From Treponema sp. (GTDB lineage: Bacteria > Spirochaetota > Spirochaetia > Treponematales > Breznakiellaceae): a DNA stretch of 58,981 nt. Each line of letters opens with the position of its first letter. Within the stretch, counting starts at the first letter, position 1. The notes under the pieces were generated by a model. The model ran no database searches, had not been told where the DNA came from, and saw only the letters and a list, made by a program, of their open reading frames with translations. The DNA is taken from contig WQXU01000017.1 in the NCBI GenBank assembly GCA_009781635.1, forward strand, positions 1-58,981, written 5' to 3'. The translations under genes and the position numbers were made by a program. Below are positions 1 to 58,981 of the stretch, in pieces.

Positions 1-93
1 CCCTGCGGTGAAGACAAATGGACTTTGGATATGATGGCAGCAGAAGACGGGAAATATTTTAATACAATCCAGCTGATTGCCAAAGTCATCTGA
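1..93 (+). CDS. C-terminal fragment of an unidentified protein
   Basis: The window opens inside a reading frame that runs from base 1 to a TGA at 91-93. Only about 30 residues are visible, ending in QLIAKVI, which is too little to assign a family. It lies 38 bases upstream of the HxlR-type regulator on the same strand and could be part of the same transcription unit. The rest of the gene is outside the window. Confidence 0.5.
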   Translation, partial: PCGEDKWTLDMMAAEDGKYFNTIQLIAKVI

Positions 94-131
94 GTATAAA
101 CATTTTCTTAATAATAAGGATATTTATAAAG

Positions 132-500
132 ATGAAGATACGAAAAGAATACACTTGCCCTTTAGAAATTGTCCATGATTTCATAAAAGGAAAATGGAAA
201 ACTATTATTGTATTTCAATTGAGTTTTGGCAATACATCATTATCGAAATTAAAACGTGATATAACCGGCATTAGTGAAAAAATGTTACTGCAGCAGCTTA
301 AAGAATTAAAAAAATACGGAATGGTGGATAAGATCAGCGGCATTGGCTATCCGCTGCATGTTGAGTATTTTCTTACAGAACGCGGAAAAAAAATAGCGAA
401 CGCTGTTTACTTGATGCAGGAAATTGGTATTGAATACATGGTAGAACATGGTCATACAGACTGGCTTGATCGCAAGGGAATAAAGTACAAGAAAGATTAA
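132..500 (+). CDS. HxlR-family winged-helix transcriptional regulator
   Basis: This 122-residue protein has the usual HxlR length and layout. The N-terminal CPLEIVHDFIKGKWK motif has the conserved Cys9 and the Gly-Lys-Trp typical of the family. It is followed by a winged helix with a LLQQLKEL recognition-helix region and a LTERGKK turn. HxlR proteins are dimeric DNA-binding regulators that often respond to electrophiles, oxidants or aldehydes through the N-terminal Cys. An AAGGAT ribosome-binding site precedes the ATG. The next gene encodes an isochorismatase-like lipoprotein, with an inverted repeat TTAGT-N4-ACTAA (557-570) in front of it that could be the operator. The effector is unknown. 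Confidence 0.88.
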   Translation: MKIRKEYTCPLEIVHDFIKGKWKTIIVFQLSFGNTSLSKLKRDITGISEKMLLQQLKELKKYGMVDKISGIGYPLHVEYFLTERGKKIANAVYLMQEIGIEYMVEHGHTDWLDRKGIKYKKD

Positions 501-556
501 ATACTAAAAAATATTTTTACATATTACCCGCCGGGTTTGATCTATATACCCACCAA

Positions 557-570
557 TTAGTTTGTACTAA
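557..570. promoter_or_regulatory. Inverted repeat, candidate HxlR operator
   Basis: TTAGT-TTGT-ACTAA is a perfect 5-bp inverted repeat between the HxlR regulator and the isochorismatase-like gene, about 75 bases before the latter's ATG. HxlR regulators usually bind short palindromes containing GTAC/ACT-like sequence next to their own gene. The assignment rests on position and symmetry alone. Confidence 0.3.
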
Positions 571-645
571 CAAAATAGTAAGTAATTTACAACTTTATTG
601 AATAAGTTATTATTTTAATAACAAATATTTAAGGAGTTGTTACTT

Positions 646-1254
646 ATGAAAAAGAACATTTTCCGGATTGGAATAGTTTTGACTATTCTGATAACATTCA
701 TTTCTGCTTGTGCCACAAGCAGTTCAGGCGGAAGAAGCGGTTCTGTCGATTTTGCTTTAGTAATAATCGATGTGCAAAATGATTATTTTGAAGGAGGCAG
801 TCATACGCTTCACAATCCTTTAGGAGCATTAAACAATGCAGAGAAAATCCTGAATCAATTTCGAACAAGAAGTTTACCGGTTATTCATGTTCAACATGTA
901 AATCCAAAAGGTGCAGGCTTTTTTGAACTGGACACATGGGGTGTTCAAATACATGAAAAGTTAACTCCGCTTGGCAATGAGCCTGTTGTTGTAAAACATC
1001 AAATCAGCAGTTTTGCAGGAACTGAACTTGCAGATATCTTAAAAGAAAGAGGCATAAACAGATTGATAATTTGCGGAATGCAAACTAATATTTGTGTGGA
1101 GACAACATCAAAAGATGCTAAAGCAAGAGGGTTTTCCATTGTAGTACTGGAAGATGCTTGTGCAGCACGTAGTATCGAAATACATAATAATGCAATAGAA
1201 ACATTACGCAGAGATTATGCCTCAATAACAAGAACCGCCAGATTTAGGTTTTAA
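646..1254 (+). CDS. Isochorismatase-family hydrolase, predicted lipoprotein
   Basis: The protein is a cysteine hydrolase of the isochorismatase/nicotinamidase fold. The catalytic triad is visible as Asp42 (in IIDVQNDYF), Lys117 (in VVVKHQISSF) and Cys150 (in CGMQTNICVE), after the family's typical cis-peptide region. Unusually for this mostly cytosolic family, it begins with a signal peptide and the lipobox FISAC (Cys22), so it is probably anchored outside the cytoplasm. The ATG at 646 is chosen because AAGGAG at 631-636 lies nine bases before it; a TTG at 637 would have no spacing. The substrate is unknown. The upstream HxlR gene may regulate it. Confidence 0.87.
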   Translation: MKKNIFRIGIVLTILITFISACATSSSGGRSGSVDFALVIIDVQNDYFEGGSHTLHNPLGALNNAEKILNQFRTRSLPVIHVQHVNPKGAGFFELDTWGVQIHEKLTPLGNEPVVVKHQISSFAGTELADILKERGINRLIICGMQTNICVETTSKDAKARGFSIVVLEDACAARSIEIHNNAIETLRRDYASITRTARFRF

Positions 1255-1261
1255 TTAATTT

Positions 1262-1313
1262 TTTATACATACATGTTATACTGTATATTGATGGTATGAC
1301 ATGTATGTATAAA
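1262..1313. repeat. Perfect 15-bp inverted repeat
   Basis: TTTATACATACATGT (1262-1276) is repeated exactly in reverse complement at 1299-1313, with a 22-base spacer. It starts seven bases after the isochorismatase-like gene. The arms are AT-rich and no T-run follows, so it is not a clear intrinsic terminator. It could be a cruciform, an mRNA 3' end hairpin or the relic of a small mobile element. Confidence 0.75.
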
Positions 1314-1450
1314 GTTAGAATGTTCCTTGAAATATTAAAAATGATATTATATACTGGAATTCTTTAATGAATACGGAACTTTATTTTTTGATGCAGGCGG
1401 AATGAAAAGATCAATACCATTTTTAGTATAAAGGCAGGGAATATAAAAAG

Positions 1451-2056
1451 ATGAAAATATTTGATATGAATTTTAATCGAAGGTTAGAAGATCAACTGGA
1501 ATTCATTATTGAAATTGATAAAGCAAAAAATATTTTAAGAAAAACAAAATTGTTTGACGGAAACCGCTTTGAAAATGATGCAGAACATTCCTGGACAATA
1601 TGTATTATGGCATTATTATTAAGAGAATATTCAAATTTTTCTGTAAACATTGAAAAAGTAATAATAATGTTATTGTTACACGATATAGTAGAAATAGACG
1701 CAGGAGATACATTTTTATATTTTAAAGATAAAGATAATGTACATGATAAAGAAAGAAAAGCAGCGGAAAGAATATTTGGATTATTGGAAAATGATCAAAA
1801 AGAATATTTTATTAATATATGGAATGAGTTTGAAGAAAAAGAAACAAACGAAGCAAAATTTGCCGTTGTTTTTGACAGATTAGAACCAATGTTGCAAAAT
1901 TATATTAATGAAGGGTATACCTGGAAAAAACATAATATAACATATGATATGGTTATAGAAAATAACCAACATATAAAAAATGGTTCAAAGGAAATCTGGG
2001 AATTTGCATTGAAATTATTAGACAAGGCAGTGGAAAAAGGGTATTTAACAAAATGA
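1451..2056 (+). CDS. HD-domain phosphohydrolase (YfbR/HD_3 type)
   Basis: This 201-residue protein belongs to the HD superfamily of metal-dependent phosphohydrolases. The metal ligands are visible: His46 in DAEHSW, the His77-Asp78 pair in LLLHDIVE, and Asp142 in VVFDRLEP. Family members of this size are 5'-nucleotidases (YfbR-like) or related nucleotide hydrolases. The sequence is very AT-rich and Lys/Asn/Ile-rich, like its neighbours in the first 6 kb and unlike most of the window. It has its own upstream spacer of almost 200 bases. The substrate cannot be read from the sequence. Confidence 0.85.
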   Translation: MKIFDMNFNRRLEDQLEFIIEIDKAKNILRKTKLFDGNRFENDAEHSWTICIMALLLREYSNFSVNIEKVIIMLLLHDIVEIDAGDTFLYFKDKDNVHDKERKAAERIFGLLENDQKEYFINIWNEFEEKETNEAKFAVVFDRLEPMLQNYINEGYTWKKHNITYDMVIENNQHIKNGSKEIWEFALKLLDKAVEKGYLTK

Positions 2057-2091
2057 TGGATAGTTTTTTGAATGATAAAAAAGCAAAAATG

Positions 2092-2120
2092 TTCATTTTT
2101 AAATTCTATTATGATATAAT
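2092..2120 (+). promoter_or_regulatory. Candidate sigma-70 promoter for the 2169 gene pair
   Basis: TTCATT (2092-2097), a 17-base spacer and a perfect TATAAT (2115-2120) lie 48 bases upstream of the ATG at 2169. A strong GGAGG ribosome-binding site at 2155-2159 follows. The -35 is weak, but the -10, spacing and position are good. Confidence 0.5.
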
Positions 2121-2168
2121 CTTATCTACCTTATTTAAATAGTTAAATTTTATCGGAGGATCAATTAA

Positions 2169-2738
2169 ATGAAAACAATCTTAAAATCAATGAAAATGTC
2201 TAAATACAAAATTCCCGGGGATAAGATCAATATATTCGAAGATATTATTCAAAAATATGAAGCATTGAATGCACCTTCCTTAGGCAGTGAATGTGATGAG
2301 GAATTCAGTATAGCAATGGAAAAACATCTTACCAAAGAACAACGCTTCCGGTTATTTGAACAAAACGGATCTTGCAAGGGTACTAGCAGCGATAAAGAGC
2401 GCAATGCATTCGCATTTGAACATGCAGGTAAAACTCTTGCTGAAAGACTGGAGATATTTAATAAAGTCTCCGGCAGAAATGCAGTTTTAAATGAAAAAGA
2501 TAATACAATCACTTTTAATTTTGCCTGCACGCATGGGTATTACAAACGAGTGAATGAAGGAAAGTATCTTTCTCTGCCAAAATCAATTAAATCATACTTT
2601 GAAAGATGTGCAGGCGGCAGATTGTATGGATACGAAAAAGCATTGGGGATAAAACTGAAGATCAAATCAGTTGATATTTCTCCGCTTAAAAAAAACATGA
2701 AAAACCCTGTTGTGTTTACATTTGAGATAATCAAATAA
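2169..2738 (+). CDS. Conserved hypothetical protein with Cys/His clusters
   Basis: This is a soluble 189-residue protein with no signal peptide or membrane segment. Visible features are Cys42 (SECDEEF), Cys69 (GSCKG), Cys120/His122 (FACTHGYYKR) and Cys147 (ERCAGGRLYGYEKALG). The layout loosely resembles small L-2-amino-thiazoline-4-carboxylate hydrolase-like or DUF6144-like proteins, but I cannot assign it firmly. A GGAGG ribosome-binding site nine bases upstream supports the ATG. It is followed after seven bases by the 2746 gene, probably its operon partner. Confidence 0.7.
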   Translation: MKTILKSMKMSKYKIPGDKINIFEDIIQKYEALNAPSLGSECDEEFSIAMEKHLTKEQRFRLFEQNGSCKGTSSDKERNAFAFEHAGKTLAERLEIFNKVSGRNAVLNEKDNTITFNFACTHGYYKRVNEGKYLSLPKSIKSYFERCAGGRLYGYEKALGIKLKIKSVDISPLKKNMKNPVVFTFEIIK

Positions 2739-2745
2739 ATTATCA

Positions 2746-3933
2746 ATGAGTTCACAACACGGCGGAACAGTAACATTAAAACCAATAAACGAAGTTGCTG
2801 TATTCCTGAAAAAACTGATACCGGCGAACATACCTGAAGTTTATGCACTGAAACCAATATTTAAGAAAGTTGCAAGCGAAGAAAACATACGAAAAGGTGT
2901 AATTGCCTTCAGGAATTTTTTATATACATTATGTGACTTTTTAATATCAGACGGGCATTTATATGCTAAACCGCCGAAAAGTCCCAAGAGCATGGACGAT
3001 TATCCTTTTTTACATAATGTTACAAACCTGTTAGTTGACATTGGTTATCACAGCAAGCTGGCCAAAAGCAGCAATTCATTGATAATAACAGAAATACCCT
3101 CATGTACTGCCGCAGCTGACGATAATAAAAAAATAAAAACGCCAAGAATTTCTGTTTCCAGTCTGATTGAATGCTTGCGGTTTTTAACCCTTTGCGGTTT
3201 TGTCTTTAAGGGTATTGACTTAGAAGCAAAAGCTTTTGATATTTCAAAATTACAATTGTTAGAGGTATCATATCCTAATAATCCCATCATGCTGATTGGG
3301 TTAAAAGCCATGTCGATTGCCGATATGGAATTGCGAAAGAGCAGAAGGTATTGGAATGATAATTATTTTTTACGATGCGATTACAGGTTAATGAAAGCAG
3401 AAGATACAGACATACTTGATATTTTAAAAGATTTTTTACATCCTTTACCCAAAAAACTTCAAAAGTTCGCTTTAAATTTACATCAGCGTTACACAGTTAT
3501 GGGAATGACTTGTGTAATAAATCCAAGGGATGTTAATTTTGCTTATGCGCAAACGGCACTTAAATCAACTTCCTTAAGCTCGAAGACCGAAGGAAGTTTT
3601 GCGCATATAAAAGAAAGCTGGCGAACTTTATCCTCACAACATATATACTCCCGAAGGGTATGGGGATTTTCCTTATCCTTAAAAGAAGGTTACTGCTTGA
3701 TTATAAGAGCTAAAAAAACTGATATGTATGCTGATGTTATCAAAGAATTCCCTTTATCATTACAGAAAATAATTGCAAGAGGATATGGCTGTGACAGAAA
3801 GCTGCGAAATGAGCGCTGTCAGGGCGGCTGTCAGGGGATTCGCATACCTTTAGATGACTCAATATTAAATATTAGCAGTCACATTGAATCTTGGCTTGAT
3901 AATGAAGTGATGTATTTACGAAAAAATAAATAA
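2746..3933 (+). CDS. Hypothetical protein (395 aa)
   Basis: I do not recognise this protein. It is a 395-residue, mostly helical, basic and soluble-looking product with no signal peptide and no clear membrane segment. A Cys-Gly cluster near the C-terminus (RCQGGCQGIRIPLDD) and a Cys/Asp pair in FLRCDYRLMKAEDTD are the only motif-like features. It starts seven bases after the 2169 gene stops, without a good ribosome-binding site, which suggests translational coupling. Like its partner it is AT-rich. Its stop is 18 bases before the first copy of a 16-base direct repeat (3951-3966). Confidence 0.65.
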   Translation: MSSQHGGTVTLKPINEVAVFLKKLIPANIPEVYALKPIFKKVASEENIRKGVIAFRNFLYTLCDFLISDGHLYAKPPKSPKSMDDYPFLHNVTNLLVDIGYHSKLAKSSNSLIITEIPSCTAAADDNKKIKTPRISVSSLIECLRFLTLCGFVFKGIDLEAKAFDISKLQLLEVSYPNNPIMLIGLKAMSIADMELRKSRRYWNDNYFLRCDYRLMKAEDTDILDILKDFLHPLPKKLQKFALNLHQRYTVMGMTCVINPRDVNFAYAQTALKSTSLSSKTEGSFAHIKESWRTLSSQHIYSRRVWGFSLSLKEGYCLIIRAKKTDMYADVIKEFPLSLQKIIARGYGCDRKLRNERCQGGCQGIRIPLDDSILNISSHIESWLDNEVMYLRKNK

Positions 3934-3950
3934 TCTTATGGAATTCAATA

Positions 3951-3966
3951 ATGATTCAATATTAAT
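3951..3966. repeat. 16-base direct repeat, left copy
   Basis: ATGATTCAATATTAAT occurs here and exactly again at 4937-4952. The two copies bracket the truncated hemerythrin and the thioesterase gene, a segment of just under 1 kb. An exact 16-base repeat at that distance is unlikely by chance even in AT-rich DNA. Confidence 0.75.
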
Positions 3967-4075
3967 TGTGCGTTTCGGCTGCAATTTTAGCGGAATTGGA
4001 CTATTCAAATTTGTATGACTTTTGCGGTATAATAAGCTGGTCTTATAAAACAGTAAAGGGATAAAAACAATAAAT

Positions 4076-4336
4076 ATGTTGGGCGATTATATTGTTAAAC
4101 ATTTTAACGATGAAGAAGCTTTGCAGAAACAATCAGATTATCCAAAATACGATTTACACAGGGAACAGCACCAGATTTATTTTGCCGAGTTTCAAAAGTT
4201 GAAAAATGAATTTATTGAAAATGGACATTCAATGGAGTTTACGCTTCATCTGAACAATTCCGTAATTGGCTGGATTGTTAAGCATATTAAAACTGTCGAT
4301 AATGAATTTGGCAAATACTATAATTCAAATAAGTGA
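4076..4336 (+). pseudogene. Truncated bacteriohemerythrin
   Basis: The 86 residues match the second half of bacteriohemerythrin, the oxygen-binding di-iron four-helix bundle. Visible ligands are His and Glu in KHFNDEE, the HxxxH pair in HREQH, and the His/Asp pair in WIVKHIKTVD. The first helix with the N-terminal His ligand, about 40-50 residues of a normal 130-residue protein, is absent. No frame upstream encodes it. The putative ATG has only a distant AAAGGG. A TATAAT at 4028-4033 could still drive transcription. It is more likely a deletion remnant than a working oxygen carrier, although a partial di-iron or mono-iron protein cannot be excluded. Confidence 0.7.
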
Positions 4337-4347
4337 GGTCTGTTATT

Positions 4348-4827
4348 TTGTCGGAATTAAAACCAAAGTATATTTCTCAATCAAAAACCGAGCAAGTTCA
4401 AATTGTTATGTCAGTAGATATAAACGGAAAAGGCCGTTTATTCGGCGGCCGATTAGCTGAATGGATAGATATAGTAGCCGCAGTAGTGGCAAGACGGCAC
4501 TCTGGCCGGGAAGTAACCACAGTATCTATCGACAATCTGCATTTCAAAGCGCCAGCATATATCAACGATACAGTAGTTTTGATTGGCAGCGTAACCTATG
4601 TCGGAAAAACCTCCATTGAGGTGAAAGTTGATACATACGCAGAAAATTTAACTGGTGAACGCAAAATGATAAACAAGGCATATGTTGTACTGGTTGCACT
4701 TGATGAAAATGAAAAACCCGTTTCAGTACCCCCTCTGGTAATAGAAAATGAACAGCAAAAGGAAGAATGGGAAGCAGGAGAAAAACGGCGGCTCTTACAA
4801 ATAAGTAACAATAAAATATTTGAATAG
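4348..4827 (+). CDS. Hotdog-fold acyl-CoA thioesterase (YciA-like)
   Basis: The protein is a single-hotdog acyl-CoA thioester hydrolase of about 159 residues, the usual length. The family signature GKGRLFGGRLAEWIDIVAAVVARR spans residues 28-50, followed by the DNLHFKAPAYINDTV strand region. These enzymes cleave acyl-CoAs to free acids plus CoA as hexamers or trimers of dimers. I prefer the TTG at 4348, which gives MSELKPKYIS and has GTGAGG about nine bases upstream. The GTG at 4333 overlaps the previous stop and would use the ribosome-binding site as codons. It sits between the two 16-base direct repeats. Confidence 0.85.
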   Translation: MSELKPKYISQSKTEQVQIVMSVDINGKGRLFGGRLAEWIDIVAAVVARRHSGREVTTVSIDNLHFKAPAYINDTVVLIGSVTYVGKTSIEVKVDTYAENLTGERKMINKAYVVLVALDENEKPVSVPPLVIENEQQKEEWEAGEKRRLLQISNNKIFE

Positions 4828-4871
4828 GAAGATATGTAGAATAAAAGTATGGGTGCTGATAAATCAATTTG

Positions 4872-4905
4872 GAAACAATCCCAGGAATTTATTTTGGATT
4901 GTTTC
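4872..4905 (+). terminator. Stem-loop after the thioesterase gene
   Basis: GAAACAATCC (4872-4881) pairs perfectly with GGATTGTTTC (4896-4905) across a 14-base loop, 44 bases past the thioesterase stop. No U-tract follows, so it may be a 3'-end stabiliser or weak terminator. Confidence 0.45.
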
Positions 4906-4936
4906 AAGCGATAATGCCGCTTATTAGATATGTTTA

Positions 4937-4952
4937 ATGATTCAATATTAAT
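4937..4952. repeat. 16-base direct repeat, right copy
   Basis: Exact second copy of ATGATTCAATATTAAT, also at 3951-3966. It marks the right edge of the hemerythrin-remnant/thioesterase segment. Confidence 0.75.
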
Positions 4953-5032
4953 CTTACGTTAAGTGTGGCCGAGCCTGTCAGTTTCAATTGAATATACCAT
5001 TAATTAAATGATGATTATAAAAAATGAACCCA

Positions 5033-5785
5033 TTATTCTATTTCCATTCTTATTATATTTTCCATATAACTTATATATTCTTTTATGTCATTTTGTCTAT
5101 TTATGATTTTATTGAAATTCCATTTTTCTGCTTCTTCTATTAAGTTTTTCCATATTTCATATTTTTCTTTCACCCATTTTGCAGATACAGTTTTATTACC
5201 TATCTTGTTATTTAATAATGTATAGATAATTCTGCAAATATTTAAAACAATATATGCTTGATTTTGTCCTTTTTTCAACCAGTCATTATCATTAATTTTT
5301 GGATTCCATTCTTTGTAAAAATCATTAATACAACATTTTTTTATTTCTTCTATACTAATATTATAGTTAATTATTTCCTTAAAATCTTTTCCATATATTG
5401 TTTTCCCATAATTTAATAACAAATAATTATTTATTAGCCATTCGTTTCCATAACCAGCTTTTTCATAAAATTTTCCATTATAATAAGGACGGGGTATATT
5501 TGGAATACTTTTTTCATTGAACATAAATAATGGTGTATACGATACTTCAAGCCTATTTCCCCATAAATTATTTATTTTAATAATTTCCTTATGTAAAATT
5601 TCTATATTTTTAATTTCAATTTTATTCAATAATGTTTTTGTTATTACAATTAAATCAATATCGCTGCTATTTTCATCAAAACCGCCATATATTAAAGAGC
5701 CAAATAAATATATTCCAACAATATTTTCACATTTTTCCAGCAATTTATCTTTAAATACATTTATAAATTCGTATATTTTATTCAT
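5033..5785 (-). CDS. Aminoglycoside-adenylyltransferase-like nucleotidyltransferase (DUF4111 type)
   Basis: This 250-residue protein has the Pol-beta nucleotidyltransferase signature: Gly29-Ser30 in YLFGSLIYGG followed by the metal-binding Asp42-x-Asp44 in SSDIDL. The C-terminal half is the helical DUF4111 domain seen in spectinomycin/streptomycin adenylyltransferases of the AadA/Spc group. Members transfer AMP from ATP to aminoglycosides, but many chromosomal relatives have unknown substrates. The gene is extremely AT-rich and Ile/Asn/Lys-rich, far from the rest of the window, which suggests recent acquisition from a low-GC donor. No Shine-Dalgarno sequence precedes the ATG. Confidence 0.82.
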   Translation of the reverse strand: MNKIYEFINVFKDKLLEKCENIVGIYLFGSLIYGGFDENSSDIDLIVITKTLLNKIEIKNIEILHKEIIKINNLWGNRLEVSYTPLFMFNEKSIPNIPRPYYNGKFYEKAGYGNEWLINNYLLLNYGKTIYGKDFKEIINYNISIEEIKKCCINDFYKEWNPKINDNDWLKKGQNQAYIVLNICRIIYTLLNNKIGNKTVSAKWVKEKYEIWKNLIEEAEKWNFNKIINRQNDIKEYISYMENIIRMEIE

Positions 5786-5835
5786 ATAATATTATAAAAT
5801 ATTATTCAATATAATTATGAACATTTTTGATCATC

Positions 5836-5922
5836 TTAGCCCGCTATGTCACATAACATGTGATTAACGCCGACTTCTTCCTCACCCCAGGTTCCGGAAA
5901 TTGCCAGGCAGGCATACACCAT
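5836..5922 (-). other. Possible gene remnant between CDF and nucleotidyltransferase genes
   Basis: This stretch is noticeably GC-richer than its AT-rich surroundings. On the minus strand it holds a 28-codon frame whose ATG overlaps the stop of the CDF gene (TAATG) and which ends in MLCDIAG-stop at 5836. It also contains the palindrome TCACAT-AAC-ATGTGA (5849-5863). It may be the tail of a lost gene or a regulatory insert. Coding is unproven. Confidence 0.25.
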
Positions 5923-6821
5923 TATATACAATTAATAAATTCACATGATTCATTTTGTGTTTCAAACTCTATTGTAATATGCTGTATCCCTTCTTCTTTT
6001 AATAATGCCCTTATTTTATTTTTTAACTCTGCTAATTCTTCCATCGATACAGATTTTTCTAATTTTACATGAATAGTTAATACATTATACTCTTCGTCTA
6101 ATGACCAAATATGCAGATCATGGATATTTAGTATATTTTCAATTTGCTTTATTCCTTCAATAATGTGCTCTTGTTTTAATTCACGAGGCGTTCCCTGTAA
6201 AATTATAGGAAGTATTTGCCTGAATATTCTAATTACATTATACAATACAAATAAAGAAATTATTATTGATAATATTGGATCAAAAATAGTTAATCCTGTA
6301 AAATAAATTAAAATTGAACCAATTAAAACCGCGCCCCAGCCTAAAACATCTTCAAGTAAATGCAGGGAAACAACTTTCTCATTTATTGTTTTACCTTTTC
6401 TGGTTCTTAAAACTGCCGCTCCATTTACTGCTATACCAACGATTGATAAAATAAACATGCCTATTGCATTTGTTTCCTGCGGCTCAAAGATACGAGGAAT
6501 TGCCTCTAATAAAATAAAGATACTTCCAACAATAAGCACAACAGCGGTTATTATTGCTCCCAGTAATGAAAAACGTTTATATCCATAACTATATAATTTA
6601 TTTCCTTTCTTTTTTGACAATTTTTGAAAATACCAGGACAGCCCAAGCGACAAACTATCCCCAAAATCATGAATAGCATCAGAAATAATTGCTATACTAT
6701 TTGTTAATATTCCGCCAACAAGTTCAATTACCGTAAATGACAAATTAAGAAAAAATGCAATTCCAATATTACTGGCGCTATCGTGCGAATGGTTATGTCC
6801 ATGATTATGAGAATGACCCAT
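5922..6821 (-). CDS. Cation diffusion facilitator (CDF) metal exporter
   Basis: This is a 299-residue CDF transporter that exports Zn2+ or another divalent metal against protons. The N-terminus is a His-rich tail (HSHNHGHNHSHD). About six transmembrane helices follow, including the metal-binding Asp/His helices with SDAIHDFGDS and HLLEDVLGWG. A cytoplasmic ferredoxin-like domain of about 90 residues contains IHDLHIWSLDEEYNVLTIHV. A GGAGG sequence supports the ATG. The His-rich tail favours zinc, but the metal is inferred. It is AT-rich like its downstream neighbour and stands between that gene and the pspA operon. Confidence 0.92.
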   Translation of the reverse strand: MGHSHNHGHNHSHDSASNIGIAFFLNLSFTVIELVGGILTNSIAIISDAIHDFGDSLSLGLSWYFQKLSKKKGNKLYSYGYKRFSLLGAIITAVVLIVGSIFILLEAIPRIFEPQETNAIGMFILSIVGIAVNGAAVLRTRKGKTINEKVVSLHLLEDVLGWGAVLIGSILIYFTGLTIFDPILSIIISLFVLYNVIRIFRQILPIILQGTPRELKQEHIIEGIKQIENILNIHDLHIWSLDEEYNVLTIHVKLEKSVSMEELAELKNKIRALLKEEGIQHITIEFETQNESCEFINCI

Positions 6822-6881
6822 TATATCCTCCAGGAGAAACTCATCTTAAATATTTTTGATTTCTCCATCGGCGGCGTTTTA

Positions 6882-7571
6882 TTATTTCTCGGGTAATGCC
6901 TTCATTTTTTCTTTGAGTTCCAAAAGCATCACATCGGCGCTGGCGTCGGATTTTTCCAGTTCCTTAAAGCGTTTTTCCAGGTTGTTGTTGCTGGTAAAAT
7001 CATGCAGTTCCTTGCTTGCATCCGCCATGGCTTCCATTTCATCCACTTTTGCAGCCATGCGATCGAAGGCGTCAAAAGCGCTGCGGTTGCCTGATACGCT
7101 GGAAATTGTATACTGAATTTTCTGCTGGGCTTCAGCGCGTTTTGCGCGGGCGATAAGCAGGTTCTTTTTGCGCTGGGCTTCTTCAATTTTATTCTGCAGT
7201 TCCCTCAAACTTTCTTTTAAGTGATCAACCGAATTTTTTTGGACTTCCCATTGTTTCTGATACTCGGCGGATGCATTGTCGTATTCCTGTTTGCGCAGAA
7301 GGGCTTCCTTGGCAAGATCATCCTTGCCGGCGGTAACTGCAAGCATCGCTTTTCGTTCCCAATCTTTGGATTGCGCAATCTGATTATCTTTTTCACGTTC
7401 CAGTTTTTTTTCGTCCGCAATTGCCATGGCAACCGCTTTCTTGGATTCGATTAACTGTTCGTTCATTTCGATGATAAGCTGGTTTAACATTTTTTCCGGC
7501 TTTTCAGCTTTGCCGATTAATGCGTTTGCATTTGCGGCGATAAGGGTTTTTAATCTTGCAAAGAATCCCAT
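6882..7571 (-). CDS. pspA: PspA/IM30-family membrane-stress protein
   Basis: This 229-residue protein is almost entirely coiled coil (residues 25-190) with the N-terminal amphipathic helix MGFFARLKTLIAANANALI typical of PspA/Vipp1. These ESCRT-III-like proteins assemble on the inner membrane and protect it from leakage and phage or envelope stress. GGAGGAGC precedes the ATG. It is the last gene of a minus-strand operon with the YbjN-like and STAS genes, separated from the former by one base. No PspF-type activator is nearby, so control probably comes through the upstream sigma-70 promoter at 8602-8630. Confidence 0.88.
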   Translation of the reverse strand: MGFFARLKTLIAANANALIGKAEKPEKMLNQLIIEMNEQLIESKKAVAMAIADEKKLEREKDNQIAQSKDWERKAMLAVTAGKDDLAKEALLRKQEYDNASAEYQKQWEVQKNSVDHLKESLRELQNKIEEAQRKKNLLIARAKRAEAQQKIQYTISSVSGNRSAFDAFDRMAAKVDEMEAMADASKELHDFTSNNNLEKRFKELEKSDASADVMLLELKEKMKALPEK

Positions 7572-7572
7572 G

Positions 7573-7983
7573 TCATGCTCCTCCGGCTTTTTTAGAGGGC
7601 GATTTATCCCTGTATTTGGAAAGTACCGGATAATGTTCGGTTAATGCGAGGCTGAATGAATCCAATACTGCGCGGAAATCTTCATAATCCATCGTGCCGT
7701 AATGCAGGGTATCGATTAATACGATCTTGCCGTTATCAATCGCGTAAGCACCGTGTATTACATCCGATGCGTTGAGTTCAAGCAGTTTTGTGTATAATTC
7801 CAGAATATTTTTTCCGGGAACATCCATAATCTCGGCTCTGATAATAACCATGGGTTCGGCCTGCATAACCGCAACGCCCTGCAAAGAACGATCCTCATCA
7901 TCCAGCAGCCAGATATTATTATCGATCTGCTCATAAGTAAGCATTAGATCGATAAGATACTGCTCAATTTTACTTTCTGCCAT
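7573..7983 (-). CDS. YbjN-domain / type III chaperone-like protein
   Basis: This 136-residue acidic protein has the alpha/beta layout of YbjN/CesT-like domains, with the segments DNNIWLLDDEDR, PMVIIRAEIMDVP and LNASDVIHGAYAIDNGKIVLIDTL. Proteins of this fold act as small chaperones or adaptors. In cyanobacteria and spirochaetes they often sit beside signalling or envelope genes. An AAGGAT ribosome-binding site supports the start. It lies ten bases after the STAS gene and one base before pspA, so the three are almost certainly co-transcribed. The client is unknown. Confidence 0.7.
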   Translation of the reverse strand: MAESKIEQYLIDLMLTYEQIDNNIWLLDDEDRSLQGVAVMQAEPMVIIRAEIMDVPGKNILELYTKLLELNASDVIHGAYAIDNGKIVLIDTLHYGTMDYEDFRAVLDSFSLALTEHYPVLSKYRDKSPSKKAGGA

Positions 7984-7993
7984 AATTCAATCC

Positions 7994-8545
7994 TTATCCC
8001 AATAAAACCTGACCGGCTTCGTCAATAGCTAAAATACTTTTACATTCCGAACAGCGAAAACGTCCGGCCTTAACTGCTTTCAATTTTTTATAGCAAATCG
8101 GGCAGGATACAACTTTCGGGAAAACAGACGGTTTATCGCGTGTCTGATCTGTATTAAAAAAATGAATAGAATCATCAAGGCTGTCCTTGATATTAAAGAA
8201 CTGTGAAAAACCGAGGAGCTGAAAAACCTCGTAAACTTTCGGCTGGATATCCAGCAAGACAAGATCGCCGCCCTGCGGCTTAACCGCTTTCAGAAATGTT
8301 GTAAATGAACCTATACCTGTAGATGAAACATAATTTAAGCTGCCGCATTGAAAAATCAATCTGACAAACCCGCCTTCAATGGCTTTTTGGACACGCTTCT
8401 GGAAAAAATTAGAATTATAAGTATCGATGTACCCAGTTAAGGTCAACATGAGACATCTGGGTGCGTCATCGACTTTGTCGAGTCTGATTTTGAGACTGTC
8501 GTCCTTCTCGTCATCAAACCCAGGGACAATATCATTGTTAGCCAT
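7994..8545 (-). CDS. STAS-domain protein with C-terminal zinc ribbon
   Basis: Residues about 20-130 form a STAS domain of the anti-sigma-factor-antagonist type, with LTLTGYIDTYNSNFFQKRV and the phosphoacceptor-loop region YVSSTGIGSF. The C-terminal 40 residues hold two CxxC pairs (CPICYKK and RCSECKS) that should bind zinc. STAS proteins usually regulate partner kinases or sigma factors by Ser/Thr phosphorylation. The added ribbon could bind nucleic acid or protein. It is the first gene of the STAS-YbjN-pspA operon, behind a strong promoter. No cognate RsbW-like kinase is in the window. Confidence 0.82.
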   Translation of the reverse strand: MANNDIVPGFDDEKDDSLKIRLDKVDDAPRCLMLTLTGYIDTYNSNFFQKRVQKAIEGGFVRLIFQCGSLNYVSSTGIGSFTTFLKAVKPQGGDLVLLDIQPKVYEVFQLLGFSQFFNIKDSLDDSIHFFNTDQTRDKPSVFPKVVSCPICYKKLKAVKAGRFRCSECKSILAIDEAGQVLLG

Positions 8546-8601
8546 GTCACTTCCTTTTAAAATCGTTCCTCCGCAGAATGCAAAGAGAACACCTCATTCT
8601 G

Positions 8602-8630
8602 ATCATACAATTTTTTGAAATTTATGTCAA
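8602..8630 (-). promoter_or_regulatory. Consensus sigma-70 promoter of the STAS-ybjN-pspA operon
   Basis: On the minus strand TTGACA (8630-8625), a 17-base spacer and TATGAT (8607-8602) form a near-perfect sigma-70 promoter, 57 bases before the STAS ATG. The AGGAAG ribosome-binding site follows in the leader. Confidence 0.8.
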
Positions 8631-8656
8631 CTCGCCCGGTGTTTTAGCGCTAGGCG

Positions 8657-8711
8657 CCTACGCTACATGTAGTGTATATTAGTTTAAAACCTACAGTACA
8701 AGTAGCGTAGG
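8657..8711. repeat. Inverted repeat with GTAGCGTAG core between pspA operon and trmJ
   Basis: CCTACGCTACATGTAGTGTA (8657-8676) matches the reverse complement of 8692-8711 at 18 of 20 positions, with a 15-base loop. A second small palindrome, TAGGCGCCTA (8651-8660), abuts it. The right arm overlaps the -35 region expected for trmJ. The nine-base core GTAGCGTAG recurs in a palindromic cluster at 51679-51743, so this may be a dispersed element or a regulator's operator. Confidence 0.7.
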
Positions 8712-8725
8712 TAACCAACAATTGA

Positions 8726-8731
8726 TATAAT
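8726..8731 (+). promoter_or_regulatory. -10 element of trmJ, implying a leaderless mRNA
   Basis: A perfect TATAAT ends five bases before the ATG at 8737. Transcription would normally start 6-8 bases after it, at or just inside the start codon. No Shine-Dalgarno sequence precedes the ATG. The -35 is not recognisable and its place is occupied by the inverted repeat. Confidence 0.55.
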
Positions 8732-8736
8732 TATAC

Positions 8737-9426
8737 ATGTTTTTACATGATATCAAGATTATTCTTAGCAGAGTATCGGAAGGCGGCAATGCAGGCGCGG
8801 TCTGCAGAGCTATGAAAAATATGGGACTGTCGGAACTCAGGCTGGCCGGCCCTCAACCTCTTGTTCTGGAAAAAGTTTTTACAATGGCGGTCAACGCCTG
8901 GGATGTATGGGAAAACGCCCGAATTTACAATAACCTTGCAGATGCAACTGCCGATTGCTCCATTGTTGTGGGCACAACCCGCCGCCGGGGACAAAACCGA
9001 AAAAGCATTTCTATGACTCCGCGCGAACTTGCATTATGGCTTTCAGAGCGTCCGGCTCCTGCGGCTGTTGTTTTCGGCAACGAACGTACCGGCCTTGAAG
9101 ACGCCGAACTGCAACTGTGCAATTTTGCATCTCATATACCGGTTTCGGAGGCGCATCCCTCCCTCAATCTTTCTCATGCTGTCCTGCTCTATGCCTATGA
9201 ACTTTTTCTGGTTATGGAGCAGCAGCTTCCTGTTAAAGGAAACTGGACTGCCATGAATCAGGCGGAAATTCAATCACTCGTCGGCTCGCTGTCCTATCCA
9301 AAAAGAGAAGAGCCTGTCCGGTTTTTGCAGGATGTCATTTCCCGGGCCGGCTTATCGCAAAGTGAAGGGAAACGTTTTAAAGAAATAATTCAAAAAGCAG
9401 ACCGGCTTGCAGAGCCTAAAAACTGA
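8737..9426 (+). CDS. trmJ: TrmJ-like SPOUT tRNA/rRNA 2'-O-methyltransferase
   Basis: This 229-residue SpoU/TrmH-class methyltransferase uses S-adenosylmethionine to 2'-O-methylate RNA; TrmJ modifies tRNA position 32. Motifs visible are SEGGNAGAVCRAMKNMGL at residues 14-31 (motif 1), VVFGNERTGLED (motif 2) and HPSLNLSHAVLLYAYEL (motif 3, the trefoil knot). Length and motif spacing fit TrmJ better than TrmH or RlmB. The start seems leaderless, since TATAAT ends five bases upstream. It is divergent from the pspA operon. Confidence 0.88.
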   Translation: MFLHDIKIILSRVSEGGNAGAVCRAMKNMGLSELRLAGPQPLVLEKVFTMAVNAWDVWENARIYNNLADATADCSIVVGTTRRRGQNRKSISMTPRELALWLSERPAPAAVVFGNERTGLEDAELQLCNFASHIPVSEAHPSLNLSHAVLLYAYELFLVMEQQLPVKGNWTAMNQAEIQSLVGSLSYPKREEPVRFLQDVISRAGLSQSEGKRFKEIIQKADRLAEPKN

Positions 9427-9471
9427 CAATTATCAATATAAATGATATAATGCCTCTAACAGGAGAAAATA

Positions 9472-10542
9472 ATGGCGGAAATTCTTGATATAGAAACAAA
9501 GAAAAAATTAATCGAAGAAAACTGGAAATTGGGTGAACTTTCTGAAGTGCCGTTTGTTATAGAAGTAGGACCAATGCATATGGCTACAAAGAAATTTTAT
9601 AATAATCCGGACGCAGAGATTGAATGGGCGGAGGAACATTCCAGAAAAAGGGAAGGCGTATACGATTATGGTTTTCCTAACATTAAGCCAAACCAGGGAA
9701 TCAATATAATTGCAGGCGCATTTGGCTGCGAGTGCAGGCCCAACGACGAAGCCGACCCCTGGGTTGACTGCATTATCCGCGAGGAAAATGTTGATGATGT
9801 TTTTAAATTAAAGGTTCCTGATCCGGTTAATAATCCTTATTTTGAGCAGGCGTGGAAACATGTCGAAGCGCTGCAGAAAAAATCCAAAATTCCGTTAAGG
9901 GTTATAAATGTTCCATCCCCGCTTGTAACAGCTTCTCTTATATGGGAGTACACTTCATTTATAGAAGCCACCTTGGTTTATCCTGATGAAGTTCACGCGC
10001 TTATGGAAAAAATTACCGAAGCGACAATCGGTTATATCCGTGAAATGTTAAAGCGCATAACAAATCTGTATGGGGTAAGCCATGAATTCTGGTATGTGCC
10101 GAAGGAGACTGGCATTCGCGTAAGCGACGATACGGCTGCGCTCCTCTCCCCCAATCTTTACCGCGAGTTCGGCGTAAAATACAATTCAATGATTTCAAAA
10201 GAATTTGGAGGTATTGTGGTTCATTCCTGCGGAGATGTATCCAATGTCGCAGAGGCAATGATGGAAATTCCCGGGCTGCGCGGCCTTGATTTTACCATTC
10301 CGCAGGTGCAGAACTGGGAAAAAGTCCGCGATGCAGTATCCGGTAAAACTGTTTTGGCGCTGCGTCATTTTTATTGGGATCATTTGGATGACGGCTTGTC
10401 AAGCGTTACTGATTTGGCGGAATATTCCAGAAAGCTTGTTGATTTCTTCGGGCATAAGGGCCTTTTTATACAGACTTCCACGCCCACGCCGGAAGAAGCA
10501 GTTGAGTTAGGTGAAAGACTGCACATGATATTGTCACGGTGA
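9472..10542 (+). CDS. Uroporphyrinogen-decarboxylase-fold protein (putative methyltransferase)
   Basis: This 356-residue protein has the URO-D TIM-barrel fold. Besides HemE, the family includes corrinoid:CoM or tetrahydrofolate methyltransferases (MtaA/MtbA/CmuA-like) and O-demethylase components. A zinc-site-like HSCGD motif is visible at about residue 247, consistent with the methyltransferase branch rather than haem synthesis. AGGAG precedes the ATG. No corrinoid protein or haem genes are adjacent; the nearest neighbours are trmJ and a lipoprotein gene. In gut spirochaetes such genes often belong to methyl-group or aromatic-methoxyl metabolism, but the substrate is unknown. Confidence 0.82.
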   Translation: MAEILDIETKKKLIEENWKLGELSEVPFVIEVGPMHMATKKFYNNPDAEIEWAEEHSRKREGVYDYGFPNIKPNQGINIIAGAFGCECRPNDEADPWVDCIIREENVDDVFKLKVPDPVNNPYFEQAWKHVEALQKKSKIPLRVINVPSPLVTASLIWEYTSFIEATLVYPDEVHALMEKITEATIGYIREMLKRITNLYGVSHEFWYVPKETGIRVSDDTAALLSPNLYREFGVKYNSMISKEFGGIVVHSCGDVSNVAEAMMEIPGLRGLDFTIPQVQNWEKVRDAVSGKTVLALRHFYWDHLDDGLSSVTDLAEYSRKLVDFFGHKGLFIQTSTPTPEEAVELGERLHMILSR

Positions 10543-10591
10543 TGTCATGCAGAAAAATATAAAGACAAAAATAATTTACGGGGAGTAAAAA

Positions 10592-11278
10592 ATGAAAAAT
10601 GCAAAATTAACATTAACGGCGCTCTTTGTTATTACAATGATAGCGTTTTTTGCCTGTGCATCGGGGCCAAAGGCAAAAGTCGTCGAACTTGAAAACAAGG
10701 GAACGGGAATGCGTATTTCCGCTCCAAGATGGATATCCACTTATGTCGAGCACGGAATTAACAGATTACAGTCGCAGTCCGAATACAGGGACAAGTACTG
10801 CATAGTCGGCGAAGAAACCGGAGTAAACAAACAGTTTGTGCTGGCATGGGCGGATCATTTCAACGCACAGCAGCGTATCGGCGCAATGCTGCGCACGACC
10901 ATTTCAACAAATTACAATGCAAAAGTACAGGGCTTGGCGCAGACAAGCGGCCTTGCCGGCACAACTCCTTCTGCGGGCACATATCAGCAGGAAATAGACA
11001 ATATTATTAACACTGTTATTAATGTCAGCTATTCAGGTGCCCAGCGTGAATCGGACTGGTGGAGCCTGCGCCGCCGCTACGATCCTGACAAGAAGGATGC
11101 TTACACTGACGAATACACAGCCTATGTGCTTTATACAATTCCTAAATCCCAGCTTGATGTACAGGTTGCGCGCGCGCTTGAAACTACTGTGGACAGGGAC
11201 TCTGCGTTATACGACATTACAATTGAGATGGCGCGGCAGATTCTTCAGGATGGCATTACCAACTGGGGCGCAGAATAA
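10592..11278 (+). CDS. Predicted lipoprotein, LPP20-like
   Basis: This 228-residue secreted protein has a signal peptide and the lipobox FFACA (Cys22). The mature part contains an SAPRWISTYVEHG segment and a C-terminal helix DITIEMARQILQDGITNWGAE. The pattern of an aromatic-rich first strand followed by Ala/Gln-rich helices resembles LPP20-family lipoproteins common in treponemes. A GGGGAG ribosome-binding site supports the ATG. It lies 49 bases after the URO-D-like gene and could share its transcript. A strong hairpin terminator follows. No function can be assigned. Confidence 0.75.
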   Translation: MKNAKLTLTALFVITMIAFFACASGPKAKVVELENKGTGMRISAPRWISTYVEHGINRLQSQSEYRDKYCIVGEETGVNKQFVLAWADHFNAQQRIGAMLRTTISTNYNAKVQGLAQTSGLAGTTPSAGTYQQEIDNIINTVINVSYSGAQRESDWWSLRRRYDPDKKDAYTDEYTAYVLYTIPKSQLDVQVARALETTVDRDSALYDITIEMARQILQDGITNWGAE

Positions 11279-11294
11279 TTGCGCGGTAATTTAT

Positions 11295-11340
11295 AGAGTT
11301 GTTTGTAAACTGATGTTTTCGGACAACTCTATTGTTTTTT
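11295..11340 (+). terminator. Rho-independent terminator after the LPP20-like gene
   Basis: AGAGTTGT (11295-11302) pairs perfectly with ACAACTCT (11323-11330), followed by ATTGTTTTTT. The right arm overlaps the stop codon of the convergent small Cys-rich gene. Confidence 0.8.
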
Positions 11341-11487
11341 CATATTCGGACATTTACATGCGCTTCCCTGCGCGCCGCAATTTGTTTTTGAACCGCTCTT
11401 AGAATGATATTCCTGACATGCTTTGCAATCACCGTGACGGCTGCAGGTATACGGACATTTACACGATTTATTAATTTGATCTGACAT
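11329..11487 (-). CDS. Small cysteine-rich protein (52 aa)
   Basis: A 52-codon frame starts with ATG at 11487, seven bases after a perfect GGAGGTGG-type ribosome-binding site. It encodes a Cys-rich protein with CKCPYTCSRHGDCKACQEYH in the first half and CGAQGSACKCP near the end, nine Cys and two His in all. The CxCxxxC...RHGxCxxCxxYH pattern recalls a widespread family of uncharacterised 50-residue bacterial proteins, probably metal-binding. It has no signal peptide and so is cytosolic. It faces the LPP20-like gene, and the two ends share a hairpin. No function is known to me. Confidence 0.72.
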   Translation of the reverse strand: MSDQINKSCKCPYTCSRHGDCKACQEYHSKSGSKTNCGAQGSACKCPNMKKQ

Positions 11488-11530
11488 TTCCACCTCCATT
11501 TACAGGACACTGAAGCTTATCAAAATCGCC

Positions 11531-11562
11531 TTGACAAAACTACTATACTGTGATTAAGTAGT
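11531..11562 (+). promoter_or_regulatory. uvrB promoter with internal inverted repeat
   Basis: TTGACA (11531-11536), 17 bases, then TTAAGT (11554-11559) gives a plausible sigma-70 promoter about 65 bases before uvrB. ACTACT (11539-11544) and AGTAGT (11557-11562) form an inverted repeat across the spacer and -10, a good position for a repressor. It could be an SOS-type operator, but no LexA gene or second site is in view. Confidence 0.5.
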
Positions 11563-11623
11563 AACAGTTTGTAAATTTAATTTACGCCATTATACCGGCG
11601 TAAACAGTCACAGGAATTTTTTT

Positions 11624-13612
11624 ATGCGCCGATTCGAAGTAGTGTCCCCGTTTGGTCCGGCAGGTGATCAGAATGAAGCAATTTCCGCGCTTGCAAACGG
11701 CATAAAGGCCGGCAGCAAATATCAAACACTGCAGGGCGTCACAGGTTCCGGCAAAACTTTTACCATGGCAAAAATTATCGAGGCTGTGCAAATGCCTACG
11801 CTGATTGTAAGCCATAACAAAACGCTTGCCGCGCAGCTCTACCGTGAGTTCAAGGGGTTCTTCCCGGATAACGCAGTTGAATATTTTGTTTCTTACTATG
11901 ACTATTATCAGCCTGAAGCGTATGTTGCAAGCCGTGATCTTTATATCGAAAAAGATTCATCTGTAAATGCCGAGATTGAACGCATGCGTCTCTCTGCGGC
12001 AAGAAGCATGATGGAACGCGAAGACGTTATCATCGTTGCCACAGTCTCCTGTATCTACGGCATGGTAACACCCGATGTTTACAGAAAAATGACAGCCACT
12101 TTTTCAAAGGGTGAAATTGTCGATGTAGATTCGCTAATCCGCCGCTTTGTTGAATTACAATATGAACGCAACGACGCTGTTCTTGAACGCGGCCGTTTCC
12201 GCAGGCGCGGCGATACGCTGGAGATTTATCCTGCTTACATGGAAGAAGCCTACCGCGTGGATCTTGACTGGGATCGCGTTGAGCGCATCCGCCGTTTCAA
12301 TCCTGTGTCAGGTGAAATGCTTGAAGAGCTCGACCGCGCGCTTATCTATCCTGCCAAGCAATTTGTAATGCCCGGCGATATGGTGCAGAACTCGATGGAC
12401 ACAATCAGGCTGGAATTAAAAGACCGCCTTGAGTATTTTAAAAATAAGGGCAAAATAATTGAAGCCGAACGCCTTAAAACCCGCGTTGAATATGATATTG
12501 AAATGCTGACTGAAATGGGTTATTGCCCCGGCATAGAAAATTACTCCGCTATTTTGGCAGGACGCAAACCCGGCGATTCTCCCGACACACTGGTCGATTA
12601 TCTTCCAAAAGAGCACCTGACATTTATTGATGAAAGTCACGTAACCCTGCCGCAGCTTGGTGCAATGTACGCGGGAGACAGAAGCCGCAAACAGAGCCTT
12701 GTTGATTATGGTTTCCGCCTGCCCTGCGCACTTGATAACAGGCCTCTTCGTTATGATGAATTCACCGAAAGGCTTGATAAAACTGTTTTTGTTTCGGCCA
12801 CACCGGGTAAAACGGAAATTGAACAATCGGCGCAGATTGTACAGCAATTGATACGGCCAACCGGACTTCTTGATCCTGAAATTGAAGTGCGTCCAAGCGA
12901 AGGCCAAATGGAAGACATTTACAGCGAAGTGCAAAAACGTATCAGGGCAGGAGAGCGTTCGCTTATTCTTACCCTGACAAAAAAAATGGCGGAGGATCTT
13001 ACTGACTATCTGTCCGGACTTGGTTTAAAGGTACGCTATATTCACAGTGAAATCGAAACAATTGAACGTGTAGAAATTCTCACGCAGCTTCGTCAGGGCA
13101 GCTTTGACATCCTTGTGGGAATAAACCTGCTGCGTGAAGGTATTGATTTGCCCGAAGTTTCGTTTATAGCCATTCTTGACGCGGATAAAATCGGGTTTTT
13201 ACGCTCGCTTACAAGTCTTGTACAGATAATAGGACGCGCTGCACGTAACGCCGCAGGAAAAGTCATCATGTACGCCGACAGAATGAGCGATGCGATGGAA
13301 AAGGCAATCGCAGAAACCAACCGCAGGCGTGAAGCGCAGATTGCGTATAACAAAAAACACGGCATCACCCCTGAAACAGTCAAAAAAGCAATCGCAGAAA
13401 TATTAACACGCCATATCGAGGAAGCGGACGAAGCGGCGGGAACAACAATCGAAGTGCTGAAAAAATCATTTAATGCGCTGATACCTGCCCAGCGTAAACA
13501 GCTTATAAAAGCGCTTGAAAGCGAAATGGTTGAATATGCCAAAAATCTTGAATTTGAACAGGCCGCTGCAGTCAGGGATGAGATTTCAAGAATTAAAGAA
13601 GGTATTTTCTAA
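11624..13612 (+). CDS. uvrB: Excinuclease ABC subunit B
   Basis: This is full-length UvrB (662 residues), the damage-verifying helicase-like subunit of nucleotide excision repair that loads UvrC. The Walker A motif GVTGSGKT is at residues 38-45. The beta-hairpin YYDYYQPEAYV (about 91-101) clamps the DNA strand. The DEAD-like DESH and helicase motif VI region QIIGRAARN follow. A C-terminal UVR motif (LEFEQAAAVRDEI) contacts UvrC. CAGGAA precedes the ATG. The gene stands alone behind a TTGACA promoter, and the GH5 gene converges on it. Confidence 0.97.
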   Translation: MRRFEVVSPFGPAGDQNEAISALANGIKAGSKYQTLQGVTGSGKTFTMAKIIEAVQMPTLIVSHNKTLAAQLYREFKGFFPDNAVEYFVSYYDYYQPEAYVASRDLYIEKDSSVNAEIERMRLSAARSMMEREDVIIVATVSCIYGMVTPDVYRKMTATFSKGEIVDVDSLIRRFVELQYERNDAVLERGRFRRRGDTLEIYPAYMEEAYRVDLDWDRVERIRRFNPVSGEMLEELDRALIYPAKQFVMPGDMVQNSMDTIRLELKDRLEYFKNKGKIIEAERLKTRVEYDIEMLTEMGYCPGIENYSAILAGRKPGDSPDTLVDYLPKEHLTFIDESHVTLPQLGAMYAGDRSRKQSLVDYGFRLPCALDNRPLRYDEFTERLDKTVFVSATPGKTEIEQSAQIVQQLIRPTGLLDPEIEVRPSEGQMEDIYSEVQKRIRAGERSLILTLTKKMAEDLTDYLSGLGLKVRYIHSEIETIERVEILTQLRQGSFDILVGINLLREGIDLPEVSFIAILDADKIGFLRSLTSLVQIIGRAARNAAGKVIMYADRMSDAMEKAIAETNRRREAQIAYNKKHGITPETVKKAIAEILTRHIEEADEAAGTTIEVLKKSFNALIPAQRKQLIKALESEMVEYAKNLEFEQAAAVRDEISRIKEGIF

Positions 13613-13622
13613 CAGCAGCCGG

Positions 13623-14837
13623 TTATTCTATTCCTGCTCCGCGCATAAGAGCGGCAAGATATGAATCGGAGTTAAATGTATTGGTGCTTCTTTCCAGCAG
13701 TCTGAACCAGCCGTGGTCGTCCCATAAAATACATGGAATACCATATTCTCTTGCAGAGCTTACATAAAACTCGGCCCATGCATCTCTTATAGGTCCGTCT
13801 TTCTCCCTGCGCGAGCCGAACTCGCCCATTATAACAGGAATGCCCTTACTCACAAAGGCATTGTAGGCCCGTATCATTACTGTTGTAATGTCTGAGGCTC
13901 TGGGTTCCCATGTAGGATCGCCGGGGACTTCATGCGCATATAAAAACGGAGCGTATGAATGTATGGAAACAATAATCTTGTTAGGTGCAATGTCTGCAGG
14001 CACTGTTAATCCGTTTATGGCCACTTGTTCCGCCGAGGCGGCATAGGTATTTACCATTAATATTCTTTTGTCATTATTGCCGCCGCTTGCCCTTACAGTA
14101 TCGACAAAGAGCTGGTAGTGCTTGTTAAGATTCGCGCGTTCTTCATTATTGCCGCCGGTCCATTGGTGAGCAGCTCCTATTGTTCTTGGCTCGTTTAACG
14201 CTTCAAAAATAAGCTTTTCGTTGTAATTCTGAAATTGAACTGCAATCTGCTCCCATAACCTGCCAAACCTTGCCAATGAGATATTAACATTGCCATCGGT
14301 ATATTTAAAAATTTCTTCATCGTGATGCGAATTAATGAATATATACATATCGTTCGCTTCAGCCCAGTTTACAACTTCCGTAACTCTTTTTAACCAGTCT
14401 TCGCGGATTATAAAATCTTTGTTTACGGCCTTGTACCATGTCACAGGTATTCTTATCGCATTAAAACCGGCATTCTTAATTGTATCGATGTTTGCCTTTG
14501 TGGTTACACGGCCAACCCATGCCGCTTCCATTTCGGGAACCGTGGTGTTGGCATAAACTCCGCCGCCCAGCCAGTTAAATCCTACAGCGCTGTTACCGTG
14601 GGCGTCAAACGTGTTGCCCAAATTCCAGCCTACCTTTATCTGAGACGTTAATTCAACCGCCGTTATATCGTTAAACGGCTGAAGAGTATCATGGCCGGGT
14701 GTTATAACATAATCGCGTACCTCACCCTCATACCCGGGGCCGGGAGGCAGCTCTGTGCAGGAAGAAAAAAACAAGCCTGCAATGACAATCGCAATAATAG
14801 AAACAGATAATCGTCTGTGGAATTTAACCTGTAACAT
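13623..14837 (-). CDS. GH5 endoglucanase-type glycoside hydrolase, lipoprotein
   Basis: This 404-residue secreted enzyme has a signal peptide with lipobox FFSSC (Cys27), a short linker and a GH5 TIM barrel from about residue 60. GH5 hallmarks are GWNLGNTFDA (69-78), AIRIPVTW, the acid/base Glu216 in FEALNEP, HSYAP, and the nucleophile Glu339 in VIMGEFGS. The GWNLGN start and NEP spacing fit cellulase/endo-glucanase subfamilies; xyloglucanase or mannanase activity is possible. GGAGG precedes the ATG. It lies downstream of the BMP/hybrid-kinase/response-regulator genes on the same strand, so that system might control it. Confidence 0.92.
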   Translation of the reverse strand: MLQVKFHRRLSVSIIAIVIAGLFFSSCTELPPGPGYEGEVRDYVITPGHDTLQPFNDITAVELTSQIKVGWNLGNTFDAHGNSAVGFNWLGGGVYANTTVPEMEAAWVGRVTTKANIDTIKNAGFNAIRIPVTWYKAVNKDFIIREDWLKRVTEVVNWAEANDMYIFINSHHDEEIFKYTDGNVNISLARFGRLWEQIAVQFQNYNEKLIFEALNEPRTIGAAHQWTGGNNEERANLNKHYQLFVDTVRASGGNNDKRILMVNTYAASAEQVAINGLTVPADIAPNKIIVSIHSYAPFLYAHEVPGDPTWEPRASDITTVMIRAYNAFVSKGIPVIMGEFGSRREKDGPIRDAWAEFYVSSAREYGIPCILWDDHGWFRLLERSTNTFNSDSYLAALMRGAGIE

Positions 14838-14898
14838 ATTGTCCTCCAGTATTTTTTTATAGAAGCTGTTCGTAAACAGAAATTTCCTGATAACTTTA

Positions 14899-15540
14899 TT
14901 ATTGTTTTTTTTCTTCGCAGTAGACTTTACTTTTTTCCATTTCTTCCAAAAGGGTTTTTATACGCTCTTGTACACGGTCAATCTGTCCTTCTGTAATATC
15001 ATTGCGGCATTCAGACAGCTCTTTCATGGTTTTAAATAGTGTATCCTGCAATTCCAAAACGTTCTGAATTTTTTCCCACACCATTTTTTGCAGATTATTG
15101 CTGTAATTTAAAAGTTCTGCGGATTGTTTTTCCAGTTTTCTCTTTTGCGTTTCAACCAGCAAATGCATCTCTACCCGCTTTAATAAAAGCATAGGCTGGA
15201 ATGGTTTTGTTATATAATCAACCGCACCAAGATTAAGTCCCATAAGTTCATCATCCGCTTCTGTTTTTCCGGTTAGGAAGATTACAGGTATATCTTTTGT
15301 ATCCTGCCTGAATTTTAAAACCTTGATAACTTCATAACCGTTCAGTTCCGGCATATCAATATCAAGAACAATAATTTCCGGAGTATTTGTCTGCAGTAAT
15401 TCAAAAAGTTTTACAGCGGAGGGAGCTGTAGCGACACGAAAATTCATGGACAAAACATTTTTCCCGCTTTGCAAGGTCGCAGGATTATCATCAACTAAAA
15501 AAACCAGTTTTTTTTCGTTTTCCTTTTTTTCGTTTTCCAT
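14899..15540 (-). CDS. Response regulator with receiver domain and coiled-coil tail
   Basis: Residues about 11-130 form a receiver domain: acidic pair Asp17-Asp18 in FLVDDNP, phosphoacceptor Asp60 in IIVLDIDMP, Thr in LTGKT and Lys in ITKPFQP. The remaining 80 residues are a charged coiled coil with no recognisable DNA-binding or enzymatic domain. It therefore probably acts by protein interaction, like the single-domain regulators next to hybrid kinases. It begins 13 bases after the 1608-residue kinase gene and should be its output or a connector. A target cannot be named. Confidence 0.88.
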   Translation of the reverse strand: MENEKKENEKKLVFLVDDNPATLQSGKNVLSMNFRVATAPSAVKLFELLQTNTPEIIVLDIDMPELNGYEVIKVLKFRQDTKDIPVIFLTGKTEADDELMGLNLGAVDYITKPFQPMLLLKRVEMHLLVETQKRKLEKQSAELLNYSNNLQKMVWEKIQNVLELQDTLFKTMKELSECRNDITEGQIDRVQERIKTLLEEMEKSKVYCEEKKQ

Positions 15541-15553
15541 TTTCTCCCGCCGT

Positions 15554-18500
15554 TTATGATATGATTATCATTTTATTCAGTATTTGTAAAGCCTTATTGT
15601 ATTCTGTCATCAATATTTCGCCGGATATTTGCTCCATTACCTGTTTTGTGCCGGAATCCAGCGGTTTTCGGCTAATTTCTTCTACAACACTTTCAATTTT
15701 AAGCGCATCTTTGGATTTTAACGCTTCGGCAAGATCCAAAAACAACGAAAGGTATTTGCCGAATGCAGCAGAACTGAAATCGTTTTCATTCGCGCCGGCG
15801 AAGGATTCCAGGGTATTATCAATATCGATCTTTAATTCTGATAATTGCTCTGTAAAAGCCGGCAGATTTTCATTTATATAATTTATGTCTTCTTTATTAC
15901 AGGCGGCTTCAAGCGCGGCGGCCTCTGCAGAATTTTCTTTGGCTCCCAGGGTTGCAAGAGCGCTTTTTAGAGCATGAACATTTGATTTTAATACCTGCAA
16001 AGATGATTTATCAGGCTTATCAGGCTGTGTTTTTAAAAACTGCAATTTTTCAATTAAATCCCTGCTAAACACAGACAGCACTTTAAAATAATATTCCAAT
16101 GTGCCGCCGGTATTTTTAATGCCCTGTATAACATCAACGCCGGGAATAACAGGGATTTGTTCATCGCCAGCGGTTTTTTCGCTTTTTGTTAGCTGCTCTT
16201 TTTCCGTACTTGAAAGCCATCTTTCCATAATTTCATCAAGTTTGGAAATATCAATAGGTTTTGCAAGAAAATCATCCAAACCTTTTTCCAGGAACATTTC
16301 ACGCATGCCTACAACGGCATTTGCAGTTAACATTATTACCGGAAGCCGTTTTGCCTGCAAACCGTTCTTAACCTGCTCTTTTTCCCAGGCGCGAATACGC
16401 ACAGTTGTTTCAATGCCGTCCATTAAAGGCATCAGGTGATCCATAAAAACAAGATCATATTTATTTTGTTTTACAAGCTCAATTGCCCTTTCGCCGCTTT
16501 GGCAGGTATCAATCTTTGCCTTATACGGCCGCAGTAAACCTTCGGCAACTTTCAGGTTTGTCGGGATATCATCCACTACAAGTATTCTTGCATGCAGATG
16601 AGCAGTTTCTTTTTTATAGATAGTGTTATCTGTAATTTCGCCGGTGTTTATATCCTGCGGTATTATTACAGTAAAAGTACTGCCTGCCCCGTATTCGCTT
16701 TCAACTTTAATTTCTCCGTCCATTGAATGACAAAGGCGTTTTGTTATTGCAAGCCCCAGGCCCGTTCCTTCTATACTTTGATTCTTGTCTACATCAACTC
16801 TTGCAAATTCATCAAAAAGTATTGCTTGATCCTCCTGCTTAATACCTATGCCGGTATCGCTTACGGCTATTTTTAACCAAACTCTTTTTATATTGATTTT
16901 TTCCGCTGTAATAGACAGGCCGATACATCCCTTTTCTGTATATTTTAAAGCGTTGGAAAGAAGATTCAACAGTATCTGCCGCAGCCTTGTTTTATCGCCG
17001 ATCAGTTTATTCGGAACATCATCTTTAATATCAATATTAAACTGAACGGATTTCTCCATTAATTTATTCCGGATAATATTACCTGTATCGCTTACAAGGG
17101 ATGAAAGCTCATATTCTACAGACATAATTTCCAGATTTCCCGATTCTATTTTTGAAAAATCAAGAATGTTGTTTATAATAGAAACTAAATTACTGCCTGC
17201 TTTTTTTATATCCTGAACTAAACTGCGCGTTTCATTCGAGAGTTCTTCGCGTAACAGCAGCTCTGTCATTCCCGTAACAGTGTTAATCGGCGTACGTATT
17301 TCGTGGCTCATTTTTGCAAGAAACGATGTCTTGGCTCTGCTTTCTTCATCAGCGCGTAATCTGGCCTGCGCTTCTTTTTCTATATTGTTTATAAGTTTTT
17401 TAATGCCTTCCTGGGTTTGATCCAGCATTCCCATCATCTCTCCGATTTCATCCTGTGTGCTGACAGTTATGACGCTTGTTAAATCTCCGTCTTTTATTTT
17501 TTGAAGAATTGAATAAACATTTTTAATGGGAGAACTGATTCTTCTTGATACAAAATAAATAATTAAAAGAGTTGCAAGGCTTATAACAAGCGCGCTTGCA
17601 AGAATCAGGAGGATGACTGTGTTTCTTGTCTGCATGGCATGATCCCCGTCCCTGATTGTAACAACATACCATGGGTCGGAATTACCATCCAGTTCTACAG
17701 GAAGATAATTTAAATAAAGAAGTTTGCCGTCTTCCTTGAATTTTGTCCAGCCTCTGTTCCCCCTCATCATGCTTTGAATAGGCGTCTTGTACGCATCAGA
17801 AATTTGAAAAGGAACCTCTTCTGTATCATAGCCGGCAGAATCCTTTATGGGGTTTCCTTCTGCGTCTCTTAAGAGAACAGTTTTTGTGAAAGTAGAATAA
17901 TTATAGAGCTCATCCACAAATCTTTGATCAGGATGCGCCACAACTACGCCAAGGCGGTCTATGATAAATGAATATAAATATTCATCGCTGTTTTTTAATA
18001 TTAAATCATGAATCGATGAAAGTTTGATGTCAGCCGCCATGATGCCGATCATCTCATCCGGATTGTCAGGACTCCACATGGGAAAATAAATCGAAGTACA
18101 TGCCATATCGGTTCCAACCGATATATATGTTTCTGTGATATAAGGTTTTTTCGTCTGTGCCATGTGAATGAACCACCAGCGGTCTCCGCGGTTCGCAAGC
18201 CCGCCCCATGAACGGCCTGTCTGCATTCCGTCCATGCCCTGAGCGTAAAGCAGTTCAAAAAAGTCGTTTCTTTCCGCCGTTTCTATGAAAATGCGGGTTT
18301 GTTTTTCCGTGTCCATTGAAAGAACATCCGTGTTGTATGAAAGCTCTTCCACAAGTTTATACGCAAGATGCAGAAACGAGTATAACGACAATGATACATA
18401 TTCACCTTTTTGGTTATTCTCTTCCGCCACCTGAGTTTCATAGCTCTTTGAATAAACAAAAGTAAAACTTGTCATTACAGAAGCGATAATAAGCACATTA

Positions 18501-20380
18501 ATTAATATAAATGAAAAAAACAGCTGACCGAACAATGTTTGCTTTCTAAAACCGTGTCTTTTATTTATTCTGTGCACTTTAGGCTGATTTATTTTCTTCC
18601 GCGTATCGTTAGCTGAAACTGCCGGACTGGCGCCTGCTTTCACCGGAGGTTTTACCGCTTTTGTCTGCTTTACAGCAGCTGCCTGCTCTATGACTAATGC
18701 ATCAGTCTCGGCAAGCTGGGGAATAATAACTGTAAATACGCTTCCCTTGCCGTATTCGCTTTCTACACTGATGTCTCCGTCCATCGCAAGGCACAGACGC
18801 TTTGTAATTGCAAGGCCAAGCCCGGTCCCTTCGATTCCAACATTTTTTCTTATATCTACCTGGACATAATCACCAAATAGTTTTGCCTGATCCTCCGGTT
18901 TTATTCCAACTCCGGTATCTTTTACCGTTATCTTCAGCCAGATCTTACCGTCTTCTTTTTTAATTTGCGTAACGGAAAAATTTATGTATCCGCGCTCTGT
19001 GTACTTTACTGCATTGGAAAGAAGATTGATAATTATCTGCCTGACTCTGATCTCATCGCCTATAAGGCTGTCCGGAATATTTTCGTCAATGTTTGAAACC
19101 AGTTCTATTTGCTTTTCACCGATTCTCATCCGGATTATATTAATTACTTCGTCAATGACGGAAGAAAATTTGTAATTAACAGGAATTATTTCAAGCCTGC
19201 CTGCTTCTATCTTAGAGAAATCCAGAATGTCATTAATAATGGAAATAAGATTATTTCCGGCCTGTTTTATATCTTGCGCGTAACTTCTGGCTTCGCCGGA
19301 TAAATCGCTTCGCAGTAATATTTCCGCCATGCCGGTAATGGCATTCATTGGAGTGCGTATCTCATGGCTCATGCTTGCAAGAAAGGATGTTTTATATTTG
19401 TTGTCTTCATCCGCCTGTATCTTTGCGGCCGATATGCGCAATAGCATATAACAAAGCAAAATGGAAAGAATTAGTCCCAGAAATATCAGTATCCCGGCAG
19501 AAATATATAAATCCATATAGAACTGGTGATACGGCGTTACAATTCCGATATACCAGCCGTTAAATATCCGGGTAAAGAAAACAATAAACGGGCTGCCGCT
19601 TTTATCCTCTATCCTGCGCGCAATTACATCTCCATCCCTGTGTAAAATCCTGACAATCTCTTCATATGAGCTGCCAAGACTTTGAAGCTGTAAACCTATG
19701 TTCTCATTTTCCGGGTGAGCTATAAGCGTCATATTCTGATTTACAAGAATTCCGTATCCGTCTAAAGCTGTCGTAAGGGAACCCACATATTCAATAAGCC
19801 AGCTTATTTCCACATCAATTGCCAGAATACCAATTAACTGTCCGTCCAATGTAAAAATATTTTTTACAGCAGAAACAATTGTGTCGCCTGTACGCCAGTC
19901 TCTGTAGGGTGTAGTATAACCAATTGCATTTCCGCTTCTTATAGCAGTCTGATACCACGGACGTGTTTGAGGAATGTAATCGTCGCCGGGATTAAGCCCC
20001 ATGCTGTCATAAAAATCTCCGTCAATGTATCCGTATACTCCATAATAACTAAACAATCCATGCTCACGCTGACGCATCCAGTTTGTAGTTGTTGTAAGGT
20101 AATCGAGTATTTCCTGTTTTGATGCATTTTGATTTATCATGCCCTGAACAAAATGATGAGTATTCATCAGGATTGTTTCTGAATCCGAGAGCCCGGCTCT
20201 GACATTTGCCTCTGCAACAGAGATCATTTCTTCCGCTCTGTCCAAGAGACGATCGCGGAGAATGTACCCAACAGAAAAATAAGCTGTTATTACCATCAAG
20301 GCAAAGGCGAGAAATACAAAGATTACTTCGCGTAAATTATGTCTTAATAATCTTCCGGGCAGGCTCTGTAATAGTTTCAT
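15554..20380 (-). CDS. Tandem double sensor histidine kinase with receiver and Hpt (1608 aa)
   Basis: Two complete membrane sensor kinases are joined in one chain. Unit 1 has a membrane helix at 18-40, a Cache-like extracytoplasmic sensor to about 288, a second helix at 291-314, HisKA with His339 (MSHEIRTP), and HATPase to about 555 (GTGLGLAIT). A Lys/Pro/Ala linker leads into unit 2: a helix at 620-643, a second Cache-like sensor to about 910, a helix at 921-943, HAMP at 945-1000, HisKA with His1026, and HATPase to about 1242. One receiver (Asp1314 in VFMDHLMP) and one Hpt (His1469 in VHALKSA) follow. It begins three bases after the BMP lipoprotein gene. I see no frameshift that would split it. 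Confidence 0.93.
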   Translation of the reverse strand: MKLLQSLPGRLLRHNLREVIFVFLAFALMVITAYFSVGYILRDRLLDRAEEMISVAEANVRAGLSDSETILMNTHHFVQGMINQNASKQEILDYLTTTTNWMRQREHGLFSYYGVYGYIDGDFYDSMGLNPGDDYIPQTRPWYQTAIRSGNAIGYTTPYRDWRTGDTIVSAVKNIFTLDGQLIGILAIDVEISWLIEYVGSLTTALDGYGILVNQNMTLIAHPENENIGLQLQSLGSSYEEIVRILHRDGDVIARRIEDKSGSPFIVFFTRIFNGWYIGIVTPYHQFYMDLYISAGILIFLGLILSILLCYMLLRISAAKIQADEDNKYKTSFLASMSHEIRTPMNAITGMAEILLRSDLSGEARSYAQDIKQAGNNLISIINDILDFSKIEAGRLEIIPVNYKFSSVIDEVINIIRMRIGEKQIELVSNIDENIPDSLIGDEIRVRQIIINLLSNAVKYTERGYINFSVTQIKKEDGKIWLKITVKDTGVGIKPEDQAKLFGDYVQVDIRKNVGIEGTGLGLAITKRLCLAMDGDISVESEYGKGSVFTVIIPQLAETDALVIEQAAAVKQTKAVKPPVKAGASPAVSANDTRKKINQPKVHRINKRHGFRKQTLFGQLFFSFILINVLIIASVMTSFTFVYSKSYETQVAEENNQKGEYVSLSLYSFLHLAYKLVEELSYNTDVLSMDTEKQTRIFIETAERNDFFELLYAQGMDGMQTGRSWGGLANRGDRWWFIHMAQTKKPYITETYISVGTDMACTSIYFPMWSPDNPDEMIGIMAADIKLSSIHDLILKNSDEYLYSFIIDRLGVVVAHPDQRFVDELYNYSTFTKTVLLRDAEGNPIKDSAGYDTEEVPFQISDAYKTPIQSMMRGNRGWTKFKEDGKLLYLNYLPVELDGNSDPWYVVTIRDGDHAMQTRNTVILLILASALVISLATLLIIYFVSRRISSPIKNVYSILQKIKDGDLTSVITVSTQDEIGEMMGMLDQTQEGIKKLINNIEKEAQARLRADEESRAKTSFLAKMSHEIRTPINTVTGMTELLLREELSNETRSLVQDIKKAGSNLVSIINNILDFSKIESGNLEIMSVEYELSSLVSDTGNIIRNKLMEKSVQFNIDIKDDVPNKLIGDKTRLRQILLNLLSNALKYTEKGCIGLSITAEKINIKRVWLKIAVSDTGIGIKQEDQAILFDEFARVDVDKNQSIEGTGLGLAITKRLCHSMDGEIKVESEYGAGSTFTVIIPQDINTGEITDNTIYKKETAHLHARILVVDDIPTNLKVAEGLLRPYKAKIDTCQSGERAIELVKQNKYDLVFMDHLMPLMDGIETTVRIRAWEKEQVKNGLQAKRLPVIMLTANAVVGMREMFLEKGLDDFLAKPIDISKLDEIMERWLSSTEKEQLTKSEKTAGDEQIPVIPGVDVIQGIKNTGGTLEYYFKVLSVFSRDLIEKLQFLKTQPDKPDKSSLQVLKSNVHALKSALATLGAKENSAEAAALEAACNKEDINYINENLPAFTEQLSELKIDIDNTLESFAGANENDFSSAAFGKYLSLFLDLAEALKSKDALKIESVVEEISRKPLDSGTKQVMEQISGEILMTEYNKALQILNKMIIIS

Positions 20381-20383
20381 TGT

Positions 20384-21508
20384 CTATCTGATTACCGTAA
20401 TATTTCTGTAATACCAATTTATATTGTTTCGTATTTCATCATCGGAAAAAATCCCGCCTTCTCTGCCAATAGCCCTGCCGTCATTTGTTTGCAAAATTCC
20501 GTTGAATACATTAAAGCTGCCCGATTCAATACGCTGTCTTTCCTCTTCGAGTATTCTTGATACATCCGGTTCCAGATTGATATTTTTACTTAACGGAGCA
20601 AGATCAATAATGCCGTCTTTTATAGATCCGAACCACGGCTGGGGTGTAAATGTGCCGTCGATTATGCTTTGTACAAAAGGCGTATAGTATGCGCCCCAAT
20701 GCCAAAGCACGGAAGTAAGAACTGCATCGGGAGCATCGGCGCTCATATCGGTGTTGTAACCAATGCTCCATACGCCCGCTCTCTGCGCTTCTATCTGGGG
20801 TGCGGCGGAATCGCAATGCTGGGCAATTACATCACAGCCTGCGGCAATCAGCGCGCGGGCTGCCATCGCTTCACCCATTGGATCAAACCAGCTGTGCGTA
20901 ACCCTGACAATGATTTCCGCCTGCGGATTTACCTTTTCAACTCCCATGGCAAATGCATTAAGACCGCCTGTCACTTCGCTGTTACTTGTTCCCCAGGCAG
21001 CTACAAAACCAATTTTATTTGTTTCTGTTTTAGCTCCCGCAACAATGCCGGAAAGATAACGCGCCTGATATACCCTGCCAAAATAGTTTGTAAAATTGGC
21101 ATCGTTGTATTTATTGCCGGAAGCATGAGCGAAAACAACCGATGGATAGGCTTGTGCAAGTTTCTCGCAAGCGTCCATGTATCCCCAGCTGGTTGCCATA
21201 ATGATATTTGCGCCCTGATCAATAAGCTCCATTATCCGGCCTTCGGTAAACATAGGCTCCTGCCCGTCAACATTAACTCTATATAAAATCTGACTGTCTT
21301 TAAGCCCCAGATTATGCTTCATTTTCTCTATGCCCATTTGATGCGCATATGAATAACCGGAAGTTTCGGAAAAGGGATCTGTTATATGAATTACCCCAAT
21401 TTTGACTTTTTCCCTTTCCAGCGGCGTTCCCGGTACCCAGGGCTTTTCATTACATGATAAAAGTATAAGATTTACAATAATAACAAGGAGAATCAGACTA
21501 TTTTTCAT
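20384..21508 (-). CDS. BMP-family substrate-binding lipoprotein
   Basis: This 374-residue lipoprotein (lipobox LLSCN, Cys19) is of the Bmp/PnrA/Med family of periplasmic binding proteins, whose known ligands are purine nucleosides. Typical segments are KIGVIHITDPFSETSGYSYAHQMG near the N-terminus, ANIIMATSWGYMD, VVFAHASG, KIGFVAAWG and DVIAQHCDS. No ABC permease or ATPase genes are adjacent. Instead it sits three bases upstream of the double hybrid kinase, so it more likely presents a ligand to that sensor than feeds a transporter. TATAAT ends eight bases before the ATG and no ribosome-binding site is present, implying a very short leader. Confidence 0.9.
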   Translation of the reverse strand: MKNSLILLVIIVNLILLSCNEKPWVPGTPLEREKVKIGVIHITDPFSETSGYSYAHQMGIEKMKHNLGLKDSQILYRVNVDGQEPMFTEGRIMELIDQGANIIMATSWGYMDACEKLAQAYPSVVFAHASGNKYNDANFTNYFGRVYQARYLSGIVAGAKTETNKIGFVAAWGTSNSEVTGGLNAFAMGVEKVNPQAEIIVRVTHSWFDPMGEAMAARALIAAGCDVIAQHCDSAAPQIEAQRAGVWSIGYNTDMSADAPDAVLTSVLWHWGAYYTPFVQSIIDGTFTPQPWFGSIKDGIIDLAPLSKNINLEPDVSRILEEERQRIESGSFNVFNGILQTNDGRAIGREGGIFSDDEIRNNINWYYRNITVIR

Positions 21509-21516
21509 TCATTTAA

Positions 21517-21545
21517 ATTATAATATCCGAATTGTAATAAGTCCA
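21517..21545 (-). promoter_or_regulatory. Promoter of the BMP-kinase-regulator operon
   Basis: On the minus strand TGGACT (21545-21540), a 17-base spacer and a perfect TATAAT (21522-21517) lie just eight bases before the ATG at 21508. The expected transcript starts within about two bases of the start codon. Confidence 0.55.
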
Positions 21546-21554
21546 TAGAAAATT

Positions 21555-22658
21555 CTACTTTTCCAGCAAATACAGGTATTCTTTATTATGTATTTTGCGG
21601 TTATTTAGATTTCTGCTTCCTTTAAAAACATTATATTTTATTTCCAGTACTTCAAGCCTGCCGATTTTTTCCAGCATGTTTTTCATTTGCTCTGTTGAAA
21701 TAAAACCGTCAGAGTTAAAAGAGATAATTATATATTTTGATTTAATATTTTCTGCAAGGTGCGTTAATGCCTTTAACGCATGTTTTTCCCTGTTATAAAC
21801 AGAGCGGTTCCAGTTTTCCGGAATACCGGATACCCTGCTGGCCTTTTCCGGATACTTGTATTCCAGTATCAGATTTAACATAAAATAGTTTGAGCCGTAG
21901 GGATGCTGATTATACGGAGGATCCAGATATGCAATATCTACTTCGGGCAGCTCCGAAATAATATCATTTGAATTATTATTTAAAATGACGGTCTCACAAT
22001 TAAAATTACTGAAAACGGGAAACGGTAAAATAATATCACCTTTAATCCTTGTAATTGCATCCTGATTATTGCCGCCGAATTGTCCTGCGCCTGTTTCTTT
22101 ATTTTTGTAAAAACCCTTGAATACACCCGATGTATTTGAATGTACCGATGCTTCCGATAACAGAGGCGCAAGAAAATATTTCCGCTCGTTTTCCGGCAGT
22201 TTTTCTATTAACTGCCTTGCAGTATCAATATACATTGCATTACGCGCTGTATAAAAAACCCGCTCATCCTGTTTTATATTATTATCATCGCTGGGGGCGT
22301 ATAGTCCGGAAATAATACCGCTTTTTAAGCCCTGACTTAATTTTCCGGTAAGTTCCTCATAATACCCGCGCAATAAAGACATATTTATTTCACTTTCGTT
22401 TGACAGATAACATTGATTTATTACACTGGAATATTTTTCCAGATCATTAGTGATAAGCAGTTCGGAATACTGTTTAAAGTATCTTGCAACAACGCCGGAG
22501 CCGCTGAATACATCAAACATTTTTAACTTGTTTTTATTTAATTTTTTTTGCACCCTTCTGACGCCGTCACCGATAAAATCCAGCAATGCGCGTTTATTGC
22601 CTATGCAGGTGATAAGCTGTTTTGTCAGATATTCATCTTTTTCGCAGCTGTTATCCAT
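21555..22658 (-). CDS. D12-class DNA adenine-N6 methyltransferase
   Basis: This 367-residue protein has the SAM-binding motif DVFSGSG (49-55) and catalytic motif DPPYN (246-250), in the order and spacing of Dam/D12-class N6-adenine methyltransferases. The N-terminal segment YLTKQLITCIGNKRALLDFI matches the family's first SAM contact. No restriction endonuclease, specificity or vsr gene is adjacent. The ATG lies within the end of the upstream MFS gene (eight-base overlap), so the two are translationally coupled, an odd pairing. The recognition site is unknown. It could be an orphan regulator of gene expression or the remnant of a restriction-modification pair. Confidence 0.88.
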   Translation of the reverse strand: MDNSCEKDEYLTKQLITCIGNKRALLDFIGDGVRRVQKKLNKNKLKMFDVFSGSGVVARYFKQYSELLITNDLEKYSSVINQCYLSNESEINMSLLRGYYEELTGKLSQGLKSGIISGLYAPSDDNNIKQDERVFYTARNAMYIDTARQLIEKLPENERKYFLAPLLSEASVHSNTSGVFKGFYKNKETGAGQFGGNNQDAITRIKGDIILPFPVFSNFNCETVILNNNSNDIISELPEVDIAYLDPPYNQHPYGSNYFMLNLILEYKYPEKASRVSGIPENWNRSVYNREKHALKALTHLAENIKSKYIIISFNSDGFISTEQMKNMLEKIGRLEVLEIKYNVFKGSRNLNNRKIHNKEYLYLLEK

Positions 22659-23805
22659 TACTTACTTTCCTGTTTAAGGTTTCAGTTAATATTAATTTCA
22701 GGATTAATAAACATCCTAAAAATACAGGGAAGATATTAAAACTGATATATGAAGCAAGCAGTCCGAAAATCGGCGGCATTATTGTTATTCCGATGTAAGC
22801 GCTTCCTACCTGTAATCCCATTATTGCCTGCGAATATTCCCTGCCAAAGTTTTGAGGCGTCTCATGTATCAGGCTTGGATATATTGGAGCGCATCCAAGG
22901 CCTATCATAAAGAGCCCGGGTAAAAGAGTATTATTTTCAAACGGCAGTATCAAAACAATTATTCCGCAGCCAATAATAATCTGTCCCAGCCTTACCATTT
23001 GCCTGTTGCCGAGTTTCATGGTTAAAAATCCCGAGATAAAACGCCCTGCGGTTATCCCGATGTAGTATAACGCTATCCACCGGGCGGCAATTTCAGGGGA
23101 GATTCCCTTTTCTGTTACAAGATAACTTGCTCCCCATAACCCGGTTGTCATTTCGATGCTGCAATAACAAAAAAATACCGCAAGAACTTCTTTAACTCCA
23201 ATAACAGAAAATAATTTATTAAGTTTGACGGTATTATTTTTTTCAGTGTTTTCTGCGCTTGTATTCTTTTTCCATAAGGGCAGCGAGATAAATAAAACAA
23301 AGACAAGGCACAGCTGTATTAAACCTATTGCTCCGTAACCGGAGTTCCATGAATTTTTATGCAGCAGATATAATGACATTATTACAGGACCTGCGGAAGC
23401 TCCTATGCCCCAAAAACAATGAAGCCAGCTCATGTGTCTTGCCTTGTAGTGCAGCGCCACATAGTTATTTAATGCAGCGTCAACAGAGCCGGCTCCCAGG
23501 CCCAGGGGAATTGAGTACAGGCACAAGACGATGAATGAACCGGAAATAGAAAAACCAAAGAGAGCGGCGGCTGTCAAAAGAACGCTTACCGCTGTAACGA
23601 TTCCGGTTCCAAAACGCTTAATTATTCTTTCGCTGGATATGCTGGAAATAACAGAGCCGCCTGTGATAATTATGGAAATTATTCCTGCATAATGCAGCGG
23701 AACATTCAGCGTTGTATACATCGAAGGCCATGCCGAACCAAGCAGCGAATCCGGCAGCCCCAGGCTGATAAATGACAGGTAGATTATTACTAAAAGTAAA
23801 AACAT
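22651..23805 (-). CDS. Major facilitator superfamily transporter (FucP-like clade)
   Basis: This is a 384-residue, 12-helix MFS permease with no signal peptide. The first-half loop ERIIKRFGTG matches the MFS motif A position. The LHCFWGIGASAGP segment in helix 5 is typical of the FucP-like sugar:proton symporter branch. The substrate is unknown, though a sugar would fit the fibre-degrading gene content. It overlaps the DNA methyltransferase gene by eight bases and precedes it in the operon. The promoter is at 23818-23845 with two 18-base direct repeats directly upstream of the -35. No Shine-Dalgarno sequence is visible. Confidence 0.87.
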   Translation of the reverse strand: MFLLLVIIYLSFISLGLPDSLLGSAWPSMYTTLNVPLHYAGIISIIITGGSVISSISSERIIKRFGTGIVTAVSVLLTAAALFGFSISGSFIVLCLYSIPLGLGAGSVDAALNNYVALHYKARHMSWLHCFWGIGASAGPVIMSLYLLHKNSWNSGYGAIGLIQLCLVFVLFISLPLWKKNTSAENTEKNNTVKLNKLFSVIGVKEVLAVFFCYCSIEMTTGLWGASYLVTEKGISPEIAARWIALYYIGITAGRFISGFLTMKLGNRQMVRLGQIIIGCGIIVLILPFENNTLLPGLFMIGLGCAPIYPSLIHETPQNFGREYSQAIMGLQVGSAYIGITIMPPIFGLLASYISFNIFPVFLGCLLILKLILTETLNRKVSNG

Positions 23806-23817
23806 AAATTTAGTTAG

Positions 23818-23845
23818 ATTATATGTTATTTGCGAATTTTAACAA
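23818..23845 (-). promoter_or_regulatory. Promoter of the MFS-methyltransferase operon
   Basis: On the minus strand TTGTTA (23845-23840), 16 bases, then TATAAT (23823-23818) lie 12 bases before the MFS ATG, leaving an mRNA leader of about five bases. The -35 directly abuts the tandem repeat at 23846-23881. Confidence 0.55.
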
Positions 23846-23881
23846 GTTCAATGTTATCCCGCTGTTCAATGTTATCCCGCT
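23846..23881. repeat. Two tandem 18-base direct repeats upstream of the MFS promoter
   Basis: GTTCAATGTTATCCCGCT occurs twice without gap or mismatch. Read on the minus strand the unit is AGCGGGATAACATTGAAC and ends exactly where the -35 hexamer of the MFS promoter begins. Two direct repeats of about 1.7 helical turns in this position are typical of activator sites. Confidence 0.75.
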
Positions 23882-23914
23882 TTATTAAATTATTTAAAAC
23901 TTAACAATCTTTTT

Positions 23915-24039
23915 TGGGTGAGAGTGCGCAAAGCCACATCGGCGACTTCGGTGTGAGGTTGTAGCCAGCCACGCCAGAGCGTGCGTTAATTGCAGCCACA
24001 GCCGCCCGGAGCCGGTGTGGCTTTGCGCACTCTCGCCCA
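23915..24039. repeat. Large GC-rich inverted-repeat element
   Basis: The 29-base arm at 23915-23943 matches the reverse complement of 24011-24039 at 27 positions; the differences can form wobble or minor mismatches. The 67-base interior is also GC-rich, unlike the AT-rich flanks. Neither end has a U-tract in the right orientation, so it is not a normal terminator. It lies between two minus-strand genes, 15 bases past the stop of the RecA-like gene. It could be a REP/MITE-like element or a structured RNA. Confidence 0.7.
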
Positions 24040-24053
24040 GAGATCAATGTGAA

Positions 24054-24806
24054 TTAAATACTTTTTGTCTCTTGTGCTTCCAGTATTAAAAGCGTTTTCG
24101 GATCCAGCCTCATTGCCATCGACTTGGAAATAATTGAATCCCTGTCCTTGGAAATGGAAAGCTCAACATGATCCTGTTTTGGCTGTAAAATAATCACAAC
24201 ATCGATGCTTTCAATGCAGCTGCCAAGCACAACAGGAATATTTTCCTTGTCGTATGCCGGTGCGCCATTCTCGTTTACAGAACAGCTGTACCAGACTCTA
24301 AGGCCAAGCTCTATGGCAAATGTTTTAACAGCGGCGATGCTTTCCTTCAGGCTGTTTACCTTATCAGCGGCAAGACGTGAAAAATCAAAGCCGTCAATTA
24401 TAATGGAATCTGCCTTAAAACCGCCTTCTATAATCATTGCCCTAAGGCTCTTGATAATCTGATCAATTGAGATTCCGTCCTGATTAAAACTCATAAGTAC
24501 GCGGTTTTTAACAAGATCATTTTCTATTTCAGCAGCGTTTTCAAGATTTTTTCTGTTTATAAATTCGCTGAAAATATCCTCGTACCACAAATGCACGTAT
24601 TGGGTGTATTGTCCCAGAAAGAACGAGACATGAATAACCTTTTTTCCCTGAAGAAGTTTATCCAGGGCAAGCTGCACAAGCACCGATGTTTTTCCCACTC
24701 CGTTAGGTGAAGCTATAACTCCGATTTCACCGGGTTTAAGTCCGCCGTTTATGGATTGCTCAAAAATGCGAATGGGACTGCGTTGAATAAGTTCATTCAA
24801 TAACAT
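24054..24806 (-). CDS. RecA/DnaB-like P-loop ATPase
   Basis: This 250-residue single-domain ATPase has Walker A SPNGVGKT (33-40) and Walker B SIIIDGFD (about 134-141), with the layout of RecA-fold DnaB/RadA/KaiC-like proteins. No zinc finger (RadA) or DnaB N-terminal domain is present. The Walker A lacks the usual GxxGxGKT spacing and reads GVIASPNGVGKT. Its gene starts 11 bases after fusA stops, so they are probably co-transcribed. The role is unknown; hexamer formation on nucleic acid or a signalling ATPase are both possible. Confidence 0.75.
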   Translation of the reverse strand: MLLNELIQRSPIRIFEQSINGGLKPGEIGVIASPNGVGKTSVLVQLALDKLLQGKKVIHVSFFLGQYTQYVHLWYEDIFSEFINRKNLENAAEIENDLVKNRVLMSFNQDGISIDQIIKSLRAMIIEGGFKADSIIIDGFDFSRLAADKVNSLKESIAAVKTFAIELGLRVWYSCSVNENGAPAYDKENIPVVLGSCIESIDVVIILQPKQDHVELSISKDRDSIISKSMAMRLDPKTLLILEAQETKSI

Positions 24807-24817
24807 TTTTTATCTCC

Positions 24818-26923
24818 TTATCTCTGATCTTTTCTTCGTTTTTCTTCGGCATCTTTAATTAATGCTTCGGAAACGCTCTGGGGAACTTTTGAGTATTTTT
24901 CAAATTCCATTGTAAACTCCGCCTTGCCCTGGGTGAGCGAGCGCAAAGCAGTGGAATAACCGAACATTTCGCTTAACGGAACTTCCGCTTCAACGCGGGA
25001 GAATTGTCCGTCCTCAACAGACGAAGAAATTATGCCGCGCCTTTGATTAATCGAACCAAAAACATTTCCCTGGAACTCGGTCGGGCCTTCCACCGTCACT
25101 TTCATAATTGGTTCAAGTATGCACGGCTTTGCCTTGTTATATGCTTCGCGGAAAGCGCCGATTGCCGCCTGCTGGAACGCAATGTCCGATGAATCAACAG
25201 GATGGCTTTGGCCGTCAATTATCACACAGCGGATATTTACAATTGGAAAGCCAATCAGGCTGCCCTTTTTAATTGCCTCTTTAAAACCCTTATCGCAGCT
25301 TGGCACATATTCGGTGGGAATTGCTCCGCCCTTAATCATGTCTGTAAACTCATAATCGCCGCCTGCAAACGGTTCCATATAACCTGCAACGCGCCCGTAC
25401 TGACCGGAGCCGCCTGTCTGCTTTCTATGCGTGTAGTTAAACTCGGCCTTTTGCGTAATTGTTTCACGATAGGCAACCTGCGGCGCGCCCGTATCAACTT
25501 CGCATTTATACTCGCGGCGCATGCGCTCAATATAAACTTCAAGATGAAGCTCTCCCATTCCCTTTATGATGGTCTGGTTCGATTCCAGATCGACATAAGT
25601 CTGAAAAGTAGGGTCTTCTTTTGTAAAACGATTAAGCGCTTTCGCCATCTGGTCTGCGCTTTTTTTGTCTTTTGGAGTGACAGCTAACGAAATGACGGGA
25701 GCGGGAACAAACATCGATGTCATGGCATAGTTAAGGCCGCCGCCGCAGAATGTATCGCCGCTCGCGCAGTCAATTCCAAAAAGCGCAACGATGTCACCCG
25801 GCGAACCCTCGCTGATATCTTCCATGCTGTCCGCATGCATGCGCACCAAACGCCCCACTTTGAACTTTTTGCGCGCCCGCGTATTCTGAAGCTCATCGCC
25901 TTTTTTTAATTTACCCTGATAGATGCGCACATATGTAAGCTGACCATACTGGCCGTCTTCCAGTTTAAAGCCAAGCGCAACGGTGTTATTTTTCTCGCCT
26001 GCATCAAGCTCAATTTTTGCTTCGTTGTTGTCAAGATCGAGCGCGTAGTTTTTTACCTCTGTCGGATTGGGAAGATAGTTCATAACTCCGTCCAGCAGCG
26101 GCTGGATTCCCTTAAATTTATAAGCGGAACCCATCATTACAGGAACAAATTTCTCGGTGAGAGTTCCCTTGCGGATTGCCGTATGAATCATTTCCTGCGG
26201 GATTTCTTTTCCGTCAAGAATACTTTCGGCAAGATCGTCGCATAACATGGACAGCTCATCCAGCATTTCTTCGCGGTATTTGTCTGCGTCAGCTTTTAAG
26301 TGCGCAGGGATTTCTGCGATGCGGAGAATCTCGCCCTGGGGCCCGTCAAAGTAGACAGCCTTCATGGCGATCAAATCCACAACGCCTTCAAGTTTATCTT
26401 CAAGCCCGATGGGGATTTGAATCATTACCGCAGGCAGACCAAGCTTTTCGCGCAACTGCATCCGCACCTTGAAAGGATTGGCGCCGGTGCGATCGCACTT
26501 GTTTACAAACGCAATGCGCGGCACATTATAACGCTTAAGCTGACGGTCTACAGTGATGGACTGCGACTGCACTCCTCCGACTGCACAAAGAACAAGAATC
26601 GCTCCGTCAAGAACACGAAGAGAACGCTCAACCTCTATGGTAAAATCAACGTGTCCCGGCGTGTCGATAACATTAACGGTATGGTCTTTCCAGGTTACCT
26701 GAGTTGCAGCGGACTGAATTGTAATACCGCGTTCCCTTTCAAGCTCCATATGGTCCATGGTAGCACCGACGCCGTCCTTGCCCCGGACTTCGTGAATAGC
26801 ATGAATTTTTTTACTATAAAACAGAATACGCTCTGAAAGGGTGGTTTTCCCCGAATCGATGTGGGCGCTGATTCCGATGTTGCGCATCATTAAAACCCTG
26901 TTTTGGGTGTTGTCAAAGCTCAT
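24818..26923 (-). CDS. fusA: Elongation factor G, spirochaetal EF-G1 type
   Basis: This is the full five-domain translocase, 701 residues from the ATG at 26923. That start has AAGGAG nine bases upstream; a longer frame to 27151 adds 76 residues without EF-G character. The G1 motif reads AHIDSGKTT rather than the usual HIDAGKTT. The switch region [22 protein letters not shown] and [10 protein letters not shown] with [12 protein letters not shown] closely resemble mitochondrial EF-G1 and spirochaetal EF-G1 proteins, which in such species share work with a second recycling EF-G. That partner is not in the window. The RecA-like ATPase gene follows. Confidence 0.95.
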
Positions 26924-27417
26924 TTCCTGATACTCCTTCATATTTCCTGACTGCAATAGCCAGGTAAGCAATAAATGCCTGCGTACAGCAAAGAATAGCA
27001 AGGCTTGCAAATATATGCAAGGGGATGTTAAAACCTGCGAATAAATTGAAAAATAGGCATATGCGGCTCCTTCCAGGTTATTAACTGGTTTTCCACAGGT
27101 GAATAAATTGGTAATCTCATGTATTTCTGTAAATAATGCTGATAACTCCAATATTTAAAATATGTAATTCGTTGTATAGTAAGGAATTAGCTATACCCGT
27201 TATTTGAAAATTTTCTGCGCAGCGCCGGATTGTATAGAATTTAATACATATCCGGGATTATTCAGGTTATATACACAGGTTTTCCACAATCAAATTAATG
27301 AAAAACCCAGGTTTATAAAACAAATTTGTACCTTTTTTTACCTTTTTCCTTGACAATGCATCAAATTTAGTCTATTCTTATAAAGAATTTGAATTTTCTT
27401 CGGTAAGGGGTTTAACT
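26924..27417. other. Intergenic region between fusA and rny with DnaA-box-like sites
   Basis: This 494-base region separates divergent fusA and rny. It contains two TTTTCCACA sequences (27089-27097 and 27280-27288), one base from the DnaA consensus TTATCCACA. AT-rich DNA with a GTATAG...CTATAC inverted repeat (about 27173-27196) lies between them. The rny promoter is at 27350-27378. No open reading frame or RNA gene is evident. No dnaA or dnaN gene is nearby, so calling it an origin would be premature. Confidence 0.5.
27350..27378 (+). promoter_or_regulatory. rny promoter
   Basis: TTGACA (27350-27355), a 17-base spacer and TATTCT (27373-27378) form a strong sigma-70 promoter 39 bases before the ATG. 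AAGGGG at 27405-27410 is the ribosome-binding site. Confidence 0.8.
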
Positions 27418-28947
27418 ATGAGTGTAATGCTCTGGATTGTCCTCCCTCTTGCCGGGTTAACCTTAGGCTGGATAATTAGATGGCTTTATGCCAGATTTCA
27501 ACTTACGGCATCGGAGCAATTTGCAGAACGAATAAAACATGATGCAATAAAAGAAGCGGAAGCAAAGAAGAAAGAGATTCTTCTTGAGGCAAAAGAACAG
27601 GTAATCCGTGAAAGGAACCAGCAAGAGAGGGAGACCCGGGAACGCAGGGGTGAGTTACAGCGATATGAGCGCCGTGTAGTACAAAAAGAAGAAGCGATAG
27701 ATAAAAAAACCGCTCAAATTGAGCGGACCGAGCAGTTGTTTGTCGAAAAAGAAAAAACATTTCAAATACGCGAGGAAGCGCTGTCCAAAGAAGAACAGCG
27801 TTACCGTGCGGAGCTGGAGCGGATTTCGGGATTAAGTTCCGAAGAAGCCAAGGCTTTGATTATTCATGATTTGGAAAATGAGGCAAAACACGATGCTCAA
27901 TCGCTTATTAACAAGATCGAGCAGGAAGCAAATCTCGCGGCTGAAAAAAGAGCCCGTGATATTCTTGTAACCACGATTCAAAGATTGTCAACGGAAGTGA
28001 CAGGCGATGTAACGGTAACAACTGTTACGCTGCCCAATGATGAAATGAAGGGGCGAATAATCGGCCGGGAAGGCCGTAACATCCGCACCCTGGAAACCTT
28101 AACAGGCGCAGATATCATCATAGACGACACGCCCGAAGCGGTTGTCATTTCCTGCTTTGATCCGGTTCGCCGGGAAATTGCGAAGATCGCGCTTGAACGG
28201 CTCATTCTTGACGGCCGTATTCATCCGGCGCGCATTGAGGAAATTGTCATAAAGATAAGCAAAGACATTTCGCAGAAGATCTTTGAAGAAGGCGAAAAAG
28301 TCCTGTTCGACATGGGCATCCATAATATCAAGCAGGATGCTGTCCGCGCGCTTGGAAGGCTTTATTTCCGTACCAGTTACGGGCAGAACGTGCTTCACCA
28401 TTCAAGGGAAGTGGCGGTAATTGCCGGGATGCTGGCAGCCGAAGTCGGCTGCAACCGCGACATTGCAAAGCGCGCAGCGTTGTTACACGACATTGGCAAG
28501 GGTGTGGAATCCGATTCCGATCTTAACCATGCGGAAATCGGCATGGATATGGCGCGCAAAATGGGTGAAGACGCAAGGATTATTAACGCCATAGGCAGCC
28601 ACCACAATGACATTGAGCCAACTTGCGTAGAAGCTGTCATCGTGCAGATTGCCGATGCCATTTCCGCGGCGCGTCCCGGTGCACGCAAGGAAACCCTGGA
28701 CAACTACATGAAGCGTCTTGAAAACCTAGAAGCTATTGCTACAGGTTTTAACGGCGTTGACAAGTCATTTGCCATTCAGGCAGGCCGCGAACTCCGCATC
28801 CTTGTAAATAATGATGTTGTTAACGATGATCAGACGCGGGAACTTGCAAAGGAAATTGCCAAGAAGATCGAAAGCGATCTAAGATACCCGGGACGCATCA
28901 AAGTAACAATGATCCGTGAGACGCGAATTACAGAATACGCCCGCTAG
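27418..28947 (+). CDS. rny: Ribonuclease Y
   Basis: RNase Y is the membrane-bound endoribonuclease that starts mRNA decay in bacteria lacking RNase E. This 509-residue protein has the complete layout: a membrane helix (3-26), a long coiled coil (30-180), a KH RNA-binding domain with GRIIGREGRN at 212-221, and an HD domain with His357-Asp358 in ALLHDIGKG. The length matches the family. It has its own strong promoter and a terminator 24 bases after its stop, so it is a single-gene unit. Confidence 0.96.
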   Translation: MSVMLWIVLPLAGLTLGWIIRWLYARFQLTASEQFAERIKHDAIKEAEAKKKEILLEAKEQVIRERNQQERETRERRGELQRYERRVVQKEEAIDKKTAQIERTEQLFVEKEKTFQIREEALSKEEQRYRAELERISGLSSEEAKALIIHDLENEAKHDAQSLINKIEQEANLAAEKRARDILVTTIQRLSTEVTGDVTVTTVTLPNDEMKGRIIGREGRNIRTLETLTGADIIIDDTPEAVVISCFDPVRREIAKIALERLILDGRIHPARIEEIVIKISKDISQKIFEEGEKVLFDMGIHNIKQDAVRALGRLYFRTSYGQNVLHHSREVAVIAGMLAAEVGCNRDIAKRAALLHDIGKGVESDSDLNHAEIGMDMARKMGEDARIINAIGSHHNDIEPTCVEAVIVQIADAISAARPGARKETLDNYMKRLENLEAIATGFNGVDKSFAIQAGRELRILVNNDVVNDDQTRELAKEIAKKIESDLRYPGRIKVTMIRETRITEYAR

Positions 28948-28970
28948 GCACTCTTGCACCAGTATATTGG

Positions 28971-29002
28971 AAAACCTCGTCATTAAAAGACGGGGTTTTT
29001 TA
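28971..29002 (+). terminator. Rho-independent terminator of rny
   Basis: AAAACCTCGTC (28971-28981) pairs with GACGGGGTTTT (28989-28999) through one wobble, with a seven-base loop and a run of Ts. Confidence 0.88.
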
Positions 29003-29024
29003 ATGTATTTATAAGTATTAATGC

Positions 29025-29052
29025 TTGACATTTTTTTTTATTATGTCATAAT
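29025..29052 (+). promoter_or_regulatory. Promoter of the acyl-CoA synthetase gene, implying a leaderless mRNA
   Basis: TTGACA (29025-29030), 16 bases, then CATAAT (29047-29052) ends six bases before the ATG at 29059. Transcription should start at or next to the A of the ATG. No Shine-Dalgarno sequence can fit. Confidence 0.65.
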
Positions 29053-29058
29053 TGACCA

Positions 29059-30975
29059 ATGGAAGTAACAACACTACCCAGGATCGTTCAAAGGAATGTC
29101 CGGGACAAACCAAACTTCGTTGCACAGTACAGCAAGGATAAGGATGAAGTTTTTCAACCTACTACTTTTGCTCAGATGTACAACGAGATCCTCGCCTGTG
29201 CTGCAGGATTAAAAGAAGCAGGCATTAAACGCGGGGATCATGTCGGATTCATTTCGGATAATCGAAAAGAATGGCTAATTATTGACTATAGCATCCTTTG
29301 TTTAGGCGCAGCTGATGTCCCGCGGGGCTGTGATTCAATAGCGGAAGAGCTGGCATACATCCTTTCATTCGGAGACTGCAAAACCGTTGTATTAGAAAAC
29401 GAAACGCAGATGGCAAAAATTCTGCCGCTCCGGAATAAAATGCCCCAGCTTGAAATGTTTATTATTATTGATAATGATTTTGATAAAGATAAATATAAAA
29501 ATGAGCTGTCCGGCATCAATGTTCTGGGTTATCTGGACATAATGGAAAAAGGTAAAACCATTATAGCTAAAGAAGGCGCCAAACCTATTGAAGATGAAAT
29601 TGCAAAGGGTCAGGGCGATGATGTTGCCACCGTTATTTTTACATCCGGAACTACAGGCGAACCCAAGGGTGTAATGCTGACGCACAGTAATATATTAAAC
29701 ATGGCCAAACATGCCATGCAGATTATAAACCACAAACCCGGCGATATCTGGCTTACAGTTCTGCCTGTGTGGCATTCATTTGAACGCGCAATTCAATACA
29801 TTACGCAGTATGACGCTAATGCGCTGGCTTACTCAAAACCGATTGGAAAAATCATGCTTGCGGATTTCCAGAAGATACGTCCTCAATGGATGACTGCCGT
29901 TCCGCGTTTATGGGAAGCATTGCGCGCCGGCGTATACCGGAACGCCGCTGCAAGCGGCAAGGTAAAGATTTTAAATCTCTTTGTAAAAATTTCATCCACG
30001 CATGAGATGTTCAAAAACATGCTGCTTGGCCTAACACCTCAATTCAAGCGCAGATGCGTACCCCTGGACATGCTTGTTTCATTCATCCCCTTCCTGCTTT
30101 TAAGCCCTCTTCGCGGACTTGCCAATGTACTGGTGTTTAAAAAAATAAAGAAAATGCTCGGCGGAAAATTTAAAGCGGGAATCTCAGGCGGCGCGGCGCT
30201 GCCGGAAGCTGTCGATAAATTCTTTGCGGCGGCAGGCGTTTTAATACTTGAAGGTTACGGCCTTACAGAGACTGCTCCCGTACTCGGCGTACGTTATACA
30301 AAACATCCTGTTCCTGAAACAGTCGGACCGCAGTTTCCAAAAATGGAAATTGAAATCCGCGATCTTGAAACCGATAAGGTTGTAAAACCCGGGCAAAAAG
30401 GCGTCCTGTACGCAAGAGGCCCTCAGATAATGAAGGGTTATTACAAGAGACCGGATAAAACCAGCGAAGTAATAGACAAGGACGGCTGGTTTAACACAGG
30501 AGACATTGGGCTTAAAACCTGGAAGGGCGAAATAAAACTTACAGGCCGCGCCAAGGACACAATTGTTCTCTTAGGCGGTGAAAACATTGAACCTGTTCCC
30601 ATTGAAAATAAAATCCGTGATTCTTCTTTTATTGATCATGCAGTTGTGCTGGGACAGGATCAAAAACACCTTGCTGCGCTTATAGTGCCCAGCTTTGACA
30701 GCATTGAAGTTTATGCCAAGGAAAATAACATCGCTTACATGGATATGGAAAGCCTTGTTAAAACACCGGAAATAAAAGAGCTTATTCAGGCCGAAATTAC
30801 AGAACGTATAAACCGTAAAACAGGTTTCCGCGGCTTTGAAATGATCTCCCGTTCATTCCTTGTTTCCAAACCTTTCGAGATAGGCCAGGAGCTTTCTCAG
30901 AAGATGGATTATAAACGCCATAAAATCCTGGAAATTTATAAAAAAGAAATCGCAGAACTTTTCAAAGAATCCTGA
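29059..30975 (+). CDS. Long-chain fatty-acid-CoA ligase (AMP-forming)
   Basis: This 638-residue ANL-superfamily enzyme activates a carboxylic acid with ATP to an acyl-AMP and then forms the acyl-CoA. The P-loop-like motif TVIFTSGTTGEPKGVMLTH is at about 191-209. LEGYGLTETAP and FNTGDIG (the ATP-ribose Asp) are also present. The length and the insertion between the motifs fit the eukaryote-like long-chain FadD15/ACSL branch. No acyltransferase genes are adjacent. The start is supported by a promoter whose -10 is six bases away, so the mRNA is probably leaderless. mtnN converges on it. Confidence 0.92.
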   Translation: MEVTTLPRIVQRNVRDKPNFVAQYSKDKDEVFQPTTFAQMYNEILACAAGLKEAGIKRGDHVGFISDNRKEWLIIDYSILCLGAADVPRGCDSIAEELAYILSFGDCKTVVLENETQMAKILPLRNKMPQLEMFIIIDNDFDKDKYKNELSGINVLGYLDIMEKGKTIIAKEGAKPIEDEIAKGQGDDVATVIFTSGTTGEPKGVMLTHSNILNMAKHAMQIINHKPGDIWLTVLPVWHSFERAIQYITQYDANALAYSKPIGKIMLADFQKIRPQWMTAVPRLWEALRAGVYRNAAASGKVKILNLFVKISSTHEMFKNMLLGLTPQFKRRCVPLDMLVSFIPFLLLSPLRGLANVLVFKKIKKMLGGKFKAGISGGAALPEAVDKFFAAAGVLILEGYGLTETAPVLGVRYTKHPVPETVGPQFPKMEIEIRDLETDKVVKPGQKGVLYARGPQIMKGYYKRPDKTSEVIDKDGWFNTGDIGLKTWKGEIKLTGRAKDTIVLLGGENIEPVPIENKIRDSSFIDHAVVLGQDQKHLAALIVPSFDSIEVYAKENNIAYMDMESLVKTPEIKELIQAEITERINRKTGFRGFEMISRSFLVSKPFEIGQELSQKMDYKRHKILEIYKKEIAELFKES

Positions 30976-30986
30976 TATTTTATCTG

Positions 30987-31012
30987 ACCGCTTGTCTGTT
31001 CAGGCAGGCGGT
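30987..31012. terminator. Hairpin between convergent acyl-CoA synthetase and mtnN genes
   Basis: ACCGCTTG (30987-30994) pairs with CAGGCGGT (31005-31012) with one wobble. Neither side has a good U-tract. It touches the mtnN stop codon and may end transcription weakly in both directions. Confidence 0.4.
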
Positions 31013-31728
31013 TAGAAATTTAATTCCCTTACAATTCTCATTACTATTTGTGAAGAGTGCCTGGAAGCAATGGGCAGAAACTCGTTAAAACTTACAGGAG
31101 ATTCGGTTCCGGCAACATCCGAGAGCGCTCTTATTACAAGAACGGGAACGGAAAAAAGAGCGCAGCAATGAGCGATGGCCGCTCCTTCCATTTCAACTGC
31201 ATCAATTTCGGGGAACACCTTCCTGACATTGTTTATGCGCTCCGGTTCATGCATAAATATGTCTCCGGAGCCAATTATGCCTCTTCTGTGGTTAAAATCG
31301 GCCGGAAGTATTTTTTCCCGCTTAAGCTCATCAACTGCATTTTCAGCATGCTTTACAAGCTCTTCATTTACAGGAAAAATCTGCGGCTGACCGGGAAGCT
31401 GGCCGGGAGCATAATTAAAAGCTGTAACATCAACATCATGATAAACAAGGCCGGATGAAATAATGGCATCACCTACTTTTAATTGCGGGTTTATCCCGCC
31501 AGCAGAACCTGTATTAATAACACAGTCAGGCTTGAACTGCTGAATAAGCAGCGCACAGCCGACTGCGGCATTTACTTTTCCTATACCGCAGCGCAGTGCT
31601 GTAACATCCTTGCCGTCAATCCTGCCGGTAAAAAATTCAAACATGCCGTTTTTATGTGTTTCATATTTTCCCATGGTTTCGCAAAGAAGGCTTAGTTCTT
31701 TTTCCATCGCGCCGATTATTCCAATCAT
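31012..31728 (-). CDS. mtnN: 5'-methylthioadenosine/S-adenosylhomocysteine nucleosidase
   Basis: MtnN (Pfs) cleaves adenine from methylthioadenosine and S-adenosylhomocysteine, giving S-ribosylhomocysteine for LuxS. The 238-residue sequence shows MIGIIGAMEKE at the start, NTGSAGG (phosphate/ribose-site loop), VYHDVDVTAF, the substrate-binding VEMEGAAIAH, and the catalytic Asp in RALSDVAG. The length is typical. Its ATG overlaps the stop of the diguanylate cyclase gene by four bases (ATGA-type), so it is the last gene of the long minus-strand cluster. luxS is present at 37833, divergent from that cluster. Confidence 0.96.
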   Translation of the reverse strand: MIGIIGAMEKELSLLCETMGKYETHKNGMFEFFTGRIDGKDVTALRCGIGKVNAAVGCALLIQQFKPDCVINTGSAGGINPQLKVGDAIISSGLVYHDVDVTAFNYAPGQLPGQPQIFPVNEELVKHAENAVDELKREKILPADFNHRRGIIGSGDIFMHEPERINNVRKVFPEIDAVEMEGAAIAHCCALFSVPVLVIRALSDVAGTESPVSFNEFLPIASRHSSQIVMRIVRELNF

Positions 31729-32921
31729 AACATCTCCACTATAGGGGTATATATCTGCAATTTTTCAATTGAGCAGCCTTGATCCGGATGCGGATCGACA
31801 ACACCCGGATTCCACAGGGTACAGCGATTGCGCCCGCGTTCTTTTGAAATATAAAGAGCCTCATCCGCGCGGCGGATAATGCTGTTAATATCTGCTGCAT
31901 TTCCGTCAAAAGTATAAATGCCCATGCTGATTGTCACCTGCGGCAGCGGAATATCCCACGGCACCTTCATTCCGGCGATACTTAACCTAAGGCGTTCTGC
32001 AATATTCCAGACAGTATGTTTATCTGTATCCGGCAGAAGCACCGTGAATTCTTCGCCGCCGAAGCGTGAGGGGATATCAATTTCGCGCACTCCGTTCTTT
32101 ATAACCTGGGCGACATGTTCCAGCACCCTGTCTCCGGCAAGATGTCCGTAGGTATCGTTAAAGTTTTTAAACCTGTCAACGTCCATTACGATAATCGATG
32201 AATAATAATTAATACGCTTTGTTCTTAATATTTCTTCGTTAAGCCTTGTAAGGAAAAAACCATGATTGTAAAGTCCTGTTTTTACATCACGCAGGGAATG
32301 TTCGTAATGCAGAAGATTTTTAATTGCCTGCGAAACAAAGCACATAAGCTGCTGAAGAAAATATAATTCATCGCGGTTGTATCCGTCATCAAAGTTTTTA
32401 TTGCCAATCAGAATAATTCCGTACAATCCGAAGGGACCAAGAATGGGAACTGCGATTTCTGTTTTTATATCCAGATACGGCTTTAAAGCCTCATCATTGC
32501 TTAACTGAAAAGCCAGCAGCTCAAAATTTATGGGCAATGGATATTTTCTGAAAAATTTTTCAAACGGAGTGATGTTGTCTACATGAAGATTTATATCGAC
32601 AGGCTGGCAATTTTTATATGCCCTGATTGTAATGTCTTCTTTGGTTTGAACCGGCTTCCATAAAAAGGCAATAAACACAGGCACAAACTGATCATATATT
32701 TGATAGACAGTGGCGTCCATAATTTCGTCTATCGTGGTGCGGTTAAAAATATCCAGTCCTCTTGTCAGCAGAGTCTCATAATTGCGTATATCACGATTCA
32801 GGGATTTAATATGCTCAATCACGCCGATATCCTGCAGCAAAGAATAGTTCTTTTTTACCTCAGGATTTGCAAGAAAATCATTATTGTCTTCTCTCTGCGC
32901 TTCTATGGGTATTTCTTCCAT
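31725..32921 (-). CDS. GAF-GGDEF diguanylate cyclase
   Basis: Residues 50-200 look like a GAF-type sensor domain. Residues 205-370 form a GGDEF domain that makes cyclic di-GMP from two GTP. The active-site loop is GGEEF (288-292), a functional variant. An inhibitory I-site RxxD is present as REID (279-282), exactly five residues before it, so product feedback is expected. There is no signal peptide or membrane helix, so it is cytosolic. GAGG precedes the ATG. It overlaps mtnN by four bases and follows a small conserved gene. Two HD-GYP phosphodiesterase-like genes in the window could oppose it. Confidence 0.93.
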   Translation of the reverse strand: MEEIPIEAQREDNNDFLANPEVKKNYSLLQDIGVIEHIKSLNRDIRNYETLLTRGLDIFNRTTIDEIMDATVYQIYDQFVPVFIAFLWKPVQTKEDITIRAYKNCQPVDINLHVDNITPFEKFFRKYPLPINFELLAFQLSNDEALKPYLDIKTEIAVPILGPFGLYGIILIGNKNFDDGYNRDELYFLQQLMCFVSQAIKNLLHYEHSLRDVKTGLYNHGFFLTRLNEEILRTKRINYYSSIIVMDVDRFKNFNDTYGHLAGDRVLEHVAQVIKNGVREIDIPSRFGGEEFTVLLPDTDKHTVWNIAERLRLSIAGMKVPWDIPLPQVTISMGIYTFDGNAADINSIIRRADEALYISKERGRNRCTLWNPGVVDPHPDQGCSIEKLQIYTPIVEML

Positions 32922-32929
32922 TCCGCCTC

Positions 32930-33451
32930 TCAGGTAATCGAGAAATATTCACTTATAGGCCTGCGCCACTCGCTGTTAACATCTTTTACTTCCCATTCAT
33001 AGATTTTCTTAATAGTAAAATCCCTCATGTCCGGCGGATTATTATAATGAATAATTCCAAAACGCCCTCCGCCAATGTAACAAACACTGTCATTGGTATC
33101 AAGATTTTCTATTTCAGAGATCCTGGCAAGAACACAATCAAAATGAACAGGACGGCCTGTGTCCTTATCGCAGATTGCTGTTGTAATATCATTTATCTGT
33201 TTCCCGCACCAGGAGCAATCAGGCGTTGTTATAGGGCTGCTTGCAGGCAGTTCCGGAGCTGTCCATTGAGGCCTGTCGTGAGGGCTTGAACGGTTCTTTT
33301 CAAACTTTCCTTCGGAAAAAAGATTTTCACCGCCTGTTACCGCTGTGTGTTTTTTAGCATGTTTTTGGGTATCTTCCCTGCGTCCGGAGAAACGTGTTTT
33401 ATTTTGCAGACCTTGACGATTCTTGCGGTTATTTCCGCCTTTTCCGCTCAT
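32930..33451 (-). CDS. Conserved hypothetical protein with Cys/His zinc-knuckle-like motif
   Basis: This 173-residue protein has a very basic, Arg/Lys/Asn-rich disordered N-terminus (1-70). A compact domain follows with CSWCGK and, about 20 residues later, HFDCVL, a CxxC...HxxC arrangement that probably binds zinc. The C-terminal part (RFGIIHYNNPPD and IKKIYEWEV) is strand-rich. I know no function; the basic tail suggests RNA or ribosome binding. It overlaps the 81-codon gene upstream and is followed eight bases later by the diguanylate cyclase, inside the ribosomal-to-mtnN gene run. Confidence 0.72.
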   Translation of the reverse strand: MSGKGGNNRKNRQGLQNKTRFSGRREDTQKHAKKHTAVTGGENLFSEGKFEKNRSSPHDRPQWTAPELPASSPITTPDCSWCGKQINDITTAICDKDTGRPVHFDCVLARISEIENLDTNDSVCYIGGGRFGIIHYNNPPDMRDFTIKKIYEWEVKDVNSEWRRPISEYFSIT

Positions 33452-33674
33452 TTAAACCACCTTCTGTTATTTCCATAAGTTCTTTACTAAGTACCAGAGC
33501 CAGCCTTTGAATTGCAGCATGGAGGTAATCCTCATCATCTATACGATGCCGCAGAGATTCCAGCCTGTCCGGCCTTTGGAGCTGCAGGCGATTAGATATA
33601 TTAATACTAATTGCCGCGCCGGATACTTCACCTGCGAACCGCGAATCTGGATTCGCTGAGAGTTCTCTTATCAT
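33429..33674 (-). CDS. Conserved hypothetical protein (81 aa)
   Basis: This small protein has a short N-terminal strand region (GEVSGAAISINISNR) and then a helical part with HAAIQRLALVLSKELMEI. Its start overlaps the yraN stop by four bases and its end overlaps the next gene by 23 bases. Tight overlaps on both sides suggest a real gene in a translationally coupled run. No family is recognised. In other bacteria a small gene often accompanies yraN, but I cannot equate them. Confidence 0.6.
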   Translation of the reverse strand: MIRELSANPDSRFAGEVSGAAISINISNRLQLQRPDRLESLRHRIDDEDYLHAAIQRLALVLSKELMEITEGGLNERKRRK

Positions 33675-33958
33675 ACACGCTCCATGAAGGCAGATGCAAG
33701 ATGGGTAATTGAATTATTTTTGACGAATATAACGTCAAACCGGATAGCCATATTATTATATTTTCGATTTTCTAACAGGAAATACTTAGCAGTTTTAATA
33801 ATCTTTTGCTGTTTCTTTATATCAAGTCCGTACTGAAGATTTTCAAACCCGAATGAAGACCATGCCTTAACTTCTGTGAAAACAACCGTTTCACCGTCCA
33901 GGGAAATAATATCCACTTCGCCGTATTTTGACCGGAAGTTTCTTGCGATAATTTTCAT
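33671..33958 (-). CDS. yraN: YraN/UPF0102-family endonuclease-like protein, start uncertain
   Basis: The protein has the restriction-endonuclease-like fold of UPF0102: RNFRSKYGEVDII with the Glu/Asp metal site, and VVFTEVKAW with the ExK motif. These proteins are tied to DNA processing or transformation. The coordinates use the only standard start, ATG at 33958, giving 95 residues. The family's conserved N-terminus (GxxGExxAxxxLexxG) is nevertheless encoded in frame immediately upstream: GRQGEERAAAALEAAG, open back to 34042 with no ATG, GTG or TTG. The true start may be CTG at 34024 or 34036, or ATC at 34042, within the end of the HD-GYP gene. Confidence 0.82.
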   Translation of the reverse strand: MKIIARNFRSKYGEVDIISLDGETVVFTEVKAWSSFGFENLQYGLDIKKQQKIIKTAKYFLLENRKYNNMAIRFDVIFVKNNSITHLASAFMERV

Positions 33959-34010
33959 ACCGGCTGCTTCAAGGGCTGCTGCTGCCCTTTCTTCGCCCTG
34001 CCTGCCGCGA

Positions 34011-35285
34011 TTAGGCTTGCCCAGCGTCGTACTCAGCCGGATCTATAGCTTCTTTTATAAATAAGGTTTTGTCTTCAAGGAGATTGATGATTGTCACTTT
34101 TGTAGCGCTTAAAACATTATCCTTGTTATCCACCAGCATCTGAACTACCGGCCGTAATGGAGCGCTGGTATGTATATTGACAACTCTTGCGATCGAACCG
34201 TCATTCAAACGTAAAATCGATCCAATGGGGTAAATACCCATTATCTTTGTAAATGCGCTTATTACAGAAGGATCAAAACGGCGCGCATTATCGGAAAGCA
34301 GGTTTTTGATTGCCTGATACCCAACCATCGAATTACGGTATGACTTCTTGCTTACCATGGCTTCAAACGCATCAGCGACAGAAACAATTCTGGCTCCTAT
34401 GTCGATGGCGTTACCCATCAATTTATCAGGATAGCCCTTGCCGTCCCATCTTTCATGATGATGCAGGGCGATTAAATTTACTTCGTGCGGGCCAAACAGT
34501 TCCTTTGTGACGATTTTTGAAGTGTGCATGGTATGGCTCTTTATCTGTTCAAGCTCGGCATCGGAGAGTCCGCCTTTTTTTTCAGTAATGCCTTTGGATA
34601 ATCTGAGCATGCCGACATCATGAAGAAGAGCTCCAAGGATAACATTATTAATCTTGTGATGAGGCAGCTTTAGTTCCTGAGCCATCATTGCCGAAAGAAT
34701 TGCAGAGTTAACGGAACTTTTTGCAAGCTCATTGCCGGTGACTTCTCCGCCAAGAATAAAGCCGACAAATTTATCCGGGTAATCTCTTAAATCCTGCAGC
34801 AACTGGACGCAGATATTATCTACAGCGCGCATCTCAACATCGGCTCCGGATTTTAAATTTACGAATACCTTGTTCAGCTTTTCTATAAGATTTTTGTAGG
34901 CGCGGTAGGGACCCGAATTATGCCTGACATCGCTAATGGAGAATTTAGGAATTGCTTTCATTGCCGGCGCGCTTGCTGTTTCACTGCTTTTGCCGGGGCT
35001 TACGGCTTTTACGGTACTGGCTTCCATCTCTTTGGCCAATTCCGCTTCTATTGCTTTCAGAGCATCATCGGCAGTTGTTATTGTTATTATTTCATCTTCG
35101 GGCGGACTGCTTTCTATAATAGCCCCCTTGGTTCTGACATAATCAATGCCCCAGGTAACTAATACGTCTATGTCTCTTTGGCGCAGAGGTTTCATCTCAG
35201 TTACCAGTAAATAGTCCCCTTCCGTGTATACAGGCGCGGAAAAAATCTGCCCCGGTCTTAGGTCACTGGTACTAATTAAATTCAT
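34011..35285 (-). CDS. HD-GYP domain protein with altered metal site
   Basis: Residues 1-60 form an N-terminal module like those in front of many HD-GYP proteins. A linker rich in Ala, Ser and Pro follows. The HD-GYP domain (about 180-360) carries His222-Asp223 in ALLHDVGM and HHERWDGKGYP at 276-286, so a cyclic-di-GMP phosphodiesterase fold is clear. The first metal-ligand His, expected in an HSVN-type helix, reads SSVNSA (about 190-195), which may weaken or abolish activity. The C-terminal 60 residues add a small beta domain. It lies between rplS and yraN, whose coding region overlaps its end. Confidence 0.88.
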   Translation of the reverse strand: MNLISTSDLRPGQIFSAPVYTEGDYLLVTEMKPLRQRDIDVLVTWGIDYVRTKGAIIESSPPEDEIITITTADDALKAIEAELAKEMEASTVKAVSPGKSSETASAPAMKAIPKFSISDVRHNSGPYRAYKNLIEKLNKVFVNLKSGADVEMRAVDNICVQLLQDLRDYPDKFVGFILGGEVTGNELAKSSVNSAILSAMMAQELKLPHHKINNVILGALLHDVGMLRLSKGITEKKGGLSDAELEQIKSHTMHTSKIVTKELFGPHEVNLIALHHHERWDGKGYPDKLMGNAIDIGARIVSVADAFEAMVSKKSYRNSMVGYQAIKNLLSDNARRFDPSVISAFTKIMGIYPIGSILRLNDGSIARVVNIHTSAPLRPVVQMLVDNKDNVLSATKVTIINLLEDKTLFIKEAIDPAEYDAGQA

Positions 35286-35451
35286 TCACGCATCCTTATA
35301 AATTAACAATATAAAAACCAATAACAAATTTGATGTTATACAATTGCCTCTGCCGGCAGGAAAATATTTAGGCGGGTAAATAGAGAGGCCCCTTTTACAT
35401 ATTCGGCATAATATGGAGGAATATTTAACTATACGAATGCTTCCAGAATGT

Positions 35452-35847
35452 TTATTCCTGTTCGGCTGCGGCAGCAGGAGCCTTGGTGTTTTTGGAACCT
35501 TTCTTGATAATAAGTTCTTTAATCTTGGCACCTTTTCCGATTTTCTCACGAATGTAATAGAGTTTCGCCCGTCTAACCTTTCCGGGACGTACTACTTCAA
35601 CCTTAACGATACGAGGCGAATGAAGCGGGAAAACCCTTTCCACGCCTACGCCGTAAGAGATTTTTCTTACGGTAAAAGTTTTTCCAACTTTGGAATTTTT
35701 CATGGCAATTACAAGACCCTCATAGATCTGTATGCGCTCGTTTTTACCTTCAACAATCTTAAAGTGAACCTTAACCGTATCTCCAACCTTAAACTGGTCA
35801 AGTTCTGTTTTCATCTGTTCGGCTTCAATTGCATTTATTTCGTTCAT
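35452..35847 (-). CDS. rplS: 50S ribosomal protein L19
   Basis: L19 sits at the 30S/50S interface. The 131-residue sequence shows the family signatures [26 protein letters not shown] and the C-terminal [24 protein letters not shown]. About 15 extra Ala/Glu/Lys residues at the end are not part of the core. It is the last gene of the conserved rpsP-khpA-rimM-trmD-rplS order. A spacer of about 170 bases precedes the HD-GYP gene, without a clear terminator. Confidence 0.97.
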
Positions 35848-35858
35848 TTTCTTCTCCT

Positions 35859-36620
35859 CTAAATATCCGTACGGTCTTTAAGGCCATCGGTTAAGCGGTC
35901 TATAATACCGGTTATTTCCTTGTTAAAAATCCCAAGCTCTTTGCCGCGCTGTATCAAATCCGGCCTTTGTTTCAAGGTTTTTTCTATCCTTTTTTCAAGG
36001 CGCCAGATACGTATCTGCTCATGATGTCCGGACAACAGCACTTCAGGAACCTTTATTGTATCAAAAACTTCCGGGCGTGTAAACTGGGGATACTCTAAAA
36101 GTCCGCCGGAAAAACTTTCTTCGTCAAGGGAGTCTGCGCAGATAACCTTGTCCACAAGCCTGTAAGTGGCGTCAATTATTGCCAGTGCAGCAACTTCGCC
36201 GGAAGAAAGCACATAATCTCCAACAGAAATCTCATCATCTGCATACATATCGATTATCCGCTGATCAATACCTTCATAACGCCCGCAAATTAAAATTAGC
36301 TCCTTTTCACCAGCCAGCTCCCGCGCAAGCTCCTGGGTAAAAGGCCTGCCGGAAGGTGTCAAGTAAATCACTCTTTTCCCCAAAATCTCTTCTCCCAGTG
36401 CAGCTTTTATCGCTAATCCCAGGGGTTCCGGCAGCATTAACATTCCCGGGCCTCCGCCATAGGGCGAATCATCACAGGTTTTGTGCTTGTCCGATGCAAA
36501 ATCGCGGATATTAACGGACTGATAATCGATAATACCCCGTTTTATCGCTTTTGCCATGATTGAATTGGAAAAAAAAGCGTCTGTTATCTCAGGGAATAAG
36601 GTTAAAACGGTATATTTCAT
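35859..36620 (-). CDS. trmD: tRNA (guanine37-N1)-methyltransferase
   Basis: TrmD methylates G37 next to the anticodon using SAM and prevents +1 frameshifting. The 253-residue sequence has the SPOUT deep-knot motifs [14 protein letters not shown] and [20 protein letters not shown], and the N-terminal LFPEITDAF. The length is normal. It directly follows rimM with no intergenic base and precedes rplS by 11 bases. Confidence 0.97.
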
Positions 36621-37124
36621 TTAATCCAGTATCCAAAGTTGATTTAATACTGCCTTGCCTTTTTCGGGGGATATCTCTGTAAAAAATTCCTTCCTGAAAG
36701 GAACCAGTTTTTTGCTTCCGTCCAGCTCTATTTCAGCAAGCTGGCCGCCGCCGCCTTCGATTATATCAGTTATGCAGCCAATTACATCGCCGCTTGCCGA
36801 GAAAACCTGCAAACCCTTCAAATCCTCGATATAGTACTCACCCTCACCAAGGGGAGCAGCCTGCTCCCTGCCTGCAAGAAGTTCGGCTCCATTTAAGGTC
36901 TTTGCAGCTTCGGGGCTGTCTATGCCTTTAAAATGCATTAATACCCCGGGCAGGGAAGGAGAACTCTCCTTAATTTCAAGAAGACGCTCTTCTCCGTCTT
37001 TTCTGATAATTACCGAATTTAGTTTAAGAAGATGAGCTATTTCACCGGAACAGGGATGAACCTTAACAAAACCTTTAATTCCGAAAGGAGCTCCAACAAG
37101 TCCTATAATGAACTTCTCAGTCAT
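36621..37124 (-). CDS. rimM: 16S rRNA processing protein RimM
   Basis: This 167-residue protein has the N-terminal RimM domain (IGLVGAPFGIKGFVKVHP) and a C-terminal PRC barrel (YYIEDLKGLQVFSASGDVIGCITDI ending KAVLNQLWILD). RimM binds S19 and helps mature the 30S head. The length and operon position between khpA and trmD confirm the call. The ribosome-binding site is weak, so coupling to khpA, which ends 14 bases upstream, is likely. Confidence 0.96.
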   Translation of the reverse strand: MTEKFIIGLVGAPFGIKGFVKVHPCSGEIAHLLKLNSVIIRKDGEERLLEIKESSPSLPGVLMHFKGIDSPEAAKTLNGAELLAGREQAAPLGEGEYYIEDLKGLQVFSASGDVIGCITDIIEGGGGQLAEIELDGSKKLVPFRKEFFTEISPEKGKAVLNQLWILD

Positions 37125-37138
37125 GTCTTGCTGCTGGT

Positions 37139-37372
37139 TTAATCCAGTATTTCCAGTACCGTATGTTTTCCGGATCTGGCGCTTGCTGCCTGAAGTACGG
37201 TTCTTATTGCCTTGGCAATGCGTCCGTGTTTACCAATCACTTTACCGATATCGCCGTCTGCAACGCGCAATTCCAGAATGGTCGATTTTTCACCTTCTAC
37301 TATATTAACCTGTACCTGCGAAGGATCATCCACAAGGGATTTTGCCAGGTATTCTATTAGATCTTTTTCCAT
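37139..37372 (-). CDS. khpA: KH-domain RNA-binding protein KhpA
   Basis: This 77-residue single KH domain has the GxxG loop in VIGKHGRIAKAIRTVL. KhpA binds many RNAs, usually as a heterodimer with KhpB/Jag. It is encoded between rpsP and rimM, its standard place in many bacteria. The N-terminus MEKDLIEYLAKSLVDDP is typical. Confidence 0.95.
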   Translation of the reverse strand: MEKDLIEYLAKSLVDDPSQVQVNIVEGEKSTILELRVADGDIGKVIGKHGRIAKAIRTVLQAASARSGKHTVLEILD

Positions 37373-37401
37373 AGTGTATTACCCAAATTTAGTGAATTGT
37401 A

Positions 37402-37653
37402 TTATTTTACAGTTATGTTCTTTTTATTGAAAATTCTGCGAACAGTATCAGTAACGATTGCGCCTTTTGCAAGCCAGGATTTGGCTTTTTCTTCGTTAAA
37501 TACAATCTGCTTATCTTCAGCCTCGATTGGGTGATAATAACCAAGTTCTTCTATGGTTTTTCCGTCCCTTGGAGCCTGTTTGTCCATAACAACAATACGG
37601 TAATATGGCCGCTTTTTTGTTCCAAATCTCTTGAGCCGTATAGTAGCGCTCAT
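37402..37653 (-). CDS. rpsP: 30S ribosomal protein S16
   Basis: S16 is a core 30S assembly protein. The ATG at 37653 gives MSATIRLKRFGTKKRPYYRIVV, the family's standard N-terminus, 83 residues in all. AGGAGG lies eight bases upstream, so a longer frame to 37728 is rejected. It heads the rpsP-khpA-rimM-trmD-rplS cluster and is divergent from luxS across a 179-base spacer. Confidence 0.97.
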   Translation of the reverse strand: MSATIRLKRFGTKKRPYYRIVVMDKQAPRDGKTIEELGYYHPIEAEDKQIVFNEEKAKSWLAKGAIVTDTVRRIFNKKNITVK

Positions 37654-37832
37654 ACAATGTCCTCCTGTCTCTTTCCTGCACATGGCAAGAGCTTGATTGG
37701 TTTGAATTTTATTACGGCTCAAGCGCACCGTCAGATTAAACAGAGTTTAATATTTTTCAGTATGTTTGTCCAGCAGCAGCCGATAATACACTATGGTTTC
37801 ATTCAGATGAAATAAAGGAGAGCGGCGAATTT

Positions 37833-38309
37833 ATGGAAAAAATCGAGAGTTTTCAGGTTGATCATCTGAGATTAAAGCCCGGCGTTTATGTTTCACGAAA
37901 AGACGCTTTCGGCGCTCTGGTTCTTACAACTTTCGATCTCAGGTTTAAAGAGCCTAACAAAGAGCCTGTTATGGATCAGCCTGCATTGCACACAATAGAA
38001 CATTTATGCGCTACTTTTCTGCGGTCTAATGCTGAATGGAGCGGAAAAACCGTTTATTTTGGCCCGATGGGATGCAGAACTGGTTTTTATGTTATTCTGG
38101 AAGGCGATTATCAGTCTAAAGATATTCTTCCCCTGCTTCTGGAAATGTATGACTGGATAGAAGGCTTTAATGACTCCATTCCCGGCGCCTCTGCAATTGA
38201 ATGCGGCAATTGGCGTGAGCAGAACATCGATATGGCAAAATGGGAATGCCGGCGTTATGCCTCGATTATACGAAATGCCGGAAGGGAAAATCTTGAATAT
38301 CCTAAATAA
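37833..38309 (+). CDS. luxS: S-ribosylhomocysteine lyase (AI-2 synthase)
   Basis: LuxS splits S-ribosylhomocysteine into homocysteine and the AI-2 precursor DPD. The 158-residue protein has all key residues: His53 and His57 in HTIEH, Cys124 in ECGNW as metal ligands, Glu56, and the catalytic Cys81 in GCRTGFY. A GGAGA ribosome-binding site precedes the ATG. mtnN, the preceding step, is at the end of the divergent cluster, so the two-step pathway is complete within the window. Confidence 0.97.
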   Translation: MEKIESFQVDHLRLKPGVYVSRKDAFGALVLTTFDLRFKEPNKEPVMDQPALHTIEHLCATFLRSNAEWSGKTVYFGPMGCRTGFYVILEGDYQSKDILPLLLEMYDWIEGFNDSIPGASAIECGNWREQNIDMAKWECRRYASIIRNAGRENLEYPK

Positions 38310-38353
38310 GCTTTCAGGCAAGCGGTTTTTAAGAAAATTAAACATTTTTTAAG

Positions 38354-38382
38354 TTGACATAACGCTTTTTATCTCTTATTCT
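38354..38382 (+). promoter_or_regulatory. Promoter of the MCP gene
   Basis: TTGACA (38354-38359), 17 bases, then TATTCT (38377-38382) give a strong sigma-70 promoter, with the same -10 as rny. The untranslated leader is about 100 bases. Confidence 0.75.
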
Positions 38383-38491
38383 GAATATATATACAAAAGG
38401 CGGTTTAATATATTTTTAGTTAACTTATGATCTAAATCAAAAAATATGAATATATTCCTTTTTTTATAAATTAGGTGAAAGAGGTGGGGTA

Positions 38492-40690
38492 ATGAAATTA
38501 AAATTTAAACTAAGCATACTGGTAATCGGAATTTTAGTGTTTGTCGTAACAGGACTCTCTATAATTCTGGTGCGGGAAGCATCAAACATCAGTCTGGATT
38601 TAAGCAGACGCGCCCTTAGTTACATCGTAGATGATCAGATTAATTACTGGGAAGGCCGCATGAACGCGCATGTGCGCATGCTCAGAACTTTGGCAAACAT
38701 CATGGAAGATTATGAGGATATGCCCGTTAATTTACGGCGTGATCAATATGAAAACATGCTGCAAAGCACATTATCCTCCAACACCGGAATTACGAATATA
38801 TATACGGTTTGGAAACCAAATGCCGTAGACGGCATGGATGCACAGTACATTGGCAGACCCGGATCCAGCAACTCCGGGCAATTCGCAGCGTCTTACTCAA
38901 GAGAAACCGGAGATATATTACTCAGCACCTCTTCTGATATAGATTCCACAATGGCTTATATTAACGGTCCCAATTCAAGAAAAGACCGTATGGAAAATCC
39001 CATTCCTGTAAGAGTTGCCGGAAAGGAAACATTTGCATTCAGATTGATGGTTCCTATTATCAACCCCCGGACAAATGAGGTTGTAGGGGGAATAGGTATG
39101 CTCATGGTCATAGACGCGATACAGCCCACAGTAGTAGAGACTATCGGTGACCACGAAGAAATTACCTTAATGATCATATACTCGAACAATGGATTTATTC
39201 TGGGGCACTTATACCCTGAACGTGTTGGAAGGCTGCTGCCTGAAGTTGATACATTCTACGGTGAGCAGCTGCAGTCAATAAGTCAGTCTATTGCCGGCGG
39301 AACTGATTTTACCGGATCCGCCTACTCTCAGGTTTTGGGTACAGTTCTTGAGATAGACCTGAATAGTTTTGTAATAGGCAATTCCGATCTTTCATGGTCT
39401 ATAATGATTGCTGCGTCCGAAAGTTATATTTTAAGAGAAGTGAATGCAATAGTAAGGTTTACGATTATTCTTGCAATAATAGTTATAATAGCAGTAACGA
39501 TAATTGTATTTATTGTTTTAAGCAGAACAATAAAACCAATATCTACAGTTGCCCTTACTCTTCAGGATATCGCACAGGGCGAGGGGGATTTGACCCGTAC
39601 AATTCCTGAAAAGGGAAATGATGAAATTGCCGATCTTGCGCATTACTTTAATATGACTCTAACCAAAATAAGAAATCTTGTTGTAAAAATAAAAGAGGAA
39701 GCGGACAAATTATCGGGCATAGGAACCGAGCTTGCAAGCAACATGAACGAAACCGCCGCCGCAGTTAACGAAATAACCGCCAACATTCAAAGCATAAAAG
39801 GGCGCGTAATAAACCAGAGCGCAAGCGTTACTGAAACAAATGCGACAATGGAACAGGTTACCAATAATATTAATAAGCTGAATAACCATGTTGAAGAACA
39901 GAGCAATACCATATCACAGGCTTCTGCCGCAATAGAAGAAATGGTAGCGAATATTTCCTCCGTTACAGATACATTGGTGAAAAACACTACCAACGTGAAG
40001 AATTTAAGGGAAGCTTCCGATGTTGGCCGCAGCGGACTGCAGGAAGTCGCTTCGGACATTCAGGAAATCGCCCGCGAATCAGAAGGCCTTCTGGAAATTA
40101 ACTCCGTTATGGAAAACATTGCAAGCCAGACAAATCTTCTTTCGATGAACGCTGCAATCGAAGCTGCTCACGCCGGCGAAGCAGGCAAGGGCTTTGCCGT
40201 TGTTGCAGATGAAATCCGCAAGCTGGCGGAAAGCTCAAGCGAGCAATCCAAGACCATTGGTTCGGTACTCAAGAAGATCAAGGAATCCATTGACAAGATA
40301 ACCCGCTCTACCGAAAACGTATTAAACAAGTTCGAAGCAATTGATTCAAGCGTTAAAATAGTAGCGGAGCAGGAAGAGAATATCCGCAACGCCATGGAAG
40401 AACAGGGTGAAGGTTCCAAACAGCTTCTTGACGGCGTCACCAGAGTAAGAGAGATTACAGGTGAAGTAAAGGGCGGCTCCCAGGAAATGCTTGACGGCGC
40501 AAGCGAAGTTATCAGAGAAAGCAAAAACCTGGAGAAAGTTACCCAGGAAATAACTGCAGGTATGAACGAAATGGCTTCCGGCGCAGATCAGATCAACGTT
40601 GCGGTAACTCAAGTTAACGATATAAGCATCAAAAACCGTGAAGGTATTGGCATTCTCCTTAGAGAAGTTTCCAAATTCAAGATTGAGTAG
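38492..40690 (+). CDS. Methyl-accepting chemotaxis protein
   Basis: This 732-residue transmembrane chemoreceptor has a helix at 7-27, a Cache-type extracytoplasmic sensor to about 315 (containing [18 protein letters not shown]), a second helix at about 323-344 and a HAMP domain. A long signalling helix pair has the highly conserved tip region [33 protein letters not shown]. The ligand is unknown; Cache domains often bind amino acids or organic acids. No CheA, CheW or CheR genes are in the window. It is a single-gene unit, with its own promoter and a strong terminator. Confidence 0.95.
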
Positions 40691-40715
40691 GAAACGGCAA
40701 CAGAGAGTAAAAGAG

Positions 40716-40744
40716 CGCGGGATTTCCTCCCGCGTTTTTTTTTG
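40716..40744 (+). terminator. Rho-independent terminator after the MCP gene
   Basis: CGCGGGA (40716-40722) pairs with TCCCGCG (40728-40734) across a five-base loop, followed by ten Ts. Confidence 0.92.
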
Positions 40745-40761
40745 GTGCAGATTCCAAAGCC

Positions 40762-40790
40762 TTTAATTAATTTTCGCATTACTGTACAAT
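40762..40790 (+). promoter_or_regulatory. glyS promoter, implying a leaderless mRNA
   Basis: TTTAAT (40762-40767), a 17-base spacer and TACAAT (40785-40790) end six bases before the ATG at 40797. The start site should fall on or beside the ATG. No Shine-Dalgarno sequence is present. Confidence 0.55.
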
Positions 40791-40796
40791 TGCCGT

Positions 40797-42182
40797 ATGT
40801 CAGAATTTAATGAATATTGTCCTGCCGAGCAGTACACAGGCAAAGCCACAATGGAGAAAATCACGTCGCTTGCAAAACGGCGCGGTTTTGTTTTTCAGTC
40901 ATCGGAAATATACGGAGGCCAGAGCGGCGCATGGGATTACGGCCCGCTTGGCATCGAATTAAAAAACCGGATACAAACGCAATGGTGGAAGGAAATGACC
41001 ATGCTCCACGATAATATTGTGGGCCTTGACGCCGCCATCCTTATGCACCCCCGCACATGGGAAGCTTCCGGCCATGTTGAAAATTTCACAGACCCCCTTG
41101 TCGATTGTAAAAAATGCAAGTCCCGTTTCCGTGCGGACATGATCCCCGATGAAAACCTTTCGGCAAAAAAATGCCCCGACTGCGGCGGCGAACTTACAGA
41201 CACCCGCAAATTTAATCTGATGTTTAAGTCTCACATCGGCCCTGCAGAGGATACTGCAAGCGTAATCTATCTGCGCCCGGAAACAGCTCAGGGTATTTAC
41301 ATAAATTATAAAAATATCATTCAATCCAGCAGGATGAAAATTCCCTTCGGCATTGCGCAGGTTGGCAAGGCCTTCCGCAACGAAATTGTTACCAAAAACT
41401 TTATTTTCCGCACCTGCGAATTTGAGCAGATGGAAATGCAATACTTTGTAAAACCGGGCACAGACGATGAATGGTTTAACGAATGGCGCAAACAACGCTG
41501 GGCATATTACCAAAAGCTGGGCGTAAAAATGGATCACCTTCGCTGGCATCAGCACGGCCCGGATGAGCTTGCCCACTACGCAAAGGACGCCTACGATATT
41601 CAATACCTCTTCCCGATGGGCTGGCGTGAACTTGAGGGTGTGCATAACCGCACCGATTACGATCTTAGCCGTCACTCGCAGTATTCCGGTAAAGATATGC
41701 AGTACATCGATCAGGACAATAATGAGCGCTACATTCCCTATATAATAGAAACTTCCGCAGGTCTGACCCGTAATGTGCTAATGATTCTCTGCGATGCCTA
41801 CGATGAAGAGCAGATTGCCGATAAGGGTAATGAAGATGATATGCGGACTGTACTTCGCTTCCATCCTGCTCTTGCGCCGGTTACAGTTGCCATTCTCCCG
41901 CTGATGAAAAAAGACGGCCTTGCAGAATTTGCGCAGGATATCCGTAAAGAACTTCAGGACGATTATTCCACGGATTACGATCAATCGGGGGCAATAGGAA
42001 GGCGCTACCGCAGACAGGACGAAGCGGGCACTCCTTTCTGTGTCACCGTGGATTACCAGTCCAAGGAAGACGGAACTGTTACCCTGCGCTTCCGCGATTC
42101 CATGGAACAGGTTCGTGTGCCGAAAGCGGAACTTGCAGCCAGGCTGAGGCAGGAGATTAAATCTTACAAGAGAATAAAATAA
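40797..42182 (+). CDS. glyS: Glycyl-tRNA synthetase (alpha2, single-chain type)
   Basis: This 461-residue class II synthetase is of the eukaryote/archaea-like dimeric type rather than the alpha2beta2 type. Visible features are the N-terminal FVFQSSEIYGGQSGAWDYGPLG, a zinc-ribbon insertion (CKKCKSRF with CPDCGGEL), motif 2 (FRNEIVTKNFIFRTCEFEQMEMQYF) and motif 3 with the anticodon-binding domain at the end. It charges tRNA-Gly. The PfkB kinase gene follows after four bases. The start appears leaderless. Confidence 0.97.
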   Translation: MSEFNEYCPAEQYTGKATMEKITSLAKRRGFVFQSSEIYGGQSGAWDYGPLGIELKNRIQTQWWKEMTMLHDNIVGLDAAILMHPRTWEASGHVENFTDPLVDCKKCKSRFRADMIPDENLSAKKCPDCGGELTDTRKFNLMFKSHIGPAEDTASVIYLRPETAQGIYINYKNIIQSSRMKIPFGIAQVGKAFRNEIVTKNFIFRTCEFEQMEMQYFVKPGTDDEWFNEWRKQRWAYYQKLGVKMDHLRWHQHGPDELAHYAKDAYDIQYLFPMGWRELEGVHNRTDYDLSRHSQYSGKDMQYIDQDNNERYIPYIIETSAGLTRNVLMILCDAYDEEQIADKGNEDDMRTVLRFHPALAPVTVAILPLMKKDGLAEFAQDIRKELQDDYSTDYDQSGAIGRRYRRQDEAGTPFCVTVDYQSKEDGTVTLRFRDSMEQVRVPKAELAARLRQEIKSYKRIK

Positions 42183-42186
42183 AGCA

Positions 42187-43113
42187 ATGTCTTTCCTGAC
42201 AATCTGCCTTAACCCAACGCTTCAGAAAACTTTGCGTTTTGCATCGGTAGCGCCGGGCGCTGTTAACCGCGCCATTGCACACCGCCTTGATGCAAGCGGC
42301 AAGGGAATTAATGTTACGCGCGTTTTAACTCAATTGGGAAAAAAAGCTGTTCATCTTACACAGCTTGGCGGCTGCTTGCGTCCCCTGTTTTTAAGCCTCT
42401 GTGAACAGGACGGGCTTTCTGTTGAGTGGACAGAGAGCGAAAGCCAAATACGTTTTTGTTACACAACACTCACAGAAAACGATAATAATGTTACGGAACT
42501 TGTTGAAGAATCCGAGCCTGTCGCCGCCGGAACTGAAGAGCGTCTGTTAAAAAAGTTCGATGCGCTTCTTGCAGATAATAATCCTGGTTTTAAAACTTTG
42601 ATTATTTCCGGCACAAAAGCTGCAGGGTTCTCCGGTGAAATTATTCCGGGCATGGTGCAAAAGGCAAAGGAAAAAGGGCTGCGTATCATCCTGGATATAA
42701 AGGGCGATGATTTAAAAGAAAGCCTGAAACACGAGCCTGATATTGTAAAGCCGAATCTGCTGGAGTTTGCTTCTACCTTTACGCCGGAATTGATAAGAGA
42801 TAATGACATATTGCCGGGCGAAAAATCAAAAGAATTAATAAAGTCTGTCATGGCAGAGCTTACGCAAAAACACAGGTGCATCATCATCCTTACAAACGGC
42901 AGCCGGAAGATACTTGCTGCAGCCAAAAACAATTTCTGCGAAATTGATCCGGAGCCGGAAATTTTTAAAACTGTAAATACCACCGGCTGCGGAGACGCAT
43001 TCACAGCAGGGCTGGCATCGGCGGACACAGAAGATTTTATTGCTGCAATTAAAGAAGGCATGCGCTGCGGCGCATTGAATGCCTCCCTTTTAAGGCCCGG
43101 GGTTATACGATAG
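42187..43113 (+). CDS. PfkB-family sugar kinase (1-phosphofructokinase/tagatose-6-P kinase-like)
   Basis: This 308-residue ribokinase-fold kinase has the N-terminal MSFLTICLNPTLQKTL start typical of FruK/LacC-like enzymes and the C-terminal anion-hole and catalytic motif TTGCGDAFTAG with Asp270. It probably phosphorylates a sugar phosphate with ATP. The substrate is unresolved because no PTS or isomerase gene is adjacent. It starts four bases after glyS with no good ribosome-binding site, so translation is probably coupled. Confidence 0.88.
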   Translation: MSFLTICLNPTLQKTLRFASVAPGAVNRAIAHRLDASGKGINVTRVLTQLGKKAVHLTQLGGCLRPLFLSLCEQDGLSVEWTESESQIRFCYTTLTENDNNVTELVEESEPVAAGTEERLLKKFDALLADNNPGFKTLIISGTKAAGFSGEIIPGMVQKAKEKGLRIILDIKGDDLKESLKHEPDIVKPNLLEFASTFTPELIRDNDILPGEKSKELIKSVMAELTQKHRCIIILTNGSRKILAAAKNNFCEIDPEPEIFKTVNTTGCGDAFTAGLASADTEDFIAAIKEGMRCGALNASLLRPGVIR

Positions 43114-43165
43114 AACTCTCAAGCTGAATTATAATATGTGCAATTATATTTAAAACCGCGCGCCC

Positions 43166-43194
43166 TTGTTCAATAAATGATATTAATATATAGT
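43166..43194 (+). promoter_or_regulatory. proAB promoter
   Basis: TTGTTC (43166-43171), 17 bases, then TATAGT (43189-43194) put the transcript start near 43201, downstream of the ATG at 43177. This supports the proA start at 43216. Confidence 0.6.
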
Positions 43195-43215
43195 AGAAAA
43201 TCAACAGGTAAATAT

Positions 43216-44481
43216 ATGTCAAACAGTTTAGAAAATATTTTCATTTCTCTTAAACAGGCTCAGAAAACCCTGGCTGATGAAAACCGCGCGGCAAAAGACA
43301 GGGCTCTTGCCGCTGCTGCCGCCGAAATTGATAAAAACAGAGCGCAGATTCTTGAAGCAAACGCGCGTGATACAGAAAAAGCACGCCTTGGCGGCATGAA
43401 AGAAAGTCTTGTAGACCGCCTGTTTTTAAATGACAAACGTATAGACGGCATCATCGAAGGAATCGATATTGTAATAAAGCAGGAAGATCCAATCGGCAAG
43501 GTGCAGGCGGGCTGGGCTCTGCCCAACGGTTTAAAAGTTGAAAAAGTCACAGTACCGGTAGGCGTTGCGGCAATCATTTATGAATCGCGTCCCAATGTTA
43601 CGGCGGACTGCGCCGCCCTTGCGTACAAGGCCGGCTGCTCAATACTTTTACGCGGCTCTTCCTCGGCGCTTGAATCCAACAGGGCGCTTGTTAAGGCTAT
43701 CAAGGCGGGACTTGCAAACGGCGGCGGAACAGCAGACGCTGTAGCCCTGGCGGAATCCGGCAGCAGGGACGAAGTTGATTTAATACTTAAGGCGCGCGGT
43801 TATATTGATGTTGTCCTTCCAAGGGGAGGCCATGAACTTATCCGCCGCGTTGTGGAGAATGCGCGCGTTCCTGTAATTGAAACAGGCGAAGGCAACTGTC
43901 ATATTTATGTAGAACCTTCTTTCCTGCAAACAGATATTGACAGAGCAATAGAAATAATTTTAAACGCCAAACTGCAAAAGCCCGGTGTGTGCAATGCGGT
44001 AGAAACCCTGCTTGTACACAGGGAAGCCCTTGCCGCGCTGATGCCAAAGCTGGCCGAAAAAATCGCAGGGCGGGCTGAACTGCGGTGCGACGCAGCATCG
44101 AAAGCATGCCTTGCGGACAGGCTTGCAGTTAAAGACGCAACAGAGGAAGACTGGGAGACAGAGTTCCTTGATAATATTCTTGCTGTCAAAACCGTTGATT
44201 CCTGCGACGATGCAATCACCCATATCAACAAGTACGGAACAAAACATTCAGAAGCCATTCTTACATATGATTTAAGGTCGGCGGAAATTTTCCGCAGCCG
44301 GATAGACGCAGCCTGTGTTTATGTAAACGCTTCAACGCGGTTTACAGACGGCGGCCAGTTCGGCTTTGGCGCGGAACTTGGAATAAGCACTCAGAAATTT
44401 CATGCAAGAGGGCCGATGGGGCTTGAGGCGCTTACGACAATAAAGTATCTTGTAACAGGCTGCGGACAAATACGTGAATAA
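43216..44481 (+). CDS. proA: Gamma-glutamyl phosphate reductase
   Basis: ProA reduces glutamyl-5-phosphate with NADPH in proline biosynthesis. From the ATG at 43216 the protein has about 421 residues, normal for the family. The aldehyde-dehydrogenase fold is evident in GVAAIIYESRPNVTADCAALAYKAGC, the catalytic Cys259 in KPGVCNAVETLL and TRFTDGGQFGFGAELGISTQKFHARGPMGLEALT. The ATG at 43177 lies upstream of the predicted transcript start and adds 13 atypical residues. proB follows after 12 bases. Confidence 0.95.
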   Translation: MSNSLENIFISLKQAQKTLADENRAAKDRALAAAAAEIDKNRAQILEANARDTEKARLGGMKESLVDRLFLNDKRIDGIIEGIDIVIKQEDPIGKVQAGWALPNGLKVEKVTVPVGVAAIIYESRPNVTADCAALAYKAGCSILLRGSSSALESNRALVKAIKAGLANGGGTADAVALAESGSRDEVDLILKARGYIDVVLPRGGHELIRRVVENARVPVIETGEGNCHIYVEPSFLQTDIDRAIEIILNAKLQKPGVCNAVETLLVHREALAALMPKLAEKIAGRAELRCDAASKACLADRLAVKDATEEDWETEFLDNILAVKTVDSCDDAITHINKYGTKHSEAILTYDLRSAEIFRSRIDAACVYVNASTRFTDGGQFGFGAELGISTQKFHARGPMGLEALTTIKYLVTGCGQIRE

Positions 44482-44493
44482 CAGGATACAGGT

Positions 44494-45282
44494 ATGATCT
44501 CACAATTAATTGAAAACGCGCGAAAAATCATTTTTAAATTCGGGTCTAACACTCTTGCCGGAAATGACGGAAGGATCAACTCTGCTTTGCTTTCGGAATT
44601 TGCAGGTCAGGCAGTAGAATTAATAAAAAAAGGCAAGCAAATTGTCATCGTTTCTTCCGGCGCGCAGGTAGCAGGGCTTTCAAAAATGGACAAGTGGGCA
44701 AGGAAACAGGACATTCACTACAGGCAGGCCCTGTGCGCTGTCGGGCAGGTAGAACTCATGGACGCCTGGAGCAATGCATTTGAACAGTACGGTTTTCGCA
44801 TTGCGCAGATACCTTTAACCCGCGAAGATTTTAACGATCCCAACAGAACTTTGAATATGCGCAACACGCTTTTTACTCTTGTCGATGAAGGCGTCATCCC
44901 CATTATCAACGAAAACGATACAGTCTCCGTAGAAGAAATAAAAATCGGCGACAACGACACTCTGGCCGCCCGCTCCGCAATCCTTTGGAGCGCAGACCTG
45001 TTAATCCTTTTCAGCGACATAGACGGGCTGTATGATAAAAATCCCAAAGAGTTTCCGCAGGCGGCGCTGGTCGAAGAAGTGCGCAGCATTGAAGAAGTGC
45101 GTAAAAATATTATGATAGGAAAAACAAACAGCTTTGGCACAGGCGGCATCACAACAAAGCTGGATGCTGCAGAGCTTGCGCTATCCTACGGAATTGCAGC
45201 CATTCTTGCGCACGGCGGAAGACCCCGGTGCGTGGAAGCGCTTGCATCCGGCGCCCAGAAAGGAACAGTGTTTCTTGTATAA
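44494..45282 (+). CDS. proB: Glutamate 5-kinase, catalytic domain only
   Basis: ProB phosphorylates glutamate with ATP, the first step to proline. This 262-residue version has the amino-acid-kinase core, with FKFGSNTLAG, IVSSGAQVAG, INENDTVSVEEIKIGDNDTLAA and GTGGITTKLDAAELALSYG. It lacks the C-terminal PUA domain of longer forms, as in several other bacteria. It is the second gene of proAB. No proC is in the window. Confidence 0.95.
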   Translation: MISQLIENARKIIFKFGSNTLAGNDGRINSALLSEFAGQAVELIKKGKQIVIVSSGAQVAGLSKMDKWARKQDIHYRQALCAVGQVELMDAWSNAFEQYGFRIAQIPLTREDFNDPNRTLNMRNTLFTLVDEGVIPIINENDTVSVEEIKIGDNDTLAARSAILWSADLLILFSDIDGLYDKNPKEFPQAALVEEVRSIEEVRKNIMIGKTNSFGTGGITTKLDAAELALSYGIAAILAHGGRPRCVEALASGAQKGTVFLV

Positions 45283-45316
45283 AACTTCAGTTTTTTAGAA
45301 TTTCCGCACCCTTTGC

Positions 45317-45550
45317 TTAATTTAATAAATCTGATTTTTCTTCTCTTCTGGCTTCGGCGCGATCTTTAATGTCGGCAACGCCGATAAAGACAGCAATAAA
45401 ACCGGAAAGAATTGCTACAACAGGAATACCGCCGCGCAGAAATGTTAATACATCATTTCCCCAGCCAAGCCCAAAGCCGATTACATCCGCCGGTAAAATA
45501 GCGAAAATTGCGGCGGCGATAATTAAAAGACCAATAATCATCGCTTTCAT
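45317..45550 (-). CDS. Small two-helix membrane protein
   Basis: This 77-residue protein has two hydrophobic helices (about 3-28 and 38-62) separated by a Gly/Asp/Asn-rich turn and ending in a charged tail KDRAEARREEKSD. An AGGAG-type site precedes the ATG. It lies 28 bases after the 131-residue membrane protein gene on the same strand. The family and function are unknown. Confidence 0.65.
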   Translation of the reverse strand: MKAMIIGLLIIAAAIFAILPADVIGFGLGWGNDVLTFLRGGIPVVAILSGFIAVFIGVADIKDRAEARREEKSDLLN

Positions 45551-45578
45551 TTTTCTTCTCCTTATATCAACTTAACTT

Positions 45579-45974
45579 TTATAAATGCTGCCGGGATAGT
45601 CTGTAAATCATAATTGTAAATGCAGCTATAAAAAAAATCATCCGGACAGTCGGCAGTATAAATGATACCAGAGGAATGGAGCCAATAATTAATATTTCCT
45701 CGCCTGCAATGCCGAAATCTTTAAGCATGGAATAAACATTTTCTATGTATGCAATAAATACGCCGAAAATAACAAGCATCCATGCGGCATCCCTGATTTT
45801 AGGCCAGAGCAAAATAGCAAGAAATGCAGCCGCAGCTCCAAGAACAAGCTGACTTGAAACAAAAATCATTTGTCCTGTATCCATATTGTACAGTATCTTT
45901 AAGAACGGGGAAAAAATCAAGTGATTTTCAGCCGTTCCAAAAACTGAAATTATGCAGCGGTCATTGTGTGACAT
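45579..45974 (-). CDS. Hypothetical integral membrane protein
   Basis: This is a predicted three- to four-helix membrane protein of 131 residues, or about 101 if the Met31 at 45884 is the start. The second start gives MDTGQMIFVSSQL directly before the first helix and is more natural. Neither ATG has a clear ribosome-binding site. Helices are at about 40-60, 63-84, 93-110 and 112-128 in the longer numbering. It is divergent from the PAS-GAF hybrid kinase. The function is unknown. Confidence 0.6.
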   Translation of the reverse strand: MSHNDRCIISVFGTAENHLIFSPFLKILYNMDTGQMIFVSSQLVLGAAAAFLAILLWPKIRDAAWMLVIFGVFIAYIENVYSMLKDFGIAGEEILIIGSIPLVSFILPTVRMIFFIAAFTIMIYRLSRQHL

Positions 45975-46093
45975 GATTTACATTTCGTGTTATAATTATG
46001 TAATAGCGTTCTGTGATATTCAAATAACACAATGGGATATTACAGGACATCAGAGCATCCAGCGGCTCTGTTCCCGGGAGATAATTACCAGAA

Positions 46094-48235
46094 ATGGAAA
46101 ATGAAATAAATAATTACGAGTTTAGCCGTACAGCTATTGATGCAGCGCCAATCGGCATCACAATATTCGATGAAAATTTCCAGATAATCGAGTGCAACGA
46201 CACAATTATAAATCTTCTGGAAACAAGCAAACAATATTACACAGAACATTTTATGGATTTGTCTCCGGTGTATCAGCCTAACGGAGACAGGTCGAAAGAA
46301 AAAGCCGGCGAGATTTTAAAACGGACATTTAACGGCGAAAATCATGTTTTTGAGTGGACTTTTCTTACTGCAACAGGCGAATTAATTCCCTTCGAAATCA
46401 CTTCAATACGCACAATGTACAAGGGAAAGTATGCGGCTCTTTGCTATCAATACGATCTGCGCCACATAAAACATATGACAGAAGAGGTAAAAAAACAAAG
46501 CGAGCTTCTTAAAGAGCGCCTGAGGCAGCAGGAATTAATATCGGAAATTTCCCGGAGTTTTATTTCTTCCGATGATACAAGGCTGCTTGTTGACGAAGCA
46601 ATTGCCAAAATCGGAAACTACTACAGGGTATCGAATGTTGTTATTTTCAGCCTTGATTACGGGAGCGGAGACGCTGAGCATGCATATCAATGGTCGGAAA
46701 CCGGAAAAAAATTAAAAATAAAAAAAATTAATATAAATCAGCTTATAAAAGCAAGTTTCCCTGAAAGATTGTACGATATTGCAACAGTTCCGATTATTTC
46801 ATGTGCGGATACTTCGTTAAGCAAGATTGATGATCTTAAGGAACTGATTACGGAAAATGCAAACGCATTTATCTGCGCACCTCTTTATGTTGAAGGGCGC
46901 CTTTGGGGAATAATTTCTGTAGAGCAATCTCACACGCCGCGCCACTGGACCGACAATGAAAAAAGCTTTGTTGCGATAACTGCAAGCACAATCGCAGGTG
47001 CAATTATGCTTGATATTTACAATACCAAGATAAAAGACGCCATTACCAAAGCAACGGCAACAAGCAAGGCAAAGAGCGAGTTTCTTTCCAACATGAGCCA
47101 CGAGATGCGCACTCCCATGAATGCAATTATCAACATGACAAAAATTGCCAAAAACACTTCGGATACAGAACGGATAAGCTACGCGCTGGAAAAAATCGGA
47201 GATGCATCGAGCCATCTGCTCGGCGTAATTAACGATATTCTGGACATGTCAAAAATAGAAGCCAATAAATTTGAACTTGTGCCTGTGGAGTTCGATTTTG
47301 AAAGGAATCTCTGGCGCGTTGTGAACATTGTCAATTTCCGCGTGGAGGAAAAACATCAAAAACTGATTGTTCAGATTGATAAAGAAATTCCAAAAATGCT
47401 TATAGGCGATGATCAGAGGCTTTCGCAGGTTATTACAAACCTATTAAATAACGCGGTAAAGTTCACGCCGGAAAACGGTTCCATAAACCTTAACGCGCAG
47501 TTTCTGGGAGAAGAAAACGGCGCCTGTCAAATTAAAATCGCAGTATCCGATACCGGTATAGGAATAAGCAAGGAACACCAAAAACATTTATTCAAGTCAT
47601 TCCAGCAGGCGGAATCAAACACAGCGCGGAAATACGGCGGTACAGGTTTGGGGCTTTCGATATCCAAAAGTTTTGTGGAACTGATGGGCGGCAAGATCTG
47701 GGTTGAGTCGGAATACGGCACAGGTTCCACTTTTGTTTTTACTGTTAAAATGCAGCGCGGCAACGGCCTTGAATGCGGGAAAGAGCAGAAAGAAACCTGG
47801 AATGAAGACGATAATGATTTTACAGGCCACAGGGTTCTGCTTGTAGAAGACATGGAAATAAACCGCGAAATTGTACTTATGCTTCTGGAATCGACCAGCC
47901 TGGAAATTGACTGCGCCGTAAACGGACTGCAGGCAGTTGAAATGTTTATAGAAGAACCTTCAAGATACGAGGTAATTCTTATGGATGTTCACATGCCGGG
48001 AATGGACGGTTACGAAGCAACCCACCGCATAAGGCTGTATGAAAAAAAATTGCAGGAAAAAAATGCTGACGGCTTTTGCGGACGGGTGCCAATCATTGCG
48101 ATGACAGCTAACGCATTCAAGGAAGATATAGAAAATTGCCTTAATGCAGGCATGGATGATCACATTGGAAAACCTATAGATATTGAAATTGTTATGGATA
48201 AACTGCGCCGCCATTTAAAAGGCAAGCCCTCTTAA
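46094..48235 (+). CDS. PAS-GAF hybrid sensor histidine kinase
   Basis: This cytosolic 713-residue hybrid kinase has a PAS domain (8-125), a GAF domain (145-305), HisKA with His336 in NMSHEMRTP, HATPase (435-555, with DTGIGIS and GGTGLGLSIS) and a receiver domain (578-705) with phosphoacceptor Asp631 in ILMDVHMPGMDG. It has no membrane helix, so it senses an internal signal such as redox or a small molecule. No Hpt or response regulator gene is adjacent. GGGAG precedes the ATG. The TetR gene converges on it with 12 bases between. Confidence 0.94.
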   Translation: MENEINNYEFSRTAIDAAPIGITIFDENFQIIECNDTIINLLETSKQYYTEHFMDLSPVYQPNGDRSKEKAGEILKRTFNGENHVFEWTFLTATGELIPFEITSIRTMYKGKYAALCYQYDLRHIKHMTEEVKKQSELLKERLRQQELISEISRSFISSDDTRLLVDEAIAKIGNYYRVSNVVIFSLDYGSGDAEHAYQWSETGKKLKIKKININQLIKASFPERLYDIATVPIISCADTSLSKIDDLKELITENANAFICAPLYVEGRLWGIISVEQSHTPRHWTDNEKSFVAITASTIAGAIMLDIYNTKIKDAITKATATSKAKSEFLSNMSHEMRTPMNAIINMTKIAKNTSDTERISYALEKIGDASSHLLGVINDILDMSKIEANKFELVPVEFDFERNLWRVVNIVNFRVEEKHQKLIVQIDKEIPKMLIGDDQRLSQVITNLLNNAVKFTPENGSINLNAQFLGEENGACQIKIAVSDTGIGISKEHQKHLFKSFQQAESNTARKYGGTGLGLSISKSFVELMGGKIWVESEYGTGSTFVFTVKMQRGNGLECGKEQKETWNEDDNDFTGHRVLLVEDMEINREIVLMLLESTSLEIDCAVNGLQAVEMFIEEPSRYEVILMDVHMPGMDGYEATHRIRLYEKKLQEKNADGFCGRVPIIAMTANAFKEDIENCLNAGMDDHIGKPIDIEIVMDKLRRHLKGKPS

Positions 48236-48247
48236 TCTAATGCCCGG

Positions 48248-48841
48248 TTAATACGCAAGCTGATTAACGGCAAATGTTACAGCCTGTTTAAGCTCATCAA
48301 GATTTTTGCGCTTTAAAACAACAAGCTGAAAAATGGCAGATTCAATAAAACCGTAAAGATAATCATGCGCGGTTTTTACATTTACTTTTTTAAGTTCCCC
48401 CAGCTTGATTCCGTCTATTACCATGGATGATAAAATGCGGTGAAGTCTTACTGTCCTTCTTCGCACACGATCCTCCGGACTGTTATCGCTCTTTGACAAA
48501 TGCAAAAGATAATCAAGTATTACGCACAAAAGCTGGCGGTTATGTTCCATCTGCTTAAAAATGGATAAAATCACTTTGATAATTTTTTCCGTGCTGCGTA
48601 GAGACTCATCGGAACGAATTACATTAATATGCTCTTCAACCTTTATTAGAAGCTGTTTTATACTGTAGGAAAATATTTCTCTCTTATTTTTAAAGTAAAG
48701 ATAGAGTATCGTTCTTGTAATTCCGCACCGGTCTGCAATCTTCTGGAAAGTGGCATTCTCAAATCCATCATCCATAAAAACTGCAAGAGCTTTCTCCAGA
48801 ATTTTTTGTCTTCTTTTGTCATGTTCAACTGCAAGAGCCAT
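48248..48841 (-). CDS. TetR-family transcriptional regulator
   Basis: This 197-residue protein has the TetR N-terminal DNA-binding domain: RQKILEKALAVFMDDGFENATFQKIADRCGITRTILYLYFKNKREIF, with the helix-turn-helix at about 28-52. The C-terminal ligand-binding part is helical and specific to its unknown effector. GGGGAAG precedes the ATG. No efflux pump or enzyme gene is divergent from it, so its target is not obvious from context. Confidence 0.92.
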   Translation of the reverse strand: MALAVEHDKRRQKILEKALAVFMDDGFENATFQKIADRCGITRTILYLYFKNKREIFSYSIKQLLIKVEEHINVIRSDESLRSTEKIIKVILSIFKQMEHNRQLLCVILDYLLHLSKSDNSPEDRVRRRTVRLHRILSSMVIDGIKLGELKKVNVKTAHDYLYGFIESAIFQLVVLKRKNLDELKQAVTFAVNQLAY

Positions 48842-48904
48842 CTAACTTCCCCTATTAACTATATAAAGGCTTATATTGTTTTCAGTTTATACGGATTTAT
48901 TTTA

Positions 48905-50113
48905 TTATAACTCATATTGAAAAAAATAGGAAGGAATTGCGCCGTTACTAATTTCTTTGCAGGAATCCGCCTTTTTGCCGTAGAAGCTTTCAAAACCGCC
49001 GTGATCTGTTATTACGGCAAGTTTCCACCCGGGAAACCTCAAGGCAAGCCCTGCCATTTCCCTGTATATTTCTTCCGCCATGGATTGATCCCCCAGGCGT
49101 TTGCCGTAAGGCGGATTTGTGACAAGATAGCCGGGATCACTAAAAACAGAGCGGGCCTCTTTCATTGTGAGAGCTTTTATATCAACGCCAAGCGCCTCAC
49201 CCGGTGAACGTATCCCGCGCTTTGCAGGCCGCCCTTCTGCAATGTCACGAAGACGCGCAACATTGGAAACCGCAATCGACACTGAGCGCAGTTCTTCATC
49301 GCTGCCTGCAATTCTTATACATCTGTTTGCCGACTGGCCAAAATCTATTTTAGATCTGAACTCTTCGCGCACATGCTGCTCTGTTTTAGCATCTGCGATG
49401 AGCATGTCCTGTATGGCAAATTGCCTGCCAAGCCCGGGCGCCATGTCCCATGCATACATTGCAGCCTCGATTAAAATTGTACCGGAGCCGCAGAAGGGAT
49501 CATAAACAGGAAACTTGCGCTTCCATCCGGATAACAGCAGTATGGAAGCCGCCGTTGTCTCCCGCAGAGGAGCAGCGCCGCCCTCGCTTCTGTAACCTCT
49601 TTTAAACAGCGGCTCTCCGCTTAAATCCAAAAGCAGCGAAACCATATCCTTTTCTATATATACGCGCACTTCGGCTGTTTTAACAGGAGAGTTAACGCCC
49701 GGTTCCGGCAGCCGGTTCATTTTATATTTGCCGCATAAACGCTGCGCCGCTGCCTTGTGCACCATTGCCTGAATTGTTGTTTCCGCTTTTATCAGTGAAC
49801 GGTTGGAACGCACCTTTGCAACTTTTAAACCCATGCCTTTTGGCACATACTCTTCCCATGCAACAGCGGCAGCTCCCTCAAAAAGGGCGTCAAAATCCGC
49901 AGCTTTAAAATTCGCTGTTTCGATAAGTACCCTGTCGGCGGCGCGAAGACCGATTAAAGCCTGATACAGTCCTTTAACGTCAGCTTTGAACCGGACCCTG
50001 CCGTACAGAGAGTCATCAACTTTTAGTCCAAGCTTCCGCAATTCGTTGGATACGGCTTTTTCTGCGCCCACTGCGCATAAGGCAAGGACAGTTTCGGTAC
50101 CATTTTTACTCAT
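48905..50113 (-). CDS. THUMP-domain 23S rRNA methyltransferase (RlmL N-terminal-half type)
   Basis: This 402-residue protein has an N-terminal ferredoxin-like and THUMP RNA-binding region (about 10-160) and a Rossmann methyltransferase with SAM motif DPFCGSG at 205-211 and catalytic NPPYGKR near 335. This layout matches the RlmL/YpsC family, which makes N2-methylguanosine in 23S rRNA (G2445 in E. coli). It lacks the RlmK half of the fused enterobacterial protein. AGGATA precedes the ATG. Confidence 0.9.
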   Translation of the reverse strand: MSKNGTETVLALCAVGAEKAVSNELRKLGLKVDDSLYGRVRFKADVKGLYQALIGLRAADRVLIETANFKAADFDALFEGAAAVAWEEYVPKGMGLKVAKVRSNRSLIKAETTIQAMVHKAAAQRLCGKYKMNRLPEPGVNSPVKTAEVRVYIEKDMVSLLLDLSGEPLFKRGYRSEGGAAPLRETTAASILLLSGWKRKFPVYDPFCGSGTILIEAAMYAWDMAPGLGRQFAIQDMLIADAKTEQHVREEFRSKIDFGQSANRCIRIAGSDEELRSVSIAVSNVARLRDIAEGRPAKRGIRSPGEALGVDIKALTMKEARSVFSDPGYLVTNPPYGKRLGDQSMAEEIYREMAGLALRFPGWKLAVITDHGGFESFYGKKADSCKEISNGAIPSYFFQYEL

Positions 50114-50147
50114 TTGTATATCCTATCACAATTTACTGTTTAAATTG

Positions 50148-51506
50148 CTAATAAAGCTGCCCGGATACCGATAAAAACAGATCTGTCAGGGAAGGATCAA
50201 AATGACTGCCTCTGCCTTCTTTAATTATGCTGACTGCTTGCTCATGAGTAAATGCTTTTTTATATGGTCTTTCGGAAATCAGCGCATCATATACATCTAT
50301 AATTGCCATAAGGCGCGCAGGAAGCGGAATCTCTTCGCCCTTCATGCCGTACGGATACCCTGTGCCATCCCATTTTTCATGATGATAAACAGCGAAGGTA
50401 AATGCATAATTCAAAAACTCCTGTTCATGCGCTTTATCCTGAATCCTTTTGATAATTTCTCCGCCCAAAATTGTATGCTGCTTCATCAGCTCAAACTCTT
50501 CCGTTGTAAGTTTTTCCGGCTTGCGCAGTATAGCGTCATCTATTGCTATCTTTCCCACGTCATGAAGCTGCGCAGATAAAACCATCTGCTCAATATTCCA
50601 TGAACTTGCCTTTTCGCTGTAAAGTCCTTTTTCCAGCATTGCATTGATGAAGATTTTCAGGAATCTGCTTGTCCTTGTAATATGCCCGCCCGTTGCATCA
50701 TCGCGCTGCTCGACAAGCTCCGCAATTGTTTCCATAACAGCATTTTTAAGTTCTACAATTCTGTCAGTTTTTTCCAGAACCATTTTTTCAAGGTTATCGT
50801 TATAGTTCCGCAAATCGTCTTTCTGCTTTTCGATTTCTGTGTTAGCTGAAACAAGGTTTGCATTTAATTTATTGATTTCGTATGTATTTACAAATGTCTT
50901 AACCTTGCTGTTGTAAAGAAGTATTTTGGTAACAAGGATAATCACAAATATATTCAATATGTGGGACTGCACTCCGAAATACTCATTTATGTTCTGATTT
51001 TTCAGCATCAATATATAAACCGTTGCAATAAAGTACAGAACTGCGTATGTTATAAAAATTTTGGGCTTAAAATCGGGCATTATAGTAAACAAGAATATCG
51101 TAACAAAGAATATAAACGGAATTTGATTTACCGCCCCTTCTATGCTCATGGCAAATTCCCACAAAATAAACAAACTGGCAACTAAAAGATAGCAGATAAT
51201 CCACAAAAGGTTTTTCTTGTTGCTTTTGCGGAAAAACACTATCGAAAAATTAAAAATGACAATAACCGCCAGCTCACTGTAGTCCAATAAGCTGAAAAAC
51301 TCCTTTTCCAGGTGCTGATTTGTAAACAGAATAAACAGGGGATTAATCAGTTTTACGATGAGCGCGATAATCGTCAGCAGCCTGATTTTGCGTATGCTGC
51401 TATTTAGCTGAATTTCATCAAATTGCGCCTGTAATTCAGCGGGAACGGCTGCTATTATTTTTTCGGGAAAAAAGGCGAAAATCCTGCGAATAAAACCGCT
51501 TTTCAT
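50148..51506 (-). CDS. Membrane HD-GYP phosphodiesterase
   Basis: About six transmembrane helices (residues 45-215) are followed by a coiled coil (215-265) and a canonical HD-GYP domain. The first His is in GGHITRTSRF, then LHDVGKIAI and HHEKWDGTGYP, with all metal and GYP residues intact, so cyclic-di-GMP hydrolysis is expected. The membrane part resembles 6-7 TM sensor modules of unknown ligand. I use the ATG at 51506; a TTG at 51509 is directly upstream. It lies downstream of the 400-base region that separates it from the giant lipoprotein genes. Confidence 0.9.
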   Translation of the reverse strand: MKSGFIRRIFAFFPEKIIAAVPAELQAQFDEIQLNSSIRKIRLLTIIALIVKLINPLFILFTNQHLEKEFFSLLDYSELAVIVIFNFSIVFFRKSNKKNLLWIICYLLVASLFILWEFAMSIEGAVNQIPFIFFVTIFLFTIMPDFKPKIFITYAVLYFIATVYILMLKNQNINEYFGVQSHILNIFVIILVTKILLYNSKVKTFVNTYEINKLNANLVSANTEIEKQKDDLRNYNDNLEKMVLEKTDRIVELKNAVMETIAELVEQRDDATGGHITRTSRFLKIFINAMLEKGLYSEKASSWNIEQMVLSAQLHDVGKIAIDDAILRKPEKLTTEEFELMKQHTILGGEIIKRIQDKAHEQEFLNYAFTFAVYHHEKWDGTGYPYGMKGEEIPLPARLMAIIDVYDALISERPYKKAFTHEQAVSIIKEGRGSHFDPSLTDLFLSVSGQLY

Positions 51507-51678
51507 CAATCACTTCACTTTTTATACTTTTCGCTCACTATGGAAGCCCTATAGTTTCAATATAATAACACAGCCTGCGGACGTCAATGATAAATTGATA
51601 CTGCGTAATGAGGTTCTTTTATACGGACATTTTTTTAGGACGACAGCCGTCTTAAATCCGCATTTTTTGCATAAAGTG

Positions 51679-51743
51679 CCTTTAACCCCTACACTACCTG
51701 TAGCGTAGTCTTAAAGGAAATCAAGCTACACCTAGCGTAGGTG
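51679..51743. repeat. Nested palindromes with GTAGCGTAG core
   Basis: CCTTTAA (51679-51685) and TTAAAGG (51711-51717) enclose CTACACTAC (51689-51697) and GTAGCGTAG (51700-51708), which pair with one mismatch. A second palindrome, CACCTA-GCG-TAGGTG (51729-51743), follows. The core GTAGCGTAG is the same as in the inverted repeat upstream of trmJ (8702-8710). The cluster ends about 50 bases before the promoter of the lipoprotein operon. Confidence 0.7.
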
Positions 51744-51795
51744 AAAAAAACTCGAATTATTAGTAATCCGTTTTAAACAAATGAAAAAGTTTTTC

Positions 51796-51825
51796 TTGTG
51801 GATTTTGCAATGTTGACTGTATAAT
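51796..51825 (+). promoter_or_regulatory. Promoter of the lipoprotein-xylanase operon
   Basis: TTGTGG (51796-51801), an 18-base spacer and a perfect TATAAT (51820-51825) predict a leader of about 75 bases before the ATG at 51907. Confidence 0.6.
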
Positions 51826-51906
51826 ATTGTTAGATTTATACGTCCCTATAAACTAAGCATGTTTTGCAAGTTATTGGGGAAAAAACCAAAAGAACAGGAG
51901 AAAGTT

Positions 51907-54711
51907 ATGAGAAAGTATTCATGGATCCTGGCGCTATTTGTAGTGCTGGCGATGATTTTCGCTGCGTGCGGTGATCCTCCTTCAGGAGGAGGGACAGTAA
52001 CTTGCCCGGGTTGCGGCGAACCGGAAGCCGAATGCTCTTGTGTTGAAACAGGCGATTTTGAACCGGATTTGGAAGATATTGATAATAACCAGCTTCCTGG
52101 TATTGATGAGCCTGAGATAACGGTAGATGAAGACGGACATCCTGTTCTCCACGTTACACAATCAGACCAGAGAATATCCTTTACCCTTTCAGATGCACAG
52201 CATGACTGGATAGAAGCAGCCCTGGCGGCGGAAACAAGGGTAGTTAAGGTCTACATTGAAATTGAAGCTACAGCTAACGCAGAGGTACGTTTTGGTTTTG
52301 CCGATCCTTCTGCCGGCTCAAACTGGAACGGAACCGCTTTAGTAACCGGAAACCTTACAGCCGATACCGAAGAAACCTTGACTGGATTATTCACATCAGC
52401 TACCGGCAACCCCTTTAGCGCGTTCACAATTCAGGCCAGAAATGTTGCAGCAGCATATGATCTTGTAATTAAATCAATAAGATTCGTAATTTACTGCGAA
52501 ATCTGCGGTGAAGGCAATGAATGCGAATGCGAATACGTACCGGAAGTATGTGATGATTGCGGCGAAGACCCCTGCGTATGCCCTGTCTTTATACCTGGTG
52601 AAGAATGCGAAGCATGCGGAGAAATAGGCTGCAACTGTGAAGTACTCTTTGACTTTATAAACAATGCGCATATCCAGAGCAGACCCTTAGGCACATTATC
52701 ATCCGGCGCTTTATGGAATGACGTAGCCGGACTGCAGGCAGCAGGAAGCCCCGAGTTTGCAATGGTAGCAAACGGCGATGATTACAAGGGCGTAAGAATG
52801 TCAGGCTCCGCAGGCTGGATGGGCGTTGATCTTCTAAACTCGACCTTTGATTTCCAGGAAGGCGATTTTATCTTTGCGGTAGCAAGAATAGTCTCCTTTA
52901 CAGTCTCTTCCGGAACTCCGGAAATCCTGCTTAACGCAAGACCCGGCGCATGGGGACCTGTAGGCGCTAACCCGATAGTGACACCAGGACAAGTCATTGA
53001 ACTTAAGCGCACACTGACGGCAACAGACGTTACCAACTTAAAAGGATCGTCTCCTGCGGCAATCAGGCTGCAAATGAACAATGTCTCCCCGTACGTAATA
53101 GAGATTTACCAGCTTAAGATAATAAGAGAAAACGACATGGAGATCATAGACTTCGATGTCGATACCACACATGTCAGGAAAACCTACAAGAAGGGCGATT
53201 CCTTTGATCGGACAGGCATGGTCATTACGGCAACCTACGAGGATGAATCGGAAGGCCCAATCTCCATTACTAGTCCAAGAGTGTCATTCAGCCACGGCGT
53301 ATTTAATGAAGAAGGGGAAATAGAAGTAAAAGTATTCTATAACCATGATGAAATAGCTTCTTTCATGGTCAACGTTATATTCGTTGTAGACATTTCTATA
53401 GATATAGAAAACCTTGCCAAAACGGTTTACAAAAAAGGCGAATCCTTTGACCCCACAGGCATGGTTATAAACGCAGTCTTCAATGACGAGTCAGAAGACC
53501 CAATCCCCTTAGATGATCCTCTGCTTTCATTCATCCCCGCGACATTCACTGCGGCAGGCTCGATTGAAGTAACAGTCATATACGACGAAGAGGAATACGC
53601 ATCCTTTAACGTAACCGTTATAGAAATAGTAGATTTTGAAATAGATTCAGATGATGTACTGAAAGTATACGACATAGGCCAGTCATTTAACCCTGCAGGC
53701 ATTGCGGTAAACGCAATCTACAGTGATGAGTCGGAAGAGCCCATCGACATTGAAGACCTTACATTCAGCCACGGCGTACTTAACACGAAAGGACAAGTCG
53801 AAGTAAAAGTCTTCTACAATGATGAAGAAATCGGCTCCATCACCGTTACCGTAGAGCAGGTGCTTGAATCTATCAGCATAGAAACAAATCCGACAAGAAG
53901 CTCTTATTTCGAAGGAAGGGCAGAGGCGATAGATCTTGCAGGCATTGAAGTGGAAGCCACATACAGAGGCGGCTTTAAAGCAGAACTGGATGCAGAAGCA
54001 ATCACAGGCCTTGTGATTGAAGGATTTAGCTTTAATGCAGCCGGCGTTCAAACCATCACCGTTTCCTACACTGAAGGCGAAGGTGATGACGCAATCACAG
54101 AGTCGGATGATTTTGAAGTTACGGTACACGCTCTTGCCGGCATAAGCGTAGTTCCCATTTCAACAGGTTTCCCGATTGGAGCAGGAACCGAGGAGCTGCT
54201 GACTGAAAGACTTAACAACATAATTGTTACCGCTTCCTACGAAGGCAATGCATTTACAAACCCGATTCATTCAACACTTTACACTTTACATAACAGCGGT
54301 GGAGCGGCCTTCAACGTGTCAATGGTTAACTTTGATGAAGAAGGCAATTTCCCAATTACAATAAGATACCTGGCCTCTTCCGGCACCTTAAAAACCACAG
54401 TCTTCACAGTTATTATCGCCAACAACCAGAACATAACATTCGGCATAGGCGTTAATGACATTATTGAAAAAGCTGAGGAAATAATCGGCGTAAACCTTCG
54501 CTGGACAGGAACACAGAGTGAAACATACACAGTGATAGGAGAGTATGACAGCGTTAAATGGTTCATTGACGAGCTTGACAGAATGGAAGAAGACGAAATA
54601 ACCGTTAGTGTAACCGACTTTGACACACTCGGAAAAAAGATAATGTCGCTTGAAGTTATTGTGGGCGGAAAAACTTATAACAGAACAATTACCTTTACGG
54701 TAGAGCTGTAA
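51907..54711 (+). CDS. Large surface lipoprotein with Ig-like repeats and tetra-Cys linkers
   Basis: The ATG at 51907 has AGGAG six bases upstream; an ATG at 51859 lacks a site and would hide the signal peptide. The 934-residue product has lipobox FAACG (Cys21). Four C-x2-C-x4-6-C-x-C motifs (Cys33-45, 197-208, 215-225 and 234-244) separate two beta-sandwich, carbohydrate-binding-like modules (about 70-195 and 247-408). At least three bacterial Ig-like repeats follow (411-492, 493-573, 574-651; consensus Y..G.SF...G..I.A.Y.DESE.PI), then two more divergent ones. No catalytic domain is visible. It probably binds fibre or holds the downstream xylanase on the cell surface. Confidence 0.85.
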   Translation: MRKYSWILALFVVLAMIFAACGDPPSGGGTVTCPGCGEPEAECSCVETGDFEPDLEDIDNNQLPGIDEPEITVDEDGHPVLHVTQSDQRISFTLSDAQHDWIEAALAAETRVVKVYIEIEATANAEVRFGFADPSAGSNWNGTALVTGNLTADTEETLTGLFTSATGNPFSAFTIQARNVAAAYDLVIKSIRFVIYCEICGEGNECECEYVPEVCDDCGEDPCVCPVFIPGEECEACGEIGCNCEVLFDFINNAHIQSRPLGTLSSGALWNDVAGLQAAGSPEFAMVANGDDYKGVRMSGSAGWMGVDLLNSTFDFQEGDFIFAVARIVSFTVSSGTPEILLNARPGAWGPVGANPIVTPGQVIELKRTLTATDVTNLKGSSPAAIRLQMNNVSPYVIEIYQLKIIRENDMEIIDFDVDTTHVRKTYKKGDSFDRTGMVITATYEDESEGPISITSPRVSFSHGVFNEEGEIEVKVFYNHDEIASFMVNVIFVVDISIDIENLAKTVYKKGESFDPTGMVINAVFNDESEDPIPLDDPLLSFIPATFTAAGSIEVTVIYDEEEYASFNVTVIEIVDFEIDSDDVLKVYDIGQSFNPAGIAVNAIYSDESEEPIDIEDLTFSHGVLNTKGQVEVKVFYNDEEIGSITVTVEQVLESISIETNPTRSSYFEGRAEAIDLAGIEVEATYRGGFKAELDAEAITGLVIEGFSFNAAGVQTITVSYTEGEGDDAITESDDFEVTVHALAGISVVPISTGFPIGAGTEELLTERLNNIIVTASYEGNAFTNPIHSTLYTLHNSGGAAFNVSMVNFDEEGNFPITIRYLASSGTLKTTVFTVIIANNQNITFGIGVNDIIEKAEEIIGVNLRWTGTQSETYTVIGEYDSVKWFIDELDRMEEDEITVSVTDFDTLGKKIMSLEVIVGGKTYNRTITFTVEL

Positions 54712-54725
54712 GAAGGAGATGAAGA

Positions 54726-57700
54726 ATGAAAACAAAGTTTAAATATATCGCAATATTTGCGGTACTTGGCGCTTTACTGGTAATGCCCGGTTGTCAAAAC
54801 GGTTTGTTCCTCCAGGATGAACCTTCCGGCAACTTTATCCTTACCGTAAACAATAACGGCAGAACGATACTTCCCGCCGGTTTGTTAGGCGAGATCGATT
54901 GGTTTGAGCTTTCCATCTATGCCTTTGATGAAGTTGCAGACGATTACGATCGCGAAGATCCTTACTATGAGGATCTTGATTTTGATGTAAGCGAACCTGC
55001 GGTTTTAAATCTGGATCTAGGGATGTATCTAATCGAGGTATACGGCTTTAACGGGGACGGAGAAGAAGTTGCCTTCGGCAAGCTTGAAGACCTTGTGATA
55101 CCGAACGTTGAAGATGTTCACAACATCAATCTGACTCCTATTTTTAGCGGAGAAGGATTCTTTGCGTGGGACTTTACCAATGTTGATGACAGCATAGTAG
55201 ACATCTCCCTAGACTGGACACTTCTTGATGAAAACGGAGAAGACACTGCTACCACAGGATCAGATCCTCTTGAAGGCCTTACAGGAAGCATTCAGTTAGA
55301 CGCCGGCGTATACAGGCTTATTTTCACGCTTGATGACGGTACGGATACAATCACCTGGAGAGAGATACTTCATGTATACAAGAACCTGACAAGCACATTC
55401 GCACCCGGGTGGGACATTGACTTCTTTACCCAGACGCTTGTATGGCAGGCCGCGTTAGCTGCAATCAACGCAGACCTTGAAGACGCTCTTGAAAACATCG
55501 CCCTTGGACATTTTATAGCGGCAGGCATAGCTGGCGTTAACGCAGCCAACCTGGACAGCGTAAAAGCAGCGATAATTGATTACGATAATAATGTTGCTGA
55601 CATTGCAACATTAAAGATACTTGCGGATGTTGGTATCGCTCTTTTCATACTTGACGCAGAACTTGAAGATGCCGAAGAGTTTGCAAATGACGACCTGGCA
55701 GTTGCTGCAATTAAAGCTATTCTTTCTTCGCTGCCGAACGCAAGCGCTCTTGGCTCAGCTTTCAGCTGGGATATAGACGCTGAATCATCAACAGTTAGCT
55801 TCACTATCGGCGGTATTGCTGCAAGTTATACTTTCGATTATGAGATTGTGTTACTCAACTTTGATATAACTGTCGCAGGAGAAACGCAAACGATTAATAT
55901 TTCTGAAATGTTGAGAGTAAATGCAGTAATCGAAGATATTCCGAACGGCTACATCTACAAATACAGCGGAGCCGGGCAGAGGAATTCGTTTGCAACATTC
56001 AAGGTTGATTTAGGCAGCAAAACACTGGCCGATTTTGAATTTGTTTCATTTACATTCCACGGAGTAAGCGGTGATGTTGGATGGAAAAACTTCTATCTTC
56101 TGGCAGCAAATTCGATACCTGATACCACTCCTATTGAAAACACTGCATTAAGAGTAGCTACATTTGCAGAAAATACCGGCAGTGCAGGTACAGACAGAGC
56201 GCAGAAATTAATTATTCCGCTGGAAGGAGCTGATAACATAAAGGCGAAAGCTTTAACAGGTATTATTGATGTGGCTATCTTCTCTGATCAGCCAACTGCC
56301 ACAGGAGATGTTGGCGGCGCCGGCTCGCAGACAGTTTACAGAGTGACAAATATTAATTTTGTCCTTGGCGACCTCTGCGATTACTGTGACCAATACCCCT
56401 GTATATGTATTCCCGGAGAAGATCTACCGCAGATGGTACAGGTAAAAATCCGGGGAGGTGATGTTGACATCATCGATGATGGAAATGGTTTTGTCTTTAC
56501 AAAGACATCAGGATATGAAGCTGCGTATCCCTGGTTCGCAGTAGACTTTAGCGATCTTAAATTGTCAGATTTTGACAGAATTACATTAACTTACCAGGGT
56601 GTTTTAGGAGATGTTGGCTGGAAGACCCTTCAATTAATTGCAAGAGATGAGGAATTCCCTGACGCAAATATTAATCCAAGTTCTCCTTTTGCAAGTTATG
56701 CTTACAGCAACAACGGACAAGCTGCAATGTCGGTTTCTCTTAGTATTGATCCTGATAAAGCGGCTGCATTTGATGATAATGATGAAGTATATTTCTCTTT
56801 CTACTTACATGCAGGAAGCGAACTTCCTATAAAATATTCCATTTCCAATGTCAAGTTTGTAAATAAAGTACCAACAGAAGACAACATAGTGCTTGAGTTT
56901 ACAGATTTGGGAAATAATATACTTACCAGCAATATCAAAGGAACAGCCGGAGGCTATAGTTACGAGTTCTGGAAAAGCGCTGGCGCCGGCCCTGCAACAA
57001 TGACGCTTGGAAGCGGCGGAACATTCAGCGCTGTATGGGAAAAAACAGCCTCTTCAGACAATTTCTTGTTCCGCAGAGGCAGATCATTCAATCCGGTAGA
57101 TAAAGTACACAAGGATGTAGGTTACATAACCATTGACTTCGATGCTGAATTTAATCCTTCAGCTGATGGCGCTGCCTACCTGTGTGTTTACGGCTGGACA
57201 ATAGATTCTTCGAAAGATCAGGGAACTGATCACAGACTGGTTGAATACTACATCGTAGAAAGTATGGGTCCTGGGTATACCCCAACTGGTGAAGCTAAAG
57301 GTTCATTCACTGTTGACGGAAGTGTATATAACATTCATACATCCATAAGAGCAGCCCAGCCTTCTATTGAAGGTACTGCGACCTTCCTGCAATATTGGAG
57401 CATCCGCCAAACACCGCGTGTAAGCGGGGAAATTTCTGTTTCAGAACATTTCCTGAAATGGGAAGAATTGGGAATGCCTCTTGGAAATCTGTACGAGGTA
57501 GCGTTAACAGTCGAAGGCTATAACTCAAGCGGAGCTGCTAATGTAACACACAATGTGTTTACAATAACTGAATGGCCACCGGAAGAAGATGTTGTAGTAT
57601 ATGAAATTCTGAATTTCGCAGATAGAACCATTAATTCATGGAATCAGGTTGATGGAAATATTGGTATTGCAAACACTAACGCTACTCTGGAAGTTGATGG

Positions 57701-58595
57701 CGATACTCTTAAAGTTATACCTGGCGGCAACTATGCCGGAGCAGTAATTGGTGTTGGTACAGCAAATGGAGGAGATGGTCATGGATGGAGCGCCGGAAGC
57801 GCATTTAATCCGCAAGCCGGAAAGACATACGAAATAACCATTAAAATGAGCGGAACTTCTTCAGTAAGAATGAAAATCAACAACAGCGATGCTGGTGAAA
57901 TATCACCAACCTTTACACTTTCCGCAACCCCAACAGATTATAAACATACATTTACATTTGTGTCTCATGACATTGTTTTAGATGCTCCTACAGGTGTTGC
58001 GTATAACATCCACAGTATAGTGATTGTTGAAAAAGCTGAAAATACTGGAAGCGGTTTTATTTTTGACATGCAGGATTTAACATTACCCCAGGCACAAACA
58101 CATTTTGCAGGTCTAAACAACAGAGGCCAGTTAACTGTCACTGAGGTAGCAGGCGATCTGGTCGTAACTGTCACTAATTGGGGTGATCAAGGCGGCGGTA
58201 GTAGCGGTGGCTATCACGATTCTTCAGGTTGGGGTTGGGCTCCTGTGACGATTTTACGTTCAGGACAAGCGCAAGAAGGCGATGTGTTAAAAGTATCTGG
58301 AGAAATTGTTGTTTCCGGAGGGTCTTTCCCAATCAATGCCGGTCAAATGGGTCTCTACCGGGGAACCTTGTTGGGGGGAGATGCAAGGATCAATGACAAC
58401 GGTAATAACTTACCTCAATTTTTTGAGTTAACTCATACCTTAACGGGTGAAGATGCCGAAGCTAACATTCAAATCCGCTGGAACCTCTTTGCCGGGGCTT
58501 TTGCAAACGGCGGTGATATTTGGGTACCTGTTGAAGGTGCCTTTAGCGATAAATTCGCTCTCAAGATTACCAGTGTAACAGTAGAACGTCCCTAG
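54726..58595 (+). CDS. Modular GH11 endo-1,4-beta-xylanase lipoprotein
   Basis: This 1289-residue lipoprotein (lipobox-like MPGC, Cys23) has N-terminal beta modules (35-225), a helical stretch (230-340), a binding-type module (396-548), a tetra-Cys linker (Cys551, 554, 559, 561), a paralogous module (565-712), a GH11 domain (about 722-948) and two C-terminal carbohydrate-binding-like modules (955-1289). GH11 signatures are GGYSYEFWKS, the nucleophile Glu840 in LVEYYIVE, the thumb-region QPSIEGTATFLQYWSIRQ and the acid/base Glu930 in VEGYNSSG. It should cleave xylan backbones. AAGGAGATG precedes the ATG, 14 bases after the companion lipoprotein gene. The fold call is strong; the binding modules are by analogy. 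Confidence 0.9.
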   Translation: MKTKFKYIAIFAVLGALLVMPGCQNGLFLQDEPSGNFILTVNNNGRTILPAGLLGEIDWFELSIYAFDEVADDYDREDPYYEDLDFDVSEPAVLNLDLGMYLIEVYGFNGDGEEVAFGKLEDLVIPNVEDVHNINLTPIFSGEGFFAWDFTNVDDSIVDISLDWTLLDENGEDTATTGSDPLEGLTGSIQLDAGVYRLIFTLDDGTDTITWREILHVYKNLTSTFAPGWDIDFFTQTLVWQAALAAINADLEDALENIALGHFIAAGIAGVNAANLDSVKAAIIDYDNNVADIATLKILADVGIALFILDAELEDAEEFANDDLAVAAIKAILSSLPNASALGSAFSWDIDAESSTVSFTIGGIAASYTFDYEIVLLNFDITVAGETQTINISEMLRVNAVIEDIPNGYIYKYSGAGQRNSFATFKVDLGSKTLADFEFVSFTFHGVSGDVGWKNFYLLAANSIPDTTPIENTALRVATFAENTGSAGTDRAQKLIIPLEGADNIKAKALTGIIDVAIFSDQPTATGDVGGAGSQTVYRVTNINFVLGDLCDYCDQYPCICIPGEDLPQMVQVKIRGGDVDIIDDGNGFVFTKTSGYEAAYPWFAVDFSDLKLSDFDRITLTYQGVLGDVGWKTLQLIARDEEFPDANINPSSPFASYAYSNNGQAAMSVSLSIDPDKAAAFDDNDEVYFSFYLHAGSELPIKYSISNVKFVNKVPTEDNIVLEFTDLGNNILTSNIKGTAGGYSYEFWKSAGAGPATMTLGSGGTFSAVWEKTASSDNFLFRRGRSFNPVDKVHKDVGYITIDFDAEFNPSADGAAYLCVYGWTIDSSKDQGTDHRLVEYYIVESMGPGYTPTGEAKGSFTVDGSVYNIHTSIRAAQPSIEGTATFLQYWSIRQTPRVSGEISVSEHFLKWEELGMPLGNLYEVALTVEGYNSSGAANVTHNVFTITEWPPEEDVVVYEILNFADRTINSWNQVDGNIGIANTNATLEVDGDTLKVIPGGNYAGAVIGVGTANGGDGHGWSAGSAFNPQAGKTYEITIKMSGTSSVRMKINNSDAGEISPTFTLSATPTDYKHTFTFVSHDIVLDAPTGVAYNIHSIVIVEKAENTGSGFIFDMQDLTLPQAQTHFAGLNNRGQLTVTEVAGDLVVTVTNWGDQGGGSSGGYHDSSGWGWAPVTILRSGQAQEGDVLKVSGEIVVSGGSFPINAGQMGLYRGTLLGGDARINDNGNNLPQFFELTHTLTGEDAEANIQIRWNLFAGAFANGGDIWVPVEGAFSDKFALKITSVTVERP

Positions 58596-58604
58596 TATTT
58601 GCAG

Positions 58605-58638
58605 TGTCAGGCACCACAAACTGATGTCTGGCACTACA
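58605..58638. repeat. Short imperfect direct repeat after the xylanase gene
   Basis: TGTCAGGCACCACA (58605-58618) and TGTCTGGCACTACA (58625-58638) match at 12 of 14 positions with a 20-base period. TGTCAGGCAC-type sequence is often seen near REP-associated elements, so this may be a relic. The sample is too short to be sure. Confidence 0.4.
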
Positions 58639-58642
58639 CTGC

Positions 58643-58674
58643 AAGCCGCTTCCGCAAGGAGGCGGCTTTTTTTT
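58643..58674 (+). terminator. Rho-independent terminator of the lipoprotein-xylanase operon
   Basis: AAGCCGCTTCC (58643-58653) pairs with GGAGGCGGCTT (58658-58668) through one wobble around a GCAA tetraloop, followed by a T-run to 58674. Confidence 0.93.
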
Positions 58675-58706
58675 GCGGCTTTAAGTGTAACAGTTTTGTT
58701 ATATGA

Positions 58707-58981
58707 TTATTCTGAATTTATGTTTGAGTTTTCTGTCTGCGTTAAACGACTTTTTATTTCTTCAATCTCATCTTTTGATAATCTTTGTGAAAGTAACTCA
58801 AAAACTTCTTCTATGCCTTCAGCTTTGCCTTCAGTTCTGCCCTCAGCTTTGCCTTCTTCGTAACCGTCAAACCAAGCGGAGAAAACCCATCATTTTGTAA
58901 AAAAGCAGAGAATAAAATTTTAAGATTTAAAAATATTCCAAGGAAGTAGTTTGTCCCAATCTTCGGGTGTTTGAGCATAAG
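58707..58981 (-). pseudogene. Decayed Rpn/PD-(D/E)XK-family nuclease gene
   Basis: On the minus strand a frame ending at the TAA of 58707-58709 encodes GYEEGKAEGRTEGKAEGIEE, then VFELLSQRLSKDEIEEIKSRL. The G-x-x-E-G repeat tail is typical of Rpn-type (recombination-promoting nuclease/putative transposase) proteins. Upstream in the same frame, TGA and TAA stops interrupt it, yet AQTPEDWDKLLPWNIFK continues beyond them to the window edge. The simplest reading is a gene inactivated by point mutations or small deletions. The remaining part lies outside the window. Confidence 0.55.

Follow-up and report, generated by a model that had tools for sequence, protein, structure and literature searches.

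Two adjacent lipoprotein genes in the window (the whole 58,981-nucleotide stretch of Treponema DNA analyzed here) belong to a large family of two-gene operons that recurs in the genus and is apparently undescribed in the papers and family libraries that we searched. The A-B lipoprotein operon, a category defined in this analysis, consists of a lipoprotein with a conserved C-terminal Ig-like domain (A) encoded directly upstream of a lipoprotein with a conserved N-terminal region (B), and this is the arrangement found in the window, where B is a predicted GH11 xylanase. Both window proteins additionally contain short tetra-Cys units. We propose, with moderate confidence in the proposal as a whole, that these units are metal-knuckle spacers and that A and B act as stalk and payload in operons spread throughout the genus. 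An earlier, sequence-only reading of the same DNA had taken the units for the link between the two proteins; its overall interpretation is partly supported, but its assembly idea is wrong in the reason that it gave.

The features of the two genes are collected in Table 1, with residues numbered from ATG 51907 for the A lipoprotein, the same start as in its close paralogue L036 elsewhere in the genome, and from ATG 54726 for the xylanase. The five copies of C-x2-C-x4-6-C-x-C described earlier, four in A and one in the xylanase, are all present at the residue numbers originally given. It also holds that, lipid Cys aside, nearly all Cys lie inside these motifs: 16 of the 17 in A, the remaining one being the lipobox Cys21, and four of the six in the xylanase, where the others are the lipobox Cys23 and Cys820 in the GH11 domain. 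Such clustering is not a product of composition, since A reached at most one motif (three times) in 20,000 residue shuffles, compared to the four observed, and the xylanase none in 20,000, compared to one. The lipobox and the GH11 assignment were likewise confirmed, the latter by a Pfam match to PF00457 over residues 743-941 (161.8 bits, curated cut-off 27). The description of the motifs as always lying between folded modules is nearly right: the xylanase copy is located between two homologous domains, but the first copy in A comes right after the lipobox.

Table 1. Features of the A and B lipoprotein genes, with positions in the window.
Feature	Position	Strand	Remarks
A-type lipoprotein (putative stalk)	51907..54711	+	lipobox FAAC, 4 tetra-Cys units, Big_3 Ig-like repeats, conserved C-terminal Ig-like domain
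Lipobox Cys of A (Cys21)	51967..51969	+	sequence MRKYSWILALFVVLAMIFAAC
A tetra-Cys unit 1, CPGCGEPEAECSC, Cys33-45	52003..52041	+	immediately past lipobox
A tetra-Cys unit 2, CEICGEGNECEC, Cys197-208	52495..52530	+	
A tetra-Cys unit 3, CDDCGEDPCVC, 215-225	52549..52581	+	
A tetra-Cys unit 4, CEACGEIGCNC, 234-244	52606..52638	+	
Best Big_3 Ig-like repeat of A	53416..53619	+	PF07523
Conserved C-terminal Ig-like domain of A	54484..54708	+	common to 54/64 proteins encoded directly upstream of B-type genes
B-type lipoprotein (putative payload)	54726..58595	+	N-terminal B region, two homologous domains flanking one tetra-Cys unit, predicted GH11 xylanase, C-terminal domains
Conserved B N-terminal region, ~220 aa	54792..55436	+	in 31/40 genomes of the genus; 14 copies in the window's genome
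B tetra-Cys unit 5, CDYCDQYPCIC, 551-561	56376..56408	+	flanked by two homologous domains of B
GH11 catalytic domain of B	56949..57548	+	PF00457

The unit, C-x2-C-[G/E]-x2-P-C-x-C with some longer variants, would constitute a self-contained mini-module. Besides the window's two proteins, five further lipoproteins of the same 2.77-Mb genome contain it (L033-L037), and with stricter DNA patterns it is confined to lipoproteins in this genome. Three of the five are small lipoproteins with tandem arrays of ~7 (L033), 11 (L034), and 13 (L035) units; L036, the paralogue of the window A lipoprotein, has one unit, and L037, at a contig end, has two by relaxed spacing. All three arrays consist of minisatellite repeats (48 bp x 10.7; 45 bp x 6.2 and 57 bp x 6.3; 51 bp x 6.9), and tandem duplication probably grew the unit into stalks of ~7 to 13 units in these three proteins. 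The units could in principle be a low-constraint by-product of such minisatellites, a Cys-rich repeat spread by slippage and contributing only length, which would agree with the near-identity of the copies in the 57-bp array (97%) and with the restriction of the unit to some species within the genus. However, across array copies the Cys codons switch only between TGC and TGT and the Pro and Gly are constant, whereas the spacer residues vary, which argues that the unit is maintained. All four Cys are moreover retained by single diverged copies in unrelated lipoproteins, and the unit's Cys are retained across many phyla in HsdR, as described below, so that a mere by-product appears improbable.

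Elsewhere in the genus, clear lipoprotein copies occur in six other genomes (L040-L042, L056, L062, L065, L072), and many of the remaining genus-wide pattern matches look like chance. Within the family but outside the genus, the stricter pattern gives almost no matches. Stricter patterns were adopted because a loose scan, which returned 190 matches against 28 for the reversed pattern, relies on an unfair null, TGC-rich words being common. In sampled stretches, 132 of the 146 Cys of motif lipoproteins fall in motifs, and the Cys content of motif-free lipoproteins is 0.64%, compared to 1.24% for other proteins. One lipoprotein of this genome departs from this Cys poverty: a BspA-type LRR protein (L033:6001-9222, + strand) that has 29 Cys in its mature part, approximately one per 22-residue repeat.

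The unit is also found far from Treponema. A pattern of two C-x2-C-[G/D/E]-x2-P-C-x-C units in tandem was found in at least 116 stretches of genome contigs; among the 116 matches listed, hallmark sequences identify 91 as type I restriction HsdR subunits, spread over many phyla, and the other 25 are non-HsdR. The HsdR repeats have the same C-x2-C-G-x2-P-C-x-C form, mostly in three tandem copies, and lie between the helicase and EcoEI_R_C (PF08463) domains; in the one HsdR examined in this respect (L090), the helicase extends to residue 528 and EcoEI_R_C begins at residue 644. All 12 Cys are invariant across an alignment of 17 HsdR segments, and conservation of the third copy is independent of the search, since the pattern demanded only two. 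Unlike the window lipoproteins, HsdR is a cytoplasmic DNA translocase, and a Pfam scan found neither the helicase nor EcoEI_R_C in the window proteins, which are thus not HsdR subunits. Units of 11 residues do not decide whether HsdR and the lipoproteins share a common origin, and the likeness may be convergent. Three further tetra-Cys proteins were noted: a 1365-residue open frame, cut by the locus end, with 41 tetra-Cys units (L181:3904-7998, - strand), a protein with three units and a sub-threshold AAA match (L190:340-3003, - strand), and a fragment with three units and no Pfam match (L108:7468-7998, - strand). The latter two, neither of them HsdR, are possibly further cytoplasmic uses of the unit.

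Its occurrence in HsdR bears directly on the chemistry of the unit, for which the sequence-only reading had offered either metal binding or disulfides. We favor the first option: a single metal ion, most likely zinc, would probably be bound by the four thiolates, and the unit would serve exported lipoproteins as a stiff spacer that can be repeated between their domains. A putative tetrathiolate metal site is the better fit because cytoplasmic HsdR shares the unit, because DsbA, VKOR, and a convincing DsbB are absent, because Cys is otherwise rare in the lipoproteins, and because anaerobes have a tendency to keep Cys out of the proteins that they export (PMC12453122). A tiny disulfide knot, in which two intramolecular disulfides per four Cys create a stable linker, would fit the exported location, the even number of Cys per unit, and the Cys-poor remainder of the proteins. 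However, HsdR works in the reducing cytoplasm, and its conserved unit therefore cannot depend on disulfides. Furthermore, in searches of the window's genome (99.3% complete), neither DsbA nor VKOR gave a match at E values up to 1, and DsbB gave only a sub-threshold one (E 0.06), so that the oxidative folding machinery required by a disulfide-stabilized exported module was not found in the host. We therefore consider the disulfide knot unlikely, although the extracellular thiolates could still oxidize.

The units might alternatively constitute a surface metal sponge, with a metallothionein-like role in storage or protection rather than as spacers; an array protein of ~340 residues indeed has up to 52 Cys besides the lipid Cys. 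Copies outside arrays, however, are single or few and placed between domains, as in HsdR, and metallothioneins are small cytoplasmic proteins, and we give this alternative little credence. With regard to the favored metal-knuckle spacer, four potential ligand side chains in conserved spacing, as in zinc knuckles, are seen in the lipoproteins, the Bacillota proteins, and HsdR. The unit is a variant of the known tetra-Cys knuckles: it shares the CxxCG half and the four thiolates in a short loop with zinc knuckles and ribbons such as the rubredoxin-type CPxCG knuckle, but has CxC instead of CxxC in its second half and spans only 11-13 residues in all. In a Pfam scan, none of the units in the window's two proteins was covered by a zinc family, no solved structures resembling the unit were found, and AlphaFold2 modeled the HsdR segment poorly (mean pLDDT 54.6; ~74 for the first unit and 46-55 for the others). 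As a motif common to restriction enzymes and gut surface proteins, the unit would be an uncommon case of a metal-based spacer outside the cell.

The association of the motif with carbohydrate-acting exported proteins, also suggested earlier, holds in some gut Bacillota, where exported proteins combine tetra-Cys units with a family 11 rhamnogalacturonan lyase domain (PL11, in L141) or, in L160, a protein presumably of the same group, with a CBM2 cellulose-binding domain. Most motif proteins have no glycoside hydrolase. Other exported proteins of gut Bacillota combine the units with FctA/SpaA adhesin domains (L146) or LRRs (L078), and a Defluviitaleaceae protein with seven units (L114:1552-5679, - strand) has a C-terminal Dockerin_1 match just below the cut-off. 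Further tetra-Cys lipoproteins belong to a member of the Bacteroidales (L105) and to one of the Clostridia (L128); the records L099 and L149, both from Treponema, are identical to loci of the genus. Our literature search on such a tetra-Cys motif or on lipoprotein pairs returned nothing relevant.

What the two window genes share with the rest of the genus is their pairing. In the window's genome, downstream of each of five motif lipoprotein genes comes a gene for a large lipoprotein in the same orientation, giving five paralogous two-gene operons (L033-L036 and window positions 51859-58595). The five downstream proteins have in common a region of ~220 residues past the lipobox and carry different payloads, namely GH11, LRR_5, a Cthe_2159 carbohydrate-binding domain, InlB repeats, and one without assignment. 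A profile of this B N-region finds ~150 places in 31 of the 40 genomes of the genus, 14 of them in the window's genome. It has no match below E 0.1 among PDB sequences and only weak Ig-like or E-set matches in Pfam and NCBIfam, and its single-sequence structure prediction has a pLDDT of 40. A co-directional frame ends at the start of 81 of 91 B-type frames, with the A-B intergenic gap clustering near 15 bp, and 54 of 64 distinct non-B upstream frames end in one conserved Ig-like domain. The profile of this A C-domain was built iteratively from the A proteins of this genome, and its specificity was checked on control stretches: in 400 kb, a strong C-terminal match was seen in one of 371 frames, and that frame adjoins the only B present there.

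The two conserved domains have also diverged together. Across 54 pairs, the distance matrices of the A C-domain and the B N-region are correlated (Mantel r 0.43, a value not reached in any of 2000 free or 2000 within-genome shuffles), and 25 of the 54 pairs share their nearest neighbor. As judged from these matrices, the correlated divergence shows co-inheritance of the A and B domains, not contact, because duplication of whole operons alone could give the correlation. A and the xylanase thus look paired, as originally supposed, but through a conserved domain pair and not for the reason then given, the Cys motif. In that scheme, the units of A and those of the xylanase bind one another, either by a metal held in common or by intermolecular disulfides, and a fibre-degrading complex is built in this way; the genes are indeed adjacent and co-directional with the unit in both products. 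The distribution of the unit contradicts this: motif-bearing A proteins number only five, all in the window's genome, which leaves ~49 of the 54 A-B gene pairs of the genus without the motif (most other A proteins have one to three Cys in total), and the B partner lacks the unit in four of the five motif-bearing pairs. Nor does the motif accompany GH11 genes in the genus more widely: 28 further GH11 loci all lack a tetra-Cys unit within about 1.5 kb. With most A proteins, most of these B partners, and all 28 GH11 loci lacking it, the unit cannot be a general connector; furthermore, arrays of 11-13 units sit within one polypeptide. We regard pairing through the units as extremely unlikely, and their presence in both window proteins is better read as the use of a common spacer.

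The domain content of the pairs suggests a division of labor. In A proteins we find Ig, InlB, YDG, and cadherin-like domains, and in B proteins such domains as GH11, GH26, GDSL lipase, LRR, and FGE-sulfatase; the Ig/InlB-type domains of the former and the enzymes and binding domains of the latter point to A as stalk and B as payload. A would accordingly consist of a lipobox, a variable Ig-like stalk, and the conserved C-terminal Ig-like domain, and B of a lipobox, the conserved N-terminal region, and a variable payload, with the C-domain of A likely contacting the N-region of B. The Cys units would then be one of the exchangeable pieces from which this species builds its stalks. In multi-gene operons, the C-domain also occurs in 11 of 16 B proteins encoded directly before another B, compared to none of six before A or nothing (Fisher p 0.012), a rule that covers 22 genes and was sought post hoc; such a tendency is what a daisy chain would be expected to produce. 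The isolate codes Th196, Lab288, Emb289, and Nt197 we take to denote termite-gut metagenomes. A tentative extension of our proposal, possible rather than probable, is a modular surface system of termite-gut treponemes, in which the C-domain of A docks on the N-region of the next lipoprotein, the payload (xylanase, mannanase, esterase, or LRR adhesin) is exchangeable, and metal-knuckle arrays provide stalks of variable length. To our knowledge, it is unclear how the fibre-associated spirochaetes of higher termites display enzymes on the cell; with ~150 payload lipoproteins in 40 genomes, most of those examined having a conserved upstream partner, the question becomes testable. These spirochaetes are regarded as main hemicellulose degraders in their hosts (PMC11481507).

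The A-B operon resembles two known arrangements. Like the cohesin-dockerin cellulosome, it couples an enzyme to a non-catalytic surface protein of several domains, but Pfam scans found neither cohesin nor dockerin in the A and B proteins, which places them outside the cellulosome, and the tetra-Cys unit is not the connector. The SusD-like lipoproteins of polysaccharide utilization loci in Bacteroidota are likewise paired surface proteins for glycans with variable specificity. The A-B operon differs in comprising two lipoproteins whose conserved parts are the A C-domain and the B N-region, and Pfam scans gave no SusC or SusD family match in either protein. The paired-lipoprotein operon may thus be a system of its own, its spread having been examined within the genus. 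Finally, the genome contains a second GH11 gene (G000:C2:148589-149116; L002, L038) with an in-frame TAG inside the match, which may reflect a pseudogene, a sequencing error, or read-through.
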